Assembly: GCA_028703445.1 (NCBI GenBank)
Contig: JAQVMW010000001.1
Span: forward strand, 124,001-188,000
Origin: Candidatus Peribacteraceae bacterium
GTDB taxonomy: Bacteria; Patescibacteriota; Gracilibacteria; Peribacterales; Peribacteraceae
Direction: 5' to 3'
Length of the DNA stretch: 64,000 nt
In this document: positions 1 through 64,000 of the stretch, one piece after another
Position numbering within the stretch: the stretch's first letter is position 1
How the letters are laid out: each line of letters starts with the position of its first letter
The notes under the pieces: model-generated
Database searches by the model: none
Told to the model about the DNA's origin: nothing
What the model saw: the letters and a program-made list of their open reading frames with translations, nothing else
Translations under genes and position numbers: made by a program

Positions 1-175
1 TCTACGTTTCTTTCAAGAAATTTTCAATGAATTGCCCTTTTTTCTTTGGCAAAAAACCCACTGAATCCTCCCCGGAACTGTCCAGAATGGCAGTGCACGG
101 CCCCTGCATTTTCACCTCGCTTTCGTAGGTGATTGCGGTACAGAGGACTATCATGGATCTTCCTCACACATCGTA

Positions 176-1468
176 ATGTCTGACACAGTACCCACGCATC
201 CCAGCCCGAGCTTCCTCACGCTCGGTATCGCCCCGCAGATCCTCGGAATCCTCGCGAGCAGGAATTTTACGATCCCGACGCCCATCCAGCAGCAATCGAT
301 CCCGCCGGCGATTGAGGGCAAGGATATTGTCGGTATTGCACAGACAGGTACGGGCAAGACCTTCGCCTTCGGCATCCCCATGCTCCAGCAACTTGCGCAG
401 AAACCCGGTCGCGGGCTCGTGATCGTGCCGACGCGCGAGCTTGCCACCCAGGTGGATGAATCTCTGCGCACCTTCGCGCCGCAGCTCGGCATTCGCACGG
501 CGGTCCTCATCGGAGGAGCATCCATGTACTTGCAGCGCGAGATGATCCGCCGCAACCCCCGCGTGATCATTGCCACGCCCGGGCGCCTCAACGACCATCT
601 GAAACAGGGCACCATCACACTCAAAGAAGTAAATGTCCTCGTCTTGGACGAGGCGGACCGTATGCTCGACATGGGGTTCCGTCCGCAGATCGAAATGATC
701 TTCCGGCACGTACCCCGCGAGCGCCAGACAATGCTCTTCTCGGCCACTATGCCCGCGGAAATCATGAAGCTCGCCAACGCACACATGAAGCTGCCCATCC
801 GCATCGAGGTGGCGCCTTCGGGCACGACGGCAAAAGGCGTTCTACAGGAACTCTTCATCGTGCATAAAATGGAGAAGCTCGCGCTGCTCGAAGTGCTACT
901 CAAGGAACATCACGGGTCGATCCTGGTCTTCTCGCGCACCAAGCACGGAGCCAAAAAAATCACACGCGCCGTGCAGGCCATGGGCCATGCCGCCGCCGAG
1001 ATCCATGCCAACCGATCCCTCGCCCAGCGGCGTGAAGCGCTGCAGGGATTCAAGACGGGCAAGTACCGTATTCTCGTCGCCACGGATATCGCGGCGCGCG
1101 GCATCGACGTGAAGGAAATCGAAGTGGTGATCAATTTCGATCTGCCGGATGATCCGAACGACTACGTGCACCGCATCGGCCGCACCGCGCGCGCCGGACG
1201 TGAAGGCCGTGCGATCTCGTTCGCAACCGCGGAACAGAAAGGATCCATCCGCGACATCGAGCGGCTCGTCCGCTCGTCCCTGCGCCGTCCCCCTACTCCC
1301 GCCCTTCCGGCACATCCTCCATCCGCACCCGTAGACCATGTCCGCTCCGACTCCGCCGCGTCGTTCACGAACGACCGTGGCTCTGCATGGCAACGCTCAT
1401 CCTCGCATCCCGCCTTCCGTCCGCGCAGAAATTTTCAGTCCTTCCGCGGACAACGGAGAAGGAAGTAG
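176..1468 (+). CDS. DEAD-box ATP-dependent RNA helicase (RhlE/CsdA type)
   Basis: Cytoplasmic ATP-dependent RNA unwinding enzyme of ribosome assembly or RNA turnover. All helicase motifs are visible in order: Q-motif region FTIPTPIQQQ (residues 31-40), Walker A AQTGTGKT (55-62), PTREL, GG, TPGR, DEAD (158-161), SAT (189-191) and HRIGRTAR (from 332). After about residue 365 comes a proline/arginine-rich basic tail, typical of RhlE-like enzymes and likely to bind RNA. The 430-aa length is normal for the family. The ATG at 176 is the first methionine before the Q-motif, and no ribosome binding site precedes it. The family call is secure, the exact paralogue is not. Confidence 0.95.
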   Translation: MSDTVPTHPSPSFLTLGIAPQILGILASRNFTIPTPIQQQSIPPAIEGKDIVGIAQTGTGKTFAFGIPMLQQLAQKPGRGLVIVPTRELATQVDESLRTFAPQLGIRTAVLIGGASMYLQREMIRRNPRVIIATPGRLNDHLKQGTITLKEVNVLVLDEADRMLDMGFRPQIEMIFRHVPRERQTMLFSATMPAEIMKLANAHMKLPIRIEVAPSGTTAKGVLQELFIVHKMEKLALLEVLLKEHHGSILVFSRTKHGAKKITRAVQAMGHAAAEIHANRSLAQRREALQGFKTGKYRILVATDIAARGIDVKEIEVVINFDLPDDPNDYVHRIGRTARAGREGRAISFATAEQKGSIRDIERLVRSSLRRPPTPALPAHPPSAPVDHVRSDSAASFTNDRGSAWQRSSSHPAFRPRRNFQSFRGQRRRK

Positions 1469-1500
1469 AAAACCTCTCCTTTTCCCGAAACGACGAGATA

Positions 1501-1529
1501 TAGACATATCTACGGCCATATTGTATAAT
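1501..1529 (+). promoter_or_regulatory. sigma70-type promoter of the exchanger gene
   Basis: TAGACA (1501-1506), 17-base spacer, perfect TATAAT (1524-1529). Predicted transcription start is near 1536, only about 10 bases before the ATG at 1546, and there is no Shine-Dalgarno sequence, so the transcript would be almost leaderless. Confidence 0.75.
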
Positions 1530-1545
1530 AATACATAACAGTCTC

Positions 1546-2604
1546 ATGGCAATCCTCACCCACATCCTGTCCTTCCTCCTGGCGACGAGCGTCATCTGGT
1601 TCCTCTCGGGAATCCTGATTGATGCCACGGATACGGTGGCCAAGCACTACCACAAGCCCGGATTCGCCGTGGCGTTCTTCGTGCTCGGATTCCTCACGTC
1701 CATCGGTGAAATTTCGGTTGCGACGAATGCCACCCTGCAGGGAATCCCTCAGGTCTCGGCGGGAAACCTGGTGGGCGCCTCGATTGTCATCATCTTATTC
1801 ATCATCCCGCTTTTGGCGGTGCTGGGGAACGGCATCCCGATGACACGGGCATTGCGACCGAGCACGGTGGCACTCCTCCTCTTCGTCGTTCTGCTGCCCG
1901 CTCTGTGCGCACTCGATGGCAAGATCACGCCCATGGAAGGCGCGCTGATACTGCTCTTCTACGGCGCGCTCATCCTGCACATCCGGAAAAAGGTTCCCGC
2001 GCGTGAAACGGCGAGAGAGAGCCTGCGCGAGACGAAGGAGACACTGATACATACGCGGTACGCCACGGCCAGGGACATCGCGAAAATCATCGTGGGAGCG
2101 CTCTTCATTTTCATCGCGGGCAACGTGCTGGTGGATGAATCCGCATACTTCGCCCGCGCACTCCACCTGCCGCTCTCCTTCGTCGGGTTGCTGGTGCTCT
2201 CCATCGGAACCAATTTCCCCGAGCTCGTCATCGCCGTGCGGTGCGTGCTCGGCCGGCACAAGGACATCGCTTTCGGCGACTACATGGGATCGGCGGCGGC
2301 GAACACGCTCATCTTCGGTCTGCTCGTCATCGCCAACGGACCATTCACCATCATCATGAGCGAGGCGGTGCTGACGTGCGTCATTTCTGCCATCGGTTTC
2401 ACGCTCTTCTTCCTCTTCGCACGGACGAAGGAGACGCTCTCCCGCACGGAAGGCAGCATCCTCCTGGCCCTCTACGGATGTTTCCTACTCTTCCAAATCT
2501 TCAATGCCTTCAGGCTTCCGGATGACACGCAGCTGGAAGCCATGAACAGCATGGCGCGCGGGGCATCGGCAGTGGAATTTGAGCAGGTTCCCATTTTGCC
2601 GTAA
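1546..2604 (+). CDS. Ca2+/cation antiporter (CaCA family, YrbG-like)
   Basis: Integral inner-membrane antiporter, probably exchanging Ca2+ for Na+ or H+. Two inverted alpha repeats are visible. The first reads GEISVATNA followed by SAGNLVGAS (about residues 50-85), and the second SIGTNFPELVIA followed by FGDYMGSAAANTL (about 215-255). Both contain the acidic and Asn/Gly residues that line the ion site in this family. About ten hydrophobic segments surround a polar, Arg/Glu-rich cytoplasmic loop near residues 145-180. The 352-aa length fits bacterial members. It has its own promoter and is followed after 28 bases by the hemolysin III gene. The exact ion cannot be told from sequence. Confidence 0.88.
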   Translation: MAILTHILSFLLATSVIWFLSGILIDATDTVAKHYHKPGFAVAFFVLGFLTSIGEISVATNATLQGIPQVSAGNLVGASIVIILFIIPLLAVLGNGIPMTRALRPSTVALLLFVVLLPALCALDGKITPMEGALILLFYGALILHIRKKVPARETARESLRETKETLIHTRYATARDIAKIIVGALFIFIAGNVLVDESAYFARALHLPLSFVGLLVLSIGTNFPELVIAVRCVLGRHKDIAFGDYMGSAAANTLIFGLLVIANGPFTIIMSEAVLTCVISAIGFTLFFLFARTKETLSRTEGSILLALYGCFLLFQIFNAFRLPDDTQLEAMNSMARGASAVEFEQVPILP

Positions 2605-2624
2605 CACGCCCGGTGCCCTATACT
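2596..2624 (+). promoter_or_regulatory. promoter overlapping the exchanger stop codon
   Basis: TTGCCG (2596-2601), 17-base spacer, TATACT (2619-2624). The predicted start falls about 2 bases before the ATG at 2633, giving an essentially leaderless mRNA for the hemolysin III gene. The -35 lies inside the last codons of the upstream gene. Confidence 0.65.
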
Positions 2625-2632
2625 GTGCGTTC

Positions 2633-3259
2633 ATGCGGAAACGCGTTCTTGAGGAAGCGGCCAACAGCATCACGCACGCAATCGGGTTCGGCTTGAGCGT
2701 CACGGCTTTCGTCCTCCTCATCATCCGCGCATCCGGTACCGGAAACGCCTGGCTGGTGGTGGGAGTCAGCCTCTACGGCGCGGCTCTGGTCGTGCTCTAC
2801 CTCGCATCAACGCTCTACCACAGTCTGGAAAGAACAAAGGCAGGCTCTGTTCTGCAGCGCATTGACCGCTCGGCGATCTACATCCTCATCGCCGGAACTT
2901 ACACGCCCTTCACCCTCACGACCCTGCGCGGAGGGTGGGGATGGAGTCTCTTCGGAGTGATCTGGGGATTCGCGCTCATCGGCATTCTCCTCGTCACGGT
3001 TTCCGTGCGAAAGTATCCGCTCCTGACCTGCGCTCTCTACCTCCTCATGGGATGGCTGGTCGTGATCGCAATCGTCCCTGCCATTCGCGTCCTCCCGTCA
3101 GCGGGCATCGCTTGGCTCCTCACCGGAGGCATTCTCTACTCAACCGGCGTGCTCTTCTTCATCAGCAACAAATTCCTCGCGCATACCGCGTGGCATGTGA
3201 TGGTTCTTGCCGCGAGCGTCTGCCACTTCTTCGCCGTGCTCACCATCGTTCACCCGTAA
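2633..3259 (+). CDS. Hemolysin III / TrhA family membrane protein
   Basis: Seven-helix membrane protein of the HlyIII/PAQR superfamily. Family signatures are present: EEAANSITHAIG at the N-terminus, STLYHS after helix 2, DRSAIYILIAGTYTPF, GGILYSTG, and a terminal H-x3-WH-x9-H pattern (HTAWHVMVLAASVCHF). The conserved His, Asp and Ser are thought to bind a metal in PAQR proteins. The 208-aa length is standard. I chose the ATG at 2633 because an upstream in-frame methionine at 2579 lies inside the previous gene, whereas a good -10 ends 8 bases before 2633. Bacterial members act in membrane homeostasis, and true hemolytic activity is doubtful. Confidence 0.9.
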   Translation: MRKRVLEEAANSITHAIGFGLSVTAFVLLIIRASGTGNAWLVVGVSLYGAALVVLYLASTLYHSLERTKAGSVLQRIDRSAIYILIAGTYTPFTLTTLRGGWGWSLFGVIWGFALIGILLVTVSVRKYPLLTCALYLLMGWLVVIAIVPAIRVLPSAGIAWLLTGGILYSTGVLFFISNKFLAHTAWHVMVLAASVCHFFAVLTIVHP

Positions 3260-3318
3260 CCCAAAACGTTCTCATACCATAGAAAAACGGAGCAGCGCCT
3301 GATACCATACACATACTC

Positions 3319-3849
3319 ATGGAAAACACTCCGTCCCGTTCCGTCGCCTTCGACCCGCTCACAGGAACACAGGGAGCCCTCGTGCTGCCTGTCGTGGCCT
3401 TCGCGATCCCGCTCTTCATTTCGGGACCCCAGTGGCTCACCGGAACGGCCGTGAACTGTCTGCTCATCCTTGCGGCTGCTCTGCTTCCGAGGCGTTTCGT
3501 CTTGCCCGTGATCTTCCTGCCGAGCCTCGGGGCGCTCGCGCACGGCGCGCTCTTCGGACCTCTCACGAATTTTCTGCTCTTCTTCGTGCCCTTCATCTGG
3601 ATGAGCAACTGGCTGTTCACCACATCGTTTCAACTCCTGAGATCATCAGTTCCCGCGGTGATCGCCATTGCGGCAGGAGCCCTGATCAAAACGCTATTCC
3701 TCGCACTCTCCACTTTCCTCTTACGCACATTTGACCTCGTACCGGAACTCTTTCTCACATCCATGAGCCTGATCCAGTTCTTCACCGCCCTTGCCGGCGG
3801 GGTCTTGGCCATTGCGATCGTGCGCTTCCTTCGAAACAAACATGAATGA
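3319..3849 (+). CDS. hypothetical polytopic membrane protein coupled to the hydrogenase-like gene
   Basis: I do not recognise a family. The 176-aa protein has about five hydrophobic segments (residues about 20-35, 45-60, 62-95, 110-135, 148-170) and a short charged C-terminus. Its stop overlaps the start of the next gene by 8 bases (ATGAATGA), so the two products are probably made in equal amounts and may form one complex. That would make it the membrane anchor or partner of the Fe-S protein downstream (inference). The ATG at 3319 follows a TACACATACT stretch that may be the -10 region. Confidence 0.7.
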   Translation: MENTPSRSVAFDPLTGTQGALVLPVVAFAIPLFISGPQWLTGTAVNCLLILAAALLPRRFVLPVIFLPSLGALAHGALFGPLTNFLLFFVPFIWMSNWLFTTSFQLLRSSVPAVIAIAAGALIKTLFLALSTFLLRTFDLVPELFLTSMSLIQFFTALAGGVLAIAIVRFLRNKHE

Positions 3850-4621
3850 CATTGAACGCTGTATTTCGCTCTTCGAGCGCAAGGCGAAGCTTGTTGCTCT
3901 GCTCGCGCCGTCTTTTCCCGTTGCCTACGCGTACCCCCTCATCGTCGCCCGCCTGAAGAAACTAGGCTTCATGGCCGTGCTCGAGGTCTCAGCGGGAGCC
4001 GTGAAAACCAATGAGCAGGTCATCGCGCTCTTGAAGAAGAATCCGCATGCGCGATTCATCTCAAGCCCCTGCGCCGGATTTGTGCGCATGGTACGCAAGG
4101 ATTTCCCGCAGCTCGTCCCCTTCCTCGCTTTCGCGGCCGACTCGCCCATGATCGCCACGGCGCGCATCGCGAAAGAGAAGTACCCCGACTGCCAGCCTGT
4201 CTTCATCGGACCGTGCTTCGCCAAGAAGCTGGAAGCGACGGAGGATTATCCGGATCTCAACATCCTCGTGCTCACGTACAGGGAACTCGATGCGGTGTTC
4301 GAGCGTTTCAAGATCGGAGAAGGTATCGATGCGACCGGCGCGGCTTTCGACATCGCCGCCGCCAAGACACGAACCTATCCGTTCGATGGCGGCCTCACCC
4401 AAACGAGCGGACTGAAAGGACTACTCAAGGACGAGGAAATCCGCATCATCTCCGGCTACAAACGCCTCCCCGCCGTGCTGGAGGAATTTCAGAGGAATCC
4501 GAAGATCCGCTTCGTGGATGTACTCTTCTGCGACGGCGGCTGCATCAACGGGCCGGGAATCATCTCGACCCTGTCACTCGAGGAACGCAAAAAGAAGGTG
4601 CTGGATTTCGCAGACGGATGA
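3842..4621 (+). CDS. [FeFe]-hydrogenase-like H-cluster domain protein, probably not a hydrogen enzyme
   Basis: Resembles the catalytic (large-subunit C-terminal) domain of iron-only hydrogenases, without N-terminal ferredoxin domains (259 aa). The four cysteines that hold the [4Fe-4S] part of the H-cluster have counterparts: C77 in SSPCAG, C125 in GPCFAKK, and C230 and C234 in FCDGGCING. LVLTYRE is also typical. The cysteine that relays protons in true hydrogenases (first Cys of TSCCP) is a proline here (P76), so ordinary H2 turnover is unlikely. A sensory or electron-transfer role, as suggested for divergent hydrogenase groups, or an Fe-S role as in NARF-like proteins, is more plausible. The start at 3842 overlaps the upstream membrane gene. 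No maturase gene (hydE/F/G) is in the window. Confidence 0.8.
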   Translation: MNDIERCISLFERKAKLVALLAPSFPVAYAYPLIVARLKKLGFMAVLEVSAGAVKTNEQVIALLKKNPHARFISSPCAGFVRMVRKDFPQLVPFLAFAADSPMIATARIAKEKYPDCQPVFIGPCFAKKLEATEDYPDLNILVLTYRELDAVFERFKIGEGIDATGAAFDIAAAKTRTYPFDGGLTQTSGLKGLLKDEEIRIISGYKRLPAVLEEFQRNPKIRFVDVLFCDGGCINGPGIISTLSLEERKKKVLDFADG

Positions 4622-4625
4622 TGCC

Positions 4626-4808
4626 TCACTTCTTCCTGGAACCTTTCCGCCCCCGGATCATCTCGCGCACCATGTCCAGAATCTGGCGGCGGTAGCGGAT
4701 CGCTGCGTACACGATGCCACCGATGAGAATGAGAGGAGCCAATTGCCAGCCGATCGAGAGCAGCGCGCCGATGAGCACGATGATGATCGCGAGACTGAGG
4801 AGTTCCAT
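4626..4808 (-). CDS. small two-helix membrane protein
   Basis: Sixty-aa protein with two hydrophobic stretches (MELLSLAIIIVLIGALLS and LAPLILIGGIVYAAI) and a strongly basic tail ending RGRKGSRKK, so the C-terminus should face the cytoplasm. Function unknown. I chose the ATG at 4808 over an in-frame one at 4841, because the 11 extra residues are not hydrophobic or conserved-looking and a TACAGTACT stretch lies just before 4808. It converges on the hydrogenase-like gene with 4 bases between them. Confidence 0.5.
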   Translation of the reverse strand: MELLSLAIIIVLIGALLSIGWQLAPLILIGGIVYAAIRYRRQILDMVREMIRGRKGSRKK

Positions 4809-4960
4809 AGCAGTACTGTACCACGACTCATACGGACGCACGTTTTGTACGGCACGTTCCGCTTCGCCGCTTCCCGTTGCGACCTCCCCCCCGATTCATC
4901 GGAAACACGTGACAGGACCCTGGTTTTCTCTGTACCCTTACCACGATCAATTTTCATCTT

Positions 4961-5467
4961 ATGAGCCATCGAAGTAACTTCTCCCTGACTCGGTTCATCG
5001 TGCTCATCGCGCTTGCGGCGATTGCCATGATCATCATCTTCATTCTTGCCGACCCCGCAAGGCGCATTCGCGCCAACCGCAATGCACGGCGTGCAGCGGA
5101 CGTGACTGCGATCCTCAACGCAGTGCAGGCGTACCAATCCGCGAAGGGCACCCTCCCTCCGGGCATCGATACCGATGCCAAGAGCGTGCAGATCATCGGC
5201 GCTCATCCCGGCGATTGTGCGGTGATCGCCTGCCCGGGCCACGCACTCCCCGAAATGTCCTGCACCCTTGAAGATTTGGAAGGAAACCTGCAGCCTTTCC
5301 TTGGACAATTCCAATTCCCCACAGATCCGAAGACCGGCACCGACAGTGACTCGCGCTACTTCATCAATCAGGATGCACGGCATGCCGTGACGGTGGGAGC
5401 GTGCGATGCTGAAACCGAAGACCTAAGCAATGAGGAAACACCTCCGGCCATCGAGGTCACTCAGTGA
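4961..5467 (+). CDS. pseudopilin-like exported protein with degenerate prepilin motif
   Basis: 168 aa. Residues 8-30 form one hydrophobic helix after a short basic N-terminus. They are followed by PARRIRANRNARRAADVTAI, the amphipathic helix and spacing typical of type IV pilins and pseudopilins (compare the usual FTLIELLVVIAIIAIL...NPARQRAR). The cleavage-site Gly and Glu+5 of the normal motif are missing (NFSLTRF instead of GFTLIE), so processing by prepilin peptidase is uncertain. Three or four Cys in the globular part may form disulfides. Together with PilT at 40-41 kb it suggests a type IV pilus or pseudopilus. It could also be an unprocessed membrane-anchored paralogue. Confidence 0.65.
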   Translation: MSHRSNFSLTRFIVLIALAAIAMIIIFILADPARRIRANRNARRAADVTAILNAVQAYQSAKGTLPPGIDTDAKSVQIIGAHPGDCAVIACPGHALPEMSCTLEDLEGNLQPFLGQFQFPTDPKTGTDSDSRYFINQDARHAVTVGACDAETEDLSNEETPPAIEVTQ

Positions 5468-5596
5468 TCGGATCACGGCACATTCTGCGCGTGCAGATTC
5501 AAAGAGAAAAGTATTCTGCACTACTCCTCCGTCTTTGCACCACGACTCTGTCTTCCACAAAAGCCAAAAGAAAAGCTTACGGGTACACTTTCCCCC

Positions 5597-7345
5597 ATGA
5601 AAAACCGCACCCACTTCCTTTTCTCCACTTTCATCGTGAGCGCGCTCGCGCTGCACTTCGCCGCTTCCCTGCCCAGCGCTCAGGCTGCGCAGGTCCCCAA
5701 GCCCGCGATCAACGGCAAACAGGAAGGGGAAAAGCGCCGCCAAAAGGACAGCCCTATCCGGACATGCAACGAAACAGGCCTCTGCGAAGCGAATGAAGAG
5801 CGCCTGCTGCTCGGATCCAAGGCCCCCAAAGAGGTTTTTTCGGCCCTGCTCAAGGGCTGCCACGCCCAGCGCTGGCTGAACAATGATGTCGTCCTCAAGT
5901 GCCCCAAGGATGTGACGGTTCCCGGTGCCACGACGGAACGCGTGTTCAAGACGCAGGATTTCTTCTCGGTGGAACAGGTGAATGCGATGGCGGTGCAGCA
6001 GCAGGATATCAAGGGATCGGGCGTGCGCGTGGCCGTGCTCGACACGGGTATCGACGCCACGCATATGGAAGTCGCCAGCCGCATCGCGGCGCAGGCTTCT
6101 TTCGTCGTGGGAGCGATGCCGCTCGACGGTCACGGGCACGGCACGCACGTGGCGGGCATCGTCGCGGGCGCGGGATCCGTCATTCATCAGGACGACAACG
6201 GCGCCAACCGCATCCTCGGCGTGAGCCCCCAGGTGGACCTGCTCATCGGCAAAGTCTGCAATGATGAAGGGTGGTGCGCGGAGGGCGACATCCTCGCGGG
6301 CATCGAATGGGCGGTCGGTCAGAACGCCAAAGTGATCAACCTCAGTGTGGGAGGCGGCGCCTTCATGAGCAACTGTGACTCTGATCCCCTGGCCGCCAAA
6401 GCAAACTGGGCCGCCAACCAGGGCGCGCTGGTGGTCGCCGCCGCCGGCAACGGAGCCGACACGGCTGCGGGCGTCTCTACTCCCGGATGCGCCTCCAAGG
6501 CCGTGGCCGTGGGCGCTCTGGATCGCACCAACGTGCGGGCATCGTGGTCGGGCAACGGCCCGGCGCTGGATGTCATGGCCCCGGGAATCGGCATCCTCTC
6601 GTCACTCCCCTGCGCGGTCTCCTCTACCTGCCCCGAGGCGGGCTACGGGTGGTGGAGCGGAACGAGCATGGCCTCCCCGCACGTGGCCGGCGTGGCCGCC
6701 CTCGTCCGGAGCGTGAATCCTTCGCTCACCGCGGATGAAACGCGTGCTGTCCTGACCGCCTCGGCCTACGACCTGGGCAGTGCGGGACAGGATGACTCGT
6801 ACGGCTACGGACGCGCCGATGCCGCGGCAGCCGTCGCGCGTGCCAAAGATTTCGACAGTGACGGTTCGCCGATCCCCTTAGACTGCAACGACCGCGATGC
6901 CTCCATCTCGCCGCTCAAGAACGAAGTGTGTGGCAACGGCAAGGATGACAATTGCAACGGTACGGCAGATGAAGGTTGTCTCCCTCCCCCGTCGCCGTCT
7001 TCTTCTTCCTCCTCCTCGGCTTCCTCGGCATCTTCGGCCCCCTCGGCATCTTCTGCATCCTCTGCTTCTTCTATCTCCTCCTTCCGTACCTCCTCTTCCT
7101 CCTCCATCCCTCCACCGGCTTTCTCTTCGCGCAGTCATGAAGAAGATGATGACCAGGAAGATGAGCACAGGAGCAGCAAGAGCAGTGAAAGCGACGATCA
7201 CGAACGGGGACGCGCCTGCCCCTGGTGGAGTCGATGGTTTCCGTGGGGTTCCACGGATTGCCGCGATCAGGAGCTGCCCAGTCCCCCCGATCGCCCAATC
7301 GACGTCCCTTCCGGTCAGGAACGCGACAGAAACGGCCAGCGATGA
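5597..7345 (+). CDS. secreted subtilisin-like serine protease with MopE-type metal motif and Ser-rich tail
   Basis: Exported peptidase S8, 582 aa. A signal peptide (residues 1 to about 31, ending in AQAAQ) and a propeptide of about 100 residues precede the catalytic domain. The triad is D149 (VAVLDTGID), H181 (GHGTHVAG) and S357 (GTSMASPH). After the protease domain comes DCNDRDASISP, then CGNGKDDNCNG, the putative metal-binding repeat seen in MopE-like exported proteins. A tract of almost pure Ser/Ala (about residues 463-500) and an acidic then Trp-rich tail follow, probably a flexible wall spacer. TACACT lies at 5584-5589, seven bases before the ATG. The 3' end is immediately followed by a foreign fragment (7361-7512). 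Confidence 0.92.
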   Translation: MKNRTHFLFSTFIVSALALHFAASLPSAQAAQVPKPAINGKQEGEKRRQKDSPIRTCNETGLCEANEERLLLGSKAPKEVFSALLKGCHAQRWLNNDVVLKCPKDVTVPGATTERVFKTQDFFSVEQVNAMAVQQQDIKGSGVRVAVLDTGIDATHMEVASRIAAQASFVVGAMPLDGHGHGTHVAGIVAGAGSVIHQDDNGANRILGVSPQVDLLIGKVCNDEGWCAEGDILAGIEWAVGQNAKVINLSVGGGAFMSNCDSDPLAAKANWAANQGALVVAAAGNGADTAAGVSTPGCASKAVAVGALDRTNVRASWSGNGPALDVMAPGIGILSSLPCAVSSTCPEAGYGWWSGTSMASPHVAGVAALVRSVNPSLTADETRAVLTASAYDLGSAGQDDSYGYGRADAAAAVARAKDFDSDGSPIPLDCNDRDASISPLKNEVCGNGKDDNCNGTADEGCLPPPSPSSSSSSSASSASSAPSASSASSASSISSFRTSSSSSIPPPAFSSRSHEEDDDQEDEHRSSKSSESDDHERGRACPWWSRWFPWGSTDCRDQELPSPPDRPIDVPSGQERDRNGQR

Positions 7346-7360
7346 TTTTTGCGGTCTTAC

Positions 7361-7512
7361 GTCGCACCTACCGTATCGCCGTCCCGCGTAAGGATCTCTC
7401 GGCCGCGACCCAGTGGATGCTCAGAAGCTTCCCCATCGAAGAGTTGCGCATGGAAGAAGTGGATCTGACGGAGGTGATCGAAAAAGCGTTTGCAATGGAG
7501 TCGCGAGCGTAG
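7361..7512 (+). pseudogene. 3' fragment of an ABC-transporter ATPase gene
   Basis: In frame, this encodes the last 49 or so residues of the ATPase at 17290-18297 (from RTYRIAVPRKDL to MESRA, then TAG), with no start or ATPase motifs. It marks the left edge of a duplicated unit. Part of it is base-identical to the full gene. A middle part differs, but only by synonymous changes, for example CTC AGA AGC against CTT CGC TCT for Leu-Arg-Ser. The fragment must therefore descend from a gene that was under selection until recently. Confidence 0.85.
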
Positions 7513-7513
7513 G

Positions 7514-7654
7514 CATGAGAGACAAACCTAACGGTTTTTCTCTCACCCCTCGACTACCCGTCCGTACCGGACAACGTCCGGGCGGGCGCTCGGGGTGACA
7601 AGTTGATAATGTTTCTTTGACGAATTGGGGTGACCCTGAGCTTGTCGAACGGGT
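7514..7654 (+). mobile_element. 141-bp MITE-like insertion with target duplication
   Basis: Compared with the sister copy at 18298, an extra block sits directly after the stop codon of the ATPase fragment. CATGAG occurs on both sides (7514-7519 and 7655-7660) and looks like a 6-bp target-site duplication. Inside are nested palindromes, TCACCCC...GGGGTGA around CCGGAC-AAC-GTCCGG, and a CCTGAGCTTGTCGAA motif common in small bacterial repeats. No protein is encoded. Confidence 0.6.
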
Positions 7655-7811
7655 CATGAGCTCTCTTTTCCCTCAACGGATGCGCTCCAGACAAGCAAAG
7701 CTTGCCTTCGCGCGATTATTTTATTGCTACGGCACAGGGGATTTATTGTTCTGTTGTGATTTGTTTGTTGTAGATGTTTTCCTTTCTCCCGGAGGGCAGG
7801 CGATGTGGGCA

Positions 7812-7835
7812 GGGAGAGGGGCCGGGGGTGAGGCA
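7812..7835 (+). repeat. half copy of the GTGAGGCA-ended repeat
   Basis: GGGAGAGGGG...GGGGGTGAGGCA matches the right terminus of the elements at 18441-18985 and 41314-41469. The left terminus is absent here, so this is a solo or decayed end. The rest of 7661-7850 is non-coding and, up to about 7740, matches 18301-18385. Confidence 0.55.
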
Positions 7836-7849
7836 GAGAAGAAAGCCCC

Positions 7850-7964
7850 CGTTCCACCACCCGATAGAACGCCTTTGACCGCCAGTTAATGCCCATAAAC
7901 CACACTCTCCGGAACAATCGGTCACGGGAGGTATTCCGGTCGCGTCCTTCTTCCTCTGCAATGG
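7850..7964 (+). promoter_or_regulatory. conserved 115-nt leader of the first LamG gene
   Basis: Aligns without gaps to 19001-19115 with only 4 differences, although the coding regions that follow are far more diverged. It begins with the 20-bp GTTC-N12-GAAC palindrome (7851-7870). It then has TTTGACC and an inverted repeat, CCGGAA...TTCCGG (about 7909-7939). It ends shortly before a pyrimidine-rich tract and the ATG at 7989. Probably a promoter/5'UTR control region. The mechanism is unknown. Confidence 0.55.
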
Positions 7965-7988
7965 GGGTGCATCTTCCCCTCCCCTTTC

Positions 7989-10900
7989 ATGTCTATCAAA
8001 TCCCCTTCTCTTCAAGAAAAGCATCTCTTCATCGAGCGTCTCGAATCGAGGCAGATGCTGTCGGGCACCGATTTGACGTCCGCGCAGCAGATCATTGCAA
8101 CAGAGATCGACGCGGTGTTGCGCGCCGAGCCCATTACGCTTTTGAGCGGAACCAAGGAATTCAACGGCTCGCAGGTGGAGTGCATAGCCGACAGCCCCGT
8201 CTTCACGGATGGATCCTTCACGATCGCAGTAGATGTGCGGCCGGCCGTGCAGCAGTTCCAGACGTTCGTTTCGAAGTACAACTCCAGTGACAATGCGGAC
8301 CAGAGCTTTTATCTCGGCATGGGCGCAAATGGACGGCTCCAGTTCTCCGTATACGGAAATGGAGGAAACTACCGGGTGCTCTATACCGATGCGGCGCCTC
8401 TGACCATAGGTGTGTGGCAGAAGGTGGTGGCGAGTTTTGACATCGAGAGCCAGAAGATGTCCATCGCGGTGGATGGAAAGGAGGTGCCGGCAACGGTGGA
8501 CGCTATCTCGAAGGAGGTCAAACCGATCCATGACGGCTTGAGCCCGGTACGACTGGGGGCTTCGGTCTTCGGAAGCGGAGTCATCACGAATCACCTCAAA
8601 GGAGATCTTCGAAACGTGAAGATATTTCCGGTGGAACGGTTCGGAATTCCGCAGCAGACGGCAGCAACGGATGCAGCCATCGCGGAGATTGCGGAGGAGG
8701 ACAAACCCGCGGAGCCGACGGAAGCCGGACAACAGATTACCGCTGCGGCGATCGACGCGGTGTTGCGCGCCGAGCCCATTACGCTTTTGAGTGGAGAGAA
8801 AGAATTCAACGGATCAACCGTGGAATGCATCGCCGACAGTCCCGTCTTCACGGATGGCTCCTTTATGATCGAGGCCTCGGTGCGGTTGAACGCCATCAAG
8901 GGCCAAACGATCGTTTCGAAGTACAATTCGCAGAGCGAGCCGGGCGCCAGTTTCTACCTCGGCATGTACGGGGACGGGCGGCTGGAATTTGTGGTGTATG
9001 GGGCCCCCGGAACGAAGAGCCGCATGATTCTGGAAACGGATAGCGCGCCTCTGACCGTGGGGCAGTGGCACAAGATACAGGCACGCTTCGACATCCAAAA
9101 ACAAACGATGTCTATTACAGCGGATGGGAAAGAGGTTCCGGCGACGATCGTGTCCGGGTTTGATCCCGTGCCCTCCCTGTATGACAGTACGAGTCCCGTG
9201 CGAGTAGGAGCTTCCGTCTTCGGCGGCGGGCTGCAGGATTTTCTGAATGCCCGAGTGAAGGATGTCACCTTCTATCCCGGGGAATTTGACGCGAAACAGG
9301 AAGCGGCAGCTGTGGATGCAGCGGTTACGGAGCAGGAGGCCGTCCTGCCATTGACGGAGGCGGAAACGCAGGCTGTAACTGGGGAGCAGCAACTCATTGC
9401 GACTTCCATTGATGCGGTGCTCCGCGCGGAGCGCATTCCCCTTCTTTCCGGTGCAAAAACATTCAATGGATCCACTGTGGAGAGTACACCCGACAGTTCC
9501 GTTTTCACCGACGGTTCCTTCGCCATCGAAACTGCGGTCTGTCCAGATAGCCTCCGGGAACAGGCCATCGTCTCGAAATACAACACCCAGCAGGCCAATC
9601 CCGACCAGGGATTCCTGCTCTCCATACTCAACGGCGGATGCCTGCAGCTCATCGTGTACCAGGAGGGCGGCGGATACCGCATCGCAGAGACGGATGGCGC
9701 CGTGATGGAAGCGGGAGTGTCGAAACGCATCGTGGCGGGGTTCGACATCGAGAATCAGCAGATGACATTCGAAATCGACGGAGTGGTTGTGCCATCGACG
9801 GTGGTGGAAGGATCGAAAGACATTACGAAGATCCGCGATGGAACCAGCCCGGTGTGGGTGGGCGCCGTCACCTACGGCAGTGGAAAGGCAAATCCTCTCT
9901 CCGGAACGGTGGACTATGCGTACTTCTATCCCATAGCGCCGCATGCTGAGCAGACGGCGGTGGCGGACGCAGCGGTTACGGAGGAGGAAGCCGTCCTGCC
10001 ATTGACGGAGGCGGAGGCGAATGCGCTGACGACGGTCGCAGACACGACAGCCCCCGCGACCACCGAAACAGGCACGGAAAAGGAACTCACCGCGGAGATG
10101 GTGCAGACGATCCTGACCGATCTCCTCTCGGCGCAGGACGCGGCCGAAGCGCCGCAAACCCTCACCGACACGCCGGACTTAAGTGGAGCATCCCTGCAGA
10201 ATGGTGTGTTGCAGATTTCCCTGCCCGGCCTGGGAGGGACAGCATCCATGATGAGTTGGCAGGGCGATGCGAAAGGCAAAGAAGTGAAAACGATCACGGG
10301 GGAGGAGGGACGACAGGCGGCGATTGCCGCAGGGATCATCGTGGAAAAACAAGTGGTCGACACGACACTTTCCTTGGCGGATGTCTTGGATTTGCCGGAA
10401 GGCATTCAACGCGATCAGAACGGAGCAGTGCAACACACCATCGTGAAAGAGACGGAGGAACTCGGAAAAGTGAGCATCTGCGTCGATGACGGAAGGAAGT
10501 ATATCTACCTCGCCAATCGCAACGGCGTCCTTGGCGGTGAGGGGGCGTATCCCTTCGGGCAGGCGGATTTCCCCATCGAATTCCTGGATGGCCCACGGTA
10601 TGTGCGATGGGTTGATCTTGAGCGCCTGTCCGGCATAACCAATGCAAAAGTGTACGTATGGGACGCGCAGGGAGCGGTGCGCACGCTGTGGGCCAGTGAA
10701 AGCGGACATCTTGAAATCAATGGCACGGTCAAGATGCTTGGGATATACCCCGAGCAGCACGCTTCGGCCTGGGTCATTCGGGCAGTGAATACCGATCCCA
10801 TCGTCCCGCCGCCCGCCTTCGAGGAAACCTGGATGCAGGCAAGCGGAGAACTGGTCGGCATCGATCTGAGCGATACGGAACAGGCGGCGCAGTCCGTTGA

Positions 10901-12902
10901 TCTCACCGTCCGTACCAACAACCCCGCAAACACCATTCAGGCCATCGCGTATCGCGGAGAGGAGCGCATCGCCGCACAGACGGTGGCAGAGGATGGATCT
11001 GTGCATTTCGATGCGGAGGAAGGCATCACGAGCGTGCTCCTCGTACAGAGCGATCCGAATGCCACGCTGTACGTGACGAACCTGTCCGTGAGCGGGCAGG
11101 AAGGATCGGTGGCACCCGCCTCGACTCTGCTCTCGCCAATGAGCAACGCGGACGTGGGGAAGTTCAGTGCCAAACAGTGGGAACACGGCACGTTCAACTG
11201 GGCGCAGATCGCCGAGAATAACGGAGTGTTGCGCAACCGCGGCGGCTACGAGAACCATGTGAACGGCAGCGTGTTCTTTCATACCGGTTTCGCCGAGAAC
11301 AGCCAGACACAATACTCACGCTACGACCTCTATACGACATCAGGGAGCGCTGGTATTGCGGAACTCTGGTACATCGACGGTGACGGTCTTCACCGCGTTC
11401 CGCAGGAATACTGGCAGTCCATGGGTAACAGCCTCATCGTCGCGCCCGGCGCACCGAAGTACCTGGTCTTCCGGATCACAGGCAACGGTACCTTCGATAT
11501 GGGAATGAACGTGGGCGATCATGCCACGGACATCATGCCCTCGCAGGCAATGGAGCTTCGGAGTACCGTGCTCGTCGTGCGCAAAGTCGGACCAGCCGAG
11601 GGTTTCTGTACCGTGCCTGCCGGAGTCTCTTCCGACAACGAACATGCCCGTGCCGGAGGAACGGTGAACATGTTCTACCAGATCATCAATGATGGCCTTG
11701 GGGGCGGCCCCGTCACGGTGAAGATCCACGTGGGGCAAACGGGTACGACTGCAGACCCCGTGACGCGCACATTCACGGGGAACATCAGCGGCCTCTCCAC
11801 GATCGGCCTCTCTTCGAACGTGACGCTCACGGAGGATAACGACATTGCCACCATGGAGGTCACCGGGGCGAATGGAGAGAGCACGACAGTGGGCCAGCAG
11901 GTGCGGGTGCCACGGCTCGCCGGGACACGTACGCGCGCGGAGTTGGAGCCGATCATCCTCGCAAAAGCCCATGCCCTCACGGTCGCCTATTGGCAGGAGC
12001 GTTTGAGTGACGCTCACAGTGAAGAAGAAGCCGACAATGCGCGGCAAAAGCTCGCTGCGCTCGGTATCGGAGACGGCGGCGGGGTTGGATCGACAACCGA
12101 TGCGCTGACGGAGGCGGAGAAGGTGCTGTTGGCGATGGCGGGGGAGCTAGCGAACAATGCCACTGTTGAAGTGGAGGAGAAACTGGAATTCGGATCGCAG
12201 ATTGAAGCGGCACTCTCGGACTATCTTGAAAGTCATGAACGACCAACGAGCGAGAATACGATGATCCTTGTGTTTTATGGTTCGGGACAGTTTCCAGGAA
12301 CTGAGAGCAATCTACCTCCTCAAGAACGAAATCAAGATATGGAAACCCTTGTGGAACAACTACGGAAAGATTATCCCGAGGTATGGGCATTTGAATCGGG
12401 ACAGAACCTCCTCTCTGATCCGGAAGCCAACATTCCCGGACCCGGCATCACCGCGACCGAAGCTCTGCAGAATGTTCAGGCATTTATAGATGCGAGACTA
12501 CGTAGTAATCCTCATCTAACAAATGTTGTGCTTGTGGGATACAGTTGGGGTGGTGGCATGGTATACGAGGTCAGCCAATGGATGTCACAGGCACATGAGA
12601 ACATTGCCCTCATTGGATCTGCGTATGTTGATGCCGTTATTCAAGGAAACATCGGTAGTGGTTTATCACAACGAAATCTGCCGACCAATACGATTACGAT
12701 GCTCAATATTTTTCAATCATCTGTAGCTGATGAGACATGGCTCAGAGGAGCGAGTATTGATGCAAGCACCTCAGATCTTCTGTGGTTTTCTGAAATTGAT
12801 CTCGATAACCCTACTGATACAGTGGATCACTCAAGTATTGATAACGCGGCAGTCCCTTACGTGCTCCAATATCTACGCCAGATCATTCTAGCTAAATCTT
12901 GA
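7989..12902 (+). CDS. giant LamG-repeat surface protein with C-terminal alpha/beta hydrolase
   Basis: 1637-aa exported protein. The N-terminus carries FIERLESRQMLSG (residues about 15-27), resembling the LEPR-XLL / LEDRRLLS-type motif found at the start of giant secreted proteins. There is no classical signal peptide. Three LamG/concanavalin-like repeats of about 215 residues follow (about 40-230, 255-445, 470-660), each opening with IDAVLRAE and VFTDGSF. A long beta-rich middle includes a CARDB-like part (about 1215-1300) and an Ala/Glu-rich helical linker. The last 220 residues form an alpha/beta hydrolase with nucleophile elbow GYSWGG (S1519) and a likely catalytic H1614 (VDHSS). This tip is visibly less GC-rich than the rest. 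Paralogous to 19170-24242, which has a different tip. Role inferred: glycan-binding surface or effector protein. Confidence 0.85.
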   Translation: MSIKSPSLQEKHLFIERLESRQMLSGTDLTSAQQIIATEIDAVLRAEPITLLSGTKEFNGSQVECIADSPVFTDGSFTIAVDVRPAVQQFQTFVSKYNSSDNADQSFYLGMGANGRLQFSVYGNGGNYRVLYTDAAPLTIGVWQKVVASFDIESQKMSIAVDGKEVPATVDAISKEVKPIHDGLSPVRLGASVFGSGVITNHLKGDLRNVKIFPVERFGIPQQTAATDAAIAEIAEEDKPAEPTEAGQQITAAAIDAVLRAEPITLLSGEKEFNGSTVECIADSPVFTDGSFMIEASVRLNAIKGQTIVSKYNSQSEPGASFYLGMYGDGRLEFVVYGAPGTKSRMILETDSAPLTVGQWHKIQARFDIQKQTMSITADGKEVPATIVSGFDPVPSLYDSTSPVRVGASVFGGGLQDFLNARVKDVTFYPGEFDAKQEAAAVDAAVTEQEAVLPLTEAETQAVTGEQQLIATSIDAVLRAERIPLLSGAKTFNGSTVESTPDSSVFTDGSFAIETAVCPDSLREQAIVSKYNTQQANPDQGFLLSILNGGCLQLIVYQEGGGYRIAETDGAVMEAGVSKRIVAGFDIENQQMTFEIDGVVVPSTVVEGSKDITKIRDGTSPVWVGAVTYGSGKANPLSGTVDYAYFYPIAPHAEQTAVADAAVTEEEAVLPLTEAEANALTTVADTTAPATTETGTEKELTAEMVQTILTDLLSAQDAAEAPQTLTDTPDLSGASLQNGVLQISLPGLGGTASMMSWQGDAKGKEVKTITGEEGRQAAIAAGIIVEKQVVDTTLSLADVLDLPEGIQRDQNGAVQHTIVKETEELGKVSICVDDGRKYIYLANRNGVLGGEGAYPFGQADFPIEFLDGPRYVRWVDLERLSGITNAKVYVWDAQGAVRTLWASESGHLEINGTVKMLGIYPEQHASAWVIRAVNTDPIVPPPAFEETWMQASGELVGIDLSDTEQAAQSVDLTVRTNNPANTIQAIAYRGEERIAAQTVAEDGSVHFDAEEGITSVLLVQSDPNATLYVTNLSVSGQEGSVAPASTLLSPMSNADVGKFSAKQWEHGTFNWAQIAENNGVLRNRGGYENHVNGSVFFHTGFAENSQTQYSRYDLYTTSGSAGIAELWYIDGDGLHRVPQEYWQSMGNSLIVAPGAPKYLVFRITGNGTFDMGMNVGDHATDIMPSQAMELRSTVLVVRKVGPAEGFCTVPAGVSSDNEHARAGGTVNMFYQIINDGLGGGPVTVKIHVGQTGTTADPVTRTFTGNISGLSTIGLSSNVTLTEDNDIATMEVTGANGESTTVGQQVRVPRLAGTRTRAELEPIILAKAHALTVAYWQERLSDAHSEEEADNARQKLAALGIGDGGGVGSTTDALTEAEKVLLAMAGELANNATVEVEEKLEFGSQIEAALSDYLESHERPTSENTMILVFYGSGQFPGTESNLPPQERNQDMETLVEQLRKDYPEVWAFESGQNLLSDPEANIPGPGITATEALQNVQAFIDARLRSNPHLTNVVLVGYSWGGGMVYEVSQWMSQAHENIALIGSAYVDAVIQGNIGSGLSQRNLPTNTITMLNIFQSSVADETWLRGASIDASTSDLLWFSEIDLDNPTDTVDHSSIDNAAVPYVLQYLRQIILAKS

Positions 12903-13269
12903 AATTTTGAACGGTAAGCAGAATACTAGCCACGAACAATATCGTGGCTAGTATTATAAAAAAAAGTTTTCTCGTACAAAGCAATGTTACAAGCACTGAC
13001 CAGAAAACTACCATCGAAACGGCAACAACAAGATAACATGCATAAACATTTATAATCCCATATTGATTGCAGATAAATAAACTGAAAAATGTCGGTCCTG
13101 CAAAAGCAGCGATAAATCCTGACAATATTAAAAACCAGTCCGGCAAATGCGGAAATAAAGCTGAAAACCTCACAAAAGAAAACAGAAGGATTCCCAATGC
13201 CCCACCACACACCCATGGTTTGGGTGGCCAACTGAAAAGACTGCGTTTGATTGCTGGAATTATTTGCAT
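12892..13269 (-). CDS. small four-helix membrane protein opposite the LamG gene end
   Basis: 125 aa, about four transmembrane helices (residues about 20-38, 44-65, 72-95, 103-121), AT-rich. I do not recognise the family. It converges on the LamG/hydrolase gene and the two stop codons overlap by 11 bases. Because it sits beside the exchangeable hydrolase tip and shares its base composition, it may have moved with that tip and could protect against it (inference only). No duplicate is found beside the second LamG gene, which has a lipoprotein gene instead. Confidence 0.6.
   Translation of the reverse strand: MQIIPAIKRSLFSWPPKPWVCGGALGILLFSFVRFSALFPHLPDWFLILSGFIAAFAGPTFFSLFICNQYGIINVYACYLVVAVSMVVFWSVLVTLLCTRKLFFIILATILFVASILLTVQNFKI
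12922..12955. terminator. perfect 14-bp hairpin after the LamG gene
   Basis: AATACTAGCCACGA (12922-12935), six-base loop, exact complement 12942-12955. It lies 20 bases after the LamG stop and inside the 3' coding part of the opposing gene. It is followed by A's, not T's, on the + strand, so it is not a classical intrinsic terminator. It could be a 3' end stabiliser or processing site. Confidence 0.45.
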
Positions 13270-13329
13270 GGATTCATTATACAGTCATCGTCTAATTCTC
13301 AATGGAAAATACATGTTACAGACCCCCCC

Positions 13330-13445
13330 GTTCCACCCCCTCATAGAACGGTAAATATGGCTTACTGAAGCCAAGAAACAGGAATACGTTCTACAATCTT
13401 TTGAGAAGCCATCCACAAGCCTCATGAAGCACTGGATACTGAGGA
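13330..13445 (+). repeat. dispersed two-hairpin intergenic repeat (copy before the SLH gene)
   Basis: Starts with GTTC-N12-GAAC (13330-13349), then a second hairpin GGCTT-ACTG-AAGCC, then a stretch containing ACGTTCTACAATCTTTTGAGAAG. It ends in GGATACTGAGGATAT, whose GATACT could be the -10 of the SLH gene. Almost the same 115 bases occur at 24818-24935 before another exported-protein gene. Confidence 0.6.
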
Positions 13446-13463
13446 TATCCCTTCTCACATACT

Positions 13464-14864
13464 ATGCGCACTCATCTCTCCGTTTCCGTTTCACTCGTCT
13501 TCATCACATTGTTGACGCCACGAGCCATCCAGGCAGCTTTTCCCGATGTCCCGGCATCCAACCCGTATGCCGATAGCATCAATTACGTTCAATCTGAAGG
13601 CATTGTGTCCGGGTATCCTGATGGAACATTTGGTCCCTCAAAAACCATCAATCGTGCTGAATTCACCAAAATAATTGTAGGTTCTACCGGCAAGGATATC
13701 GTGCAGAATGGCGCCTGCTTCACTGATGTCGCAAACGAATGGTTTGCCGTATTTGTATGCACAGCGAAAAACCTGGACGTTATTGGTGGGTATCCTGATG
13801 GAACGTTCCGTCCGGAGCGCCTTGTCACTTTTGTGGAAGCGGCGAAAATAATTTCTCTTGCGTATGGTTTGACACTCCCGTCTGCGACGGACATGTGGTT
13901 TGAACGTTTTGTTGTGGCCATGGAAGAATCGCGGGCAATTCCTGTATCCATTTCCGCTCTTGATGCTCCTCTGGCGAGAGGGGAAATGGCCGAGATGATC
14001 GCACGACTCCGACAGAATGATCGTGGGCGCCCCTCGCAGACATTTAATAGTCTCATGGGTCATGGCAATTCCATTCCAGCAATGATCCCAGCGAACAACG
14101 GAGCATCCAGCTCTTCAGTACAAGCAGAACAAGCGATCGGATCCCTTCCATTTGAATTTGTTATAAGCCAGGACTGGGCATCACAGTGGCATCTGACTGG
14201 ATTTACTGCGGATAATCTGGTCAATCCCTATCACGATCCGGTGGAATACATGACCGGCAATGGAGATGATCCGGCTTTTCTGCGCCTCCACTATCCCGAA
14301 GGATCCGGTTCTCCATTCGTGGCACATAACTACAACAAACCCTTCGGGGGCGTCTCTGAATATGTCGATGGAGATTACCCTTCAACGGATCATATCGTAT
14401 TGCGCTATGACATTCGTGTCCCAAAGGATTTTCCATTCCATGCTGGAGGCATACTCCCTGGTATCTATAGTGGTCTGCGTCAAAATCTAAAGGGGGGCAC
14501 CCGTTCCTATATCATCATTCATTGGGATACCGATGGCCGCATCTCTTTGGGAGGGCGAGTCCAAATGCGCACTGGTGGCAGCCCCATGCTCTCCGAGGAA
14601 TCTTTTCCTGCTGATGATCAGTGGCATACTGTGGAAGTTGAAGCGAAAATGAATGAAGGGAAAACCAATCGCGGAGGGTATGCAATCGTACGAGTGGATG
14701 GTGAAGAAACGGTGAGACAGGATAACCTTATTTTCCGCACAGATGATTCTGAGCTCTTCGATGGTATTGCCTTCTTTAGCTACTTCGGCAGCTTATCAAC
14801 GAATGACAGTGCACCACGCGATACCTATGTTGATATTGCAAATATCGTGCTCCTGAAGAAGTAG
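13464..14864 (+). CDS. SLH-domain exported protein with polysaccharide lyase 14-like domain
   Basis: 466 aa with signal peptide (cleavage near AIQA-AFP). Residues about 25-190 contain two clear SLH motifs (FPDVPASNPYADSI...GYPDGTFGPSKTINRAEF, and FTDVANEW...GGYPDGTFRPERLVTFVEA) and a weaker third. SLH modules bind pyruvylated wall polymer. After a Ser-rich linker (about 205-220) the C-terminal 240 residues resemble family PL14 / polysaccharide-lyase sandwiches: ILPGIYSG, RTGGS, WHTVEVEAKMN, VRVDGEE, DGIAFFSYFG. It is probably a cell-surface glycan-binding or glycan-cleaving enzyme. Catalytic residues cannot be assigned with confidence. Confidence 0.8.
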   Translation: MRTHLSVSVSLVFITLLTPRAIQAAFPDVPASNPYADSINYVQSEGIVSGYPDGTFGPSKTINRAEFTKIIVGSTGKDIVQNGACFTDVANEWFAVFVCTAKNLDVIGGYPDGTFRPERLVTFVEAAKIISLAYGLTLPSATDMWFERFVVAMEESRAIPVSISALDAPLARGEMAEMIARLRQNDRGRPSQTFNSLMGHGNSIPAMIPANNGASSSSVQAEQAIGSLPFEFVISQDWASQWHLTGFTADNLVNPYHDPVEYMTGNGDDPAFLRLHYPEGSGSPFVAHNYNKPFGGVSEYVDGDYPSTDHIVLRYDIRVPKDFPFHAGGILPGIYSGLRQNLKGGTRSYIIIHWDTDGRISLGGRVQMRTGGSPMLSEESFPADDQWHTVEVEAKMNEGKTNRGGYAIVRVDGEETVRQDNLIFRTDDSELFDGIAFFSYFGSLSTNDSAPRDTYVDIANIVLLKK

Positions 14865-14890
14865 CCGGAATTTGCATCGATTTGCCCCCC

Positions 14891-14933
14891 GTTCTACCAC
14901 CCCCCAGAACGCCCTTTTGGTCACGTATATAAT
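14891..14933 (+). promoter_or_regulatory. GTTC-N12-GAAC palindrome next to a TATAAT -10
   Basis: The 20-bp palindrome occupies 14891-14910 and a perfect TATAAT lies at 14928-14933, 17 bases further on. The palindrome therefore sits where the -35 would be, and no TTGACA-like hexamer is seen. A regulator bound there would control the HD-hydrolase gene. This is the clearest hint that the palindrome is an operator or activator site. Confidence 0.5.
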
Positions 14934-14986
14934 TACGTACAGCCCGTAAACCAAAATTGCTCGATTCGATTTTTTCAGCCGCTACT

Positions 14987-15718
14987 ATGCACGCTCCTTC
15001 TTCGTCCCATACTGTCTCCTTGGATACTTCTTACCAGCAACGGCCCTTGCCCTGCACGATCGTCACGTGCCATTTGGATCCGCTCGTGCCTTCCTTCGCC
15101 GCCGCAACCCCTCTCACCATGGGTGATTACCTCACCTACCGGGACGCCATCAGCTTCGCGCGACGCGCTCACGAGGGGCAGAAGCGTGCGGATGGCCGCC
15201 CTTTCGTCTCTCACCCGCTGGCCGTACTGCAGATTCTGCGTACGACGAGCGTGGATCTTCCGCCTGCTGCGTACGTGGCCGCCCTCCTGCATGACACTGT
15301 CGAGGATGGAAAGGCAACCCTTGAGCAAATTCGCGCGGCCTTCGGCGAAGAAACGACCGACGCGGTGGACGCCCTCACGCGCGGGACGAAGCCGAAAGCC
15401 GTGAGCGTGCTCGCACACGAGCAGGCCTACCTGGACCATATGATCGCAGTGCATGAGCGCCTGCCCTATGTTCTTCTCATCAAGATGGCCGACCGGCTCC
15501 ATAACCTCGAAACCTCTCACTACCTTGCTCCCGGCCGCAGACTGGCCCTGCTCCACGAAACCATAACACTCTATCTTCCGCTCTTCAGGCGGCAGGAGGC
15601 ACTGCAGACCACCTATGCCGAAACTTTCGGTCTGCTCTGTTCGATGCTGGAAGAAAGTGCCCTCCGCCTGACGGAGAGACCGGCAAAGCCCTTCACCAAG
15701 CGGCAAAACGAGGTATAG
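14987..15718 (+). CDS. HD-domain hydrolase, SpoT/MESH1-like (p)ppGpp hydrolase
   Basis: About 243 aa. The HD metal-binding phosphohydrolase motifs are in order: ARRAHEGQKR...FVSHPLAV, ALLHDTVED (the His-Asp pair), and KMADRLHNLET. This is the pattern of the hydrolase half of RelA/SpoT. Synthetase and TGS/ACT domains are absent, so it is a small alarmone hydrolase or similar nucleotide pyrophosphohydrolase. The start is uncertain. A TTG at 14957, the ATG at 14987 (chosen) and an ATG at 15119, just before the domain, are all in frame, and the first 50 residues look poorly conserved. It precedes the ABC transporter genes by 7 bases, perhaps in one transcript. Confidence 0.8.
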   Translation: MHAPSSSHTVSLDTSYQQRPLPCTIVTCHLDPLVPSFAAATPLTMGDYLTYRDAISFARRAHEGQKRADGRPFVSHPLAVLQILRTTSVDLPPAAYVAALLHDTVEDGKATLEQIRAAFGEETTDAVDALTRGTKPKAVSVLAHEQAYLDHMIAVHERLPYVLLIKMADRLHNLETSHYLAPGRRLALLHETITLYLPLFRRQEALQTTYAETFGLLCSMLEESALRLTERPAKPFTKRQNEV

Positions 15719-15725
15719 TCGGCAG

Positions 15726-16523
15726 GTGATCCGCGTGCTTGCCTCCACGATCTCTGTTCAGCTGCAGCAGAAACTCCTGCATCGGGAGTTCTGGCTGCAG
15801 CTCTTTCTCGAGCGCATCCTGCCGCTCTTAATCCCCCTGCTGGCATGGATATCTATCTTTGAATACGCAGAGGCAGACACGCTCGCCGGTTGGGCAGAGA
15901 AAGAAATGGTCGCCTACTACATCCTTGTCTTCCTCATTGGAATTTTTACGGATATCCAGTTCCACTACGAAATGAGCATGATGGTGCACATGGGCACGCT
16001 GAACCAGTGGCTCATCCGGCCCATTACTTTTCTCGAGACTGCATTGAGCTATATTTTGGCACGCATTGTCCTCCTGCTGATTCCCGGACTCACCGCACTG
16101 CTCCTGTGTTTCTGGCTCTTTCCATCCGCATTCGCGGGGCTCTCGCTCGCATCGTTCTGGAATGCCCTGCTCGTGTTGCCATTTGCACTCATCCTTTTCA
16201 GCCTCTTGAGCACACTGGTCGGGACATTCGCCTTCTGGCTCATCAAGACAGATAGCATCTTCGCTCTGCTCATGCTCGTACTGGAATTCTTCGGCGGCAG
16301 ACTCCTGCCACTGGATCTGCTCCCCTCCTGGCTGGAGCGCATCAGCCGCGTGCTGCCGCTTCGGTTCGGCATTGCCGGACCGGTGGAGGCCATTCTTCAT
16401 CCTGAGACCACCACGCTTCCCCCGCTGCTCTTGGGGCAAATCCTGTGGTGCTTCGCCCTCTTCGCTCTGATCATCCTCCTCTGGCGCGCCGGCATGCGCC
16501 GCTACGATGCCGTGGGTGGCTAA
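15726..16523 (+). CDS. ABC-2 type permease (COG4587-like)
   Basis: 265 aa, six hydrophobic segments, no signal peptide. It resembles the first of two permeases found with COG4586-type ATPases: RPITFLETALSYILAR in the middle, FFGGRLLPLDLLPSWLERISRVLPLRF near the end, typical of this ABC-2 subfamily. It starts at GTG 15726, seven bases after the HD gene, and is followed after 5 bases by the second permease. The substrate is unknown and export of a lipid, drug or polymer is usual for ABC-2 systems. Confidence 0.82.
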   Translation: MIRVLASTISVQLQQKLLHREFWLQLFLERILPLLIPLLAWISIFEYAEADTLAGWAEKEMVAYYILVFLIGIFTDIQFHYEMSMMVHMGTLNQWLIRPITFLETALSYILARIVLLLIPGLTALLLCFWLFPSAFAGLSLASFWNALLVLPFALILFSLLSTLVGTFAFWLIKTDSIFALLMLVLEFFGGRLLPLDLLPSWLERISRVLPLRFGIAGPVEAILHPETTTLPPLLLGQILWCFALFALIILLWRAGMRRYDAVGG

Positions 16524-16528
16524 TCGAT

Positions 16529-17284
16529 ATGCGTTATCTTTTTTCAATCTATCGGCAGGCTGTGAACCTCCACTTTCTACGCTGGAGCCGCTACCGCGCC
16601 GACGTGTTTATCTGGATCCTGACGATCTGGTGCACCCTCGGCATGCAAGCCGTCTTCCTCTACGTAACTTACTCCGTGAGCGGCGGAAACTTCTTCGGCT
16701 ACATGGGACACGAGGTGATCGGCTTCTTCGGGGTGGCGCTGGTCGCCTCCGGCATCGCACAGTCGGTGGTCGTGGGGGTGATCATTACACTTAGTAAAGC
16801 CGTCTGGCGCGGGAATCTGGATCACTGGCTCCTGCAGCCGCCTCCGTTCCTGCTCCGCATTGTGACGGAGGAGCTGGGTATCGTGTGGTACTGGCCACAC
16901 ATCGTTGTGGGGAGCGGCATCATCGTGTGGATGTTTCCGGCATCCCTGTGGCTACTGGCCTTCGCCGCGGCTTTCGCGGCCAGCACCATCGAAATGGGTA
17001 TCGTGCTCCTCCTCTGTCTGCCGGCAATCCGCTGGGGCAGGTGGGACCCCTATGAAGGCCTCTGGGAATACTTCGAAAATGCCCGTTCCATCCCTATTGG
17101 ACGAAGTGGCAGTATTATGTTATGGCTTGCTTCTTTCGGGGTTTTACAGTATTCTCTCGCACTCGAAGTGATCACAGGCAGGCTCTCGATTTTGCTTCTC
17201 CTTCTGATCTCCGCCTGCGTGTGGGCTCTCGCCCTTCTCCTCCTTAAAATTCTCATTCGTTCCTATGGTTCTGCTTCCTCATAA
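16529..17284 (+). CDS. ABC-2 type permease (COG3694-like)
   Basis: 251 aa, about six membrane segments. YRADVFIWIL near the N-terminus and GNLDHWLLQPPPFLLRI match the pattern of the second permease of this transporter type. The ATG at 16529 lies 5 bases after the stop of the first permease. In-frame codons upstream to 16445 fall inside that gene and were not used. It should pair with the other permease and the ATPase as a heteromeric exporter. Confidence 0.82.
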   Translation: MRYLFSIYRQAVNLHFLRWSRYRADVFIWILTIWCTLGMQAVFLYVTYSVSGGNFFGYMGHEVIGFFGVALVASGIAQSVVVGVIITLSKAVWRGNLDHWLLQPPPFLLRIVTEELGIVWYWPHIVVGSGIIVWMFPASLWLLAFAAAFAASTIEMGIVLLLCLPAIRWGRWDPYEGLWEYFENARSIPIGRSGSIMLWLASFGVLQYSLALEVITGRLSILLLLLISACVWALALLLLKILIRSYGSASS

Positions 17285-17289
17285 CACCC

Positions 17290-18297
17290 ATGGCCGACGC
17301 GATCACCGTTAAGAACCTCAAGCGCACCTTCCGGCACTACGAAAAGAAGCCCGGCCTCCTGCCGACCCTGAAAAGCGTCATCTGGCGCGAGTGGAGTGAC
17401 AAAAATGCCGTAGACGGGGTGAGTTTTTCGATCCCCGAAGGGAGCTTCGTGGGATTTTTGGGACCCAACGGCGCCGGCAAAACGACGACCCTCAAGATGC
17501 TCTCGGGCATCCTCACGCCCACCTCCGGTTCGTGCAAAGTGCTCGGATTTACTCCCTCCGAGCGCAAGCGGGCATTCAAAAAGCAGATCGGCTTCGTGAT
17601 GGGGCAGAAATCACAACTCATCTGGGATCTGCCGCCCACCGACACCTTCGTGCTCCACCGCGACCTGTACGAAATCCCGCGCAATCAGTGGAATGAGACG
17701 CTGGATACGCTCACGAAGCTTCTGAGGGTGGAGCACGTGCTCTCGACCCCCGTGCGTCAGCTCTCGATGGGCGAACGTATGAAGTGCGAACTCATTGCTT
17801 CGCTCCTTCATAAGCCCAAGGTTCTCTTCTTGGACGAACCCACGATCGGCCTCGACGTGATCTCGCAGGTGCACCTGTGGGAATTCCTCGGCACCTATCA
17901 GGCCAAGGAGAAGATGACGGTGCTCCTGACCTCCCACTACGTGCATGACATCGCGAACCTGTGCGAGAACGTCATCATCCTCAATAAGGGCAGAAAGGTG
18001 TACGACGGCTCTTTCGAGTCCCTCGTCAACCGTCTGGAGCCGGAGCGCTGCGGCATCATTCGTTTCCACAAAGATCAGCTCAAAAAAGAACAGACGGAGA
18101 AAATTGCGGAAATGGTGAAGAACCGGCACTTGGAGCAGATCGATCCTCGCACCTACCGTATCGCCGTCCCGCGTAAGGATCTCTCGGCCGCGACCCAGTG
18201 GATGCTTCGCTCTTTCCCGATCGAAGAACTCCGGATGGAGGAAGTGGATCTGACGGAAGTAATCGAAAAGGCGTTTGCAATGGAGTCGCGAGCGTAG
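17290..18297 (+). CDS. ABC transporter ATPase (COG4586-like)
   Basis: 335 aa, nucleotide-binding subunit. Walker A GPNGAGKTT, signature LSMGERMKCELIASLL, Walker B VLFLDEPTIGLD and switch His in LTSHYVHD are intact. The C-terminal 100 residues form the regulatory extension of this family. Its ATG is 5 bases after the second permease, so the three genes form one operon. The last 150 bases occur a second time at 7361-7512, the left boundary of a segmental duplication. Confidence 0.92.
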   Translation: MADAITVKNLKRTFRHYEKKPGLLPTLKSVIWREWSDKNAVDGVSFSIPEGSFVGFLGPNGAGKTTTLKMLSGILTPTSGSCKVLGFTPSERKRAFKKQIGFVMGQKSQLIWDLPPTDTFVLHRDLYEIPRNQWNETLDTLTKLLRVEHVLSTPVRQLSMGERMKCELIASLLHKPKVLFLDEPTIGLDVISQVHLWEFLGTYQAKEKMTVLLTSHYVHDIANLCENVIILNKGRKVYDGSFESLVNRLEPERCGIIRFHKDQLKKEQTEKIAEMVKNRHLEQIDPRTYRIAVPRKDLSAATQWMLRSFPIEELRMEEVDLTEVIEKAFAMESRA

Positions 18298-18440
18298 GCG
18301 TGAGCTCTCTTTTCCCTCAACGGATGCGCTCCAGACAAGCAAAGCTTGCCTTCGCGCGATTATTTTATTGCTACGGCACAGGGGCTATTTGTTTGTGTTT
18401 TTTTAATTTATGGAACGAGGTCTTGTTTTGTGCGTTGTTT

Positions 18441-18985
18441 TGCCTCACCCCCAACCCCTCTCCGATCCCGCCGCATACCCGCCCCGGAGAGGGGAGAGTT
18501 GATCGTTGCTTCAGACGGATGACACGAGTAGGGTCGCTTCCTTTTTATGATTCAGGAGGAATCCAAACGGCAGCGCTACAGAAGAAAGGTCATCTATGCC
18601 CGCAAGCTGCGGCAACGCATGACAAAACCGGAAATGATCCTCTGGAAGGCTCTTCGGGACAGGAAGTGTGTTGGCATTAAATTCCGGAGACAAGTGCCGA
18701 TGGGATGGTTTGTTGTGGATTTTCTTTGCAGGGAATACCGCCTCATCATCGAAATCGACGGAAAGATCCACGAAAAAACACTGGAATATGACCGTGCAAG
18801 AGACACCGAAATCCGCCTGCACAACTATCGTGTTCTCCGATTCAGTAATATCCAGATTCTAAAGAACTTGGAAGACGTTCTCCGCACTATTACAGCAGCA
18901 ACACAACATTCTTCACTCCAATCACATTCCCCCTCTCCCGTTGGCGAACGGGAAGGTATGGGAGAGGGGGTCAGGAGGTGAGGCA
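18441..18985 (+). mobile_element. inverted-repeat element carrying a DUF559 nuclease gene
   Basis: About 25-bp terminal inverted repeats: TGCCTCACCCCC...CCTCTCC at 18441-18463, and its complement GGAGAGGGGG...GGTGAGGCA at 18961-18985. They enclose a DUF559 gene whose stop codon lies inside the right end. The sister locus at 7.7-7.85 kb lacks the gene and keeps only a right-end-like half. The 156-bp copy at 41314-41469 has the same ends and no gene. Confidence 0.6.
18547..18981 (+). CDS. DUF559-family (Vsr-like) endonuclease
   Basis: 144 aa. Core motifs of the DUF559 domain of the PD-(D/E)XK/Vsr superfamily are visible: ARKLRQRMTKPEMILWKALR, GIKFRRQVPMGWFVVDFLC, LIIEIDGKIH, DRARDTEIRLHNYRVLRF. 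The Asp in VVDF and the Glu/Asp of EIDG are the likely metal ligands. The last 20 residues (SPSPVGEREGMGEGVRR) are the translation of the flanking repeat, so the functional protein is about 122 residues. Such proteins are linked to mobile DNA, but their function is not settled. Confidence 0.8.
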   Translation: MIQEESKRQRYRRKVIYARKLRQRMTKPEMILWKALRDRKCVGIKFRRQVPMGWFVVDFLCREYRLIIEIDGKIHEKTLEYDRARDTEIRLHNYRVLRFSNIQILKNLEDVLRTITAATQHSSLQSHSPSPVGEREGMGEGVRR

Positions 18986-19000
18986 AAGAAAAAGACAGGC

Positions 19001-19115
19001 CGTTCCACCACCCGGCAGAACGCCTTTGACCGCCAGTTAATGCCCACAAACCACACTCTCCGGAACAATCGGTCACGGGAGGTATTCCGGTCGCGTCCTT
19101 CTTCCTCTGAAATGG
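19001..19115 (+). promoter_or_regulatory. conserved 115-nt leader of the second LamG gene
   Basis: Second copy of the leader at 7850-7964 (4 differences, no gaps), beginning with GTTC-N12-GAAC at 19002-19021. The 54 bases between it and the ATG at 19170 differ from the first copy and form a pyrimidine-rich CCTTACC-type tract. Confidence 0.55.
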
Positions 19116-19169
19116 AAACACACATCTCATCCCTCCCTTCCTTACCTTACCTCCCTTACCCCCTCCCCC

Positions 19170-22100
19170 ATGTCCCTCAAATCCCCTTCTCTTCAAGAAA
19201 AGCATCTCTCCATTGAGCGCCTCGAATCGCGGCAGATGCTGTCGGGCACCGATTTGACGTCCGTGCAGCAGATCATTGCAACGGAGATCGATGCAGTGTT
19301 GCGCGCCGAGCCCGTGGAACTTCTGAGCGGATCTAAAGAATTCAACGGATCGACCGTGGAATGCATCGCCGACAGCCCCGTCTTCACGGATGGATCCTTC
19401 ACGATCGAAGCATCGGTGCGGCCGAATGCCATCCGGGCACAGGCACTCGTTTCGAAATATAACTCGCAGAGCGAACCGGGCCAGAGCTTCATTCTCACGA
19501 TGCTCGCGGACGGCCGGCTTCGGTTCTGCGTTTACGGGAATCCCGCGGCCAATGAGATGCAGATGCTGGAGACCAATGGGGTACCGTTGAAGGCGGGGGT
19601 GTGGCAGAAGGTGCAAGCGAGCTTCGACATCCAGAGTCAGAAGATGTCCATCGTCGTGGACGGCACGGAGGTTCCGGCGACGATGGCGGAGGGATCGCAG
19701 GCAGTGACGGCTATCTACAACAGCGTAAGCCCTGTGCGGATGGGCGGGGTGGTCTTCGGGGGCGGGCTCACCTGGATCTTCGGGGGAGAGATGCAGGACG
19801 CACGGTTCTATCCGGTGGCATCGCGCGGAATCCCGAAGGAAGCGCAGACGAGCCCTGCGGCGACTGATGCGGTGATTATAGAGGAGGAGGTCGTCCTGCC
19901 ATTGACGGAGGCGGAGGCAAATGCGCAGACGGCGCAGGAGCAGCAGCTCACCGCAGCGTCAATCGACGCCGTCCTGCGCGCCGAGCCCATTACGCTTTTG
20001 AGTGGAGAGAAAGAATTCAACGGATCAACCGTGGAATGCATCGCCGACAGCCCTGTCTTCACGGATGGGTCGTTCACAATACAGTTCTCCGTTCGGCCAA
20101 ATGTGATCAAGCCACAGGCACTTCTATCGAAATACAACTCACAGAGTGAACCTGGCCAGAGCATATATGTCGGTATGTATGCAAACGGGTGTCTGGAGTT
20201 CGTGGTCTACGGAGATCCCTCCGCCAAGGAAATGCAGATGCTGGAGACCAATGAAGCACCGTTGAAAGTGGGAGAATGGCATGACGTGCAAGTAAGTTTT
20301 GATATCAAAACCCAAAAAATGTCTATTGTAGTGGATGGCAAAGAAGTTCCATCAACAAAGGTTGAGGGTACGCCAAATGTAACGGCGATCTATGACAGCA
20401 AAAGTCCGATATGGTTGGGCGGCGTGACTTTCGGAAACGGACCCACCTATTTCTTGGATGGAGCACTGGGGAACACGACATTCTACGCCGTGGCATCGTA
20501 CGGGATCCCACAGCAAACGGTGGTGGTGGACGCGGAGGAGACACCAGAAGCAGAAATCCCTGCCACGGTCGCGATTCCCGCGCAAGAAGAGGAGGAGAGT
20601 GCGGAGAAGGCGTCCCCGGAACAAGAGCAACCCCTTTCGCTCACGGAGCGCCAGCTCCAGCAGTACGAAACGCGCATGGCCGCTGCCAGCGCACGCTTGG
20701 CCGTATGCGAAGCCGCACTCAAGACGGCGCAGGAGAAAGTATCCGCACTGCAGGAGGCGGCTTCCATCACCGCAAAAACAGAAACACTAACTCTCGCACA
20801 GGACAGCGAAGCACAAGCGCTCGCAGACTGGCAGATCGCGCGCCGCGAGACCATCGCGTACGCCGGCATCACCGCAATCGAACCCAAGGTGGAACAACTG
20901 CGGAACGGAGATCTCAAGGTCGGCTTCGTCGTGCATTACCGCTCGTCTGATACAGACTCCTGCCTGGAAGTATTGCGCGATGGCGTGCGCGTGAGCGAGT
21001 TCTCTGCGCAGCATCCCGCCGGGCAGCCGGACGGCCAATTCTGGTACAACACAGGGGATGATATCTGGCATGGCGAACTGGAATTCCGATACTCGAGCGG
21101 CAACGGGAATTCCTTAAAACAGGTGGACAGCGCCGAAGCGAGCTACAATACCCGCGAATCCCCCCAGAACGCGGCCCGCGTGCGAACCACGTTCCGTGAA
21201 GTGGAATCTCACGACACCGGCCGTTTGGTGGATACTCCTCTCTCCTACGATCTCAAGCTCATGAGCACCAATGGCCCCAACGCCGTGCTCCACTTCACCT
21301 CGCCGGATGATGAAAGCTTGATTACCTCCAGCACCGGAGGAATTTACGGACAGAATTCCTATTCCCATTCGGGCGGCACCTCAACGGGCGTGACGCTCAT
21401 TACCCTGAATCCCAACAAACCCGGTCGCTACTTCTACTCCCTCATCGATCATAATGGCACGACCCGTGACACCGTCTGGGTAGAGTGGGACGGCACGACG
21501 CTCACCCTCGTGAATCCGGAAGCTCAATGGACATCGGATGAGGCAACGAACATGCGTACGGCCTCTCTGGATGCCAACAATCCGGATGCGTCCCCTGCAA
21601 CGCGCATCGCAATCAGCTTGAGTGAAGAAGCTGCCGAGACCATGGAGCAGGAACGACTGGAATTGCTCTTGAGCAGACAAATGGGCCTGGCCAGCATCGC
21701 GGTCAGCAGCATGAATCTGGAACTGGGGAGAGTGCAGGCGAAGAATTTTTACGAGCGATCCGGCCTCTTCGTCAATATGGAAACGATGCATGAGTACTTC
21801 TTTACGGCACATCCCGACTGGCGGCCCGAGAATTTTCAGGCGACAGTCATGCGCATGTGGCAGGATGGCGGCTGTAACGGACCCAGCGGCGATACGCGTG
21901 ACTGGCTCAACGGCGTCATTCTGGATGTGATGGGACGCTACGACCGCGATCTGAACGTGTATGCGTCCGCCATGGCCGAGATCATGGAAAAAGGCGTGAA
22001 GACCTGTCTCGCCATCCGGCAGGGGCAACCCGAGAGTCCTCTCCTTTTCGAGCTTGATCAACTCATCACCGCCCGAGGATACTGGGAGGCCGTGGGACGT

Positions 22101-24242
22101 CTATCCGGCATCGGCGTCAAACTGCCGACGCGGCAGCAGGTCATTACGGAATGCAAATTGATCGTCGATGACAAAATTTTGGAACTCCTCCGCACGCAAT
22201 CCGAAGACGCACGCCTCATCGCGAACTTTGACCTCCGCCAGCAATACAACGCCACGTGGACGGCGGAACATGGCGGATTCACCAATGTGAGCGTGCTGAA
22301 CGTACGGGCAACCGTAGCCGGAGGGTACACAGAGAAGGAAGTGAGTGAGAGCGAGGCGCGAAGACTTAAACGAGCCGCTAACCTTGTGCTTAATGCCAGA
22401 CTGGGAAACGATTCGCGAGCGCAGATGTCCGTAGTTATTAGTGACGAACCTAATATTCAGCGTGAGCGGCAGCTGGCAAACGGCACGACGGAGGTGGCGA
22501 TCACGACGGAGGAAGCGCAACAGCTTGCAACGAAAGTGGACGAGGCGATTGCGGAGAGCGGAGGAGATGCGACGGTGGTGGGAGAAAAGGTGCTGGTGGC
22601 GATGATCAATGCCGGCGTGGACACGGGAGGCGGTTCCGATATCAACGTCTCCGCCCTCGACCCCGCAACCACGATGGATGAGGTTCTCGGCTGGTACCAG
22701 GGCACGCCCCAAAATGAGTTGTCCGTCTCCATCCACGGCACATGGATCCGCAACGACACACAAGCCGGCCGCATTTTCCTTGGCCTGTACCAGAACATCT
22801 GGAACAGCACCGATGCGGAGGCGAAGCTGAAGTGCGCGAAGGTTGAGAAGATTACGGGGATTCCCCAGCAAGATCTGTGGGGGATTGCCCGGAGCCACGA
22901 TGCCAATCGTTTCGCAGAGGGACTCATCACGTTCTTCCAACGCGCGGGATTCGGGGATATCTTCGCAAACAGCGCCAGCCTCCCTCCGCTCTCCGAGGCG
23001 CATCCACTCCGCGTGAGCACCGATTCCACCCTCTATACCAGCGGCTCCATCCGCGTTTCCTGGGACCAGCCGCTCACGACCAATGGAAAGAAGGTTGACC
23101 ACACACGCGTGTACCTCGTGAATGCCGTGACGAAGGCAAACCTGATGGATTTGAGCGGCGATATTCGTGGTCAGCTCTTCACTGATATTGCTATCTCATC
23201 CCTGGGACAGTCCTTCGCAGGCCCCATGGCCGTGAAGGTGGTAGATTGGCCAGTCGGCGCAACGAACAACGCCGAAGCCATCAGCGGCTTCTCCGACCCG
23301 ATCACAGTGGAGTGGGATGGCGTGGAGAATTCCGACATCGGGGACTATTCGACGCTACCCAATACTCCAGATAATTCCGAGCGGAGGGAAAAGGAGAATA
23401 TGATTTTAAACCAAATCGCCAAGACTTTCCCGCTGGAAGGAAACGCATCTGAGTGGAGATGGGTCATCGCATCCGATTACCACGTAGGCACGGACTTCAA
23501 TGCCGCTGACTTGAACTGGGGCTCCGGAAACGCTGATTATGGCAAAGAGATCAAGGCTGTCGCGGATGGAGTCATCGCCACAATCGGCGTGAATCTTGGG
23601 TCAGTACGCATTCAACACAAATCAACGATCAATGGCCAAGAGATCATTTGGTTCAGCGAAGCCTTGCATATGCCAATCTATGCGACCGATCGCACTTCGC
23701 CGGACGGGAAGAAGATTTATGAAGTTCGCAAAAAAGATGACAGCGTTGCCTTTGAACTATTTGAAGGCATGACACTCAAAGCCAGCCAATCGTACGGTAT
23801 TGTCGCTGGCCGGGGGCTTGTAGATAACCAGCCGAGTAATTCAGCCTTTGATGCACACAGCCACTTGAAATTTGAACTGGATGGTCGCAGCATTGATCCA
23901 AGAAAAGTGATGACTACTTGGGGAGTGACCAATATCGTCGCTTCAGATCTCGGCGGAAGCGGAGAAATGTCAGTCCGATGGGATCAAAATGCACAAATGT
24001 GGATGAATGATGAGAGCAAACTGGCATTCAACCGGTCGGAGCAAACAGGAGCTGAACGGGCGAAGGGATACTGGGTAGCGTGGGCTGCTGATCCTGTACA
24101 AAGGGCGAGGGTGGTATGGGACAAGGCTACAGGAACGTGGTATGAGATAGATATTAATGGAACCTTCATGATCAATGGGGGAAAGAAACATGCATGGGTG
24201 TTGAACCCAACCACCAATAACTTTGAGTTCCTATGGCAGTAG
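19170..24242 (+). CDS. giant LamG-repeat surface protein with C-terminal M23-like peptidase domain
   Basis: 1690 aa. The N-terminus (SIERLESRQMLSG) and first LamG repeat are close to the protein at 7989. Here there are two LamG repeats (about 40-235 and 260-455), then a Glu/Ala-rich coiled coil (about 495-580), beta-sandwich and helical regions with no recognised family, and a tip with an M23/LytM pattern: YHVGTD (H1438, D1442), KAVADGVIATIG, and SHLKFEL (from about 1564). In active M23 enzymes the last motif is HLHFE. Here the second His position is Lys 1567, so zinc binding may be impaired, unless H1563/H1565 take over. Less GC-rich codon use from about 23.4 kb suggests the tip was acquired. 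The stop overlaps the next gene by 10 bases. Confidence 0.83.
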   Translation: MSLKSPSLQEKHLSIERLESRQMLSGTDLTSVQQIIATEIDAVLRAEPVELLSGSKEFNGSTVECIADSPVFTDGSFTIEASVRPNAIRAQALVSKYNSQSEPGQSFILTMLADGRLRFCVYGNPAANEMQMLETNGVPLKAGVWQKVQASFDIQSQKMSIVVDGTEVPATMAEGSQAVTAIYNSVSPVRMGGVVFGGGLTWIFGGEMQDARFYPVASRGIPKEAQTSPAATDAVIIEEEVVLPLTEAEANAQTAQEQQLTAASIDAVLRAEPITLLSGEKEFNGSTVECIADSPVFTDGSFTIQFSVRPNVIKPQALLSKYNSQSEPGQSIYVGMYANGCLEFVVYGDPSAKEMQMLETNEAPLKVGEWHDVQVSFDIKTQKMSIVVDGKEVPSTKVEGTPNVTAIYDSKSPIWLGGVTFGNGPTYFLDGALGNTTFYAVASYGIPQQTVVVDAEETPEAEIPATVAIPAQEEEESAEKASPEQEQPLSLTERQLQQYETRMAAASARLAVCEAALKTAQEKVSALQEAASITAKTETLTLAQDSEAQALADWQIARRETIAYAGITAIEPKVEQLRNGDLKVGFVVHYRSSDTDSCLEVLRDGVRVSEFSAQHPAGQPDGQFWYNTGDDIWHGELEFRYSSGNGNSLKQVDSAEASYNTRESPQNAARVRTTFREVESHDTGRLVDTPLSYDLKLMSTNGPNAVLHFTSPDDESLITSSTGGIYGQNSYSHSGGTSTGVTLITLNPNKPGRYFYSLIDHNGTTRDTVWVEWDGTTLTLVNPEAQWTSDEATNMRTASLDANNPDASPATRIAISLSEEAAETMEQERLELLLSRQMGLASIAVSSMNLELGRVQAKNFYERSGLFVNMETMHEYFFTAHPDWRPENFQATVMRMWQDGGCNGPSGDTRDWLNGVILDVMGRYDRDLNVYASAMAEIMEKGVKTCLAIRQGQPESPLLFELDQLITARGYWEAVGRLSGIGVKLPTRQQVITECKLIVDDKILELLRTQSEDARLIANFDLRQQYNATWTAEHGGFTNVSVLNVRATVAGGYTEKEVSESEARRLKRAANLVLNARLGNDSRAQMSVVISDEPNIQRERQLANGTTEVAITTEEAQQLATKVDEAIAESGGDATVVGEKVLVAMINAGVDTGGGSDINVSALDPATTMDEVLGWYQGTPQNELSVSIHGTWIRNDTQAGRIFLGLYQNIWNSTDAEAKLKCAKVEKITGIPQQDLWGIARSHDANRFAEGLITFFQRAGFGDIFANSASLPPLSEAHPLRVSTDSTLYTSGSIRVSWDQPLTTNGKKVDHTRVYLVNAVTKANLMDLSGDIRGQLFTDIAISSLGQSFAGPMAVKVVDWPVGATNNAEAISGFSDPITVEWDGVENSDIGDYSTLPNTPDNSERREKENMILNQIAKTFPLEGNASEWRWVIASDYHVGTDFNAADLNWGSGNADYGKEIKAVADGVIATIGVNLGSVRIQHKSTINGQEIIWFSEALHMPIYATDRTSPDGKKIYEVRKKDDSVAFELFEGMTLKASQSYGIVAGRGLVDNQPSNSAFDAHSHLKFELDGRSIDPRKVMTTWGVTNIVASDLGGSGEMSVRWDQNAQMWMNDESKLAFNRSEQTGAERAKGYWVAWAADPVQRARVVWDKATGTWYEIDINGTFMINGGKKHAWVLNPTTNNFEFLWQ

Positions 24243-24811
24243 CTAAATTTTTCTTTTTGGGAGTGGGGAGTGCTCTTCTTATAGGATGCACTCTTTTCTC
24301 CCATTCTGGATTATCAAGCAGCGGCATGGAACTGGCAGATCAATCAAGTTTTTCTCTGCGTTCTACCGTACAGTTTGATCACCGATATGTTCGACCGGAT
24401 GGCAGTATCGCATACACGAACTACGCAGCCCCCAAACAATCATATGATCCTCAGGATTTGTTGATCGAATTGTACCATTCTAATTCTTCTCCCTGTTCCC
24501 CCGACATCACCGGTGCATCGGAAACGAAGGAGTTACCAACCCCGAACGGCAAAACGACTTGGGGCAAAGTTGATGCCTTTGATCGGCCAAATCCAGATTT
24601 TCCCCCCGGTACTCAGCCACTCTGCAGGCCGCCAATACTCAAGTGGGATTACGACGAGGCAAAAGGTGGTGTCCTTAGGCTCAGCAATGATGCAGCCTAC
24701 GTCCTGTGCAGCGAGAAAGACGGCAAGCGCGTCCTCATCTGCATCTCCCAAATCACCGACAACCCAGCCCTCGCAGAACAGATCTTTATGACCTTCCGGT
24801 GGACCGACTAG
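24233..24811 (+). CDS. putative lipoprotein coupled to the LamG/M23 gene
   Basis: 192 aa. The N-terminus MAVAKFFFLGVGSALLIGC fits a lipoprotein signal with lipobox LIGC (Cys19). The rest is soluble, with four or more further Cys, and has no recognised family. The ATG lies 10 bases inside the preceding gene, so translation is probably coupled and the product should be made with the M23-like protein. A partner or protective (immunity-like) role at the cell surface is possible but unproven. It has AT-richer composition, like the M23 tip. Confidence 0.7.
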   Translation: MAVAKFFFLGVGSALLIGCTLFSHSGLSSSGMELADQSSFSLRSTVQFDHRYVRPDGSIAYTNYAAPKQSYDPQDLLIELYHSNSSPCSPDITGASETKELPTPNGKTTWGKVDAFDRPNPDFPPGTQPLCRPPILKWDYDEAKGGVLRLSNDAAYVLCSEKDGKRVLICISQITDNPALAEQIFMTFRWTD

Positions 24812-24817
24812 CCCCCC

Positions 24818-24935
24818 GTTCCACCCTCTCACAGAACGTTAAATATGGCTTACTGAAGCCAAGAAACAGGAATACGTTCTACAATCTTTTGAGAAGCCAT
24901 CCACAGGCCTCATGAAACACTGAATACTGAGGATA
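24818..24935 (+). repeat. dispersed two-hairpin intergenic repeat (copy before the 247-aa gene)
   Basis: GTTC-N12-GAAC at 24818-24837, GGCTT-ACTG-AAGCC hairpin, ACGTTCTACAATCTTTTGAGAAG, then GAATACTGAGGATAT. It is nearly identical to 13330-13445 and marks the right edge of the second duplicated unit. Confidence 0.6.
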
Positions 24936-24952
24936 TTCCCACCCCCCACCTC

Positions 24953-25696
24953 ATGCGCCATCACCTCATCACCATCACAGCCCTCTCCGTCATCACCCTG
25001 CTCTGCCCGCCCGCCGTAGCGCTGAGCGCGAAGGTGGGCCTGCCACAGGGCTCCCTCGCCTTCGGCAATCAGCCCACAGAGGTTTCGCTCTTCCTCCCCT
25101 CTTCCGCCAGCTCCTCCGGCCGCCTCACCTACAGAGCCGCGAAAATCAAAGCAAGAACGGATAAGCAGCGCAGGAGCAGCGCATCTTCGGCCTCCTCGCT
25201 CACGTATCGCGACCTCGTCAATGGCCTGAGCGTGCAGTATCCCAAAAACTGGAGTTATGTCTTTTCGGCCCCGGAGACGGGCGTAACCGCGCGGTACGAC
25301 TGGACGATCTTCAGCAGCTCGACCGCCCAATACACCTCCCTGGCCGTGGGCATCCTCAATCTCAAGAAGACTGTCACCACCGCAGATCTCAAAAAGGACT
25401 TTGCCACGTACACGCAAGAGCCCAAGTACGCCGAAGACTTTCAGAGCTCGCATTTCCTCATCATGCCGCAAGTCCTCTCGTCGCTCCTCTCGACCTGGCA
25501 GAAGAAAGAAACTCACGTGGGCACGTTCACGCACCGCTACCAGAGCCGCGATAGAAAGGCCCGCCAGATCCGCATTCCATCCGGTACCCGCATCATCGTG
25601 CTGGAATACTCCGCCACTCCCGATAGATTCGACAAAGATCTGCACCTCTTTGAGGATTTCACAAAGTCGTTTGTGCTGGTGACCACGCAAAAATGA
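24953..25696 (+). CDS. secreted hypothetical protein
   Basis: 247 aa with a signal peptide (residues 1 to about 24, cleavage near AVALSA). Residues about 50-85 are Ser/Ala-rich and basic. A compact domain of about 160 residues follows (LTYRDLVNGLSVQYPKNW ... FEDFTKSFVL). It resembles the small lipoprotein/PsbP-like folds common in exported bacterial proteins, but I cannot name the family. The upstream region is homologous to that of the SLH gene, down to the ATGCGC start, so both genes may be controlled alike. Confidence 0.7.
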   Translation: MRHHLITITALSVITLLCPPAVALSAKVGLPQGSLAFGNQPTEVSLFLPSSASSSGRLTYRAAKIKARTDKQRRSSASSASSLTYRDLVNGLSVQYPKNWSYVFSAPETGVTARYDWTIFSSSTAQYTSLAVGILNLKKTVTTADLKKDFATYTQEPKYAEDFQSSHFLIMPQVLSSLLSTWQKKETHVGTFTHRYQSRDRKARQIRIPSGTRIIVLEYSATPDRFDKDLHLFEDFTKSFVLVTTQK

Positions 25697-25702
25697 TCAT
25701 GA

Positions 25703-26638
25703 CTATTTTCTCCGACGCAATCTTCCCGCACGATAGTTCTCGATAGCCTCTCTCGTCGTACGCCACACCCTCCCTTTCTTAAAAGCATCGATCCTGCCGG
25801 CGCGCGCGAGCAAATTGAGATATTTGGGACTGTACGTCGTCCCTTTACTCGCCTCTGCAAGCGTCAGCAACTTGCCCGCGGCGTCGGATCCGAACGTGCG
25901 CAAATACAGATCGAGTGATCGTTCCACGGCTTGGGCGATGAACAGGATGAACGGCACTGCATTTCCTTTGTCCGCATCCTGGAGGACGCGATAGTATTTC
26001 TTCCGGTCATTTTTGAGAATGATCGCCAGAGGCAATCCCCGCCGCATCAAAAGAATATTCATCGCCAGACGAGCCGTTCGACCGTTCCCGTCAAAAAACG
26101 GGTGAATGTGAACGATCTTGTGATGCAGAAGGGCCGCGAGTTCCACGGCATGCATCTTTTTGTCATTCTGCTTCAACCAACGCATCAACTCCGCCATCTG
26201 TCGGGGAACATCAACGGCATCGGGTGGCGTATGATCGGCTCCACCAATGATCACCATGCCGGTACGGTACTTCCCCGCCCAATCCGTATCCGTCTCTCTG
26301 ACAACGAGTTGATGCAATTGCCGGATCAGATGCTCGGAAATGGTTTGGGAATCGTGCGAAGCAAGCTCATAGAGAAAATCCAAAGCCTCTTTGTGATCTT
26401 TCACTTCCAGATGATCCTTGAGTGATTTACCTTTGATCGTCATCCCCTCTTGCAGCACAAGATAGGTTTCTCTGAGGGTCAGGCTGTTTCCTTCAATGGC
26501 GTTGGAGTTGTAGGTCATCTCCACCTCCATCTGCTCCCTCAGCTTTTGCACTTGCGCCGGGTTGAGAGGCCGAATGGCATTCAGTTTTTTCAGTTTTTCA
26601 TCGAGCCTTTGGCGAATGCGATGATCAAGCAGTGACAT
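25703..26638 (-). CDS. Fic-domain adenylyltransferase with N-terminal inhibitory helix and C-terminal HTH
   Basis: 311 aa. Transfers AMP (or another nucleotide) to protein hydroxyls. Active-site motif HPFFDGNGRTAR (from residue 179) is complete. The inhibitory motif SNAIEG (45-50, matching S/T-x3-E-G/N) in an N-terminal helix makes it a class II Fic that is self-inhibited. A Fic_N region precedes the core. Residues about 250-305 (YSPKYLNLLARAGRIDAFKKGRVWRT) look like a winged HTH or excisionase-like DNA-binding end. The ATG at 26638 follows CATAAT by 6 bases. A perfect palindrome covers that -10, so self-regulation through the HTH is plausible. Confidence 0.9.
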   Translation of the reverse strand: MSLLDHRIRQRLDEKLKKLNAIRPLNPAQVQKLREQMEVEMTYNSNAIEGNSLTLRETYLVLQEGMTIKGKSLKDHLEVKDHKEALDFLYELASHDSQTISEHLIRQLHQLVVRETDTDWAGKYRTGMVIIGGADHTPPDAVDVPRQMAELMRWLKQNDKKMHAVELAALLHHKIVHIHPFFDGNGRTARLAMNILLMRRGLPLAIILKNDRKKYYRVLQDADKGNAVPFILFIAQAVERSLDLYLRTFGSDAAGKLLTLAEASKGTTYSPKYLNLLARAGRIDAFKKGRVWRTTREAIENYRAGRLRRRK

Positions 26639-26644
26639 GCTCTT

Positions 26645-26675
26645 ATTATGGCATAAGAGGTAATTCTATGCCATA
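26645..26675 (-). promoter_or_regulatory. promoter -10 and operator-like palindrome of the Fic gene
   Basis: TATGGCATA (26647-26655), 11-base spacer, TATGCCATA (26667-26675), a perfect 9-bp inverted repeat. The minus-strand -10 CATAAT (complement of 26645-26650) overlaps one arm and ends 6 bases before the ATG. A dimer bound here would block transcription. Confidence 0.6.
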
Positions 26676-26723
26676 CCATATTAGAGGTCCGTACAGGACA
26701 TGTCGGAACAGAGGAATAACATG

Positions 26724-26810
26724 TGTCCCCTGATAGAACGCCAAATATGGCTTCGTGGAGCAAAAAAGCAGATGCATCATCCGCAATCTTTTGAGAAGCC
26801 CCCTCAAGTC
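26724..26810 (+). repeat. degenerate two-hairpin repeat
   Basis: ATAGAACGCC, AAATATGGCTTCGTGGAGC and AATCTTTTGAGAAGCC align with the repeats at 13330 and 24818, but the left GTTC arm is lost. Just upstream lies a separate palindrome, GGACATGT...ACATGTGTCC (about 26696-26728). The surrounding 26640-27129 stretch has no intact gene. Confidence 0.5.
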
Positions 26811-26835
26811 GCCACTCACAAACCCTACCCAAGCG

Positions 26836-26915
26836 CGACCGTTTTCACCGACTCTTGTGCCTTCGCCTCCCAGAGCGGCACCTCCACGGTGAACGTGGTG
26901 GGCAATAACCCGAAG
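26836..26915 (-). pseudogene. relic of a histidine-kinase 3' end
   Basis: About 80 bases are clearly similar to the end of the kinase gene at 28555-28630. In the minus strand they read TFTVEVPL, as against TFFVEVPL in the kinase. The shared ACCCAAGCGCGAC...GTTTTCAC flank lies beyond the stop. The rest of the kinase is missing and the original stop codon is gone. Confidence 0.6.
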
Positions 26916-26938
26916 AAACGAGGAGAAAAGCCCCGTAC

Positions 26939-26995
26939 GTTCTACGTGGTCATGGAACGTATTTCATGGCTTACTATAGCCAAAATACGAGTTCA
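26939..26995 (+). repeat. GTTC-N12-GAAC palindrome plus second hairpin
   Basis: GTTC (26939) and GAAC (ending 26958) are 12 bases apart. ATGGCTTACTATAGCCA follows as the second hairpin. It belongs to the same dispersed family and lies upstream of the 61-aa gene. Confidence 0.5.
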
Positions 26996-27129
26996 TCTGC
27001 AAGAAAATTACGTGCACACGGCTGACACGTCTGTCTGATCCATGGATCATAGCATCGCTCTGTCGTGTACAGAGCAAACGTCTGAGTGTTTTTCGTTCTT
27101 TCCAGGTTCTCACGTGAAAGGGTTATTCC

Positions 27130-27315
27130 ATGGAAGAATGGCGAAGACTGAGTGAACGTGAACAGGAGGCGGCAATCGAAGAAGCCGCGCAGTGGGCACG
27201 CGAGAATGGGCGCGATGACAGCTCGATCCGGTCTGCCGCGCGCCAGTTCTGCGGCGACGATTCCGCGAAGATTGTCGAGGCTATTCGCACGAAGATCAGG
27301 GATCTCCTGAGCTGA
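27130..27315 (+). CDS. small charged helical protein
   Basis: 61 aa, rich in Glu, Arg and Ala, probably all helical (WRRLSEREQEAAIEEAAQWA ... KIVEAIRTKIRDLLS). No family recognised. It is followed 31 bases later by a strong intrinsic terminator in its own orientation, which supports a real transcript. The size and charge pattern would suit a small regulatory or DNA/RNA-associated protein, but that is a guess. Confidence 0.5.
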   Translation: MEEWRRLSEREQEAAIEEAAQWARENGRDDSSIRSAARQFCGDDSAKIVEAIRTKIRDLLS

Positions 27316-27339
27316 ACTGCACGAGCCACGACACTCTAC

Positions 27340-28386
27340 TCAGACCGGGCCCCGCGATGCGTCGCGGGGCCCAATTTTTTCGATGTTCTCTACTGAAGCA
27401 CGTGCCATGATTCCGATCACCCTCGCTAACGCACGTTCGCGAAGACGTGGATGGCGCATCTGACGGACCGATTCAATAGCATCCTCAAAGAAGCCTCTCT
27501 TCGCTTCTTCAGAAGCTATACTCCTCCATGCTGAATCCTGAAACGCACTCTCGGGTATGCGCTCTGCCCGTAATTTTGCCTGCTCCAATAAACCCATCTG
27601 CGCCTTGGCTGCCGCAATCTGGCAGTTCACGTGCGCAGCATGCACTGGATTCGAAAGAAGATCTGCTTCATCCTGAATGACAAGAAGCATCTGCAACGCA
27701 GCTTGCGGGTCTGGGGCAGCGAGTGCCACTGCAATGAAACAACGTGCCTCCAGCTTGCGATCCGGCTCTTGCAGGCCATCCACGATTCGTTGCGCGATTG
27801 CGAGTGTATCGGATCCGTTTCGTCCTGCACGGTGCTTCGCCAAAGCCAACTCGGCAAGCATATGCACAATTTCGTAGGGCTCCCCGATAGCATCAACCGT
27901 TTTGCGGGCTTCTTCAAAATCACCCATTTCCATTTGAGAAAAGGCAACGTCCGCAAATGCCTGCGAACGATCTCTACCCGCAGGGAGCGCACCCGCCTCT
28001 GTTAGCGCGCGCACGAACGATCTCTGCCGCCGATCGGTCAACAACGCCTCTGTGAACGCAACCCTGAACCTTCCAGTCTGTCCTTCAAAAGCCGCCAAAG
28101 TCCGTGCCTTATCCAAGAAAGAAACAGGGCTTTTCTTTAGGAGAGGCTGTACAAGAGCAACATCACAGAGCAACCGGATCTTTTCATCGACCTCCGTGAT
28201 CCTGTCCACACACTCCACGGCCTGATCGAGCGCCTGTTCAACTCCATGCACACCCAAACGCTTCCGTGCCAGAGCGACATCAAGAAACGCCGAACAGCGC
28301 GCCTGTGGATCGCTCAGGTTCTCTGCCAGAGCAGAGATGCGATTGATGAGCGCCTTTCTGTCGGGTCGTGCGATTGCCATCTGCAC
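27340..28386 (-). CDS. alpha-helical repeat (TPR-like) protein
   Basis: 348 aa made of about nine helical pairs with the spacing of TPR/HEAT-like repeats (for example RSQAFADVAFSQMEMGDFEEARKTVD and EIVHMLAELALAKHRAG). No signal peptide or membrane segment, so it is cytoplasmic. Such scaffolds bind other proteins, and no partner is evident here. The last residues (IEKIGPRDASRGPV) are encoded by the terminator stem of the opposing gene, so the natural stop may once have been elsewhere. Start at 28386 or two codons later. Confidence 0.7.
   Translation of the reverse strand: MQMAIARPDRKALINRISALAENLSDPQARCSAFLDVALARKRLGVHGVEQALDQAVECVDRITEVDEKIRLLCDVALVQPLLKKSPVSFLDKARTLAAFEGQTGRFRVAFTEALLTDRRQRSFVRALTEAGALPAGRDRSQAFADVAFSQMEMGDFEEARKTVDAIGEPYEIVHMLAELALAKHRAGRNGSDTLAIAQRIVDGLQEPDRKLEARCFIAVALAAPDPQAALQMLLVIQDEADLLSNPVHAAHVNCQIAAAKAQMGLLEQAKLRAERIPESAFQDSAWRSIASEEAKRGFFEDAIESVRQMRHPRLRERALARVIGIMARASVENIEKIGPRDASRGPV
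27347..27380 (+). terminator. intrinsic terminator
   Basis: GGGCCCCGCGA (27347-27357), loop TGCG, perfect complement 27362-27372, then AATTTTTT. It serves the 61-aa gene on the + strand, yet it lies within the last codons of the convergent gene at 27340-28386. Confidence 0.85.
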
Positions 28387-28455
28387 TATCCATTGTAACC
28401 GATACGCAATACGTTATGACCAATAATGAGCATTCATCCCTCTCATGTGCCGGGG

Positions 28456-28475
28456 GTTCTATGGGGTCATAGAAC
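28456..28475. repeat. GTTC-N12-GAAC palindrome, perfect copy
   Basis: GTTCTATG-GGGT-CATAGAAC, arms of 8 bp without mismatch, the most symmetrical member of the family. It lies between the divergently placed ends of the TPR-like gene (start) and the kinase gene (stop), followed by the AGAACGCC-type flank. Confidence 0.6.
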
Positions 28476-28582
28476 GCCTTTGTGCTTTCCACCAAGCTGA
28501 AAACAAAACTATTGTCCTGTTTTCTTTCTCGCCGCAGTGCCACCAGGGGTTTTCACCCAAGCGCGACAGTTTTCACTAGTTC

Positions 28583-30235
28583 TTAGTTTGTCGCCTCCTC
28601 AAGCGGCACCTCCACGAAGAACGTGGTGCCCTTACCCGATTCGCTTTCGAACCAAACCTTGCCCCCCTGCGCCTCGGCCGCTCCTTTGGCGGCGAAGAGC
28701 CCAAGTCCATTGCCCTCCGTATTGCGCACGTTGGTGGCGCGGAAGAGCTTGCTAAAGATCTTATCCTGCTCCTCCTTGGGAATCCCGCAGCCGGAATCTT
28801 TGACAGAGTAGCGGAGCGTGTGGTCTTTGACCGTCACCGTCAGCTCCACCTTTCCGCCCTCCGGCGTGTACTTCACTGCGTTCGAAAGCAGGTTCTCGAG
28901 CGTCATACGCATGAGACGCTTATCGAGCGAAGCAGTAGGAAGGGTTTTTGGCAGAGACTTGATGAATTGCTGCTTCTTCACTGTCGCCTTGGGTTCGATC
29001 ACCGCTAGTACTTCCGTAAAGAAGGTACCCATGTCCAATGGTGCGCGATCAACCTTCATGCGGCCCAGCTGAATGCGCGAAACGTCCAGGATCATGCCGA
29101 CCAGATCCACAAGATCCTCCGTCACGCCCTGCATGGTCATGAGCTGCTTCTTCTGTTCCTCGGTCATCTCTCCAGAATCGCCATCGAGGAGCATCTCGAT
29201 GTACCACTTTACCGAGGTCACCGGTGTAGCAAGCTGGTGGCTGACAATGCTGATGAGTTCGTCTTTCTGACGGTCAAGGTCTTTAAGCTCTTGGTTTGCC
29301 TTTTCCAAATCAATTGCCAATTTTTCAATCTTTTCGCGCTGTATAATTTCTCGGTTAACGCTTTTAACTAGGAAGTAACCAAATACAATGGACAAAATAA
29401 GGGTAATTCCTGTCAGGATTCTATTTGTATTATTTTGGATGAAAAAGAATTGAGAGCCGATAAGAAAAACTAATGAAACCACAATTGCCTGCGCGGCAAT
29501 TAACTTAATGTTAAAAGTATTGAACCTGACAATTAGATAACCCAAAAATCCAACAAAAACAACCATTCCGAAAAGTCCCACTGCTTCGTATTCAAATACA
29601 TCCGTTTGAACAGAAACGTAACCCGCTAAAACAAAAGATAGAAGAAATATCGAAATACCAATGGATAGTAATAATATTTGCTTTCTGAAGGTTTTGTCTG
29701 CCCTAAAATACTGATAAACAGAAAATAAGACTATGCATAATGATACAATGGCTCTAACACCGATGACATAATCCACATAATACGGATTTTCAATTGCGAT
29801 ACATTCTTGAATATCAAACCCAGAAAGATTATAGTTTGTGGGCGTAAGAAATATTGGCAAAAGAAGCGGCGCAAACATGATGCATTTTGTCCACAATGGA
29901 GCATCCTTTTTTGTCTCGAATACATATGTGAAATAAAAACACAAAATAAACAATAGAATTGCGAAGACTTCAATCGGTGCCCAAGCTGACATTACCAAAC
30001 TATTTTTGTAATAAAATATCCAAATCAGAAGATTTAGAATCCCCCAAATTGAAAAAACAAGAGAGATACTGAATAGAATTTTTCCAAGTAAGGAAAACCT
30101 ACTTTTTATCAGAACAAAAATCCCAATAATCAAAGCGGCAATCGTGCTCGGAATGTGCGAATAATAAAGAAGGCCAGAAAGATCCTGAACAATTTCCTGG
30201 CAGTAATGAAGATTCTGAGTGAAGTTAAAATCCAT
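28583..30235 (-). CDS. sensor histidine kinase with 7TM-type N-terminus
   Basis: 550 aa. The N-terminal half has about eight hydrophobic helices (residues about 28-290), resembling 7TM histidine-kinase sensors. A coiled coil follows, then HisKA with phospho-acceptor SHQLATP and a HATPase domain with N box ENLLSNAVKYT, G1 DSGCGIP, F box and G2 GNGLGLF. It should autophosphorylate in response to a membrane or external cue. No response regulator is adjacent. Base composition changes sharply near 29310: the catalytic half is GC-rich, the membrane half very AT-rich, so the gene looks like a fusion of parts with different histories. Extended -10 TGTTATAAT ends 11 bases before the ATG. Confidence 0.9.
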   Translation of the reverse strand: MDFNFTQNLHYCQEIVQDLSGLLYYSHIPSTIAALIIGIFVLIKSRFSLLGKILFSISLVFSIWGILNLLIWIFYYKNSLVMSAWAPIEVFAILLFILCFYFTYVFETKKDAPLWTKCIMFAPLLLPIFLTPTNYNLSGFDIQECIAIENPYYVDYVIGVRAIVSLCIVLFSVYQYFRADKTFRKQILLLSIGISIFLLSFVLAGYVSVQTDVFEYEAVGLFGMVVFVGFLGYLIVRFNTFNIKLIAAQAIVVSLVFLIGSQFFFIQNNTNRILTGITLILSIVFGYFLVKSVNREIIQREKIEKLAIDLEKANQELKDLDRQKDELISIVSHQLATPVTSVKWYIEMLLDGDSGEMTEEQKKQLMTMQGVTEDLVDLVGMILDVSRIQLGRMKVDRAPLDMGTFFTEVLAVIEPKATVKKQQFIKSLPKTLPTASLDKRLMRMTLENLLSNAVKYTPEGGKVELTVTVKDHTLRYSVKDSGCGIPKEEQDKIFSKLFRATNVRNTEGNGLGLFAAKGAAEAQGGKVWFESESGKGTTFFVEVPLEEATN

Positions 30236-30306
30236 GATTAAATACCATTATAACATACATGAACCAAAAACTTAAGTATCTGCTCTCATATTGATCCAAA
30301 CCACCC

Positions 30307-31671
30307 TTAAAGAGATATCTTTCGATATTTTGGAAGCTTGCCGTTCAATTGCTGAATAATCTTCAACTCAGCTTTAATATAATCCTGTAAGGCTCCGCAT
30401 CGCATATATTTCTCAAGCTGCTTCTTCGGAACGCTCAAAATATTACCAAGAGTTCTTCTACACTTTTTTGAACCACACATGCATTCCATTTCCCATAGCG
30501 ATTGGGGAATGTTCGGCCCAACTGTTGCAGAGTAATCATAAGTAATTTCCTCTCCTATTTTAATATTTCGTAACGCAATAAGCTCGCTGGTTTTCCTCAG
30601 TCCTGCACTTGGGTCACAGGAATGATTAAATGTTCTTGATAACCCATCGAGGTCCATATCTGACTCAAGGCCTACCTGCAAAGAATCAGTTTGCTCTTCT
30701 TCCCCTGCCTTGATTCTTTTGATACATTCGTTAAAAGAAATTATTTCACCATCTAATACACGAATCACTGTCCCCTTCTTAATATTTTCATTCGCATAAA
30801 CTCCCATCCCATACTTCCCTGTATCTTTTATCTTAAGCTCTGGAAAATGATTAATCGAAGTGGGTAATTTATTATTATGATTTGAACCAGCAATATATTT
30901 TTTCAAAGATTCCGGGTATGAATACCATCGTATCCTTGTTGCATACCTAAAAGGCAATAATGAATAAATTATAGGCTTAACACCAAATATCCTTTCGGCT
31001 TCCTCAAAACTTGGTAGAAACTTTTCTTTGAAGAAACTGGACTCTTCTTTATCTCCGATAAGGTAATTTTCGAACAAAACTCCATGACATATGAATAATG
31101 ATAGAAAATATAGATAGTAGTACCGTGAAAGAACTCTTGTATTATTAAACCAATCTGAAAAGTTGATGACTTTATCAGAGAGATAGGGAAACTGTTTCCC
31201 AAGAAGATAATGATGGAAATCAACAATATTCTCGCCGTTCGTCGTCTTAATATCTAATAATGCCTTCCCTTCATCTGCATTAAAATTAACTAATTTGAGA
31301 GTGTCAATTACTATTGGATTTCCTCCTTCAACTTTGCGAACAAAAAAAAGCTTACAGAGATGATATTTGTCTGGGTTTTTTGCGACAAATTTGTCGGGAT
31401 ATTCAAGTATCAACGGAGTCATGCCAAGTCCATTGGAAAGGCTGAGAAAATATGACAATTCTAAATTTGGAGTTGCGATACTCCTGCTTAACACAGCACG
31501 CGGCTCACCGGTAATAGCATCAAATTTCCAAGGACCAAAAAAGTCTTCAACTTTCTTCATTAGGGCTTTATTATTTCGTCTCTCGGATATTTCCATACTT
31601 ATATTTGAAAGAGGTGTATATATCCTTGCAAGTAAATCATCTCTGCCTCCGGGAACGTCGGGGTTTTTCAT
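30307..31671 (-). CDS. SET-domain lysine methyltransferase
   Basis: 454 aa in very AT-rich DNA. The C-terminal 170 residues are a SET domain: GMGVYANENIKKGTVI, FNHSCDPSAGL (SAM-binding NHSC), ALRNIKIGEEITYDYS (catalytic Tyr), and a post-SET zinc cluster C-M-C-G-x4-C. It should methylate lysines of proteins with S-adenosylmethionine. The first 270 residues have no recognised domain and may bind the substrate. SET proteins are mainly eukaryotic, and scattered bacterial copies are usually explained by transfer. It is preceded by the Cys-rich membrane gene with a 12-base gap, likely one operon. Confidence 0.87.
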   Translation of the reverse strand: MKNPDVPGGRDDLLARIYTPLSNISMEISERRNNKALMKKVEDFFGPWKFDAITGEPRAVLSRSIATPNLELSYFLSLSNGLGMTPLILEYPDKFVAKNPDKYHLCKLFFVRKVEGGNPIVIDTLKLVNFNADEGKALLDIKTTNGENIVDFHHYLLGKQFPYLSDKVINFSDWFNNTRVLSRYYYLYFLSLFICHGVLFENYLIGDKEESSFFKEKFLPSFEEAERIFGVKPIIYSLLPFRYATRIRWYSYPESLKKYIAGSNHNNKLPTSINHFPELKIKDTGKYGMGVYANENIKKGTVIRVLDGEIISFNECIKRIKAGEEEQTDSLQVGLESDMDLDGLSRTFNHSCDPSAGLRKTSELIALRNIKIGEEITYDYSATVGPNIPQSLWEMECMCGSKKCRRTLGNILSVPKKQLEKYMRCGALQDYIKAELKIIQQLNGKLPKYRKISL

Positions 31672-31683
31672 ATAAATAATCAG

Positions 31684-32064
31684 CTATCGGCTACAAGAAT
31701 CCGAAAGATCAAATTCTTTCAAAGTGGCATCTGAACAGAAATAAATTGAACAGCCTGCTTCGCCCTGACCACACTCCATTTCTGGACATTGATCGCCGGA
31801 GCATTCGGGTATATTTCTCTCCAGTTTATATAATATCTTGTAATAGAACTTATTGTCTGGGAGTTGAGAGCATCTCGTGTCATCTAAATCACATTCATGC
31901 ACGAAACAAGCTTCCTTTTGAGGATCACAGGGTTCTTTGATAAATAACAAATAATCTTTTTTGAAATAAAACCTATAAACAGAGAGGACACCAGTAACAA
32001 TGATCGAAAGCACCACAAGGATAATTAGTGACCTTCCCCCAGAAGTTAATCTCTTATCATTCAT
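31684..32064 (-). CDS. single-pass membrane protein with cysteine-rich outer domain
   Basis: 126 aa. One helix near residues 12-30 (SLIILVVLSIIVTGVLSVY), then an outer part with about eleven cysteines in pairs (CDPQKEACFVHECDLDDTRC ... CSGDQCPEMECGQGEAGC). Probably disulfide-bonded or metal-binding. No family recognised. I chose the ATG at 32064 because the longer frame to 32091 would need TTG and TATATT lies just before 32064. First gene of a two-gene AT-rich operon with the SET gene. Confidence 0.6.
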   Translation of the reverse strand: MNDKRLTSGGRSLIILVVLSIIVTGVLSVYRFYFKKDYLLFIKEPCDPQKEACFVHECDLDDTRCSQLPDNKFYYKILYKLERNIPECSGDQCPEMECGQGEAGCSIYFCSDATLKEFDLSDSCSR

Positions 32065-32185
32065 GGAAGAAATATATATTCCTCGTTTCAACTAATTACA
32101 AGGCAGTTTATGCTTTAGGGAACCCCTATGAAGTGAAATGAGTGCTTTGCATGTTTTGGCAATGTGATTAACAAGAAGCATCGAT

Positions 32186-34456
32186 TCAATTCCTGTGACT
32201 CATTTTTCGTGCAACAAAAAAACCGTAGCCGATCATACAAATGATAAGAAACAAAAATACTCCCCCAAACCACCAATATGGCACAAATTTATGCATAATT
32301 TGTTTATAGAATTCAGAAATTTCCATATCAACCCCCAAAACTGCCACTGGATTACCGACGCTATTGCGTATGGGCGCAACCCCACTCAGAAAAATCCCCC
32401 ACTGGTCCTGCGAGATTTCATAGAATGGTGCTTTCCATTCTTTCACCAACTTCTGAGCGCTCGCATCATACCGCATTCCAGGAGGGGCCGGATCATCAGC
32501 ATCATCAATTACTCCATCTTTGTTGTAATCATAATCGACAAGTGGCCGATCAATATTGGTGTCCGCATCTGCAACGAATTCCCAAATTTCAGGATTATCC
32601 GTCGGCCGCAGAATGTACACCCACCGCACACCTTCATTGCTCTCGCGTAATTTTGTCATTATGTCGAATATTCTCTGATATTCCGGTCTTGCCATATCCC
32701 GTGCGAATCGCAGCGGTTTTAAATCCTGCACATTGATGCCCGCTGCTGCCGTCGAAACCATTGATGCAAGCCGTTGTCCCACCTGCTCTTCCATCAGATT
32801 CAATGTGTACATGTACATCCCATACGTCACCCCCAGCGCAATCAGTGCACACACCCCCAAAACCGTCAGCACCCCTCTTGAGCGCAGCCACTTTAGAAGA
32901 TCAAAGAAAAGCGGCCGGTTGAAGGCCGCAAGGCGGACAAATACGAAAAGGAAAAAGAAACCAATACAAAATAGGAATGGAGAGAAAGATTGCTCTGAGA
33001 GCACTTTTATTTCACTGGCATCAATATCCATTCCTATTATCGCAACTGGATTACCTTGAGCATCACGAACTGGGGCATGCCCAGAAATCCATACTCCCCA
33101 CAGATCGAAACACGGTTGATAATCCGCATCTGGCTCACGTAATGCCCTATAGAAAGAAGAATCAAGACCCTCATAATCATGATACGAGTACCCCGGTGGA
33201 TTGACATCATTTCGCAATCCATCCCCAGTCGAATCTGGAAACACTCGAATGTCGAGTGCATCCGCGTCGGCAATGAATTGGTAGAAATACGGATCATCTG
33301 TTGGTCGCATGATGTAGGCATATCGCACCTTCGGATTACGTCTCCGAATATCCTGCAACTGTTCCACCACCTTGCGATACACCGGCTTCTTTGTGTCTTG
33401 CCACGTATGAAGCTGATTTAAATCTTCTGCATCAAATTCTGGTGCCGCAGTGGCTGTAATTGCCATTACCTGTTCCCTTACCCGCTCTAAATTCAGATTA
33501 TACGTATGCCTCCACAATCCAAACGTAACTCCCCCAGCCAGCACGGCGCCCGCCAGAAAGATCACGACGCTCTTCTTGCTCAAGAAAAATTCGCGCAGGC
33601 TCGACAGTGACCGCGTGCCCAGCGAAATCATGGGTCCGGCCGCCTGCGGCACAATGACCGAAACGGTCTGGGACTGCGTTTCTGGCTCTTTGGCACGGCG
33701 CCACAGAAGCTCGAACATCATCCGCTCCGTGTGCGCCAGCTCGGGATACTTGAGGTAGCACGCGCGCTGCTCCGCATGGTTGAAACACGCCACCGTGCCG
33801 TTGGCGATGATCTTTTCGAAGGTGATGGGGAACTCCTCCTCTTTCAAAAGCTGCGTCTCGCGGTATTCGAAGGCATCGCGCGATTGGAAGCGCCGACCGA
33901 GAGGAGTATTGGAGGCCAGAACGCGCGAGAAGATGCCGCGCTTGTGCCGCCCGCGAAAGTACTGCACGCGGAAGAGGCGCAGGGGATCCTCCTCTTCCTT
34001 CACCGTTACGGGACGGTAGTGCAGAAATTCCTTCACATCGAGCTCCAGGAGCTTCAGGTACGCCTTCTTGATCCCCTCTTCGCCCTCGAAGTACTCCATC
34101 TCGGGCCGCTTGTTCTCGACCTTCAACGAATTGATGAAGGTCTCGAAGTTCCTGGCGCGACTCTTCATGGTCTCCAATTTCTCTTCGGTATCGCGCTTCA
34201 CCCACTGCAAAATCGGCTCGAGGGATTTGATGATCATCTTCGGCGTATCGTTCACGGTCTCGCGGCAGAGGATGTGGCGGCTCAAGAGCTTCTTCACCGC
34301 TTGGTCCAGGACTCCGGTGGATTTGCCCGTTTTCGCCGCCAATTCGCGCAGCGTCAGCGCTTCGCCCTCCAGCAGCTTTTTGAGCGCAAGGATCTCGGTT
34401 TGGGAGAATCCCGCTTCGACCAGATATGCCTCGATAGATGCAGGGAGGTCAGTCAT
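32186..34456 (-). CDS. membrane-bound TrmB-like regulator with two extracytoplasmic sensor domains
   Basis: 756 aa. Residues 1-90 are a TrmB-type winged HTH (GFSQTEILALKKLLEGEALTLRELAAKTG), followed by a coiled coil and the TrmB-like effector region to about 300. Four transmembrane helices (about 305-322, 520-540, 552-575, 725-750) enclose two homologous outer domains. Each has the pattern VRYAYIMRPTDDP...FIADADA...D-rich loop...W.SG.AP.R...GNPVAIIGMDI, a Cache/PAS-like sensor. The second contains DYNKDGVIDDADD, a calcium-loop-like stretch. Signals outside would thus act directly on DNA binding inside. One-component TrmB proteins are normally soluble, so this fusion is unusual. The HTH part is GC-rich and the sensor parts less so. 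Confidence 0.8.
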   Translation of the reverse strand: MTDLPASIEAYLVEAGFSQTEILALKKLLEGEALTLRELAAKTGKSTGVLDQAVKKLLSRHILCRETVNDTPKMIIKSLEPILQWVKRDTEEKLETMKSRARNFETFINSLKVENKRPEMEYFEGEEGIKKAYLKLLELDVKEFLHYRPVTVKEEEDPLRLFRVQYFRGRHKRGIFSRVLASNTPLGRRFQSRDAFEYRETQLLKEEEFPITFEKIIANGTVACFNHAEQRACYLKYPELAHTERMMFELLWRRAKEPETQSQTVSVIVPQAAGPMISLGTRSLSSLREFFLSKKSVVIFLAGAVLAGGVTFGLWRHTYNLNLERVREQVMAITATAAPEFDAEDLNQLHTWQDTKKPVYRKVVEQLQDIRRRNPKVRYAYIMRPTDDPYFYQFIADADALDIRVFPDSTGDGLRNDVNPPGYSYHDYEGLDSSFYRALREPDADYQPCFDLWGVWISGHAPVRDAQGNPVAIIGMDIDASEIKVLSEQSFSPFLFCIGFFFLFVFVRLAAFNRPLFFDLLKWLRSRGVLTVLGVCALIALGVTYGMYMYTLNLMEEQVGQRLASMVSTAAAGINVQDLKPLRFARDMARPEYQRIFDIMTKLRESNEGVRWVYILRPTDNPEIWEFVADADTNIDRPLVDYDYNKDGVIDDADDPAPPGMRYDASAQKLVKEWKAPFYEISQDQWGIFLSGVAPIRNSVGNPVAVLGVDMEISEFYKQIMHKFVPYWWFGGVFLFLIICMIGYGFFVARKMSHRN

Positions 34457-34648
34457 GCCACTGCGCTCCGCGCCGCGGAGCTACGCGGCACGAGAAGGGA
34501 AAGGGAATACATGCGCCGAAGATCAGCCTCAAAAGAGGATGAAGGGGTCATCGCAAACCTGTACTCTACCCGTTTTTTTGGCTATGTAAAGCGCTTCTGA
34601 CACAGTGGTTTCACTGCATACCTTATTCATCCGCCTGAGGACGGGGAC

Positions 34649-34698
34649 GTTCTGCCGAGGGATAGAACGCCTGATTTTGGCTTGGTGAAGCCAAGAAT
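34649..34698 (+). repeat. GTTC-N12-GAAC palindrome plus TTGGCTT/AAGCCAA hairpin
   Basis: GTTC at 34649 and GAAC ending 34668, then TTGGCTT-GGTG-AAGCCAA (a perfect 7-bp stem) and a few bases later ATCAATCTTTTG. Full member of the two-hairpin family, upstream of the 55-aa gene. A further stem, GGAGC-AAATC-GCTCC, lies near 34768. Confidence 0.6.
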
Positions 34699-34797
34699 AT
34701 GATTCTGATTGGATCAATCTTTTGCATGCACTCTATTTAAAAAAAAGTGGATTCTATGGTGTTACTGGAGCAAATCGCTCCACTGTTCCCTTCCTCA

Positions 34798-34826
34798 TTG
34801 ACAGAATTCACTAAATGAATCATATT
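34798..34826 (+). promoter_or_regulatory. strong promoter of the 55-aa gene
   Basis: Perfect TTGACA (34798-34803), 17-base spacer, CATATT (34821-34826). Predicted start near 34833 gives a leader of about 60 bases containing the hairpin TTTGAG...CTCAAA (about 34837-34855). Confidence 0.7.
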
Positions 34827-34877
34827 TCTTCCTTTGAGTATTTCGCTCAAAGGACAGGTAACTCTAACGCTCACGGA

Positions 34878-34888
34878 AAGGAGGTGAT
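34878..34888 (+). promoter_or_regulatory. perfect Shine-Dalgarno sequence
   Basis: AAGGAGGTGAT, an 11-base match to the 3' end of 16S rRNA, 11 bases from its GGAGG core to the ATG at 34896. It is the only canonical ribosome binding site noticed in this window. Confidence 0.8.
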
Positions 34889-34895
34889 GACTACC

Positions 34896-35063
34896 ATGAG
34901 CAAGAAGAGCCATCCTGGCGACGGCTCCTACGGGAAAGGCGTGAAAGGCGAGCGAACACCGTTCGACGAAGTGTTCCGGCCCAAGAGCGCCACCCAGCGA
35001 AAAGAGGCCAATCAGGACGAGCAGTCGTCCGAGCAGGCCGAGTCAACGGATGATCGAGGGTAA
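34896..35063 (+). CDS. 55-aa hydrophilic protein with strong expression signals
   Basis: Starts MSKKSHPGDGSYGKGVKGER, ends in an acidic Gln/Glu-rich tail (EQSSEQAESTDDRG). It looks disordered, with no membrane segment and no cysteine. The start at 34896 is fixed by the Shine-Dalgarno sequence; an in-frame ATG at 34887 is too close to it. Promoter, leader hairpin and terminator are all strong, so it is probably abundant. It could be a small structural or nucleic-acid-associated protein. Because protease, Asn-synthetase-like and exporter genes follow, a precursor-peptide role is also possible but weakly supported. Confidence 0.65.
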   Translation: MSKKSHPGDGSYGKGVKGERTPFDEVFRPKSATQRKEANQDEQSSEQAESTDDRG

Positions 35064-35093
35064 CGCCCGACGTCACCGGTGACGAACGTCGCC

Positions 35094-35130
35094 GCCCCCC
35101 GAGGACTACAGTCCTCGGGGGGCACTTTTT
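35094..35130 (+). terminator. intrinsic terminator
   Basis: GCCCCCCGAGGAC (35094-35106), loop TACA, perfect complement 35111-35123, then ACTTTTT. It ends the 55-aa transcript. Confidence 0.88.
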
Positions 35131-35148
35131 CTGATAGAATTGAGCTTG

Positions 35149-35697
35149 ATGAATCAACGCATTTCCATTGTTTGCGCGAGTGAAAGCTCTTGTCTTGAAA
35201 CTATAAGCCTTCGAGGTGTGCTGGAATACTTCGGATATATCCCGCTCGTCCACTGGCTCGGGAATAGCAAGCAATTGAAAGATGTTTTGGAGGGGAAGAT
35301 TAAACTGGAGGAAATCATCCTCCTGTCCTGTCACGGTTGTGAAAAAGGTTTCTATGCCTATGAGAATAAACTCCTTTCTCTCGATGATGTCCGTGTGAAA
35401 CTAAAAAATAAAACCGTCTTCTCGACCGGGTGCGTCACTGGGAAAGAGCACTTTGCACAATCCTTCTTGCGAGGGGGTGTACGGTATTACATCGCACCTC
35501 CCGACTATCCGGAAGGAAATAGTTCCATGATCTTTTCCTTGATGTTTCTCTGGAAGCTTCGGCTCAACGGCGATGCCCTCAACGCATGGAAAGAAACAAG
35601 CGCGATTCTTACTGATCCGGACGATTGTTTTCGTTTCTATCAGAGACATGGGAAACGAATGTTGGCAGACGGCAACCGGAAAACTCCTCTCGCGTAG
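35149..35697 (+). CDS. small caspase-like (CHAT/C14-type) cysteine protease
   Basis: 182 aa. Shows the His-Cys dyad order of the caspase/CHAT clan: LLSCHG (H62) and, 33 residues on, FSTGCVTG (C95), each after a hydrophobic strand. Then GGVRYYIAPPDY and MIFSLMFLWKLRLNGDALNAWKE match the closing region of CHAT domains. No other domain is present. Start ATG 35149, with TAGAAT ending 8 bases upstream right after the terminator. Its last 89 bases overlap the 3' end of the opposing synthetase gene, an unusually deep convergent overlap. The target is unknown. Confidence 0.65.
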   Translation: MNQRISIVCASESSCLETISLRGVLEYFGYIPLVHWLGNSKQLKDVLEGKIKLEEIILLSCHGCEKGFYAYENKLLSLDDVRVKLKNKTVFSTGCVTGKEHFAQSFLRGGVRYYIAPPDYPEGNSSMIFSLMFLWKLRLNGDALNAWKETSAILTDPDDCFRFYQRHGKRMLADGNRKTPLA

Positions 35698-37591
35698 CGC
35701 GGAGCCATTTCTCGGTTGCAAGGACATTATCCAGCCATGGAATAAGTTGATTGAGCTCATTCGCTCCATCCGAGAGAAAAGCTTGTGCAGCATCAACAAG
35801 CTTCTTTCTCTCAATGACTCCCATTTCGCAGAGAACCATGGGATCCTCCAGTAAACGAGGAAACTCCTGTGTCAGCCGTCGGTTGACCGGAGAACCATAC
35901 GTTTCCTTCTTCTGGGAAGAGATCACAATATCTGGAACAATGTCACGAAAAGCCGCGCGCTGGAGGAATTTCCTGCAACCGTAATGAGAAATATTTTGTG
36001 CATCAATCCTGAACTTATATTCAGGCGGAACAGAGAGCCCGAATTCCACTATACGGCGGTCGAGATACGGCATTCGCATTTCCACATCGACCGGCACGTC
36101 CTGCCAAACGTGGTTGGGGGGAAACATGAGTTCGTGCTCAAGTGTCTGTGACCAGCATGAAAGGTTTCGCTTTCTGTAAAGCTGATCACGCTGCTCTTTC
36201 AGCATATCTTCGAGTTTTGAACGAAAGGCAGTGGTGAAAATATCCGGAATATTTGTACCGACTACTGTGGACTCATACTGCGCTCTGAGGAATGCACAAC
36301 GGCCAAGCGATCCTGGTAGCAGCGATGGGAACGCGTTCTTGAGAACGTATTGTAGAGCACGTCTGCAACTACTTCGTTGGCGCAGTACGTTAAACACCCG
36401 TCTGATCTCAGTGAAATTTCCGGTCTTCACCAATGCATCCCAGATCATGTCCGTTCCTTCGAGATACCAGTCAGCCCCCTCTCCACTTAAAAGAGTTTGC
36501 GCATTGTCTTCCTTGGCCTGATTGGCGAGCGCAACGAATGTCGCTGGCAGATTCTGGCGCGATGGATTCGAAGTCGTTCGATACGCCTGCAATGAACTAC
36601 CTTCAAGGAATCCGATTTGTTCATCACAGTCCACCATGTGTCCTCTGACATTCGGATACCGCTCGCAGATGGAACGAACGCGCCTCCGTTCGCTTTTGCT
36701 TTGGCTTCCGAACACCGCCGTGTACGCATCGATACCACGACCTGAATCCGAAAGAAGATGTGCCGCAATGCTGACATTGCAACCGGAATCAATTCCACCC
36801 GAAAGTTCAGCCGCGATTCCGAAAGGGGTGTCGATATGTTCGGCAATTATTTTGAGATATAACGCACGGAATTCTTTCGCGCATTCCTCCGGAGAGACCC
36901 AGTCGCGCCGCAGACGTTTGGGCGGGGTCCAGTACCGTTCTGTTCGGGGAAAAGTTCCTTTCTGGAACTCAATGAATGATCCAAATGGTACGGAATGGAT
37001 GCCTTCAAACATTGTTGCATCAGCATCAGACCATCCCTCATCGATTAAATAAATCGGGGAGAAGAGTTCAAGAAGCTTTCTTTCAGAGATGGAACGCTTC
37101 GCGCCATCCGCAGCCAACAATTGACGAACATTTGACCCGAAGCGTACATCTCCTGCATTCTGCGAGTAATAGAGAGGCCTGAGAGCCAGGGGATCTCGAA
37201 AGAGCTGCAATACCTTTGAGCGCGTATTGATGATGGCACTCGCAAAAGCTCCGCTCAATCTGCGATACAAATCCGCGCCCCACCGCAGATATCCCTCATG
37301 CAGAATGGAAGAATAATCAGCGTCATCTCGCAAATTGAGGTCGCGCAGAATATCAGAGCGATTATCAATGCGTCCCTCGAATACCTGCGTCACGGCATTT
37401 CCCCGAGCAATACAATTTCCTTCTCTGGCAGATGAATTGAATCCGTGCTGAGCGGCAGCAAACCAATCGCCCTTCACTTCCTGAAGAACTCCTTTGCCCG
37501 AGAGATGTTTTTTCATCGAAAAAATTCCATCAGGATCAAGATGCGATCCATCAAGATTTGCAGCCCCGCAAATTCCCGGATAAAGAGCCAT
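35609..37591 (-). CDS. asparagine-synthetase-like ATP-dependent amidotransferase/cyclase
   Basis: 660 aa. The N-terminal third resembles a class II glutamine amidotransferase fold, but the catalytic N-terminal Cys is not at position 2 (MALYPGICGAANLDG), so glutamine use is doubtful. The C-terminal part has the ATP-pyrophosphatase loop ELSGGIDSG and the later MPYLDRRIVEFGLSVPPEYK of asparagine synthetases. Homologues that lost glutaminase activity close the ring of lasso peptides; others amidate surface sugars. The divergent exporter gene and the neighbouring protease favour a peptide role, the polysaccharide genes further on favour a sugar role. Not a standard AsnB. Confidence 0.85.
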   Translation of the reverse strand: MALYPGICGAANLDGSHLDPDGIFSMKKHLSGKGVLQEVKGDWFAAAQHGFNSSAREGNCIARGNAVTQVFEGRIDNRSDILRDLNLRDDADYSSILHEGYLRWGADLYRRLSGAFASAIINTRSKVLQLFRDPLALRPLYYSQNAGDVRFGSNVRQLLAADGAKRSISERKLLELFSPIYLIDEGWSDADATMFEGIHSVPFGSFIEFQKGTFPRTERYWTPPKRLRRDWVSPEECAKEFRALYLKIIAEHIDTPFGIAAELSGGIDSGCNVSIAAHLLSDSGRGIDAYTAVFGSQSKSERRRVRSICERYPNVRGHMVDCDEQIGFLEGSSLQAYRTTSNPSRQNLPATFVALANQAKEDNAQTLLSGEGADWYLEGTDMIWDALVKTGNFTEIRRVFNVLRQRSSCRRALQYVLKNAFPSLLPGSLGRCAFLRAQYESTVVGTNIPDIFTTAFRSKLEDMLKEQRDQLYRKRNLSCWSQTLEHELMFPPNHVWQDVPVDVEMRMPYLDRRIVEFGLSVPPEYKFRIDAQNISHYGCRKFLQRAAFRDIVPDIVISSQKKETYGSPVNRRLTQEFPRLLEDPMVLCEMGVIERKKLVDAAQAFLSDGANELNQLIPWLDNVLATEKWLRATREEFSGCRLPTFVSHVSDRNENNRPDQ

Positions 37592-37602
37592 ACGGAAATT
37601 CC

Positions 37603-37632
37603 AATATAGAACATATAGATTATTTATGTCAA
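37603..37632 (-). promoter_or_regulatory. consensus promoter of the synthetase-like gene
   Basis: On the minus strand: perfect TTGACA (complement of 37627-37632), 18-base spacer, TATATT (complement of 37603-37608). The ATG follows 11 bases after the -10, so the leader is only about 4 bases. Confidence 0.75.
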
Positions 37633-37741
37633 CATATCAGATACAGCGACTCTCAGCCCTCTCTTCAGTATATCCCTGTTTCTTCACTGGTTATTCCCGA
37701 GGAACCGGATGCGGGTTTGTAAAAAAGCTACAGTGATAGCA

Positions 37742-39565
37742 ATGCACTTCGCATTCATCAGCAAACCACGGCTTCATCGGGCAAGAGAAGCTTTCGTAGT
37801 CTCCAGAAGACTGACCGGAATGATTTGGGACATGGATAAGCGGCTATTTATTGTCTCCGTCTTGAGCGCCCTCGTTCCGAGCGTTGTCCCCTTCGTGAAC
37901 GCCTACATCTACAAACTGATCATCGACACGGTCATTGCGGGCCTTGGGGATCCGGCGACGATCAATATGCGATCTATCGTTCTGCTTCTCGTAATCCGCA
38001 TCGTGACCTATTTTCTGCTCGATGCCGCTTTCAGCACGCAGCACTACATGGAACGGCTGCTCTGGACAAAATTCCCCATCTACCTGAATACCCGGCTGTT
38101 CGGATGCATCGCACAATTGGATATCGAGAAATTTGAAGATCCTGCCTTCCGTGATCGGCTGGAGCAAGTCAGAGATTCATGGTACAGGCCGCAAAACCTC
38201 ATCACGGGGCTTCTCTTCATGGTGCAAAGTCTATTCCAGTTTCTCATCGCTTTCGTCGCCATTCTCACATTGAATTGGATCCTTCTTCTTCCGGTGATCC
38301 TTATTTCCATTCCTGAGTTCCTTTCGCGGCTGTATGAATCACAAGCGGAATGGTCCATATGGGATTGGCATAGTCCGCGAAAAAAACGATATTCGTACCT
38401 TTCGAACATGTTGCAGGGCGCTCAGCACATCAAAGAACTACGCATCTTCAAACTTGCGCCGCTCTTCATCAAAGAGACAACCGGAGTGCAGGAGGAGTTC
38501 TACAGAGACAACAAAAAGGTGGCGACAAAGGCATTTCTGCTGCGCTTGCTCTTCAACTTGTTTTCCACCGTCGTCCTGATCGGCATCGAAATCTATGTCA
38601 TCCTGCTCGCATTCATGAAGCGCGTGACGATTGGCGACATCAGCTTCTACACCCAGATCGTCAGCAACTTTCAGAACGGTCTCGGCGGGTTCCTGCGCAA
38701 TCTCAACGATGTCTTTGAAGCGAGTTTATACGTGAAGAGCTTTTTCGAAGTGATGGATACTCCTCGGGCCATTCAATCGCCCAAACAGGCCAAGTTGCCG
38801 AAACTTGAACATGCCCCCTCCATTACATTTGATCATGTCTCCTTTCGCTATCCGGAAATGCAGCAGGATGTGCTGCACGATTTTTCTCTCGCCATACAGC
38901 CGAAAGAAAAAGTGGCATTCGTTGGGGAAAATGGCGCCGGAAAAACAACAATCATCAAGTTGCTTGCGCGTTTCTACGACCCCACGGAAGGACATATTCT
39001 GGTCGATGGCACAGATGTGCGCGAACTCGATTTGGAGCAGTGGCACCGGCAACTGGCCATCCTCTTTCAGGACTTCAACCGCTATGAAGACTCCGCAAAA
39101 AACAATATCTATTACGGTAACGTGCTCCGCAGCCTGGACATGAAAGAAATCGAGCGCGCCGCAACGGATGCCGGAGCGAATGCGGTGATCACAACGCTGG
39201 AAAGAGGATACGAACAAATCATCGGACGCATGTTCGAATCGGGTACGGAACTCTCCGTAGGACAATGGCAAAAAATCGCACTGGCTCGCGCATACTTCCG
39301 TAATGCTCCTGTGCTCATTTTGGATGAACCGACCGCGGCCATTGATGCAAAAGCGGAAGCGGAAATATTCGAGCGCGTCGAGGAACTCTGTAAAGATAAA
39401 ACAGTGCTGCTCATCTCTCATCGTTTCTCCACCGTCCGAATGGCAGATCGCATTGTAGTGATCAATGAAGGAAAGGTTTTGGAACAGGGTTCCCATGACG
39501 AACTCATGAAACGATCAGGGTTGTATGCAGAATTATTCAACCTTCAGGCAAGAGGATATCAGTAG
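37742..39565 (+). CDS. ABC exporter, fused membrane and ATPase domains (MsbA/LagD type)
   Basis: 607 aa. Six-helix export domain (residues about 30-310) followed by a nucleotide-binding domain with Walker A GENGAGKTT, signature LSVGQWQK, Walker B VLILDEPTAAID and switch LLISHRFST. Half-transporter, expected to work as a homodimer. No N-terminal C39 peptidase. The ATG at 37742 was chosen because TACAGT ends exactly 7 bases before it; an in-frame ATG at 37709 lies upstream of that -10. Divergently arranged from the synthetase-like gene, so they may share control. Likely cargo: a modified peptide or glycolipid. Confidence 0.88.
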   Translation: MHFAFISKPRLHRAREAFVVSRRLTGMIWDMDKRLFIVSVLSALVPSVVPFVNAYIYKLIIDTVIAGLGDPATINMRSIVLLLVIRIVTYFLLDAAFSTQHYMERLLWTKFPIYLNTRLFGCIAQLDIEKFEDPAFRDRLEQVRDSWYRPQNLITGLLFMVQSLFQFLIAFVAILTLNWILLLPVILISIPEFLSRLYESQAEWSIWDWHSPRKKRYSYLSNMLQGAQHIKELRIFKLAPLFIKETTGVQEEFYRDNKKVATKAFLLRLLFNLFSTVVLIGIEIYVILLAFMKRVTIGDISFYTQIVSNFQNGLGGFLRNLNDVFEASLYVKSFFEVMDTPRAIQSPKQAKLPKLEHAPSITFDHVSFRYPEMQQDVLHDFSLAIQPKEKVAFVGENGAGKTTIIKLLARFYDPTEGHILVDGTDVRELDLEQWHRQLAILFQDFNRYEDSAKNNIYYGNVLRSLDMKEIERAATDAGANAVITTLERGYEQIIGRMFESGTELSVGQWQKIALARAYFRNAPVLILDEPTAAIDAKAEAEIFERVEELCKDKTVLLISHRFSTVRMADRIVVINEGKVLEQGSHDELMKRSGLYAELFNLQARGYQ

Positions 39566-39578
39566 CTCCAATTTGAAG

Positions 39579-39662
39579 ATGGCCGCAATGAGAAAGTTTG
39601 CACTCGAGATTACAATAATCCCGAAGTCAGTACTTGTAATGGCAACTACGATATACCAATGA
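39579..39662 (+). CDS. possible 27-aa hydrophobic peptide
   Basis: Open frame MAAMRKFALEITIIPKSVLV... between the exporter and the 140-aa gene. Its TGA overlaps the next ATG (ATGA), as in coupled genes. There is no ribosome binding site and nothing conserved to judge by, so it may be chance. Recorded because peptide-natural-product loci often hide such small genes. Confidence 0.25.
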   Translation: MAAMRKFALEITIIPKSVLVMATTIYQ

Positions 39663-40081
39663 AGAATGGCTCTCCATCCGCACTTGAAATTCAAGAGTTC
39701 TACACAGAACTCCACAAGTCATTCACGAATCTTTTTACACATCAACACTGTGAGCAAAACATTGCCGAAGTGATGAAAGCACTGGAACAGAAGCAACCGA
39801 TCGTAGATCTTCTGGAGTCACCCGGAGGCTCATTCTCCACGATCTTCGTTTCATTTCATTCCGGAGATACCCGCTTTCAGGCCATCGCCAAAAGTTTTCC
39901 TTTCCACCCGAAACTTCTGGAGTTCTGCGCACTCGCCGGAAAGATCGAGAGTCTCACTGACACAATGGGCATCACAGGAGAAGAGCCCTCTGAAGCAGAC
40001 AAGGAAAAACTCCTGCCTCTCCTCAAGGAATTCCTCGCGATCCTCCCGTCTTCTGAAGAATTTGCATCGTGGCTGAAATGA
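39659..40081 (+). CDS. hypothetical helical protein
   Basis: 140 aa, soluble, mostly helical, acidic (EIQEFYTELHKSFTNLF ... KLLPLLKEFLAILPSSEEFASWL). Family not recognised. It follows the exporter by 93 bases. Its stop overlaps the ATG of the GIY-YIG remnant (ATGA). Confidence 0.55.
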   Translation: MKNGSPSALEIQEFYTELHKSFTNLFTHQHCEQNIAEVMKALEQKQPIVDLLESPGGSFSTIFVSFHSGDTRFQAIAKSFPFHPKLLEFCALAGKIESLTDTMGITGEEPSEADKEKLLPLLKEFLAILPSSEEFASWLK

Positions 40082-40234
40082 ATCTGAATATGCACGAGTA
40101 CTACGTGTACATCCTTCGTTGCCGGGACGGGAGTTACTACACCGGCGTCACGAATGATGATGAGCGAAGGCTCACGGAACATGGCGAAGGCCTCGATCCT
40201 TCGAGCTACACACATAGCAGGAGGCCGACTACAC
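40078..40234 (+). pseudogene. truncated GIY-YIG nuclease gene
   Basis: In-frame start ATG 40078. The text YYVYILRCRDGSYYTGVTN, then ERRLTEHGEG and YTHSRRPTTL, matches the first half of YhbQ-like GIY-YIG proteins (normally 80-100 aa). Homology stops where the convergent pilT coding region begins. The frame continues to 40368 only as antisense of pilT. The C-terminal half with the catalytic Glu is missing, so it should be inactive. Confidence 0.75.
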
Positions 40235-41269
40235 TCCCTCCCCAACCTCTTTCGAAATCAAGCCTTCTTTCACCAACCGCTCCGCATCTTTCGCAAATGT
40301 CCGCATCCCTACAGCTGCACCCGTCTGGAGCACCGAAGGAAGCTCCTGTAAGCGGTGATCGCGGATAATGTTGGCCACGGCCGGCGTATTCATCAGGATC
40401 TCGCGCACGGCGATTCGCCCGCTCGCAGACCCCGAGCCGGGTCGAGGGGCTGCCGGCACCAGCTTCTGCGCGATGACGGCCTTGAGTGAGAGTGAGAGCT
40501 GGGATCGCACCTGCGTCTGCTGGTGGGGCGGAAACACGTCCACGATGCGATCGATGGCCTGCACGGCATTGGGCGTATGCAGCGTCGCAAGGATCAGGTG
40601 CCCCGTCTCGGCCAGCGTGAGCGCGGCTGCAATCGTCTCGAGATCGCGCATCTCGCCCACCATGATCACATTGGGATCCTGCCGAAGCACGTGCCGCAGC
40701 GCCTCGGGAAAGGAGAGGAAATCGCTCCCCAGTTCCCGCTGGCGGATGACGCACTTGCCGGGAGGAAAGAGGAACTCAATGGGATCCTCCAGCGTGACGA
40801 TACTCGCCGCACGCTTCGCATTGATGTACTGGATCATGGCGGCCAGCGAGGTGGATTTGCCGGACCCCGTGGGACCCGTGAAGAGGATCAGTCCTTCCTT
40901 GAGGGCGCACAGCGGCTCGGCGATGCCGTTGAGTCCGATGGCGGACAGCGAAGGGATCTCCACTGGAATCAAGCGCGCCACCAGGCCCGGCTGACCGCGC
41001 TCGAAGTGGCAGTTCACGCGCAGCCGCATGCCGTTTGTGAGCGCGAAGGAAACATCGATCTCGCGATCTTGCACAAAGCGTTTCCACGCCTCCTCCTGAA
41101 GCACGGAACGGATGAAGGTTTCGACGACCCCCGCCGTAAGCTTCTCATCCGACAGAGAACGGAGCTCGCCATCAATGCGAAGAAGGATGGAATAGCCCGC
41201 AGTCACATGCACATCGGATGCGTGCTGCTCCTGCGCCTTCGCGAAGACCTCTTGGGATGTGAGTTTCAT
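40229..41269 (-). CDS. pilT: type IV pilus retraction ATPase PilT
   Basis: 346 aa hexameric ATPase that depolymerises type IV pili at the inner membrane (twitching, DNA uptake). N-terminal PAS-like part with ASDVHVTAG, Walker A GPTGSGKST, Asp box LEDPIEF, Walker B VIMVGEMRDLET, His box LILATLHTP, and the C-terminal AIREIL-like segment (RIAVREILMNTPAVANIIRD). Length as in known PilT. No other pil assembly genes are in the window apart from the pseudopilin-like gene near 5 kb. It has a perfect -10 and almost no leader. Confidence 0.95.
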   Translation of the reverse strand: MKLTSQEVFAKAQEQHASDVHVTAGYSILLRIDGELRSLSDEKLTAGVVETFIRSVLQEEAWKRFVQDREIDVSFALTNGMRLRVNCHFERGQPGLVARLIPVEIPSLSAIGLNGIAEPLCALKEGLILFTGPTGSGKSTSLAAMIQYINAKRAASIVTLEDPIEFLFPPGKCVIRQRELGSDFLSFPEALRHVLRQDPNVIMVGEMRDLETIAAALTLAETGHLILATLHTPNAVQAIDRIVDVFPPHQQTQVRSQLSLSLKAVIAQKLVPAAPRPGSGSASGRIAVREILMNTPAVANIIRDHRLQELPSVLQTGAAVGMRTFAKDAERLVKEGLISKEVGEGV

Positions 41270-41278
41270 GTGTCGTTA

Positions 41279-41307
41279 ATTATAACATATTTTCTGTATC
41301 ATGGCAA
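41279..41307 (-). promoter_or_regulatory. pilT promoter
   Basis: Minus strand TTGCCA (complement of 41302-41307), 17-base spacer, extended -10 TGTTATAAT with TATAAT at 41279-41284. The ATG comes 9 bases after the -10, so the mRNA would start 2-3 bases before it. Confidence 0.8.
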
Positions 41308-41313
41308 AAACCC

Positions 41314-41469
41314 TGCCTCACCCCCCTACCCCCTCTCCGCACCGCCCAACGCCAACCAGAGAGGGAGCGTACTCTTTCTGTTTTTGGGTTCTTTCAAAAT
41401 AACAAATGTGTGCCCCCTCTCCATGAAGGAATCGTAGAAGGGATGGAGAGGGGGATAGGGGGTGAGGCA
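41314..41469. mobile_element. 156-bp non-coding inverted-repeat element (MITE-like)
   Basis: Ends TGCCTCACCCCC...CCTCTCC (41314-41338) and GGAGAGGGGG...GGTGAGGCA (41445-41469), about 25 bp each with 2-3 mismatches. An inner palindrome, CCCCCTCTCCAT...ATGGAGAGGGGG, lies in the right half. No coding capacity. Same ends as the DUF559 element at 18441-18985. Confidence 0.7.
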
Positions 41470-41503
41470 AGAATAAGCTCATGCAAAACCTCCCTTACCT
41501 TCT

Positions 41504-44180
<2,677 letters not shown>

Positions 44181-44210
44181 ATGGTCCAAGGTTCCGATTG
44201 GTATCGCTCT

Positions 44211-45668
44211 CTATTTTGTACGGTATCGCAAGAACGGTTTTCGCAGAAAAAAACAGAAAAGGCTCCAGTAGTTCTGAAAAAGCATCCTACTCATTGCCTT
44301 GAACGACATCGTCTTCGCGTATCTCCAGACCAGAGGATTCATCGTCCGGACAAAAGAGAAAAAGCTGCCATCACAGACGGCGCGCCGAAAAGCGACATAA
44401 CTCTCTCGAGAAAGGCTCAACCGCAATCGCTGATGCATGACGAATGTATGCGATGAACGGCTGCTGCACACCTGCACTCGCGACGGAGGATGCCATGCTC
44501 CGGCCATTTTTTTCAATGACAGGCGATAGATTAATCCTTCTCTCCTGTGAAGGAATCCCGCTCGTTGAGACTCCGCAACAGCTTCCGGTGATATGCGATC
44601 CAACGCAAGATGGCCATCGCACAATCCTTCTTCGGTGATGTCCTGAATGTCCGGATGCCGAATCACCACGATATTCGTTCCTTTCGGATCGTTTCTGTAC
44701 GGACGCATCCATGCATCTCCGATGGAAACATCTGCCAGTTCTCCTACGACGTCATCGGAATAGTCATCTCCAATGCATTTCAACAATCCGAGACCCCAAT
44801 TCGTCCCATAGAGATTCATTATCGGTGCCGAACGTCGGACGGCTTTTCCTGCAACAATTCCTTCCGCGACGACGCGATATTTGCCGGCATCACACGAAGA
44901 TTTCTCGCGGAATTGCATGCGGCGCAATCCATCGGGCTCGATGCCCAGCTGCCATGCGAGAATGTCCGCGTAGTGGGCGCTTTTGAGATGTCCGCACATC
45001 AGACCGATGCAATACCGTATGCGTTCACGGATTGCAGGTTCGGTCATGCAGAGCAAACGGACCGCCCGAACGAAGAGCGGGGTCGCCACGATGGCATACC
45101 TCCCGTGCAGCGTCTTGATGTTCTGAAGCACTTCCGACATCTCCACCGGGTAATAGCTGGATCTCGAACCCGATGCTATTTGTTCCTCCGATGTCGAAAT
45201 GACATAGTGAAAGAGTGTCTTGTTTTTGGCAGTAGGCTCCCGATGACGCACATGAATGACACCATCGATGCGATGCTGTTTGAAGAGTTGCAGCAAAAGC
45301 CATGTGCAATACCCGCCCGACGTCCTGTCGGCGCGTAATTTTGCGTTTGTAACATGACCGGCGTAGGACGACACGTAGTACCCGATCCTGTCGTGGTATC
45401 GGGCGCCATACGCCGCGAAGAGACTGTGCGCGAGTTGCGCGGTTCCAATGGATCGATCCGATAGAGGACATACGCAACAAGGATCCGCACTCGACTGACA
45501 GCAAGCCTGAGGGAATGCGACATAGCAGCCATCATCATTCAATGCGATCCGACAGGGCTCCCCATCGAGAGCGGCGCAAGCGCCGCAACCCACGCAATAC
45601 CCCCCATCAAGAACCGTGCGCTTCAATTCCGATACGCCGACGCTCTCCCCGGACACAGGCACTGCCAC
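44211..45668 (-). CDS. FrhB-family (coenzyme F420 hydrogenase beta subunit-like) oxidoreductase
   Basis: 485 aa. N-terminal cysteine motifs of an Fe-S site (CVGCGACAALDGEPC, CCVCPL), then the FrhB N- and C-domains (TSGGYCTWLL, AIVATPLFVRAVR, IGLMCGHLKSAHY, SIGDAWM). In polysaccharide clusters, such proteins stand next to pyruvyl transferases, as here, and are thought to reduce or modify sugar precursors; use of F420 itself is not implied. Starts with GTG at 45668. The last 100 residues are basic and unlike the core family. Confidence 0.85.
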   Translation of the reverse strand: MAVPVSGESVGVSELKRTVLDGGYCVGCGACAALDGEPCRIALNDDGCYVAFPQACCQSSADPCCVCPLSDRSIGTAQLAHSLFAAYGARYHDRIGYYVSSYAGHVTNAKLRADRTSGGYCTWLLLQLFKQHRIDGVIHVRHREPTAKNKTLFHYVISTSEEQIASGSRSSYYPVEMSEVLQNIKTLHGRYAIVATPLFVRAVRLLCMTEPAIRERIRYCIGLMCGHLKSAHYADILAWQLGIEPDGLRRMQFREKSSCDAGKYRVVAEGIVAGKAVRRSAPIMNLYGTNWGLGLLKCIGDDYSDDVVGELADVSIGDAWMRPYRNDPKGTNIVVIRHPDIQDITEEGLCDGHLALDRISPEAVAESQRAGFLHRREGLIYRLSLKKMAGAWHPPSRVQVCSSRSSHTFVMHQRLRLSLSRESYVAFRRAVCDGSFFSFVRTMNPLVWRYAKTMSFKAMSRMLFQNYWSLFCFFLRKPFLRYRTK

Positions 45669-45751
45669 AACATACTAGGCATAGACACGCTGATCCACAG
45701 AATAATTTTCTCCGGATTCCTGTTTTTGCCCATGGGGAGAATGACTCTGGT

Positions 45752-46954
45752 TCACAAAAAGTTCCTCGCAGCCAATTGCCGAAGCATCGGAAGAGCTTCT
45801 GTGATCCTCTGTGAGATTTCATTTTGGGATGAAAGCATCGCTGTAAGCGGTCGCACGAAGTTCCCGTCGGCAATCGCCGCATTGAGATCCAAAAGGAGTT
45901 CCGACATGCGCAGATAATCGATAAAGAGCCCTTCAAATTTATTCTGGTACGTGATGCAGCAGACCGGCCTGTCTGCAGACAGGAGCCCGATTGCCAAATG
46001 CATGCGTCCGGTGAGCGCACAATCCAGCTGACAGAGGACCTGCTGAAAATCAGAAAGATCGTAGGGGAAAGGAAGAATACTGCATCGCTTCCGCGCTTCG
46101 GGCGAAACGCCGGAGATGATTCTCCGAAGCAACCGCTCTTCGTCCGGCATGTACTTCGGACCGTACTTCACATGTGGAATGAGCAAAAAACTCGCCTGTG
46201 GCATCCGTTCAATCGTCTGAACGCACATATCCACAAGACGTTCTATTGGAACATCCGGAATATCCGCGATATTCAGACCGATCACGCGTTGCCCCCTGTT
46301 TTTCTGCCTGCGAAGCCAGTCGATGGAGGACTGTAAGGAATTCTGCGTGTGCACATCGGGAGCAAAGAGGAACGAAACATCCGCGGCAAGGACAATCGGC
46401 CGTGACAGAAATTTTGTCATCCGGGCATGCGAAACGGGCTCCCGCGCAACGATACGAATGCCGGAAGGGAGGTGGCGCAGCGCAAAAACCGCAATGCGCG
46501 ACGGATGATCGTTGAAACTGCAATTGACGAGATCCACCCGTGCCCCGGACCAAAACGCCATACGGGCCAGCAACAACTCATGGAGAACGGGAAGCACGTC
46601 ATAATGTCCGTCCAGATTATCCATGCCGAGAAGAATGAACTGTTTCGAACGCCTCAACACACCATAGACGGATGGAAAATTCCAGAGAAGGCGAAAAAGA
46701 CTGTCGATGAAACGCAGCAGTTTCCCGCATCCTCCCAGGTGATGATCCTTTGTACGTCTCTTTCTGCCAAACAACGAAATGCTTTCGACATCCGGCACGA
46801 GTACATCCCACAGACCATGCTCATACGTGATGAACAGGAGTTTCTCTTTTTTGAATGCCTGAACACACGTACACAGTACACGCACGTCGCCCATGTTCCC
46901 GGGTCTGCCCGGCAGGATGCAGATGCTTTCCCGTTCATTTTGCAAAGTTTGCAT
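45752..46954 (-). CDS. polysaccharide pyruvyl transferase family protein
   Basis: 400 aa. PS_pyruv_trans domain: GRPGNMGDV near the N-terminus, ARMAFWSGARVDLV, the closing CALTGRMHLAIGLLSADRPVCCITYQNKF. Adds a pyruvyl group (from PEP) to a sugar of a surface polymer. Lies 83 bases upstream of the FrhB-like gene, same strand, likely one operon. Confidence 0.85.
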   Translation of the reverse strand: MQTLQNERESICILPGRPGNMGDVRVLCTCVQAFKKEKLLFITYEHGLWDVLVPDVESISLFGRKRRTKDHHLGGCGKLLRFIDSLFRLLWNFPSVYGVLRRSKQFILLGMDNLDGHYDVLPVLHELLLARMAFWSGARVDLVNCSFNDHPSRIAVFALRHLPSGIRIVAREPVSHARMTKFLSRPIVLAADVSFLFAPDVHTQNSLQSSIDWLRRQKNRGQRVIGLNIADIPDVPIERLVDMCVQTIERMPQASFLLIPHVKYGPKYMPDEERLLRRIISGVSPEARKRCSILPFPYDLSDFQQVLCQLDCALTGRMHLAIGLLSADRPVCCITYQNKFEGLFIDYLRMSELLLDLNAAIADGNFVRPLTAMLSSQNEISQRITEALPMLRQLAARNFL

Positions 46955-47226
46955 AGCGTTGGCTCATTGCCAGTTCTATAACGCACTGTACATTGTTTTC
47001 CATGGAGCTCATAGAATCCGTGCACTGAAAATCGCCACAGTGGGAATATTTTCTCTCAAACTCATGCAGCCAATTTTTTCATGATCGCAGAAAAAGACAG
47101 ATCTTCTGCCTGACCAACATTCCGAAGATGGTATTCACCGCCATCGGCACACATTCGACCGAGATCCGGATGGCACGGCCACACGAAAGAACGTGCGGGG
47201 CATCGTGATATTTTGTCATTTTCATT

Positions 47227-48084
47227 TCATGACAGTTTCTGTCGAATTGTAAAAAATAATTTATATTTCCATTTGGATGGAATGCAGAATATGGAAAGGA
47301 AATGAAGAACATTGTAAATTCTGTCCAGGAGCGAGGCATCGTATTCCTTAAAATATTTTTTACGGATATTAATCGTCGCAATTTCCATATCTCGCCTTCG
47401 CTCATGCGTCAATGAATGGGACCTGGTCCTGTACCAATAGACAACCTGTGGTAGGTTCGCAAACTGCATCGTTCTGCCAAGACGAAAATAAAGATCATAA
47501 TCCTCGGCAACCTGATAAACCGTATCGAACATTCCAGATCGGACAAGTACATTTCGACGGATCATGATGGATCCAAAACAAAACGGCATGAAAAGAAATA
47601 AATGCTTCCGTATCGTGGCATCGTCGATCCAATAGCGTCTCTCCGCGACGGGAACCATCCTTTCATTGAGCACCAGAATCGCTCCACCAACGACACCCAC
47701 CTTGGGTTGTGATTGGAGAAAGCGTACCTGTGCTTCCAGACGCTCAGGCAACGAAATGTCATCCGCATCCATCATGGCGACGAATGTTCCGCGAGCCTGG
47801 ATAATACCCAGATTCCGGGCGTGTGCCACGCCTGCATTCTTCTGCAGAGAAAGCACGATGATTCTTTTGTCTTGCATCGCATATGTTTCAATCATGTGCT
47901 GCGTTCCGTCTTGCGATCCGTCATTCACGATGATCAATTCGAAATCGCTGAATGATTGGGAAAGAATACTTTCAATAGCCTCGGCAATGTACTGTTCCAC
48001 GTTGAAAGCCGGCATGACGACCGAAACCAGAGGCGCCTTACTCGACGACCCCTGTCTGTCCGCTAATGGAAAAACCTGATCCAC
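47227..48084 (-). CDS. GT2 glycosyltransferase, paralogue 1
   Basis: 285 aa. GT-A fold: VSVVMPAFNVEQYIAEAIES, LIIVNDGS, metal site MMDADDI, then EDYDLYFRL and YRTRSHSL. Transfers a sugar to a growing surface glycan. The start is taken as GTG at 48084, since CATACT ends exactly 7 bases before it and the third paralogue loses homology just upstream. The upstream frame to 48120 adds MRVFTDYAILRA. The first 100 bases are almost identical to the paralogues at 49318 and 51180. Confidence 0.88.
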   Translation of the reverse strand: MDQVFPLADRQGSSSKAPLVSVVMPAFNVEQYIAEAIESILSQSFSDFELIIVNDGSQDGTQHMIETYAMQDKRIIVLSLQKNAGVAHARNLGIIQARGTFVAMMDADDISLPERLEAQVRFLQSQPKVGVVGGAILVLNERMVPVAERRYWIDDATIRKHLFLFMPFCFGSIMIRRNVLVRSGMFDTVYQVAEDYDLYFRLGRTMQFANLPQVVYWYRTRSHSLTHERRRDMEIATINIRKKYFKEYDASLLDRIYNVLHFLSIFCIPSKWKYKLFFTIRQKLS

Positions 48085-48209
48085 AGCCCGTAGTATGGCA
48101 TAGTCAGTAAACACGCGCACAAAACGGTAACCTGAACTGAAATCTCAAATGCATCACTTCTGAAGGTACGATAGGAGGGAATGGCTAGCAATCTTCCCCT
48201 CCTCACCGT

Positions 48210-48347
48210 ATGGCTCACCTTACACGTTCTTTGCGAGATCAGCTTGAAGCGCTCTACCGTGCGCGTCTTTCCCAGAAAGACATTGCCCGCCTTCACGGCA
48301 TTACTCCTCACTTATCCGTATTCTGCAGAAAGCCGGCTTCATCGTGA
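48210..48347 (+). pseudogene. HTH remnant resembling an IS30-type transposase start
   Basis: 45 codons: LTRSLRDQLEALYRARLSQKDIARLHG has the form of the N-terminal HTH of IS30-like transposases (LT..ER..I..L...G.S...IA..LG). The frame then breaks down and stops. No inverted repeats were found. The rest of 48085-48466 is non-coding. Confidence 0.35.
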
Positions 48348-48466
48348 CACCCCCACATACTTTACTGGTTGCTCGGTGGAGGGTACCTGCAGGCGAGAAG
48401 ACAACCACAAACTGCACCGACCGAGAAAGTCGCATGAGCAGGCAAAGATGCTCGTCAGCTCCGCCA

Positions 48467-49318
48467 TCAAATGATGAATTCCCTCACTTTCATGAACATC
48501 CATGCTTTGAATCGTGATGGAAACACGTACATGGAAAACTGATGGAGGACATTGTAAGTTCTGTCGGAAAGAGTCGCTCCGTAGACTTGAAAATATTTTC
48601 TGCGTATCTCGATCGTTCTGAATTCCCTATTCCTCATATCAATAGAAGCAACCCGCCGGATCCTATACCAGTACAAAAGTTCAGGCAGGTTCGCGAATTT
48701 TGTTACAAGCCCGATGCGCAGGAAGAGGTCGTAATCATAAGCGGTGCGGTATCGGGGATCATACAAGCCCACTCTGTCGAGAATGCTCTTCCGGAACATG
48801 ATCGAGGCATGGCAGAAAGGACTATATTTGAATATTCTCTTTTGAATGGCTTCATTCGTGAGCCGATACTCTCTCTTCGCAAGGATCCTTTTGTCTTCGG
48901 TCATCAACATCATCGCCCCTCCGACAACACCCACCTCAGGATGTGATTCGAGAAAGCGCACCTGTTTTTCAAGTCTCTGTGGAACTGCAATGTCATCCGC
49001 ATCCATCCTGGCAATATAGATGCCTCTTGCGAGTGTAAGACCAATGTTGGCTGCCACAGCGGCATTGAGATTTTGTGAGTTCGAGCGATAGCAAATTCTA
49101 GGATCACGTCTCGCATAGTCTTCGATGACATTGAGTGTTCGATCGCTTGATCCGTCATTCACGATGATCAATTCGAAATCGCTGAATGATTGGGAAAGAA
49201 TACTTTCAATAGCCTCGGCAATGTACTGTTCCACGTTGAAAGCCGGCATGACGACCGAAACCAGAGGCGCCTTGTTCGACGACCCCTGTCTGTCCGCTAA
49301 TGGAAAAACCTGATCCAC
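48467..49318 (-). CDS. GT2 glycosyltransferase, paralogue 2
   Basis: 283 aa. Same fold and motifs as paralogue 1 (VSVVMPAFNVEQYIAE, IIVNDGSSD, RMDADDI, YDLFLRI). The 5' 100 bases and the upstream 40 bases match paralogue 1 almost base for base, while the acceptor half differs strongly. The donor half therefore looks homogenised and the specificity half free to change. GTG start at 49318 with CATACT 7 bases before it. Confidence 0.88.
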   Translation of the reverse strand: MDQVFPLADRQGSSNKAPLVSVVMPAFNVEQYIAEAIESILSQSFSDFELIIVNDGSSDRTLNVIEDYARRDPRICYRSNSQNLNAAVAANIGLTLARGIYIARMDADDIAVPQRLEKQVRFLESHPEVGVVGGAMMLMTEDKRILAKREYRLTNEAIQKRIFKYSPFCHASIMFRKSILDRVGLYDPRYRTAYDYDLFLRIGLVTKFANLPELLYWYRIRRVASIDMRNREFRTIEIRRKYFQVYGATLSDRTYNVLHQFSMYVFPSRFKAWMFMKVREFII

Positions 49319-49435
49319 AGCCCGTAGTATGGCATAGTCAGTAAACACGCGCACAAAACGGTAATCGCTGTCGGATATTCAAGAGAATTAGTGAGTGAAG
49401 ACTGCCGAAGTCATGAAAAGCTACTTGGCATACAC

Positions 49436-50164
49436 TCAATGATGCTGCGAACGGGGAAATTTCGACGCCGCTTTGGTGAAACGACACTTCCACCAGAGAA
49501 TACCGATATCCCGAAGAGCTGAGAGAATGAGACGCAGATTGCATCCCCTGGCTTTCCCGGCCTGACGAGGAACACAGGTCACTTCCACCATTCCAATACG
49601 ATATCCACCCCACACAGCACGAATCACTCTTTCGGGCTCTCTGAAAACGCTCCGTGATCGCACGGGAAGCTCGTCAAAAAGCCTGCGTCGGATCACCTTG
49701 GCTCCGCCGGGATCGAACAGATCAATGCCAAAGCACACACGACAGACCCATCGATAGAGACCGGAGATCAGTGCTCGATAGGGTGAGTAGTGCTTCTGTT
49801 TGCGCTTGCAGATGAGCACATCGCATACATCCAAATGAGGCAGGCATTTGGCAATGATATCCGAGGAATACTGGCCATCAGCACCCAAAGCCAAGACAAA
49901 TTCTTTCTTTGCGGCACGCTGGACGTTCTCGAAGGCTCTGGCCATTCCCTCGTTGCACGCATGAAAGACGGGGGTAATGATCGTCGGATGCCGACTAGCC
50001 AGATCTTTGATGATGATGCACGTACGGTCGGTGCTGCCATCGTCGAGAAGGACTATCTCAAAATCTCCATTGAGTTCCCGAAGCGCCGCGAGATAGGCAT
50101 TGACCGTACCTTCCAGGCTTTCCTCTTCGTTGTATGCAGGAATGGCAAGGGAAAGAGAAGGCAT
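49436..50164 (-). CDS. GT2 glycosyltransferase, dolichyl-phosphate-mannose-synthase-like
   Basis: 242 aa. LSLAIPAYNEEESLEGTVNAY, IVLLDDGSTDRT, LGADGQY and FGIDLFDPGGAKVIRRRLF are typical of DPM1/UDP-sugar polyprenyl-phosphate transferases. Unlike true membrane-fused forms it has no C-terminal membrane pair. ATG 50164 was chosen: GATTACTCT lies 6 bases before it. Confidence 0.85.
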   Translation of the reverse strand: MPSLSLAIPAYNEEESLEGTVNAYLAALRELNGDFEIVLLDDGSTDRTCIIIKDLASRHPTIITPVFHACNEGMARAFENVQRAAKKEFVLALGADGQYSSDIIAKCLPHLDVCDVLICKRKQKHYSPYRALISGLYRWVCRVCFGIDLFDPGGAKVIRRRLFDELPVRSRSVFREPERVIRAVWGGYRIGMVEVTCVPRQAGKARGCNLRLILSALRDIGILWWKCRFTKAASKFPRSQHH

Positions 50165-50322
50165 GGATACAGAGTAATCCCCCTGCGCAGCAGAAGACAA
50201 TGAATTGTATCAGTCCTTCGTGCTTAGCCCGCATCCAGAACCAGAATCGTAATTGTCTCTGCACCATCGAACCGGGCAAAATACTGATAAGCCACGGTGA
50301 CCACACTGCCCACTCTCCTGCA

Positions 50323-51180
50323 TCAAACAATTGATTCTCGAAGTTTCAAAAAAATCCAGTATTTCCATTGGGAAGGGATAACAAAGAGCGAGAGGAAATG
50401 AAGAAAATTGTAGATTCTGTCGGATACAGAGGCTCCATACGCCTTGAAATACACTTTTCGGATGCTGATCGTTTCGATCTCCATCATCTTTTTTTGTACG
50501 AAAGAAAGTGAGCCTGGTCTTACCCTATATCGATGCACCAGCTCATCGAGGTTGGCGAATTGAGAAATCATTCCTATACGAAAATAGAGGTCATAGTCTG
50601 CAGTACCACGATATTGTAGATTGTACATCCCTGATTGTTCTAACACACCCTTTCGCATCATGGTAGACGGATGACAAAAGGGATTGAAATAAAACATTCG
50701 CTTGCGAATCGCAGCATCGTCGATCGGATACCGCCTCTCGCCAATAAGGATGTTGTGCTCATTGACGATGACCATCGCACCCCCGACAACACCCACCTCA
50801 GGATGTGATTCGAGAAAGCGCACCTGTTTTTCAAGTCTCTGTGGAACTGCAATGTCATCCGCATCCATCATGGCGATGTATGTTCCGCGGACATGGGTCA
50901 GACCCATATTCCTCGCATGATTAATTCCAAAATTTTGATCGGTGGATCGACGGATAATCCTCACGTCCTGTCTCGCATATTTTTCGATGATGTCCAGTGT
51001 GGCATCGCTTGATCCATCGTTTATAATGATGAACTCGAAATCGTCGCATGTTTGAGAAAGGATACTCTCGATGGATTCTGCGATGTACTGCTCCACGTTG
51101 TAGGCCGGCATGACGACCGAAACCAGAGGCGCCTTGCTCGACGACCCCTGTCTGTCCGCTAATGGAAAAACCTGATCCAC
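50323..51180 (-). CDS. GT2 glycosyltransferase, paralogue 3
   Basis: 285 aa, VSVVMPAYNVEQYIAESIES, IIINDGSSDAT, MMDADDI, DYDLYFRIG. Homology to paralogues 1 and 2 begins at CTGTGGATCAGG, that is at the proposed GTG start (51180). Here CATAAT stands 6 bases before the GTG in otherwise unrelated DNA, which supports this start. The methyltransferase gene ends 7 bases upstream. Confidence 0.88.
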   Translation of the reverse strand: MDQVFPLADRQGSSSKAPLVSVVMPAYNVEQYIAESIESILSQTCDDFEFIIINDGSSDATLDIIEKYARQDVRIIRRSTDQNFGINHARNMGLTHVRGTYIAMMDADDIAVPQRLEKQVRFLESHPEVGVVGGAMVIVNEHNILIGERRYPIDDAAIRKRMFYFNPFCHPSTMMRKGVLEQSGMYNLQYRGTADYDLYFRIGMISQFANLDELVHRYRVRPGSLSFVQKKMMEIETISIRKVYFKAYGASVSDRIYNFLHFLSLFVIPSQWKYWIFLKLRESIV

Positions 51181-51187
51181 AGATTCA

Positions 51188-51913
51188 TTATGATCTCCTT
51201 CTGGCAAGCACACACACACTAAAACACATCAAATCTTCAGACTTTTTTGTAAGGAATGAGAGAAGGTAGATCACCAGAACCGTGGGCAATATGCAAAAAA
51301 AGGAAGCGTATGCCACAACACCGATACGCGAGTATTTCCTGAGTATAAAGGGAGTACGGACCATTTCCTGAAGAACCGAAGTAAAATAATTGCCGTTCCT
51401 GCGTATCTCCAGAATCTCGAAACCATGATCTGCCAGGATCCTCTGATACCAGTACGGGGAGAAGCCTGTACAAAAGTGAAAGGGGGCAAAATGTGTCGGA
51501 GACCAGAAGGGAGCTGCGAGAATTAACCGACCATTGTACTTAAGGATCCTCGCAAATTCCGCAATGGCACGATCTGGATAGGGCAAATGCTCCAGAACCT
51601 CCGTACAGAGGATATTCTGAAACGAACAATCCTCAACCGGAATAGCGCACGCATCCGAAATCACATCGATACGGGATGTATCCCACACTCCAGTGTGCAG
51701 GCCTTTTCCGTCCCCTTTGCCATCATACTGCATGGAATCCTGGGAGGTATACCTCAAGTGAGAACACATGTTCCGGAAGGGGCACTCGCCGGCACCCACA
51801 TCGAGGAGTGTTTCGCCTGCGGGTATGCCCCGCAATTGGTATTCCGTCCACTGCTCTCTTAAGAAAACTGAACGAAGAAAAGGGAACGCCCGATAGATCG
51901 CTTCTCGCATCAT
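51188..51913 (-). CDS. SAM-dependent methyltransferase (class I)
   Basis: 241 aa. LLDVGAGECPFR is the SAM-binding loop, DACAIPVEDCSFQNILCTEVLEHLPYPDRAIAEFARILK the Methyltransf_11 core. A hydrophobic C-terminal segment (VVAYASFFCILPTVLVIYLLSFL) may anchor it to the membrane. Within the glycan region it probably methylates a sugar or lipid intermediate. Start ATG 51913 (GTG 51919 also possible). Confidence 0.82.
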   Translation of the reverse strand: MMREAIYRAFPFLRSVFLREQWTEYQLRGIPAGETLLDVGAGECPFRNMCSHLRYTSQDSMQYDGKGDGKGLHTGVWDTSRIDVISDACAIPVEDCSFQNILCTEVLEHLPYPDRAIAEFARILKYNGRLILAAPFWSPTHFAPFHFCTGFSPYWYQRILADHGFEILEIRRNGNYFTSVLQEMVRTPFILRKYSRIGVVAYASFFCILPTVLVIYLLSFLTKKSEDLMCFSVCVLARRRS

Positions 51914-52146
51914 AGGCACATGATCATCTGTAATCGCTGACTAGAATAGTACGGAATAGGGGAAAGATCTCCTTGTCAGAACTGCAGGATCACCTCATCG
52001 CAAACCTTGTGCGAAGTAAGCCATCTCACATCATAGCAACATGAACAGTATTGCACTTTCTCCTACAATTTTGCCTTCGCATACAAGAAAAAATACCATC
52101 GTTCTTGGATTTCTTTTGTCTTTTTCGTCATTTGAAGGCTGTTTAT

Positions 52147-52395
52147 ATGGCTGGCTATTGCAGTCCACAGTGCTCAGCACTCCAATCCGCTATGTCTATT
52201 TCTGTACCTGAACCGCACACTACCATCGAATTCTGCCGTGCGTTCGATCTCAATGACAGAATTCAACAGATTCTGACAGATTCCTCACAGAACACTGAGC
52301 TGCATAACCTGCTTGTCCGAGGTTCGATGCAGAATTTATGTCGTATATTGCAAGAAGTTAAGTTCGCGAAGGAGCCGACATTGATTACACAATGA
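52147..52395 (+). CDS. small hypothetical protein or gene remnant
   Basis: About 82 aa, no known family. Its segment VPEPHTTIEFCRAFDLNDR reappears, diverged, at 53970-54030 (APDPHAIIKFRCAFDPNDG), so both may be pieces of one older gene or repeat. Start uncertain. The 52051 extension looks non-coding. The region 51920-52146 shows nothing else. Confidence 0.3.
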   Translation: MAGYCSPQCSALQSAMSISVPEPHTTIEFCRAFDLNDRIQQILTDSSQNTELHNLLVRGSMQNLCRILQEVKFAKEPTLITQ

Positions 52396-52434
52396 CCTAT
52401 CGTAGGATTGATATATCCGTGTACGATATGATCG

Positions 52435-53979
52435 TTGTCAGATTCTGCTAATTCATCGGTTACCGCAGCCACTGCAGTTCATTATCATTCAGGTTCCTCC
52501 CCTGTCATATTTCACTTGATCAGACGCATACTCATTTCGCTTGCTCTTTTTTCTTGCTTCGCTGCCCTTTGGATTTTCTTCAACTGGCCGGCGCTCCATA
52601 CGGAATGGTGGGCAATGGATGATTACGTATCTTTCAATCAGATAGCTTCTCAGCATGTGACAAATGTGTTTCGGACTTTGCTACGGGGAGGGAGACCATT
52701 CGCCACGCTGATATGGATCCTCAAGAAAGTCATCTGGATGGTTATGCAATCCTCTGAGGGCGCGAATATCGCCATGCGCCTGTTCCAAGGAGGAACACAC
52801 ATAATTATTGCAACCATCATCGGGGTAACTCTTGCACGATCCACGGGACATCGCTTGGCCTTTTGGACTGCGCTCCCGTTCTTACTATGGCCATTTGGAG
52901 GCGAGGCTACATACTGGCTTTCTGCAGCACCCTATCCTGTTGCCAGCCTTCTCTCGCTCATTGGCGTATTACTCTGCCTACAGCCAAAGGCCACCCTGCT
53001 GCGACACTCTTTCGGTGTAGGGCTCATCATTTGTTCTGTCCTCACCAACCAGTCAGCAACCTTGCTAGGCCTCGTTGTTTTTTGCATTCTTCTCACACGC
53101 TCCATAGGAGGACAGCAATGGCGCAAAATTCCTCGCAAACCTCTTGGACTCATTCTTCTCGCCTACACCGTCGGAGGAATGGTGAGTACCCTCTGTGCAA
53201 TCTGGGGACAGGACCAAAGAATAACGGAAGCACATTTCTTTCTTCTCAGCACCCCTTGGAACTTGCTCTTATTGCTTTGGCGACTGCTCATTACTCATTC
53301 GGATCTTTATCCATCATGGCTTCAATTCATTCAGATTGCTGTAATTTTCTTGCCGATCCTCATGCTCATGAGCCACGCACGTACGCGTCCATGCTCTGTC
53401 ATGCGCGTCCTCTTTTTGTTACTGTTTCTCGCTTTTCTCCCCATCCTTCCTAACATCATTCTCGACCTGCATTGGTTACCCGGAAGATTGCTCTATTCTG
53501 CCCCCCTGATCTACACCGCAGCACTTTGTTTGCTGTTACTCTCTCAACGTAAACCATTCTTCAATCCTTCGGTTGTGACTCTCTTATTAGTAGCTTTGAT
53601 GATGGGTGGCTATTACCCCATCTCCAGAAGATTTGCTCTCGATCACGTCATAAACTCTAGGAACGACTTCCTTACCATCCAAGAACTCGATAGTCTTGCA
53701 ATGCGCGAGGACATTTCGCAGATCGTCGTTGCACATAAAGCACCAATGATTAACCCCTACAAAATCCGATACTACTGGTTCGGCGAATCGGTCACCTCCG
53801 CGTTTGAGCGCTCATGGAGTACAGAAGGTCTTGTTCACTTTTACTCCACACAACTTGGCATCACGAACGACCAGAAAGCAAATGCTACCTGCCTATCTCT
53901 CTGTACGATTCACGGTAACTCCCAGCGACATATAGAACTCATTTCTTCCCCTTTTCGTTTCATCTGCTTCTGCCCCTGA
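52435..53979 (+). CDS. polytopic glycosyltransferase-like protein (GtrII type)
   Basis: 514 aa with about 11 membrane helices. Early motifs WWAMDDYVSF and GGRPFATLIWIL match the first outer loop (acidic pair, then GRP) of GtrII-like glucosyltransferases of the GT-C class, which move sugars from polyprenyl phosphate to glycans outside. The start is TTG at 52435, with TACGAT ending 7 bases upstream. A C-terminal soluble part of about 110 residues follows the last helix. Confidence 0.65.
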   Translation: MSDSANSSVTAATAVHYHSGSSPVIFHLIRRILISLALFSCFAALWIFFNWPALHTEWWAMDDYVSFNQIASQHVTNVFRTLLRGGRPFATLIWILKKVIWMVMQSSEGANIAMRLFQGGTHIIIATIIGVTLARSTGHRLAFWTALPFLLWPFGGEATYWLSAAPYPVASLLSLIGVLLCLQPKATLLRHSFGVGLIICSVLTNQSATLLGLVVFCILLTRSIGGQQWRKIPRKPLGLILLAYTVGGMVSTLCAIWGQDQRITEAHFFLLSTPWNLLLLLWRLLITHSDLYPSWLQFIQIAVIFLPILMLMSHARTRPCSVMRVLFLLLFLAFLPILPNIILDLHWLPGRLLYSAPLIYTAALCLLLLSQRKPFFNPSVVTLLLVALMMGGYYPISRRFALDHVINSRNDFLTIQELDSLAMREDISQIVVAHKAPMINPYKIRYYWFGESVTSAFERSWSTEGLVHFYSTQLGITNDQKANATCLSLCTIHGNSQRHIELISSPFRFICFCP

Positions 53980-54079
53980 CCCGCACGCTATCATCAAATT
54001 TCGCTGCGCATTCGATCCCAATGACGGAAAAAACGACCTGCAAACAGCTTTTTACGCTGAAGAGATGCTGGATGTTCAG
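53964..54079 (+). pseudogene. diverged copy of the 52.2-kb peptide segment
   Basis: In frame from 53964 to TAA 54079 it reads SAPDPHAIIKFRCAFDPNDG..., matching SVPEPHTTIEFCRAFDLND at 52.2 kb. It overlaps the end of the GtrII-like gene in another frame. No start codon of its own. Confidence 0.4.
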
Positions 54080-54113
54080 TAAACTTGACAAGTTAGCCCT
54101 CTAGTAGGAAGCT

Positions 54114-56645
54114 GTGCCTCCGATGAATTCGACACATTCGCGACAGGAGGGCGATGTACGCCATGAGCATGGCAATGGAAACGGCCATGATTTGAATGCA
54201 GGGCTTGTCCGAAAGTGGCTGAACATTCCAGCCAATCACCAGATCATCACCTGCTACGAGCTCCTCGGCATTACTCCGCAGAAAGCGGAGGTACCACAGC
54301 GGGTCAACGATGTAGAACTGGATCAACTTGCATTGCTGACTCCCTATCTGCAGGATGAGAGAACACGAGACGACGCAGAAAGAATCGCGCTCGAGCTCGA
54401 AAAAGCCAAGGAGCTTCTCGTAGATGAGAAAAGACGTTTGAAGTACAACCGTACCATCTTTGCGAAACACCCGGAACTCGCCGCGTTGTATGCCGCCGAG
54501 GAAACGTATGCCGCAGCGATCCAGTGTCTGCCGCAGACCATCTGCCCCCGCCAATCCCGGTCCACCTCTGTCCTTTCAGGCATAGCGGCATGGACGAGAA
54601 AGAGCCCCGCCATCACCGTTGCTGCAGCGGGAACATTAACTCTGCTCGCAGGAATTTTTGCCATGAGGCGGCAGAGTACATTTGATGCCGAAACATCAGT
54701 TGCCGTTGAAAAGAAACTCCCCGATGATGCACCGGAGCTGAACAGAGTGCCCGTTGCCCCGGATCCGGCTCCCGTACAGAAGAAAATCGAATCACCGAAA
54801 TCATCTGTTCCAGTCAGGGCAAATGCTCCGGAAGCAGATATTACCGTTGTTCCTCCTCCATCGATCCCTGTCGCTCCTCTCCCATCGGAAAAAATCCCCG
54901 CCCCGCCCCCCACCCCTTCTGCCACGCCGACTCCGGAAAAACCAGTGGAAGAAGCTCCGATACAGCAGGAGAAAACTCCTGAACGGAAGCCGGTTCCCTC
55001 AGCGGAAGAACTCGAAAAATACAGTGATCTTCTCAAGAGCCCGACACTCGCGAAATTTCCCGTACAGGATATCGTGGAGCAGGCACAGAAGAGCCGCGAC
55101 GCAGCCCAGCAGTCGACACTCCTCCGTATCGCCATGCAGAAAGCCCGTGCCGCGCACGATCTCGATGGAGCTATGAGCGTACTCCATGCAAAACAGGAGA
55201 TTTTCGATGATGACCCTGCCATCCTGCAAGATAAAATCGCCGTGATTCTGGAAGCTGCAGAACTCGAAGATAGAGATGTGGCCAAAGTAATGCTCCACGT
55301 GTACCACGTCACCCACGAGCTCTGCGACAGCGATGACCTGCCTGCAGCGAAGAGGTTCCTCTCAAAACTCCAGAGTCGCTCGTCTTCGAAACAGAACCGC
55401 TCATCGACGAATCGGCAGCAATTGGCGGCGATGGTGAAGTTCGTATCGCGACTCGAAGCAACCTACAAACGGCTAAACGTCGAAGATCACCTCCAGACAC
55501 CGGAAGAATTCCCCGATGATCCGAAAGCCAATGGCGTCTTGGGAGAGTACCGCTGCCTCGAACAGGGAGACTGGTCACGGACCGAGTACCTGCGCAAATC
55601 GGATAACCCCGATTTAAAGGCGCTGGCGGACCGTGTTGATCGGCTTTCCGCTCTCCCTGCAGAGGAACTTCTTCAATTTGCCAAGGATCTGCGTGATCGG
55701 CAGCCGACGAAACCCGGCCTGCTTGCGCTGGCCGTGGAATGCTGTGACTTGGGAATACGGAAAGCCGTTGAACCCATCATGGTCACGCGCCTGAAAGATC
55801 TCCGACTCACGGTCATCCGAGAGCACGGGCTCATTCTCCCGTTGGTGCAACACCCCGCAACACTCGATACACAGAAGGGAATCTCCGGCACGGACTTCCT
55901 TCCGGCTCCCGAGACGGCACCACTCCCGGGGGCAGTGCCGCTGCTCACCGGGAATCTAGAGAGTTTTCGCAAACGCAGCCGCATCGTGCGCGATGTCTGT
56001 GAAATCTCGCAACGGAACGGTGCTCTGGAATTGAAATGTGGATCGCCCTACAACGAGTGGGTTTCTCTGATACACATTCCTGCCAACCCGGAGGCACTGG
56101 CCATCGTGAAATCCGGAAAACCCTACGTATTCACCGTGACGTTTTCACGGACGAAAGGGGCTCGTACAAACGAGAAGTTACCACAAGGAGGTACTGGCTT
56201 TCTCATTCCTCTTCCCACTAAAAAACACATGAGCGTCTTGTGGGATGGGAATATGCACAAAGACTGGTGGGGCAAAAACATGCTTCGGTCCGGCATTTAT
56301 CCAGAAACACCATACTTTTGGAGTCGTGAAAAAAAATCTCCAGCGCATTTCGATCATCAAAAGCCTCTGATCAAAGAAGACGGGCGGGAATACATCTGTC
56401 AGGTTTCCGTTCGTTCGGATGGTCGGCAGATCTGCATTGACGCAATCCTGGCAGAGAATGGTCGTTCACAGGCGATTGCATCAGTATCCTTTGTGGCCCC
56501 CATGGATACCGACAGCAGTACTTACCTCCTTAGGGAGGGGAAAAACCCTCTCCCGATAGAGCCTGTTGTGGGCTTCGGAGCAGGCGGAGGAACCATGAAA
56601 GCATACGATGCCACCCTTGCGCCACTGCCACCGCAGAGACGGTGA
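54114..56645 (+). CDS. membrane-anchored protein with J-like N-terminus and planctomycete-type GDW module
   Basis: 843 aa. Residues about 45-125 (CYELLGITP ... ALELEKAKELLVDEKRRLKYN) resemble the J-domain-like YELLG modules of planctomycete proteins. One helix (about 162-180), a long Pro-rich spacer (about 205-295), a helical region, then GEYRCLEQGDWSRTEYLRKSDNPDLKALAD, similar to the YLCLVKGDW module of planctomycetes. The C-terminal 280 residues look like a beta-sandwich. Inside-out topology with the N-terminus in the cytoplasm is likely. Function unknown. GTG 54114 chosen, TAGTAG ends 6 bases before; ATG 54123 is the alternative. Confidence 0.7.
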   Translation: MPPMNSTHSRQEGDVRHEHGNGNGHDLNAGLVRKWLNIPANHQIITCYELLGITPQKAEVPQRVNDVELDQLALLTPYLQDERTRDDAERIALELEKAKELLVDEKRRLKYNRTIFAKHPELAALYAAEETYAAAIQCLPQTICPRQSRSTSVLSGIAAWTRKSPAITVAAAGTLTLLAGIFAMRRQSTFDAETSVAVEKKLPDDAPELNRVPVAPDPAPVQKKIESPKSSVPVRANAPEADITVVPPPSIPVAPLPSEKIPAPPPTPSATPTPEKPVEEAPIQQEKTPERKPVPSAEELEKYSDLLKSPTLAKFPVQDIVEQAQKSRDAAQQSTLLRIAMQKARAAHDLDGAMSVLHAKQEIFDDDPAILQDKIAVILEAAELEDRDVAKVMLHVYHVTHELCDSDDLPAAKRFLSKLQSRSSSKQNRSSTNRQQLAAMVKFVSRLEATYKRLNVEDHLQTPEEFPDDPKANGVLGEYRCLEQGDWSRTEYLRKSDNPDLKALADRVDRLSALPAEELLQFAKDLRDRQPTKPGLLALAVECCDLGIRKAVEPIMVTRLKDLRLTVIREHGLILPLVQHPATLDTQKGISGTDFLPAPETAPLPGAVPLLTGNLESFRKRSRIVRDVCEISQRNGALELKCGSPYNEWVSLIHIPANPEALAIVKSGKPYVFTVTFSRTKGARTNEKLPQGGTGFLIPLPTKKHMSVLWDGNMHKDWWGKNMLRSGIYPETPYFWSREKKSPAHFDHQKPLIKEDGREYICQVSVRSDGRQICIDAILAENGRSQAIASVSFVAPMDTDSSTYLLREGKNPLPIEPVVGFGAGGGTMKAYDATLAPLPPQRR

Positions 56646-56729
56646 ATTGTTGTTCTCTGTATCGCCCTCATCCATCGGCCAAACGAGAACGATGAAACTC
56701 TCTGTGAGAAGGTATAGTGTGTGATACGC

Positions 56730-59700
56730 ATGATGCGCCCGTCTCGTCGTTTGGTTTTCTGGGCATTGGGGATTCTTATGGCGCTCGCCATCTGCGCAAT
56801 ACTGTTGTTCCTTTTGAATAAATCCAAGCGAAATCCGGAGATACCCCCCCAAAAAACCATCGAGGCCGACGTCCTCATTTATGGGGGAAGCCTGGGGGGG
56901 ATCAGTGCTGCCCTTTCTCTGGCAAACGAGAACAGAACGATTGTCCTCGTAACGGAAAACTCCGTGATCGGAGGGCAAGCAGTGGAGTCGGGAATCAGTG
57001 CCTTCGATGACATGCATAATCCATGGGAAGACAGCCTGCTCTACGCCGAGTTGGCTACCTACCTTCGAAGCCGGTACCGAAACGATGGTTCCGGTCTCGG
57101 AAGGGCAGTGGTAGGAAAAGTGGCAAGTCCCGCTCAGGATATCGAAGATTTCTTCTTAAAAAAAATTGCCGAAAAGCCGGAGATCACTCTTCTCAGAAAC
57201 CATCGCTTTGTAGAAGCACACAAAAATGGAAACAAATATGAGAACGCAATAGTGGAAGATAAGAAAACACAACAGAGAACGCTCGTGCGTTTCTCTTATC
57301 TTGTGTCCGCATCACAGACAGGCCTTTTGCTCAAAGAGCTTGGTGAACCCTACGACGTCGGCTTTGATACCGCAGAAGAAACAGGGGAGTCCGGTACTCT
57401 CCCCAAAGTTGTGAAAGATGCTTTCGTGAATGGAATAGACGATGGAACCCAGAAATTTCCCGGTTGGGGAAATCGTGTCCAGGCCGTCAGCTCTCCTTTC
57501 GTTTTGTTCGATCGTGGGTATTCCGGCGATTTTTTCCCTATCGATCAGTTCCCCGATCAGAACTGCTGGCTCCCCGCAAGGTCCGAGAGCTATATCATCA
57601 GCGCTTCCGTCTCTCAATCATCCAAGGCACTCTGCGTGGCCGCGGTGACTCCCCATCCCGGTTTCAGCGACACATACGACGTGTACTTCATCAATCATGG
57701 CATGAAGGAAATTGGAGCGAACATTCGCTGGCCATCTTCAAGCATCTCTCTGAATGTATCCAAAACTGCAGAGACAACTGAGCGTTTTGTGAAAATCGGA
57801 ACCTTTTTCATCGATCCTCTCGATCCCCCCACGCTTACATTCAGCTCCAAGAATACCCCCCTCTCCGTCGAAGGGATTCTTCTGGTGAAAACAAATTTGC
57901 ATCACCCCCCGTTGATCGTTTCTGCTCCCTTTGCCGAGATCACCACTGTTAAGCGCTCCGGCTTACTCGTCACGTCCGATGTCTATCTGATCGCCCGAGA
58001 TGGCGTGAGTGCTCCCTCTTCCCTGCAGATAACAATCAACAAGGAATCCTACCTAGTCACAGAAGAAGGAAAAGGAACCTACCTCCTGCGCAATGTGATT
58101 TTCGGCAACACGGGATCATTCGTCCTCCCTCCTGAGACCCGCGAGACGCTCGCGAGTATCATGGCCTTCCCAACAGGCTTAGCTACTCGTCGCACGACAT
58201 TTGAATGGAAGTTACCCGCAGCACTGGATAATACTGACCAAAAAAGCAATCCAGTAAAGGCCTCGTGGGATTTTACAGTCAACAAGAGTGGTGAATATAT
58301 TCTTGGAATTGATTGGACAAGAAAGCAATGGATCAAGGTTGCGCTCCGCGAGAGCAAAACAAACAAAGAGATAACCACTTTCGGCTTCCAACCGCTCTAC
58401 CCCAGCCGTACTACACAGCCCATAAGAGTTGTACGTCTGACGGCAGGTGTGTTCTATCGGATGGAAGCGGATCCCCTCACGAACACCGTCGCCCAATGGG
58501 ATCCACCTCCTATTTTCTCACTGGAAGCCCTAGACGCGTCCAATTATCGCTATGAGAAATCATCGGAGGGGAATAGCGCTCACTTGGTTGGTTCCGCGAC
58601 CACGGGCATCTATGATGCTTGGGTACGCAGTCCAAACAAATCCGTGAAAATTCTCTCCGCTCTACTATTCAAAAACGGGAATTCATATGACATTCCCATT
58701 AAACAGTTGGAAGCATTCACTTATGCTGGAAAATTCTTTCTTTTTTTGCCCTATGATTTGAGGGCAAACGGTGCAAGTGAGCTTCTCGTGTCCCCTTCTT
58801 CTCAAGAGGATGTCTACCACTTTCGGAGAACCTCACCAAAAAATGATCTCACTGTGGATCTCTCATCGCTTCCACCTGGTAAATGGTCAACTGTCTTCGG
58901 AACACTCAACACTTCGGATATCTCTAATCCTCCTTCTGCTACCATCCATCATTCCAATGGAAGACTTCCTGATCAAAATCTGCCGTTGCTCTCGGTTGGA
59001 TATTCACTGATCGGTAAAAACTCCTTTGTGCATCAGGGACCATCCACAATGACAATCAATAATCTTCCGAACGAAATTCAAGATATCTGGTTTTATGAGG
59101 AAATTCCAAATCTGCAAACATCTTGGCAATTCTCCCTCTTTCGTAAAATCGTTGGCAACGATGAATCGAATGAAAATCCTACTCTCTTTTCCTTCAGGAA
59201 TATTGTTTCCTCCGGATCTGTCGTTTCGGGAACTTTTTTCGTTCCCAGTCTCTCCCCTGTCGCGCGTACGACCATGGGCGCGACCATTGTCGCGGAACCA
59301 TCGAATGATTTCACTCCTGTGTTCGTCGACGACATTGAATCACAGGCAACCATCGATGGCTCCCGGCAGCTTTCCTATCTGTACTACTACTGGCTGAAAT
59401 ACATTGTTCCACCTCTTCAAGGCATCTTGGACTGCGATGCAACGCACGACCCTGTCTGTTCGATGAAACGTGTTTCTCTGCTCCTGGGTCTGTTCCCGGG
59501 ATCCTCAGACCTGTTCCCTGTGATCCCGTACTACCGGGAAGGCAGAAGAGCAAAAACTGTTGATCGTATGAATGAAATGGATCTCTCCCTCCTCCTCCAG
59601 AACTGTGATGAGAAGCCCGGCGCCTGCACGGACACCACTTGTGAAAGTTATGTGCAAAACAACCATTTCTGCATCAAGAAACAACAGGAGGCCGTCTTCC

Positions 59701-60527
59701 CCGCCGATTCCATTGCGGCAGTGCATTATGGAATGGACATTCACGCTTACTACAACCTTGAAGAGTATTTCGCTAAAAATGGCGTGTCGGAATTCTTGAA
59801 ATACTTCAAGGAAAAAAAACTGTTATCTGGTCTCTCTAACCCATTACAAAATTTCGTTTCCTTCGTGCGACCGTCTTCACTGAAGATGGGCGCCCTGATT
59901 CCACAGAAAACAGAAAACCTTCTTTTGGTATCAAGCAATATCGGCTCAACCCAACTCGCCAATGGTGCTCTCCGTATCCATGTGAATGAGATGGCCATCG
60001 GTCAATCTGCCGGCTACCTCCTGGCTTTCTGTCTTCAGAACAACATCACGCCTGCCCTCTTGCGCGACGATGCCTCCAAACTGCACACCTTCCAGCATCT
60101 GCTCATTGAGAAAGGCGCTGTCATTTATCCCATTCGCGATATGAATGCCGATCCAACACTCAGCAAAGCCGTGCAACATCTGATCGTGGATGGTTTGCTG
60201 CAACCGGAACTCGTCCCCTTCGCTCCCCCCTCCACCTACCATTCATTCCAATTCGTTGTGGGCACAGATACACCGCTGTCTGAAGCCGATAACGCCCTCA
60301 TGAAACAGATTTGGGCAAATGACCGTACCATCGACGCAATTTCGCCAAAAAACGTTTTCTCGTTGTTTTCCGAAACTCCGGAAAAAATGACCAATGAACG
60401 AAAAAGATCGCTCCTTGTGCTTATGGGATTCGCTGAGCAAAACTCGACCGAAAAGGAGAAATCTAAAAAAGCCCATCTCTTCCGCACCATCTACCTCATA
60501 AAAGGGAAAGAGCTGCATTGGTACTGA
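56730..60527 (+). CDS. membrane-anchored FAD-dependent oxidoreductase with large insertion
   Basis: 1265 aa. N-terminal anchor helix (about 8-30), then ADVLIYGGSLGGISAALSLA, the FAD-binding Rossmann start, and GGQAVESGISAFDD, typical of the FAD_oxidored (xanthan-lyase-associated) family. The flavin domain resumes near residue 925 (PYYREGRRAKTVDRMNEMDL) and ends with the NGALRIHVNEMAIGQSAGYLLAF helix. The roughly 600 residues between are beta-rich modules, far beyond the family norm. The last 130 residues (AVIYPIRDMNADPTLSKAVQHLIVDGLL) resemble one SLH-like repeat. ATG 56730 was chosen because TATAGT ends 11 bases before it; GTG 56721 is only 2 bases from that -10. Substrate unknown, presumably glycan. 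Confidence 0.8.
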   Translation: MMRPSRRLVFWALGILMALAICAILLFLLNKSKRNPEIPPQKTIEADVLIYGGSLGGISAALSLANENRTIVLVTENSVIGGQAVESGISAFDDMHNPWEDSLLYAELATYLRSRYRNDGSGLGRAVVGKVASPAQDIEDFFLKKIAEKPEITLLRNHRFVEAHKNGNKYENAIVEDKKTQQRTLVRFSYLVSASQTGLLLKELGEPYDVGFDTAEETGESGTLPKVVKDAFVNGIDDGTQKFPGWGNRVQAVSSPFVLFDRGYSGDFFPIDQFPDQNCWLPARSESYIISASVSQSSKALCVAAVTPHPGFSDTYDVYFINHGMKEIGANIRWPSSSISLNVSKTAETTERFVKIGTFFIDPLDPPTLTFSSKNTPLSVEGILLVKTNLHHPPLIVSAPFAEITTVKRSGLLVTSDVYLIARDGVSAPSSLQITINKESYLVTEEGKGTYLLRNVIFGNTGSFVLPPETRETLASIMAFPTGLATRRTTFEWKLPAALDNTDQKSNPVKASWDFTVNKSGEYILGIDWTRKQWIKVALRESKTNKEITTFGFQPLYPSRTTQPIRVVRLTAGVFYRMEADPLTNTVAQWDPPPIFSLEALDASNYRYEKSSEGNSAHLVGSATTGIYDAWVRSPNKSVKILSALLFKNGNSYDIPIKQLEAFTYAGKFFLFLPYDLRANGASELLVSPSSQEDVYHFRRTSPKNDLTVDLSSLPPGKWSTVFGTLNTSDISNPPSATIHHSNGRLPDQNLPLLSVGYSLIGKNSFVHQGPSTMTINNLPNEIQDIWFYEEIPNLQTSWQFSLFRKIVGNDESNENPTLFSFRNIVSSGSVVSGTFFVPSLSPVARTTMGATIVAEPSNDFTPVFVDDIESQATIDGSRQLSYLYYYWLKYIVPPLQGILDCDATHDPVCSMKRVSLLLGLFPGSSDLFPVIPYYREGRRAKTVDRMNEMDLSLLLQNCDEKPGACTDTTCESYVQNNHFCIKKQQEAVFPADSIAAVHYGMDIHAYYNLEEYFAKNGVSEFLKYFKEKKLLSGLSNPLQNFVSFVRPSSLKMGALIPQKTENLLLVSSNIGSTQLANGALRIHVNEMAIGQSAGYLLAFCLQNNITPALLRDDASKLHTFQHLLIEKGAVIYPIRDMNADPTLSKAVQHLIVDGLLQPELVPFAPPSTYHSFQFVVGTDTPLSEADNALMKQIWANDRTIDAISPKNVFSLFSETPEKMTNERKRSLLVLMGFAEQNSTEKEKSKKAHLFRTIYLIKGKELHWY

Positions 60528-60668
60528 TAGCTGCACTCACTCTGAAAAGTAGCCTCCCCCGATCTGACGGCCGGGGTTGTTCGGCGTGGTAAAACATGGA
60601 TGTAATTTCCATCTGTTTTAAGGATCCCTGAGTCCGATTCCTACCTTCCACATACCACAAAAAAATGG

Positions 60669-60674
60669 TATAAT
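60669..60674 (+). promoter_or_regulatory. extended -10 of the GT4-CsaB gene
   Basis: TGGTATAAT with TATAAT at 60669-60674. The ATG at 60686 is 11 bases later, so the leader is about 5 bases. The gap 60528-60668 holds a CCCCG...CGGGG stem near 60560 and nothing else certain. Confidence 0.7.
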
Positions 60675-60685
60675 TACCTGATTAT

Positions 60686-63118
60686 ATGCACATCGCCATC
60701 ATCTTCCCGAGTTCACCGGATAATTGTATATGCAAACTCGTGTACGCCATTACCCGATACTCAATAGGCCTGATCAAAACTCTCAAAAAAAGGGATACTG
60801 AAACGTGCGTGACAATCCTATCAACTTTGGAGAATCAGGGTCGATTTTCGCTGCATTCTGAAATCTTTGATTCCGATCGTTTCATGGTACACCGATGCTT
60901 TAACCGGAATTCCCGGGGGTTCCTCTCTCTCCTCTGGAAGGTACGCTGGAGCGAATTTGATGTTGTCCACCTGCAGCATGAAACGTTTCTCTATGGAGGA
61001 CCTTTGAGCCTTTTCGTCTTGCCGCTCGTTGTCCGTTGGATACGACACTCTGTGCCGATCGTCGTGACACTGCATCACGTCGTGCATCCAAAAAAAATCA
61101 CAAAGAAATTTACCGATATCTACTGCACCAGATTGCCGCCATTGCTCATAAAGTGCGGATACGCATTTTTCTATCGATTTCTTGGATATGCCGCAACGCA
61201 CTGCATCGTGCATGAAGATTGTGATCAATCAACGCTCACGGAGGCCTATGGTATTCCTGCACGCAAAATATCCATTATCCCTCACGGATCAGAGGATCGC
61301 ATCATTGAAAACACTGCAGAAAAGAAGGTGCTCATGGAACAATTTGGCATCCCCGCTGATGCGGAACGTATTTACGGATTCCTGGGGTACATGGACCTCT
61401 CGAAAGGAATCGACATGCTCGTGAATGAGTTTTTGGATCATCTCGCTCTCCATCCACGGGATGTACTCCTCATCGGCGGTATCCCCAATCCTCACTATGT
61501 CAAACAACGGAAACTCGTGGAACAACTCCAATTCCTGAGAGACCGCACCGAGCACGAAGGACATGGAAGAATTATTTGGCGCGGAGAGATCCCCACGAAC
61601 CACACAGACGCCTTCTATCAGCTCATCGACGCAATCATCATTCCCTACCACAGCTTCAACGGCGGCAGTGCCGCTCTGGCACGCGCCATCAGTTATGATG
61701 TCCCCTGTCTGCTCTCCGAGGCATTTGTAGAATGCGATACCGGCCCTGCAATCATCTTTTCACTGCAAAAAGGAGGATTGAGTGGAGCATTGCATTTTTG
61801 TGACATGACACAACATCTTCCGCATCCTTCTGATCCCGCATTCAAAGCATGGCGCGAAGGACGTCTCTGGCCTGCCGTGAGCGCAAAGACGCTGAAACTG
61901 TATCGCGAGCTGATCATGCCCGCGCCCCGGTCTTCCATCCTCCTTCTCGGCGCCTACGGCCAGCAGAACCTGGGCGATGAACTTCTGCTCCAGTCCTGTC
62001 TGGATCATCTGCCACGTTCCTCCTGTGTCGTCGCCTCCGCTCATCCTGCAGAAACGGAAAAAACACATAATGTTCGTGCAGTACCCAGCCACATCGGTTT
62101 CGCCCTCCTTCGGTGCTTTCTCCGCGCACGGATAATCGTGGTGGGCGGAGGCGATCAGTTCAAGCTCCTCAAGAAATCAATGGGACGTTCCCGACATTCC
62201 CTGCTCATCCGCGAAACCATTCTCGTCGTCATGGCAAAGCTGCTCGGGAAAAAAGTGTACTTCATCGGTGTCGGCATCGGCGCCATTTCCACACGATTCG
62301 CCCGCCTCCTCTCGACCATCATACTGCGGCTTGCGGATATCTCTTCATTCCGCGACAGGGAAAGCGCTCGCATTGCACGGACGCTTGCACCCCGGGCACA
62401 GATTATTGAAAGCGCAGATCTCGCCTTCCTGCAACGTTCCGGCGTGGGCGCATCCACCGCCATCGCATCCTCCCCTCTCCGATTGGGCATCGCACCGGTG
62501 TTCAACCTCGACCATGCGGAAGCATTTCCGACCGTCACCCATGCGATCGGTGCCTCCATCGACACTTTCCTGAACGCAGACCCAAACCGAGAGGTGCTAT
62601 TCCTGCCGTTCCAGACAGGAAGCCAAAACCACCACGATATCATCACGAGCGGCGAAATCCTCGATCACGTCTCCCAACGCCAGCGCTGTGCCATTCATGA
62701 TCATCTGGATATCGTGACAGTCGAACAGACCTATCGTTCCATAAACATGCTCTGGGGCATGCGCCTGCATTCGCTGATTCTCGCCTGTCTCTACCAGGTA
62801 CCTTTCATTGCGCTCATTTATGATGTCAAAGTCCGTAAATTCCTCGAAGAAATTGATTGCGCGCAATGGGGCATCCCGTTGGATGAATCCTTCTCGGCCG
62901 AAAAACTCCTCTCACTTCATCAGAAACTCGAATCTGAATTGCCACAGGTACGATTGCATCTGCATACACAAGCGGAGAAACTGAAGAGACTTGCTCAAAT
63001 CAACGCAGAGCTTCTCAGCACGATCGGCACGGAAGCGGAGGGGATCTCCGTCCCCTGCCACAATCCTCCGACTGTACATGAACGTGCAACCTTCCGCCCC
63101 CTGGCCTCGGAATCATGA
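60686..63118 (+). CDS. GT4 glycosyltransferase fused to CsaB-type pyruvyl transferase
   Basis: 810 aa. Residues 1 to about 405 are a GT-B glycosyltransferase: HLQHE, VVTLHHVVHP, ISIIPHGSED, GFLGYMDLSKGIDMLV, IIPYHSFNGGSAALARAISYDVP. From about 412, ILLLGAYGQQNLGDELLLQSCL opens a polysaccharide pyruvyl transferase like CsaB, closing with LWGMRLHSLILACLYQVPFIAL. CsaB-type enzymes add the ketal pyruvate that SLH domains bind, so this protein may build and pyruvylate the wall polymer holding the SLH protein at 13.5 kb. Its stop overlaps the next start (ATGA). Confidence 0.88.
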   Translation: MHIAIIFPSSPDNCICKLVYAITRYSIGLIKTLKKRDTETCVTILSTLENQGRFSLHSEIFDSDRFMVHRCFNRNSRGFLSLLWKVRWSEFDVVHLQHETFLYGGPLSLFVLPLVVRWIRHSVPIVVTLHHVVHPKKITKKFTDIYCTRLPPLLIKCGYAFFYRFLGYAATHCIVHEDCDQSTLTEAYGIPARKISIIPHGSEDRIIENTAEKKVLMEQFGIPADAERIYGFLGYMDLSKGIDMLVNEFLDHLALHPRDVLLIGGIPNPHYVKQRKLVEQLQFLRDRTEHEGHGRIIWRGEIPTNHTDAFYQLIDAIIIPYHSFNGGSAALARAISYDVPCLLSEAFVECDTGPAIIFSLQKGGLSGALHFCDMTQHLPHPSDPAFKAWREGRLWPAVSAKTLKLYRELIMPAPRSSILLLGAYGQQNLGDELLLQSCLDHLPRSSCVVASAHPAETEKTHNVRAVPSHIGFALLRCFLRARIIVVGGGDQFKLLKKSMGRSRHSLLIRETILVVMAKLLGKKVYFIGVGIGAISTRFARLLSTIILRLADISSFRDRESARIARTLAPRAQIIESADLAFLQRSGVGASTAIASSPLRLGIAPVFNLDHAEAFPTVTHAIGASIDTFLNADPNREVLFLPFQTGSQNHHDIITSGEILDHVSQRQRCAIHDHLDIVTVEQTYRSINMLWGMRLHSLILACLYQVPFIALIYDVKVRKFLEEIDCAQWGIPLDESFSAEKLLSLHQKLESELPQVRLHLHTQAEKLKRLAQINAELLSTIGTEAEGISVPCHNPPTVHERATFRPLASES

Positions 63119-64000
63119 GCGAACTCCCTGTTGCAGCCGGCATTTCCAAACCGATGCGGACGGAGACGGCCGCGCTGTCCGGATCACCGCCTGACGTAAA
63201 CGCTGTCGCACACGCATCCAGGCAGTATCGCCGATCCGCACTCTGGATTTTCATCATCTTCTTCGGCGTACACCTTTTCATCTTTCGCGGCGTTCTGGTA
63301 CACGTTCCGGATCTCCTCGCCGGTCGTTCCGTTCTCAATACCAGTGAACTTGTTCCGTTCTTCGATCCATCCTCACAGTTCTTCGAACAGGCCGGCGGAG
63401 CATTCAGCGACCTCACGAACGCCTATGAATTTCGCGTTCGCTATTCCCTGCTCACCACATGGATGCGGTACTACCTTTTCCTGCCGTTCACCATCGTGCT
63501 CACTCCGTTCATCGGAGCATTTCTCTCCTGCCTCTTCGTCAGTGAATTCCTGCGTCGGCTGCTCCCAAGCATCCCGCCAAAACGGATTTTACACGCGACG
63601 GCTCTCACAACGCTTTTCATTCACTTCATGCTGCTTTCGGCGAAGATCACGCACTTCTACACGCTCATTCTGGGATTCGACATCTTCGTCATCTCCTTCG
63701 TCTTCTTTCTGCTTGGTCTGCTCCTCGAACCAAAACACCCGCTCCTGCTCCTGCTTGCCTCCAGTATCGTTGCACTGGCGAACCCTGCCGTACACTTTCT
63801 GGTGCTCTATCCCCTGACCGTCGTTTTCTTCTGCGCAGGAACAGGAATTCTGCTCCTCATCTCCGGTGGAAAACGAGAGGGCGCGAATGCAGAAGGAGCT
63901 GCGCAAAACACAAGAAGGATCTCGTTGGGGCTCTGGAAGCGCATCATTCTGGCACCCCTATTCATGGGAATATTCACTGTACTGCCGTACGGACTCTTCG
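63115..64000 (+). CDS. polytopic membrane protein, cut by the window end
   Basis: At least 295 residues, open to the last base. After a polar N-terminus of 45 residues come membrane helices (SALWIFIIFFGVHLFIF, FLPFTIVLTPFIGAFLSCLFV, LHATALTTLFIHFMLL, FDIFVISFVFFLLGLLL, and more). The first outer loop contains LVPFFDPSSQFFEQAGG, resembling the acidic loop of GT-C type or O-antigen-related proteins. Coupled to the GT4-CsaB gene by ATGA. Probably glycan transfer or export; family not certain. Confidence 0.65.
   Translation, partial: MSELPVAAGISKPMRTETAALSGSPPDVNAVAHASRQYRRSALWIFIIFFGVHLFIFRGVLVHVPDLLAGRSVLNTSELVPFFDPSSQFFEQAGGAFSDLTNAYEFRVRYSLLTTWMRYYLFLPFTIVLTPFIGAFLSCLFVSEFLRRLLPSIPPKRILHATALTTLFIHFMLLSAKITHFYTLILGFDIFVISFVFFLLGLLLEPKHPLLLLLASSIVALANPAVHFLVLYPLTVVFFCAGTGILLLISGGKREGANAEGAAQNTRRISLGLWKRIILAPLFMGIFTVLPYGLF

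Follow-up and report, generated by a model that had tools for sequence, protein, structure and literature searches.

A DUF559 nuclease gene between inverted tagged hairpins: a candidate REPIN/RAYT-like mobile system with a Vsr-like nuclease as its resident enzyme

The DNA analysed here (the window) is a stretch of 64,000 nt from Candidatus Peribacteraceae bacterium (assembly GCA_028703445.1, contig JAQVMW010000001.1, positions 124,001-188,000, forward strand). It contains an element whose sole gene encodes a DUF559 protein (PF04480, E 3.8e-34) and a second, shorter element without the gene (Table 1). Each end consists of a tag followed by CCCCTCTCC, a loop and GGAGAGGGG, and the two ends are mutually inverted, as in a REPIN. 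A first-pass annotation of this DNA had given both elements the same plain 25-bp terminal repeat; the ends are indeed the same, but each is a tag plus a stem-loop. The tag TGCCTCACCCCC opens both elements (18441-18452 and 41314-41325), GGAGGTGAGGCA, with one mismatch, is found at 18974-18985, and GGGGGTGAGGCA is found at 41458-41469 and 7824-7835. The "half copy" that had been placed at 7812 is real and comprises one tag and one hairpin, at about 7786-7835. The stop codon (TGA, 18979-18981) is inside the terminal repeat, as the annotation had it: the right tag holds it, and the last residues of the protein are therefore translated from the right hairpin.

Table 1. Tagged hairpins and the elements they delimit within the window (z, folding as single-stranded DNA relative to shuffles).
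Feature	Position	Strand	Folding
DUF559-bearing element, 545 bp, bounded by two inverted tagged hairpins	18441..18985	+	
Left end: tag TGCCTCACCCCC 18441-18452; hairpin CCCCTCTCC 18455-18463 / GGAGAGGGG 18486-18494	18441..18494	+	z -2.9
DUF559 (PF04480) Vsr-like nuclease gene (predicted), 144 aa; stop codon within right tag	18547..18981	+	
Right end: hairpin CCCCCTCTCCC 18929-18939 / GGGAGAGGGGG 18960-18970; inverted tag GGAGGTGAGGCA 18974-18985	18929..18985	-	z -2.5
Gene-less element, 156 bp, same tagged hairpin ends; one of ~16 genome-wide	41314..41469	.	right hairpin z -4.0; left arm mismatched
Solo tagged repeat (one end only), paralogous site to 18.4-kb element	7786..7835	-	weak hairpin, z +1.2

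Three of the five hairpins in the window folded better than their shuffles; the exceptions were the 41.3-kb copy's left arm, which was folded with its last bases omitted, and the solo repeat at 7.8 kb. Matches to the 12-mer tag with at most two mismatches number nine in the window versus 5.4 expected, which is not clearly above chance, and no Rfam family matched anywhere in the window at gathering thresholds. The solo repeat and the full DUF559 element occupy paralogous stretches (7500-8200 and 18290-19200, respectively), each with the end of an ABC transporter gene and then a large gene starting ...IERLESRQMLSG. In G003, a sister genome, a DUF559 element of a different subfamily (L119) is downstream of what appears to be the same transporter gene.

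DUF559 is predicted to be a small Vsr-like nuclease of the PD-(D/E)XK type that would cut DNA. Its PDB matches are 3hrl (an endonuclease-like protein, E 4.1e-30) and 3r3p (a mobile intron protein, E 5.7e-5), the latter presumably the EDxHD homing endonuclease I-Bth0305I. The invariant acidic and histidine residues are kept, the structure model is fairly confident (pLDDT 81), and by sequence DUF559 appears to be kin to EDxHD and Vsr-like nucleases. We know of no strand-transfer activity in DUF559. A Caulobacter DUF559 protein, VsrA, is reported to be responsible in vivo for an SOS response in the absence of a protective methyltransferase (PMC12907096), and DUF559 segments are described as recombination hotspots in Legionella (PMC12308824).

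PF04480 is found in nine places in the host genome, which is Ca. Peribacteraceae-like and 1.37 Mb in size, two of these places being cut by contig ends and probably halves of one gene split by a contig gap. Hairpins of the CCCCTCTCC/GGAGAGGGG type are found at every readable DUF559 flank, and CCTCACCCCC and its complement occur 48 times genome-wide versus 4 for the reversed strings. The tag pair is common to about 16 gene-less elements and three DUF559-bearing elements (510, 524 and 545 bp). The gene-less elements with TGCCTCACCCCC ends are dispersed, most are 139-158 bp long, their two ends can be told apart, and the spacer between them is conserved. Two of them (C6:86475 and C12:75684) have near-identical cores in unrelated flanks, which suggests recent copying. 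No target duplication was seen by eye at the 16 gene-less copies. The autonomous and non-autonomous pair proposed in the first-pass annotation is supported, with one refinement: the gene-less elements resemble REPINs, have a conserved spacer of their own and are no evident deletion derivatives of the gene-bearing one.

The tags, read by eye, vary by DUF559 clade. TGCCTCACCCC or close variants accompany the window gene, the host genes on C16 and C1, and gene L122 of G003; the tags of L119 and L120 are GACCTCACCCC; and in one further clade the tags face the gene. Such clade-specific tags would fit a cognate specificity between enzyme and repeat, again judged by eye.

Empty sites in related genomes, which had been suggested as a check, exist. 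In the sister genome G001, compared over 800 kb of 1.25 Mb, the host's C16 DUF559 element is cleanly absent and ...GTTTTCACAGC directly adjoins TTCAGTAGACC...; at its left junction the filled site contains some 10 nt of filler, and the comparison of empty and filled sites revealed no target duplication. Five gene-less elements (C7:8035, C8:31627, C5:14859, C5:22025 and C19:23119) are missing from orthologous intergenic sites of G001 whose spacers have diverged, and a sixth (C3:46599) is common to both genomes. Within the host family, ribE likewise occurs both with and without a DUF559 insert.

The ribE insert belongs to a set of insertions in conserved genes. In the host, one DUF559 element is in frame between the two lumazine-binding halves of riboflavin synthase; RibE has about 190 aa in most genomes of the family, and in 13 of the genomes examined it is longer and encloses a DUF559 domain. 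Similar in-frame inserts are found in murD, rsmG, yrdC/Sua5, a GT4 glycosyltransferase gene, ribD, tsaB and an F420-ligase-like gene. Their hairpins are translated as linkers, for example SIPRPLPPEEEG and PPSEEGLGVEE. The in-gene inserts form one clade (support 99/93), which includes one DUF559 not labelled in-gene beforehand and in which, by predicted translation, the hairpins become Pro-rich linkers flanking the nuclease domain. The ribE inserts form no clade of their own within it; sister inserts are instead found in ribE and rsmG of G055 (100/99) and in ribE and ribD of G058 (98/84). The ribE and rsmG copies of G055 have an exact common sequence between 12-bp inverted ends, CCCCTCCATCCC and GGGATGGAGGGG, and none beyond them, a pattern that delimits the element and demonstrates a jump between unrelated genes. 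An intein was rejected: the Pfam domains of in-gene inserts are DUF559 or nuclease and host domains only, with no Hint domain. RibE of G056 (L279), in addition to its DUF559 insert, appears to include a gene-less repeat translated in frame within its first domain. Sphingomonadaceae have long open frames with DUF559 (for example G133:C1:5771238, 638 aa; G155:C4:114840, 584 aa; G174:C1:980173, 581 aa), possibly in-gene insertions as well, in another phylum.

We think it likely that these elements constitute a REPIN/RAYT-like mobile system in which the Vsr-like nuclease DUF559 is both the resident enzyme and the mobiliser. An unlikely alternative is that DUF559 is a free-standing homing endonuclease that is copied into fixed targets by homologous repair, the repeats being incidental or its target. 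Homing would suit the sequence kinship to the mobile-intron nuclease, the repeated presence of inserts in ribE, rsmG and other conserved genes and the lack of target duplication. However, the sister copies in G055 are in unrelated genes of one genome with no common flank, intergenic sites differ, and dispersed gene-less copies match the ends of gene-bearing ones.

Mobilisation by DUF559 itself is supported by the empty sites and also by copy number. Among 57 genomes of the host family, hairpin number rises with DUF559 number (rho 0.64, phylogeny ignored), and after subtraction of two hairpins per DUF559 gene the correlation is 0.42 (p 0.001, phylogeny likewise ignored). The hairpin pattern has 799 matches in these genomes versus 23 for its reverse, with medians per genome of 0, 10 and 21 for 0, 1-2 and at least 3 DUF559 genes; had the repeats been equally common without DUF559, as the first-pass annotation had considered, the first and last of these medians would not differ in this way. 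There are exceptions: G019 (84% complete) has 30 hairpins and no DUF559 was found in it, and four genomes with DUF559 (G009, G013, G031 and G054) lack this exact hairpin, possibly because their stems differ. The trend recurs in a second bacterial family, the Sphingomonadaceae (100 genomes, p 3e-9, phylogeny ignored), although the reversed pattern, too, shows a weak increase with DUF559 there (rho 0.31 versus 0.53 for the true pattern). In Sphingomonadaceae the hairpin count never exceeds 3 where DUF559 is absent; its median is 0 in genomes whose DUF559 is divergent throughout and 7 in those with canonical DUF559, where it reaches 112. The boundary separating canonical from divergent (best E 1e-30) was set after the DUF559 scores were known.

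It is improbable, in our judgement, that the repeats owe their movement to RAYT (Y1 tyrosine) transposases, with DUF559 as a passenger between two REPs. The REPIN architecture is a hallmark of RAYTs, and the host genome has five Y1_Tnp matches, some of them RAYT-like. However, Y1 number does not track hairpin number (rho 0.19, and -0.21 as a partial correlation controlling for DUF559), ten DUF559-bearing genomes in which no Y1 was found contain 3-59 hairpins, and the flanks of the host's RAYT-like genes show other palindromes. The RAYT-like genes at C11:60010, C16:26621 and C3:3958 of the host (G000) are each flanked by their own, different palindromes; two repeat systems, one of the DUF559 type and one RAYT-like, coexist in this one small genome. 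We give still less credence to the idea that DUF559 restrains the repeats by cutting extruded hairpins and is kept in repeat-rich genomes, not spreading them. Restraint would yield the same copy-number correlation, and a hydrolytic nuclease need not transpose, but it leaves unexplained the clade-specific tags, the place of the gene within tagged ends and its movement with them.

The association of gene and repeats extends across phyla. For each locus we compared its 250-bp flanks with one another and took the highest-scoring inverted match (strong, score at least 14), with the same loci shifted as controls. The DUF559 loci named in one genome scan number 80, and the flank percentage refers to 77 multi-phylum loci: matching repeats, which the first-pass annotation had proposed to look for around other DUF559 loci, are strong at 74% of these 77 and at 0.6% of controls (median score 18 versus 8). 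Strong flank repeats were found at 90% of 20 Sphingomonadaceae loci (controls for these and the multi-phylum loci, 0-0.6%), 55% of host-family loci and 54% of in-gene inserts, and are thus lacking at a quarter of multi-phylum loci and nearly half of host-family loci. A narrower flank procedure gave 11/19 and 11/21 for DUF559 versus 0/30 for HNH and 2/24 for GIY-YIG genes. One exact hairpin pattern is present in 5-257 copies in each of sixteen named genomes from several groups, although in one of them, G069, reversed-control matches outnumber true ones.

Several individual loci deserve description. L170 (G015:C13:33190-34343) is a tandem array, hairpin-DUF559-hairpin-DUF559-hairpin, whose units recur every 565 bp and whose genes score equally. 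Records of DUF559 on plasmids (39) and on phages (3) are few. On a plasmid of Sinorhizobium sp. K101 (L309), the gene is between two complete gene-less REPIN-like elements, the ends of which are dispersed on Sinorhizobium plasmids; Azospirillum plasmids all carry the element, and hence there is no empty site among them. In E. coli (L311 and L313; fabI-ycjD-sapF), the DUF559 gene ycjD (b1289) is followed by CCCTCACCCC-type repeats, in one strain by CCCTCACCCCAACCCTCTCCC repeats, which we take to be the known boxC family. This locus is strain-variable; of 5426 genomes, 3361 match the ycjD query region over its full extent. It was rejected as an empty site: two strains without ycjD have efflux genes after sapF, and the site is therefore swapped and not empty.

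That the hairpins are ordinary transcription terminators or regulators is hardly credible and was rejected: G+C-rich stem-loops do lie on both sides of a small gene, but one tag is common to both ends and to mobile, dispersed gene-less copies, presence varies at orthologous sites, hairpins are translated inside other genes, and HNH and GIY-YIG genes mostly lack them.

Comparison of genomes thus documents the association of gene and repeats across phyla, dispersal along with DUF559 copy number, clean empty sites and jumps between unrelated genes of one genome, with exact ends and no obvious target duplication. The catalytic part of the DUF559 system, including the role of mobilising enzyme for which the first-pass annotation had named DUF559 as a candidate, we infer, and we hold its detailed chemistry with less confidence than the role itself. 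DUF559 would recognise the tagged hairpin, perhaps extruded or single-stranded, and would nick or cut at its foot; host repair, which we invoke because no strand-transfer step is known for a hydrolytic nuclease, might then copy the element or insert it at a new break. Gene-less copies, which retain both tagged hairpins, would probably be mobilised in trans, and insertions in essential genes would persist when in frame. We see about an even chance that this is a class of transposable elements in many phyla, in which a lone single-domain Vsr-like hydrolytic nuclease acts on tagged hairpins and host repair does the joining, with one branch specialised for in-frame insertion in essential genes, where the ends serve as linkers and the host protein includes the nuclease as one of its domains.

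The mobilisers of many small palindromic repeat families are not known, the CGTC REPs being an example, according to PMC3733652. A pairing of DUF559, widespread and labelled "unknown function", with its own cognate palindromes would give it a role, would explain repeats in Alphaproteobacteria, Chloroflexi, Planctomycetes and Patescibacteria, and would add a second, RAYT-independent REP-type system. The in-frame inserts in ribE, murD, rsmG and others are a case of a mobile element entering conserved genes with no evident splicing. In the part of the open literature that we covered, we found no report linking DUF559 to palindromic repeats.

Several known systems resemble this one. Insertion sequences and MITEs also have autonomous and non-autonomous forms with common ends; here, in contrast, there is no DDE transposase, no target duplication was seen, and the gene-less form is no evident deletion derivative. 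Rickettsia palindromic elements (reviewed in PMC10969869) are palindromic elements of about 150 bp in frame inside protein genes, but they have no known resident enzyme gene, and their sequences and hosts differ from those of DUF559 elements. EDxHD homing endonucleases (I-Bth0305I; PMC3943268) have a nuclease domain related by sequence and have spread into conserved genes; unlike them, the DUF559 gene is bounded by inverted tagged hairpins, is accompanied by gene-less derivatives and moves between non-homologous sites, and we found no intron or intein around it. The closest in layout are REP/REPIN-RAYT systems (TnpA-REP, "REPtrons", "TIRtrons"; PMC3116915, PMC3733652), in which the palindromes likewise carry tags and form inverted pairs, copies without the gene are dispersed, an enzyme gene lies between two copies, each enzyme clade has its own subfamily tag, and target duplication is not obvious. 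In those systems the tag beside the stem is GTAG (or CGTC), whereas here it is CCTCACCCC-like, and some DUF559 copies, unlike REP/RAYT, are in frame in essential genes. Above all, the enzyme of REP/RAYT is an HUH Y1 tyrosine transposase, and DUF559 is an unrelated, putatively PD-(D/E)XK/Vsr-like nuclease. The DUF559 system would thus work like REPIN/RAYT but differs in the enzyme that defines it, and we therefore regard it as a variant and not as a member of REP/RAYT.
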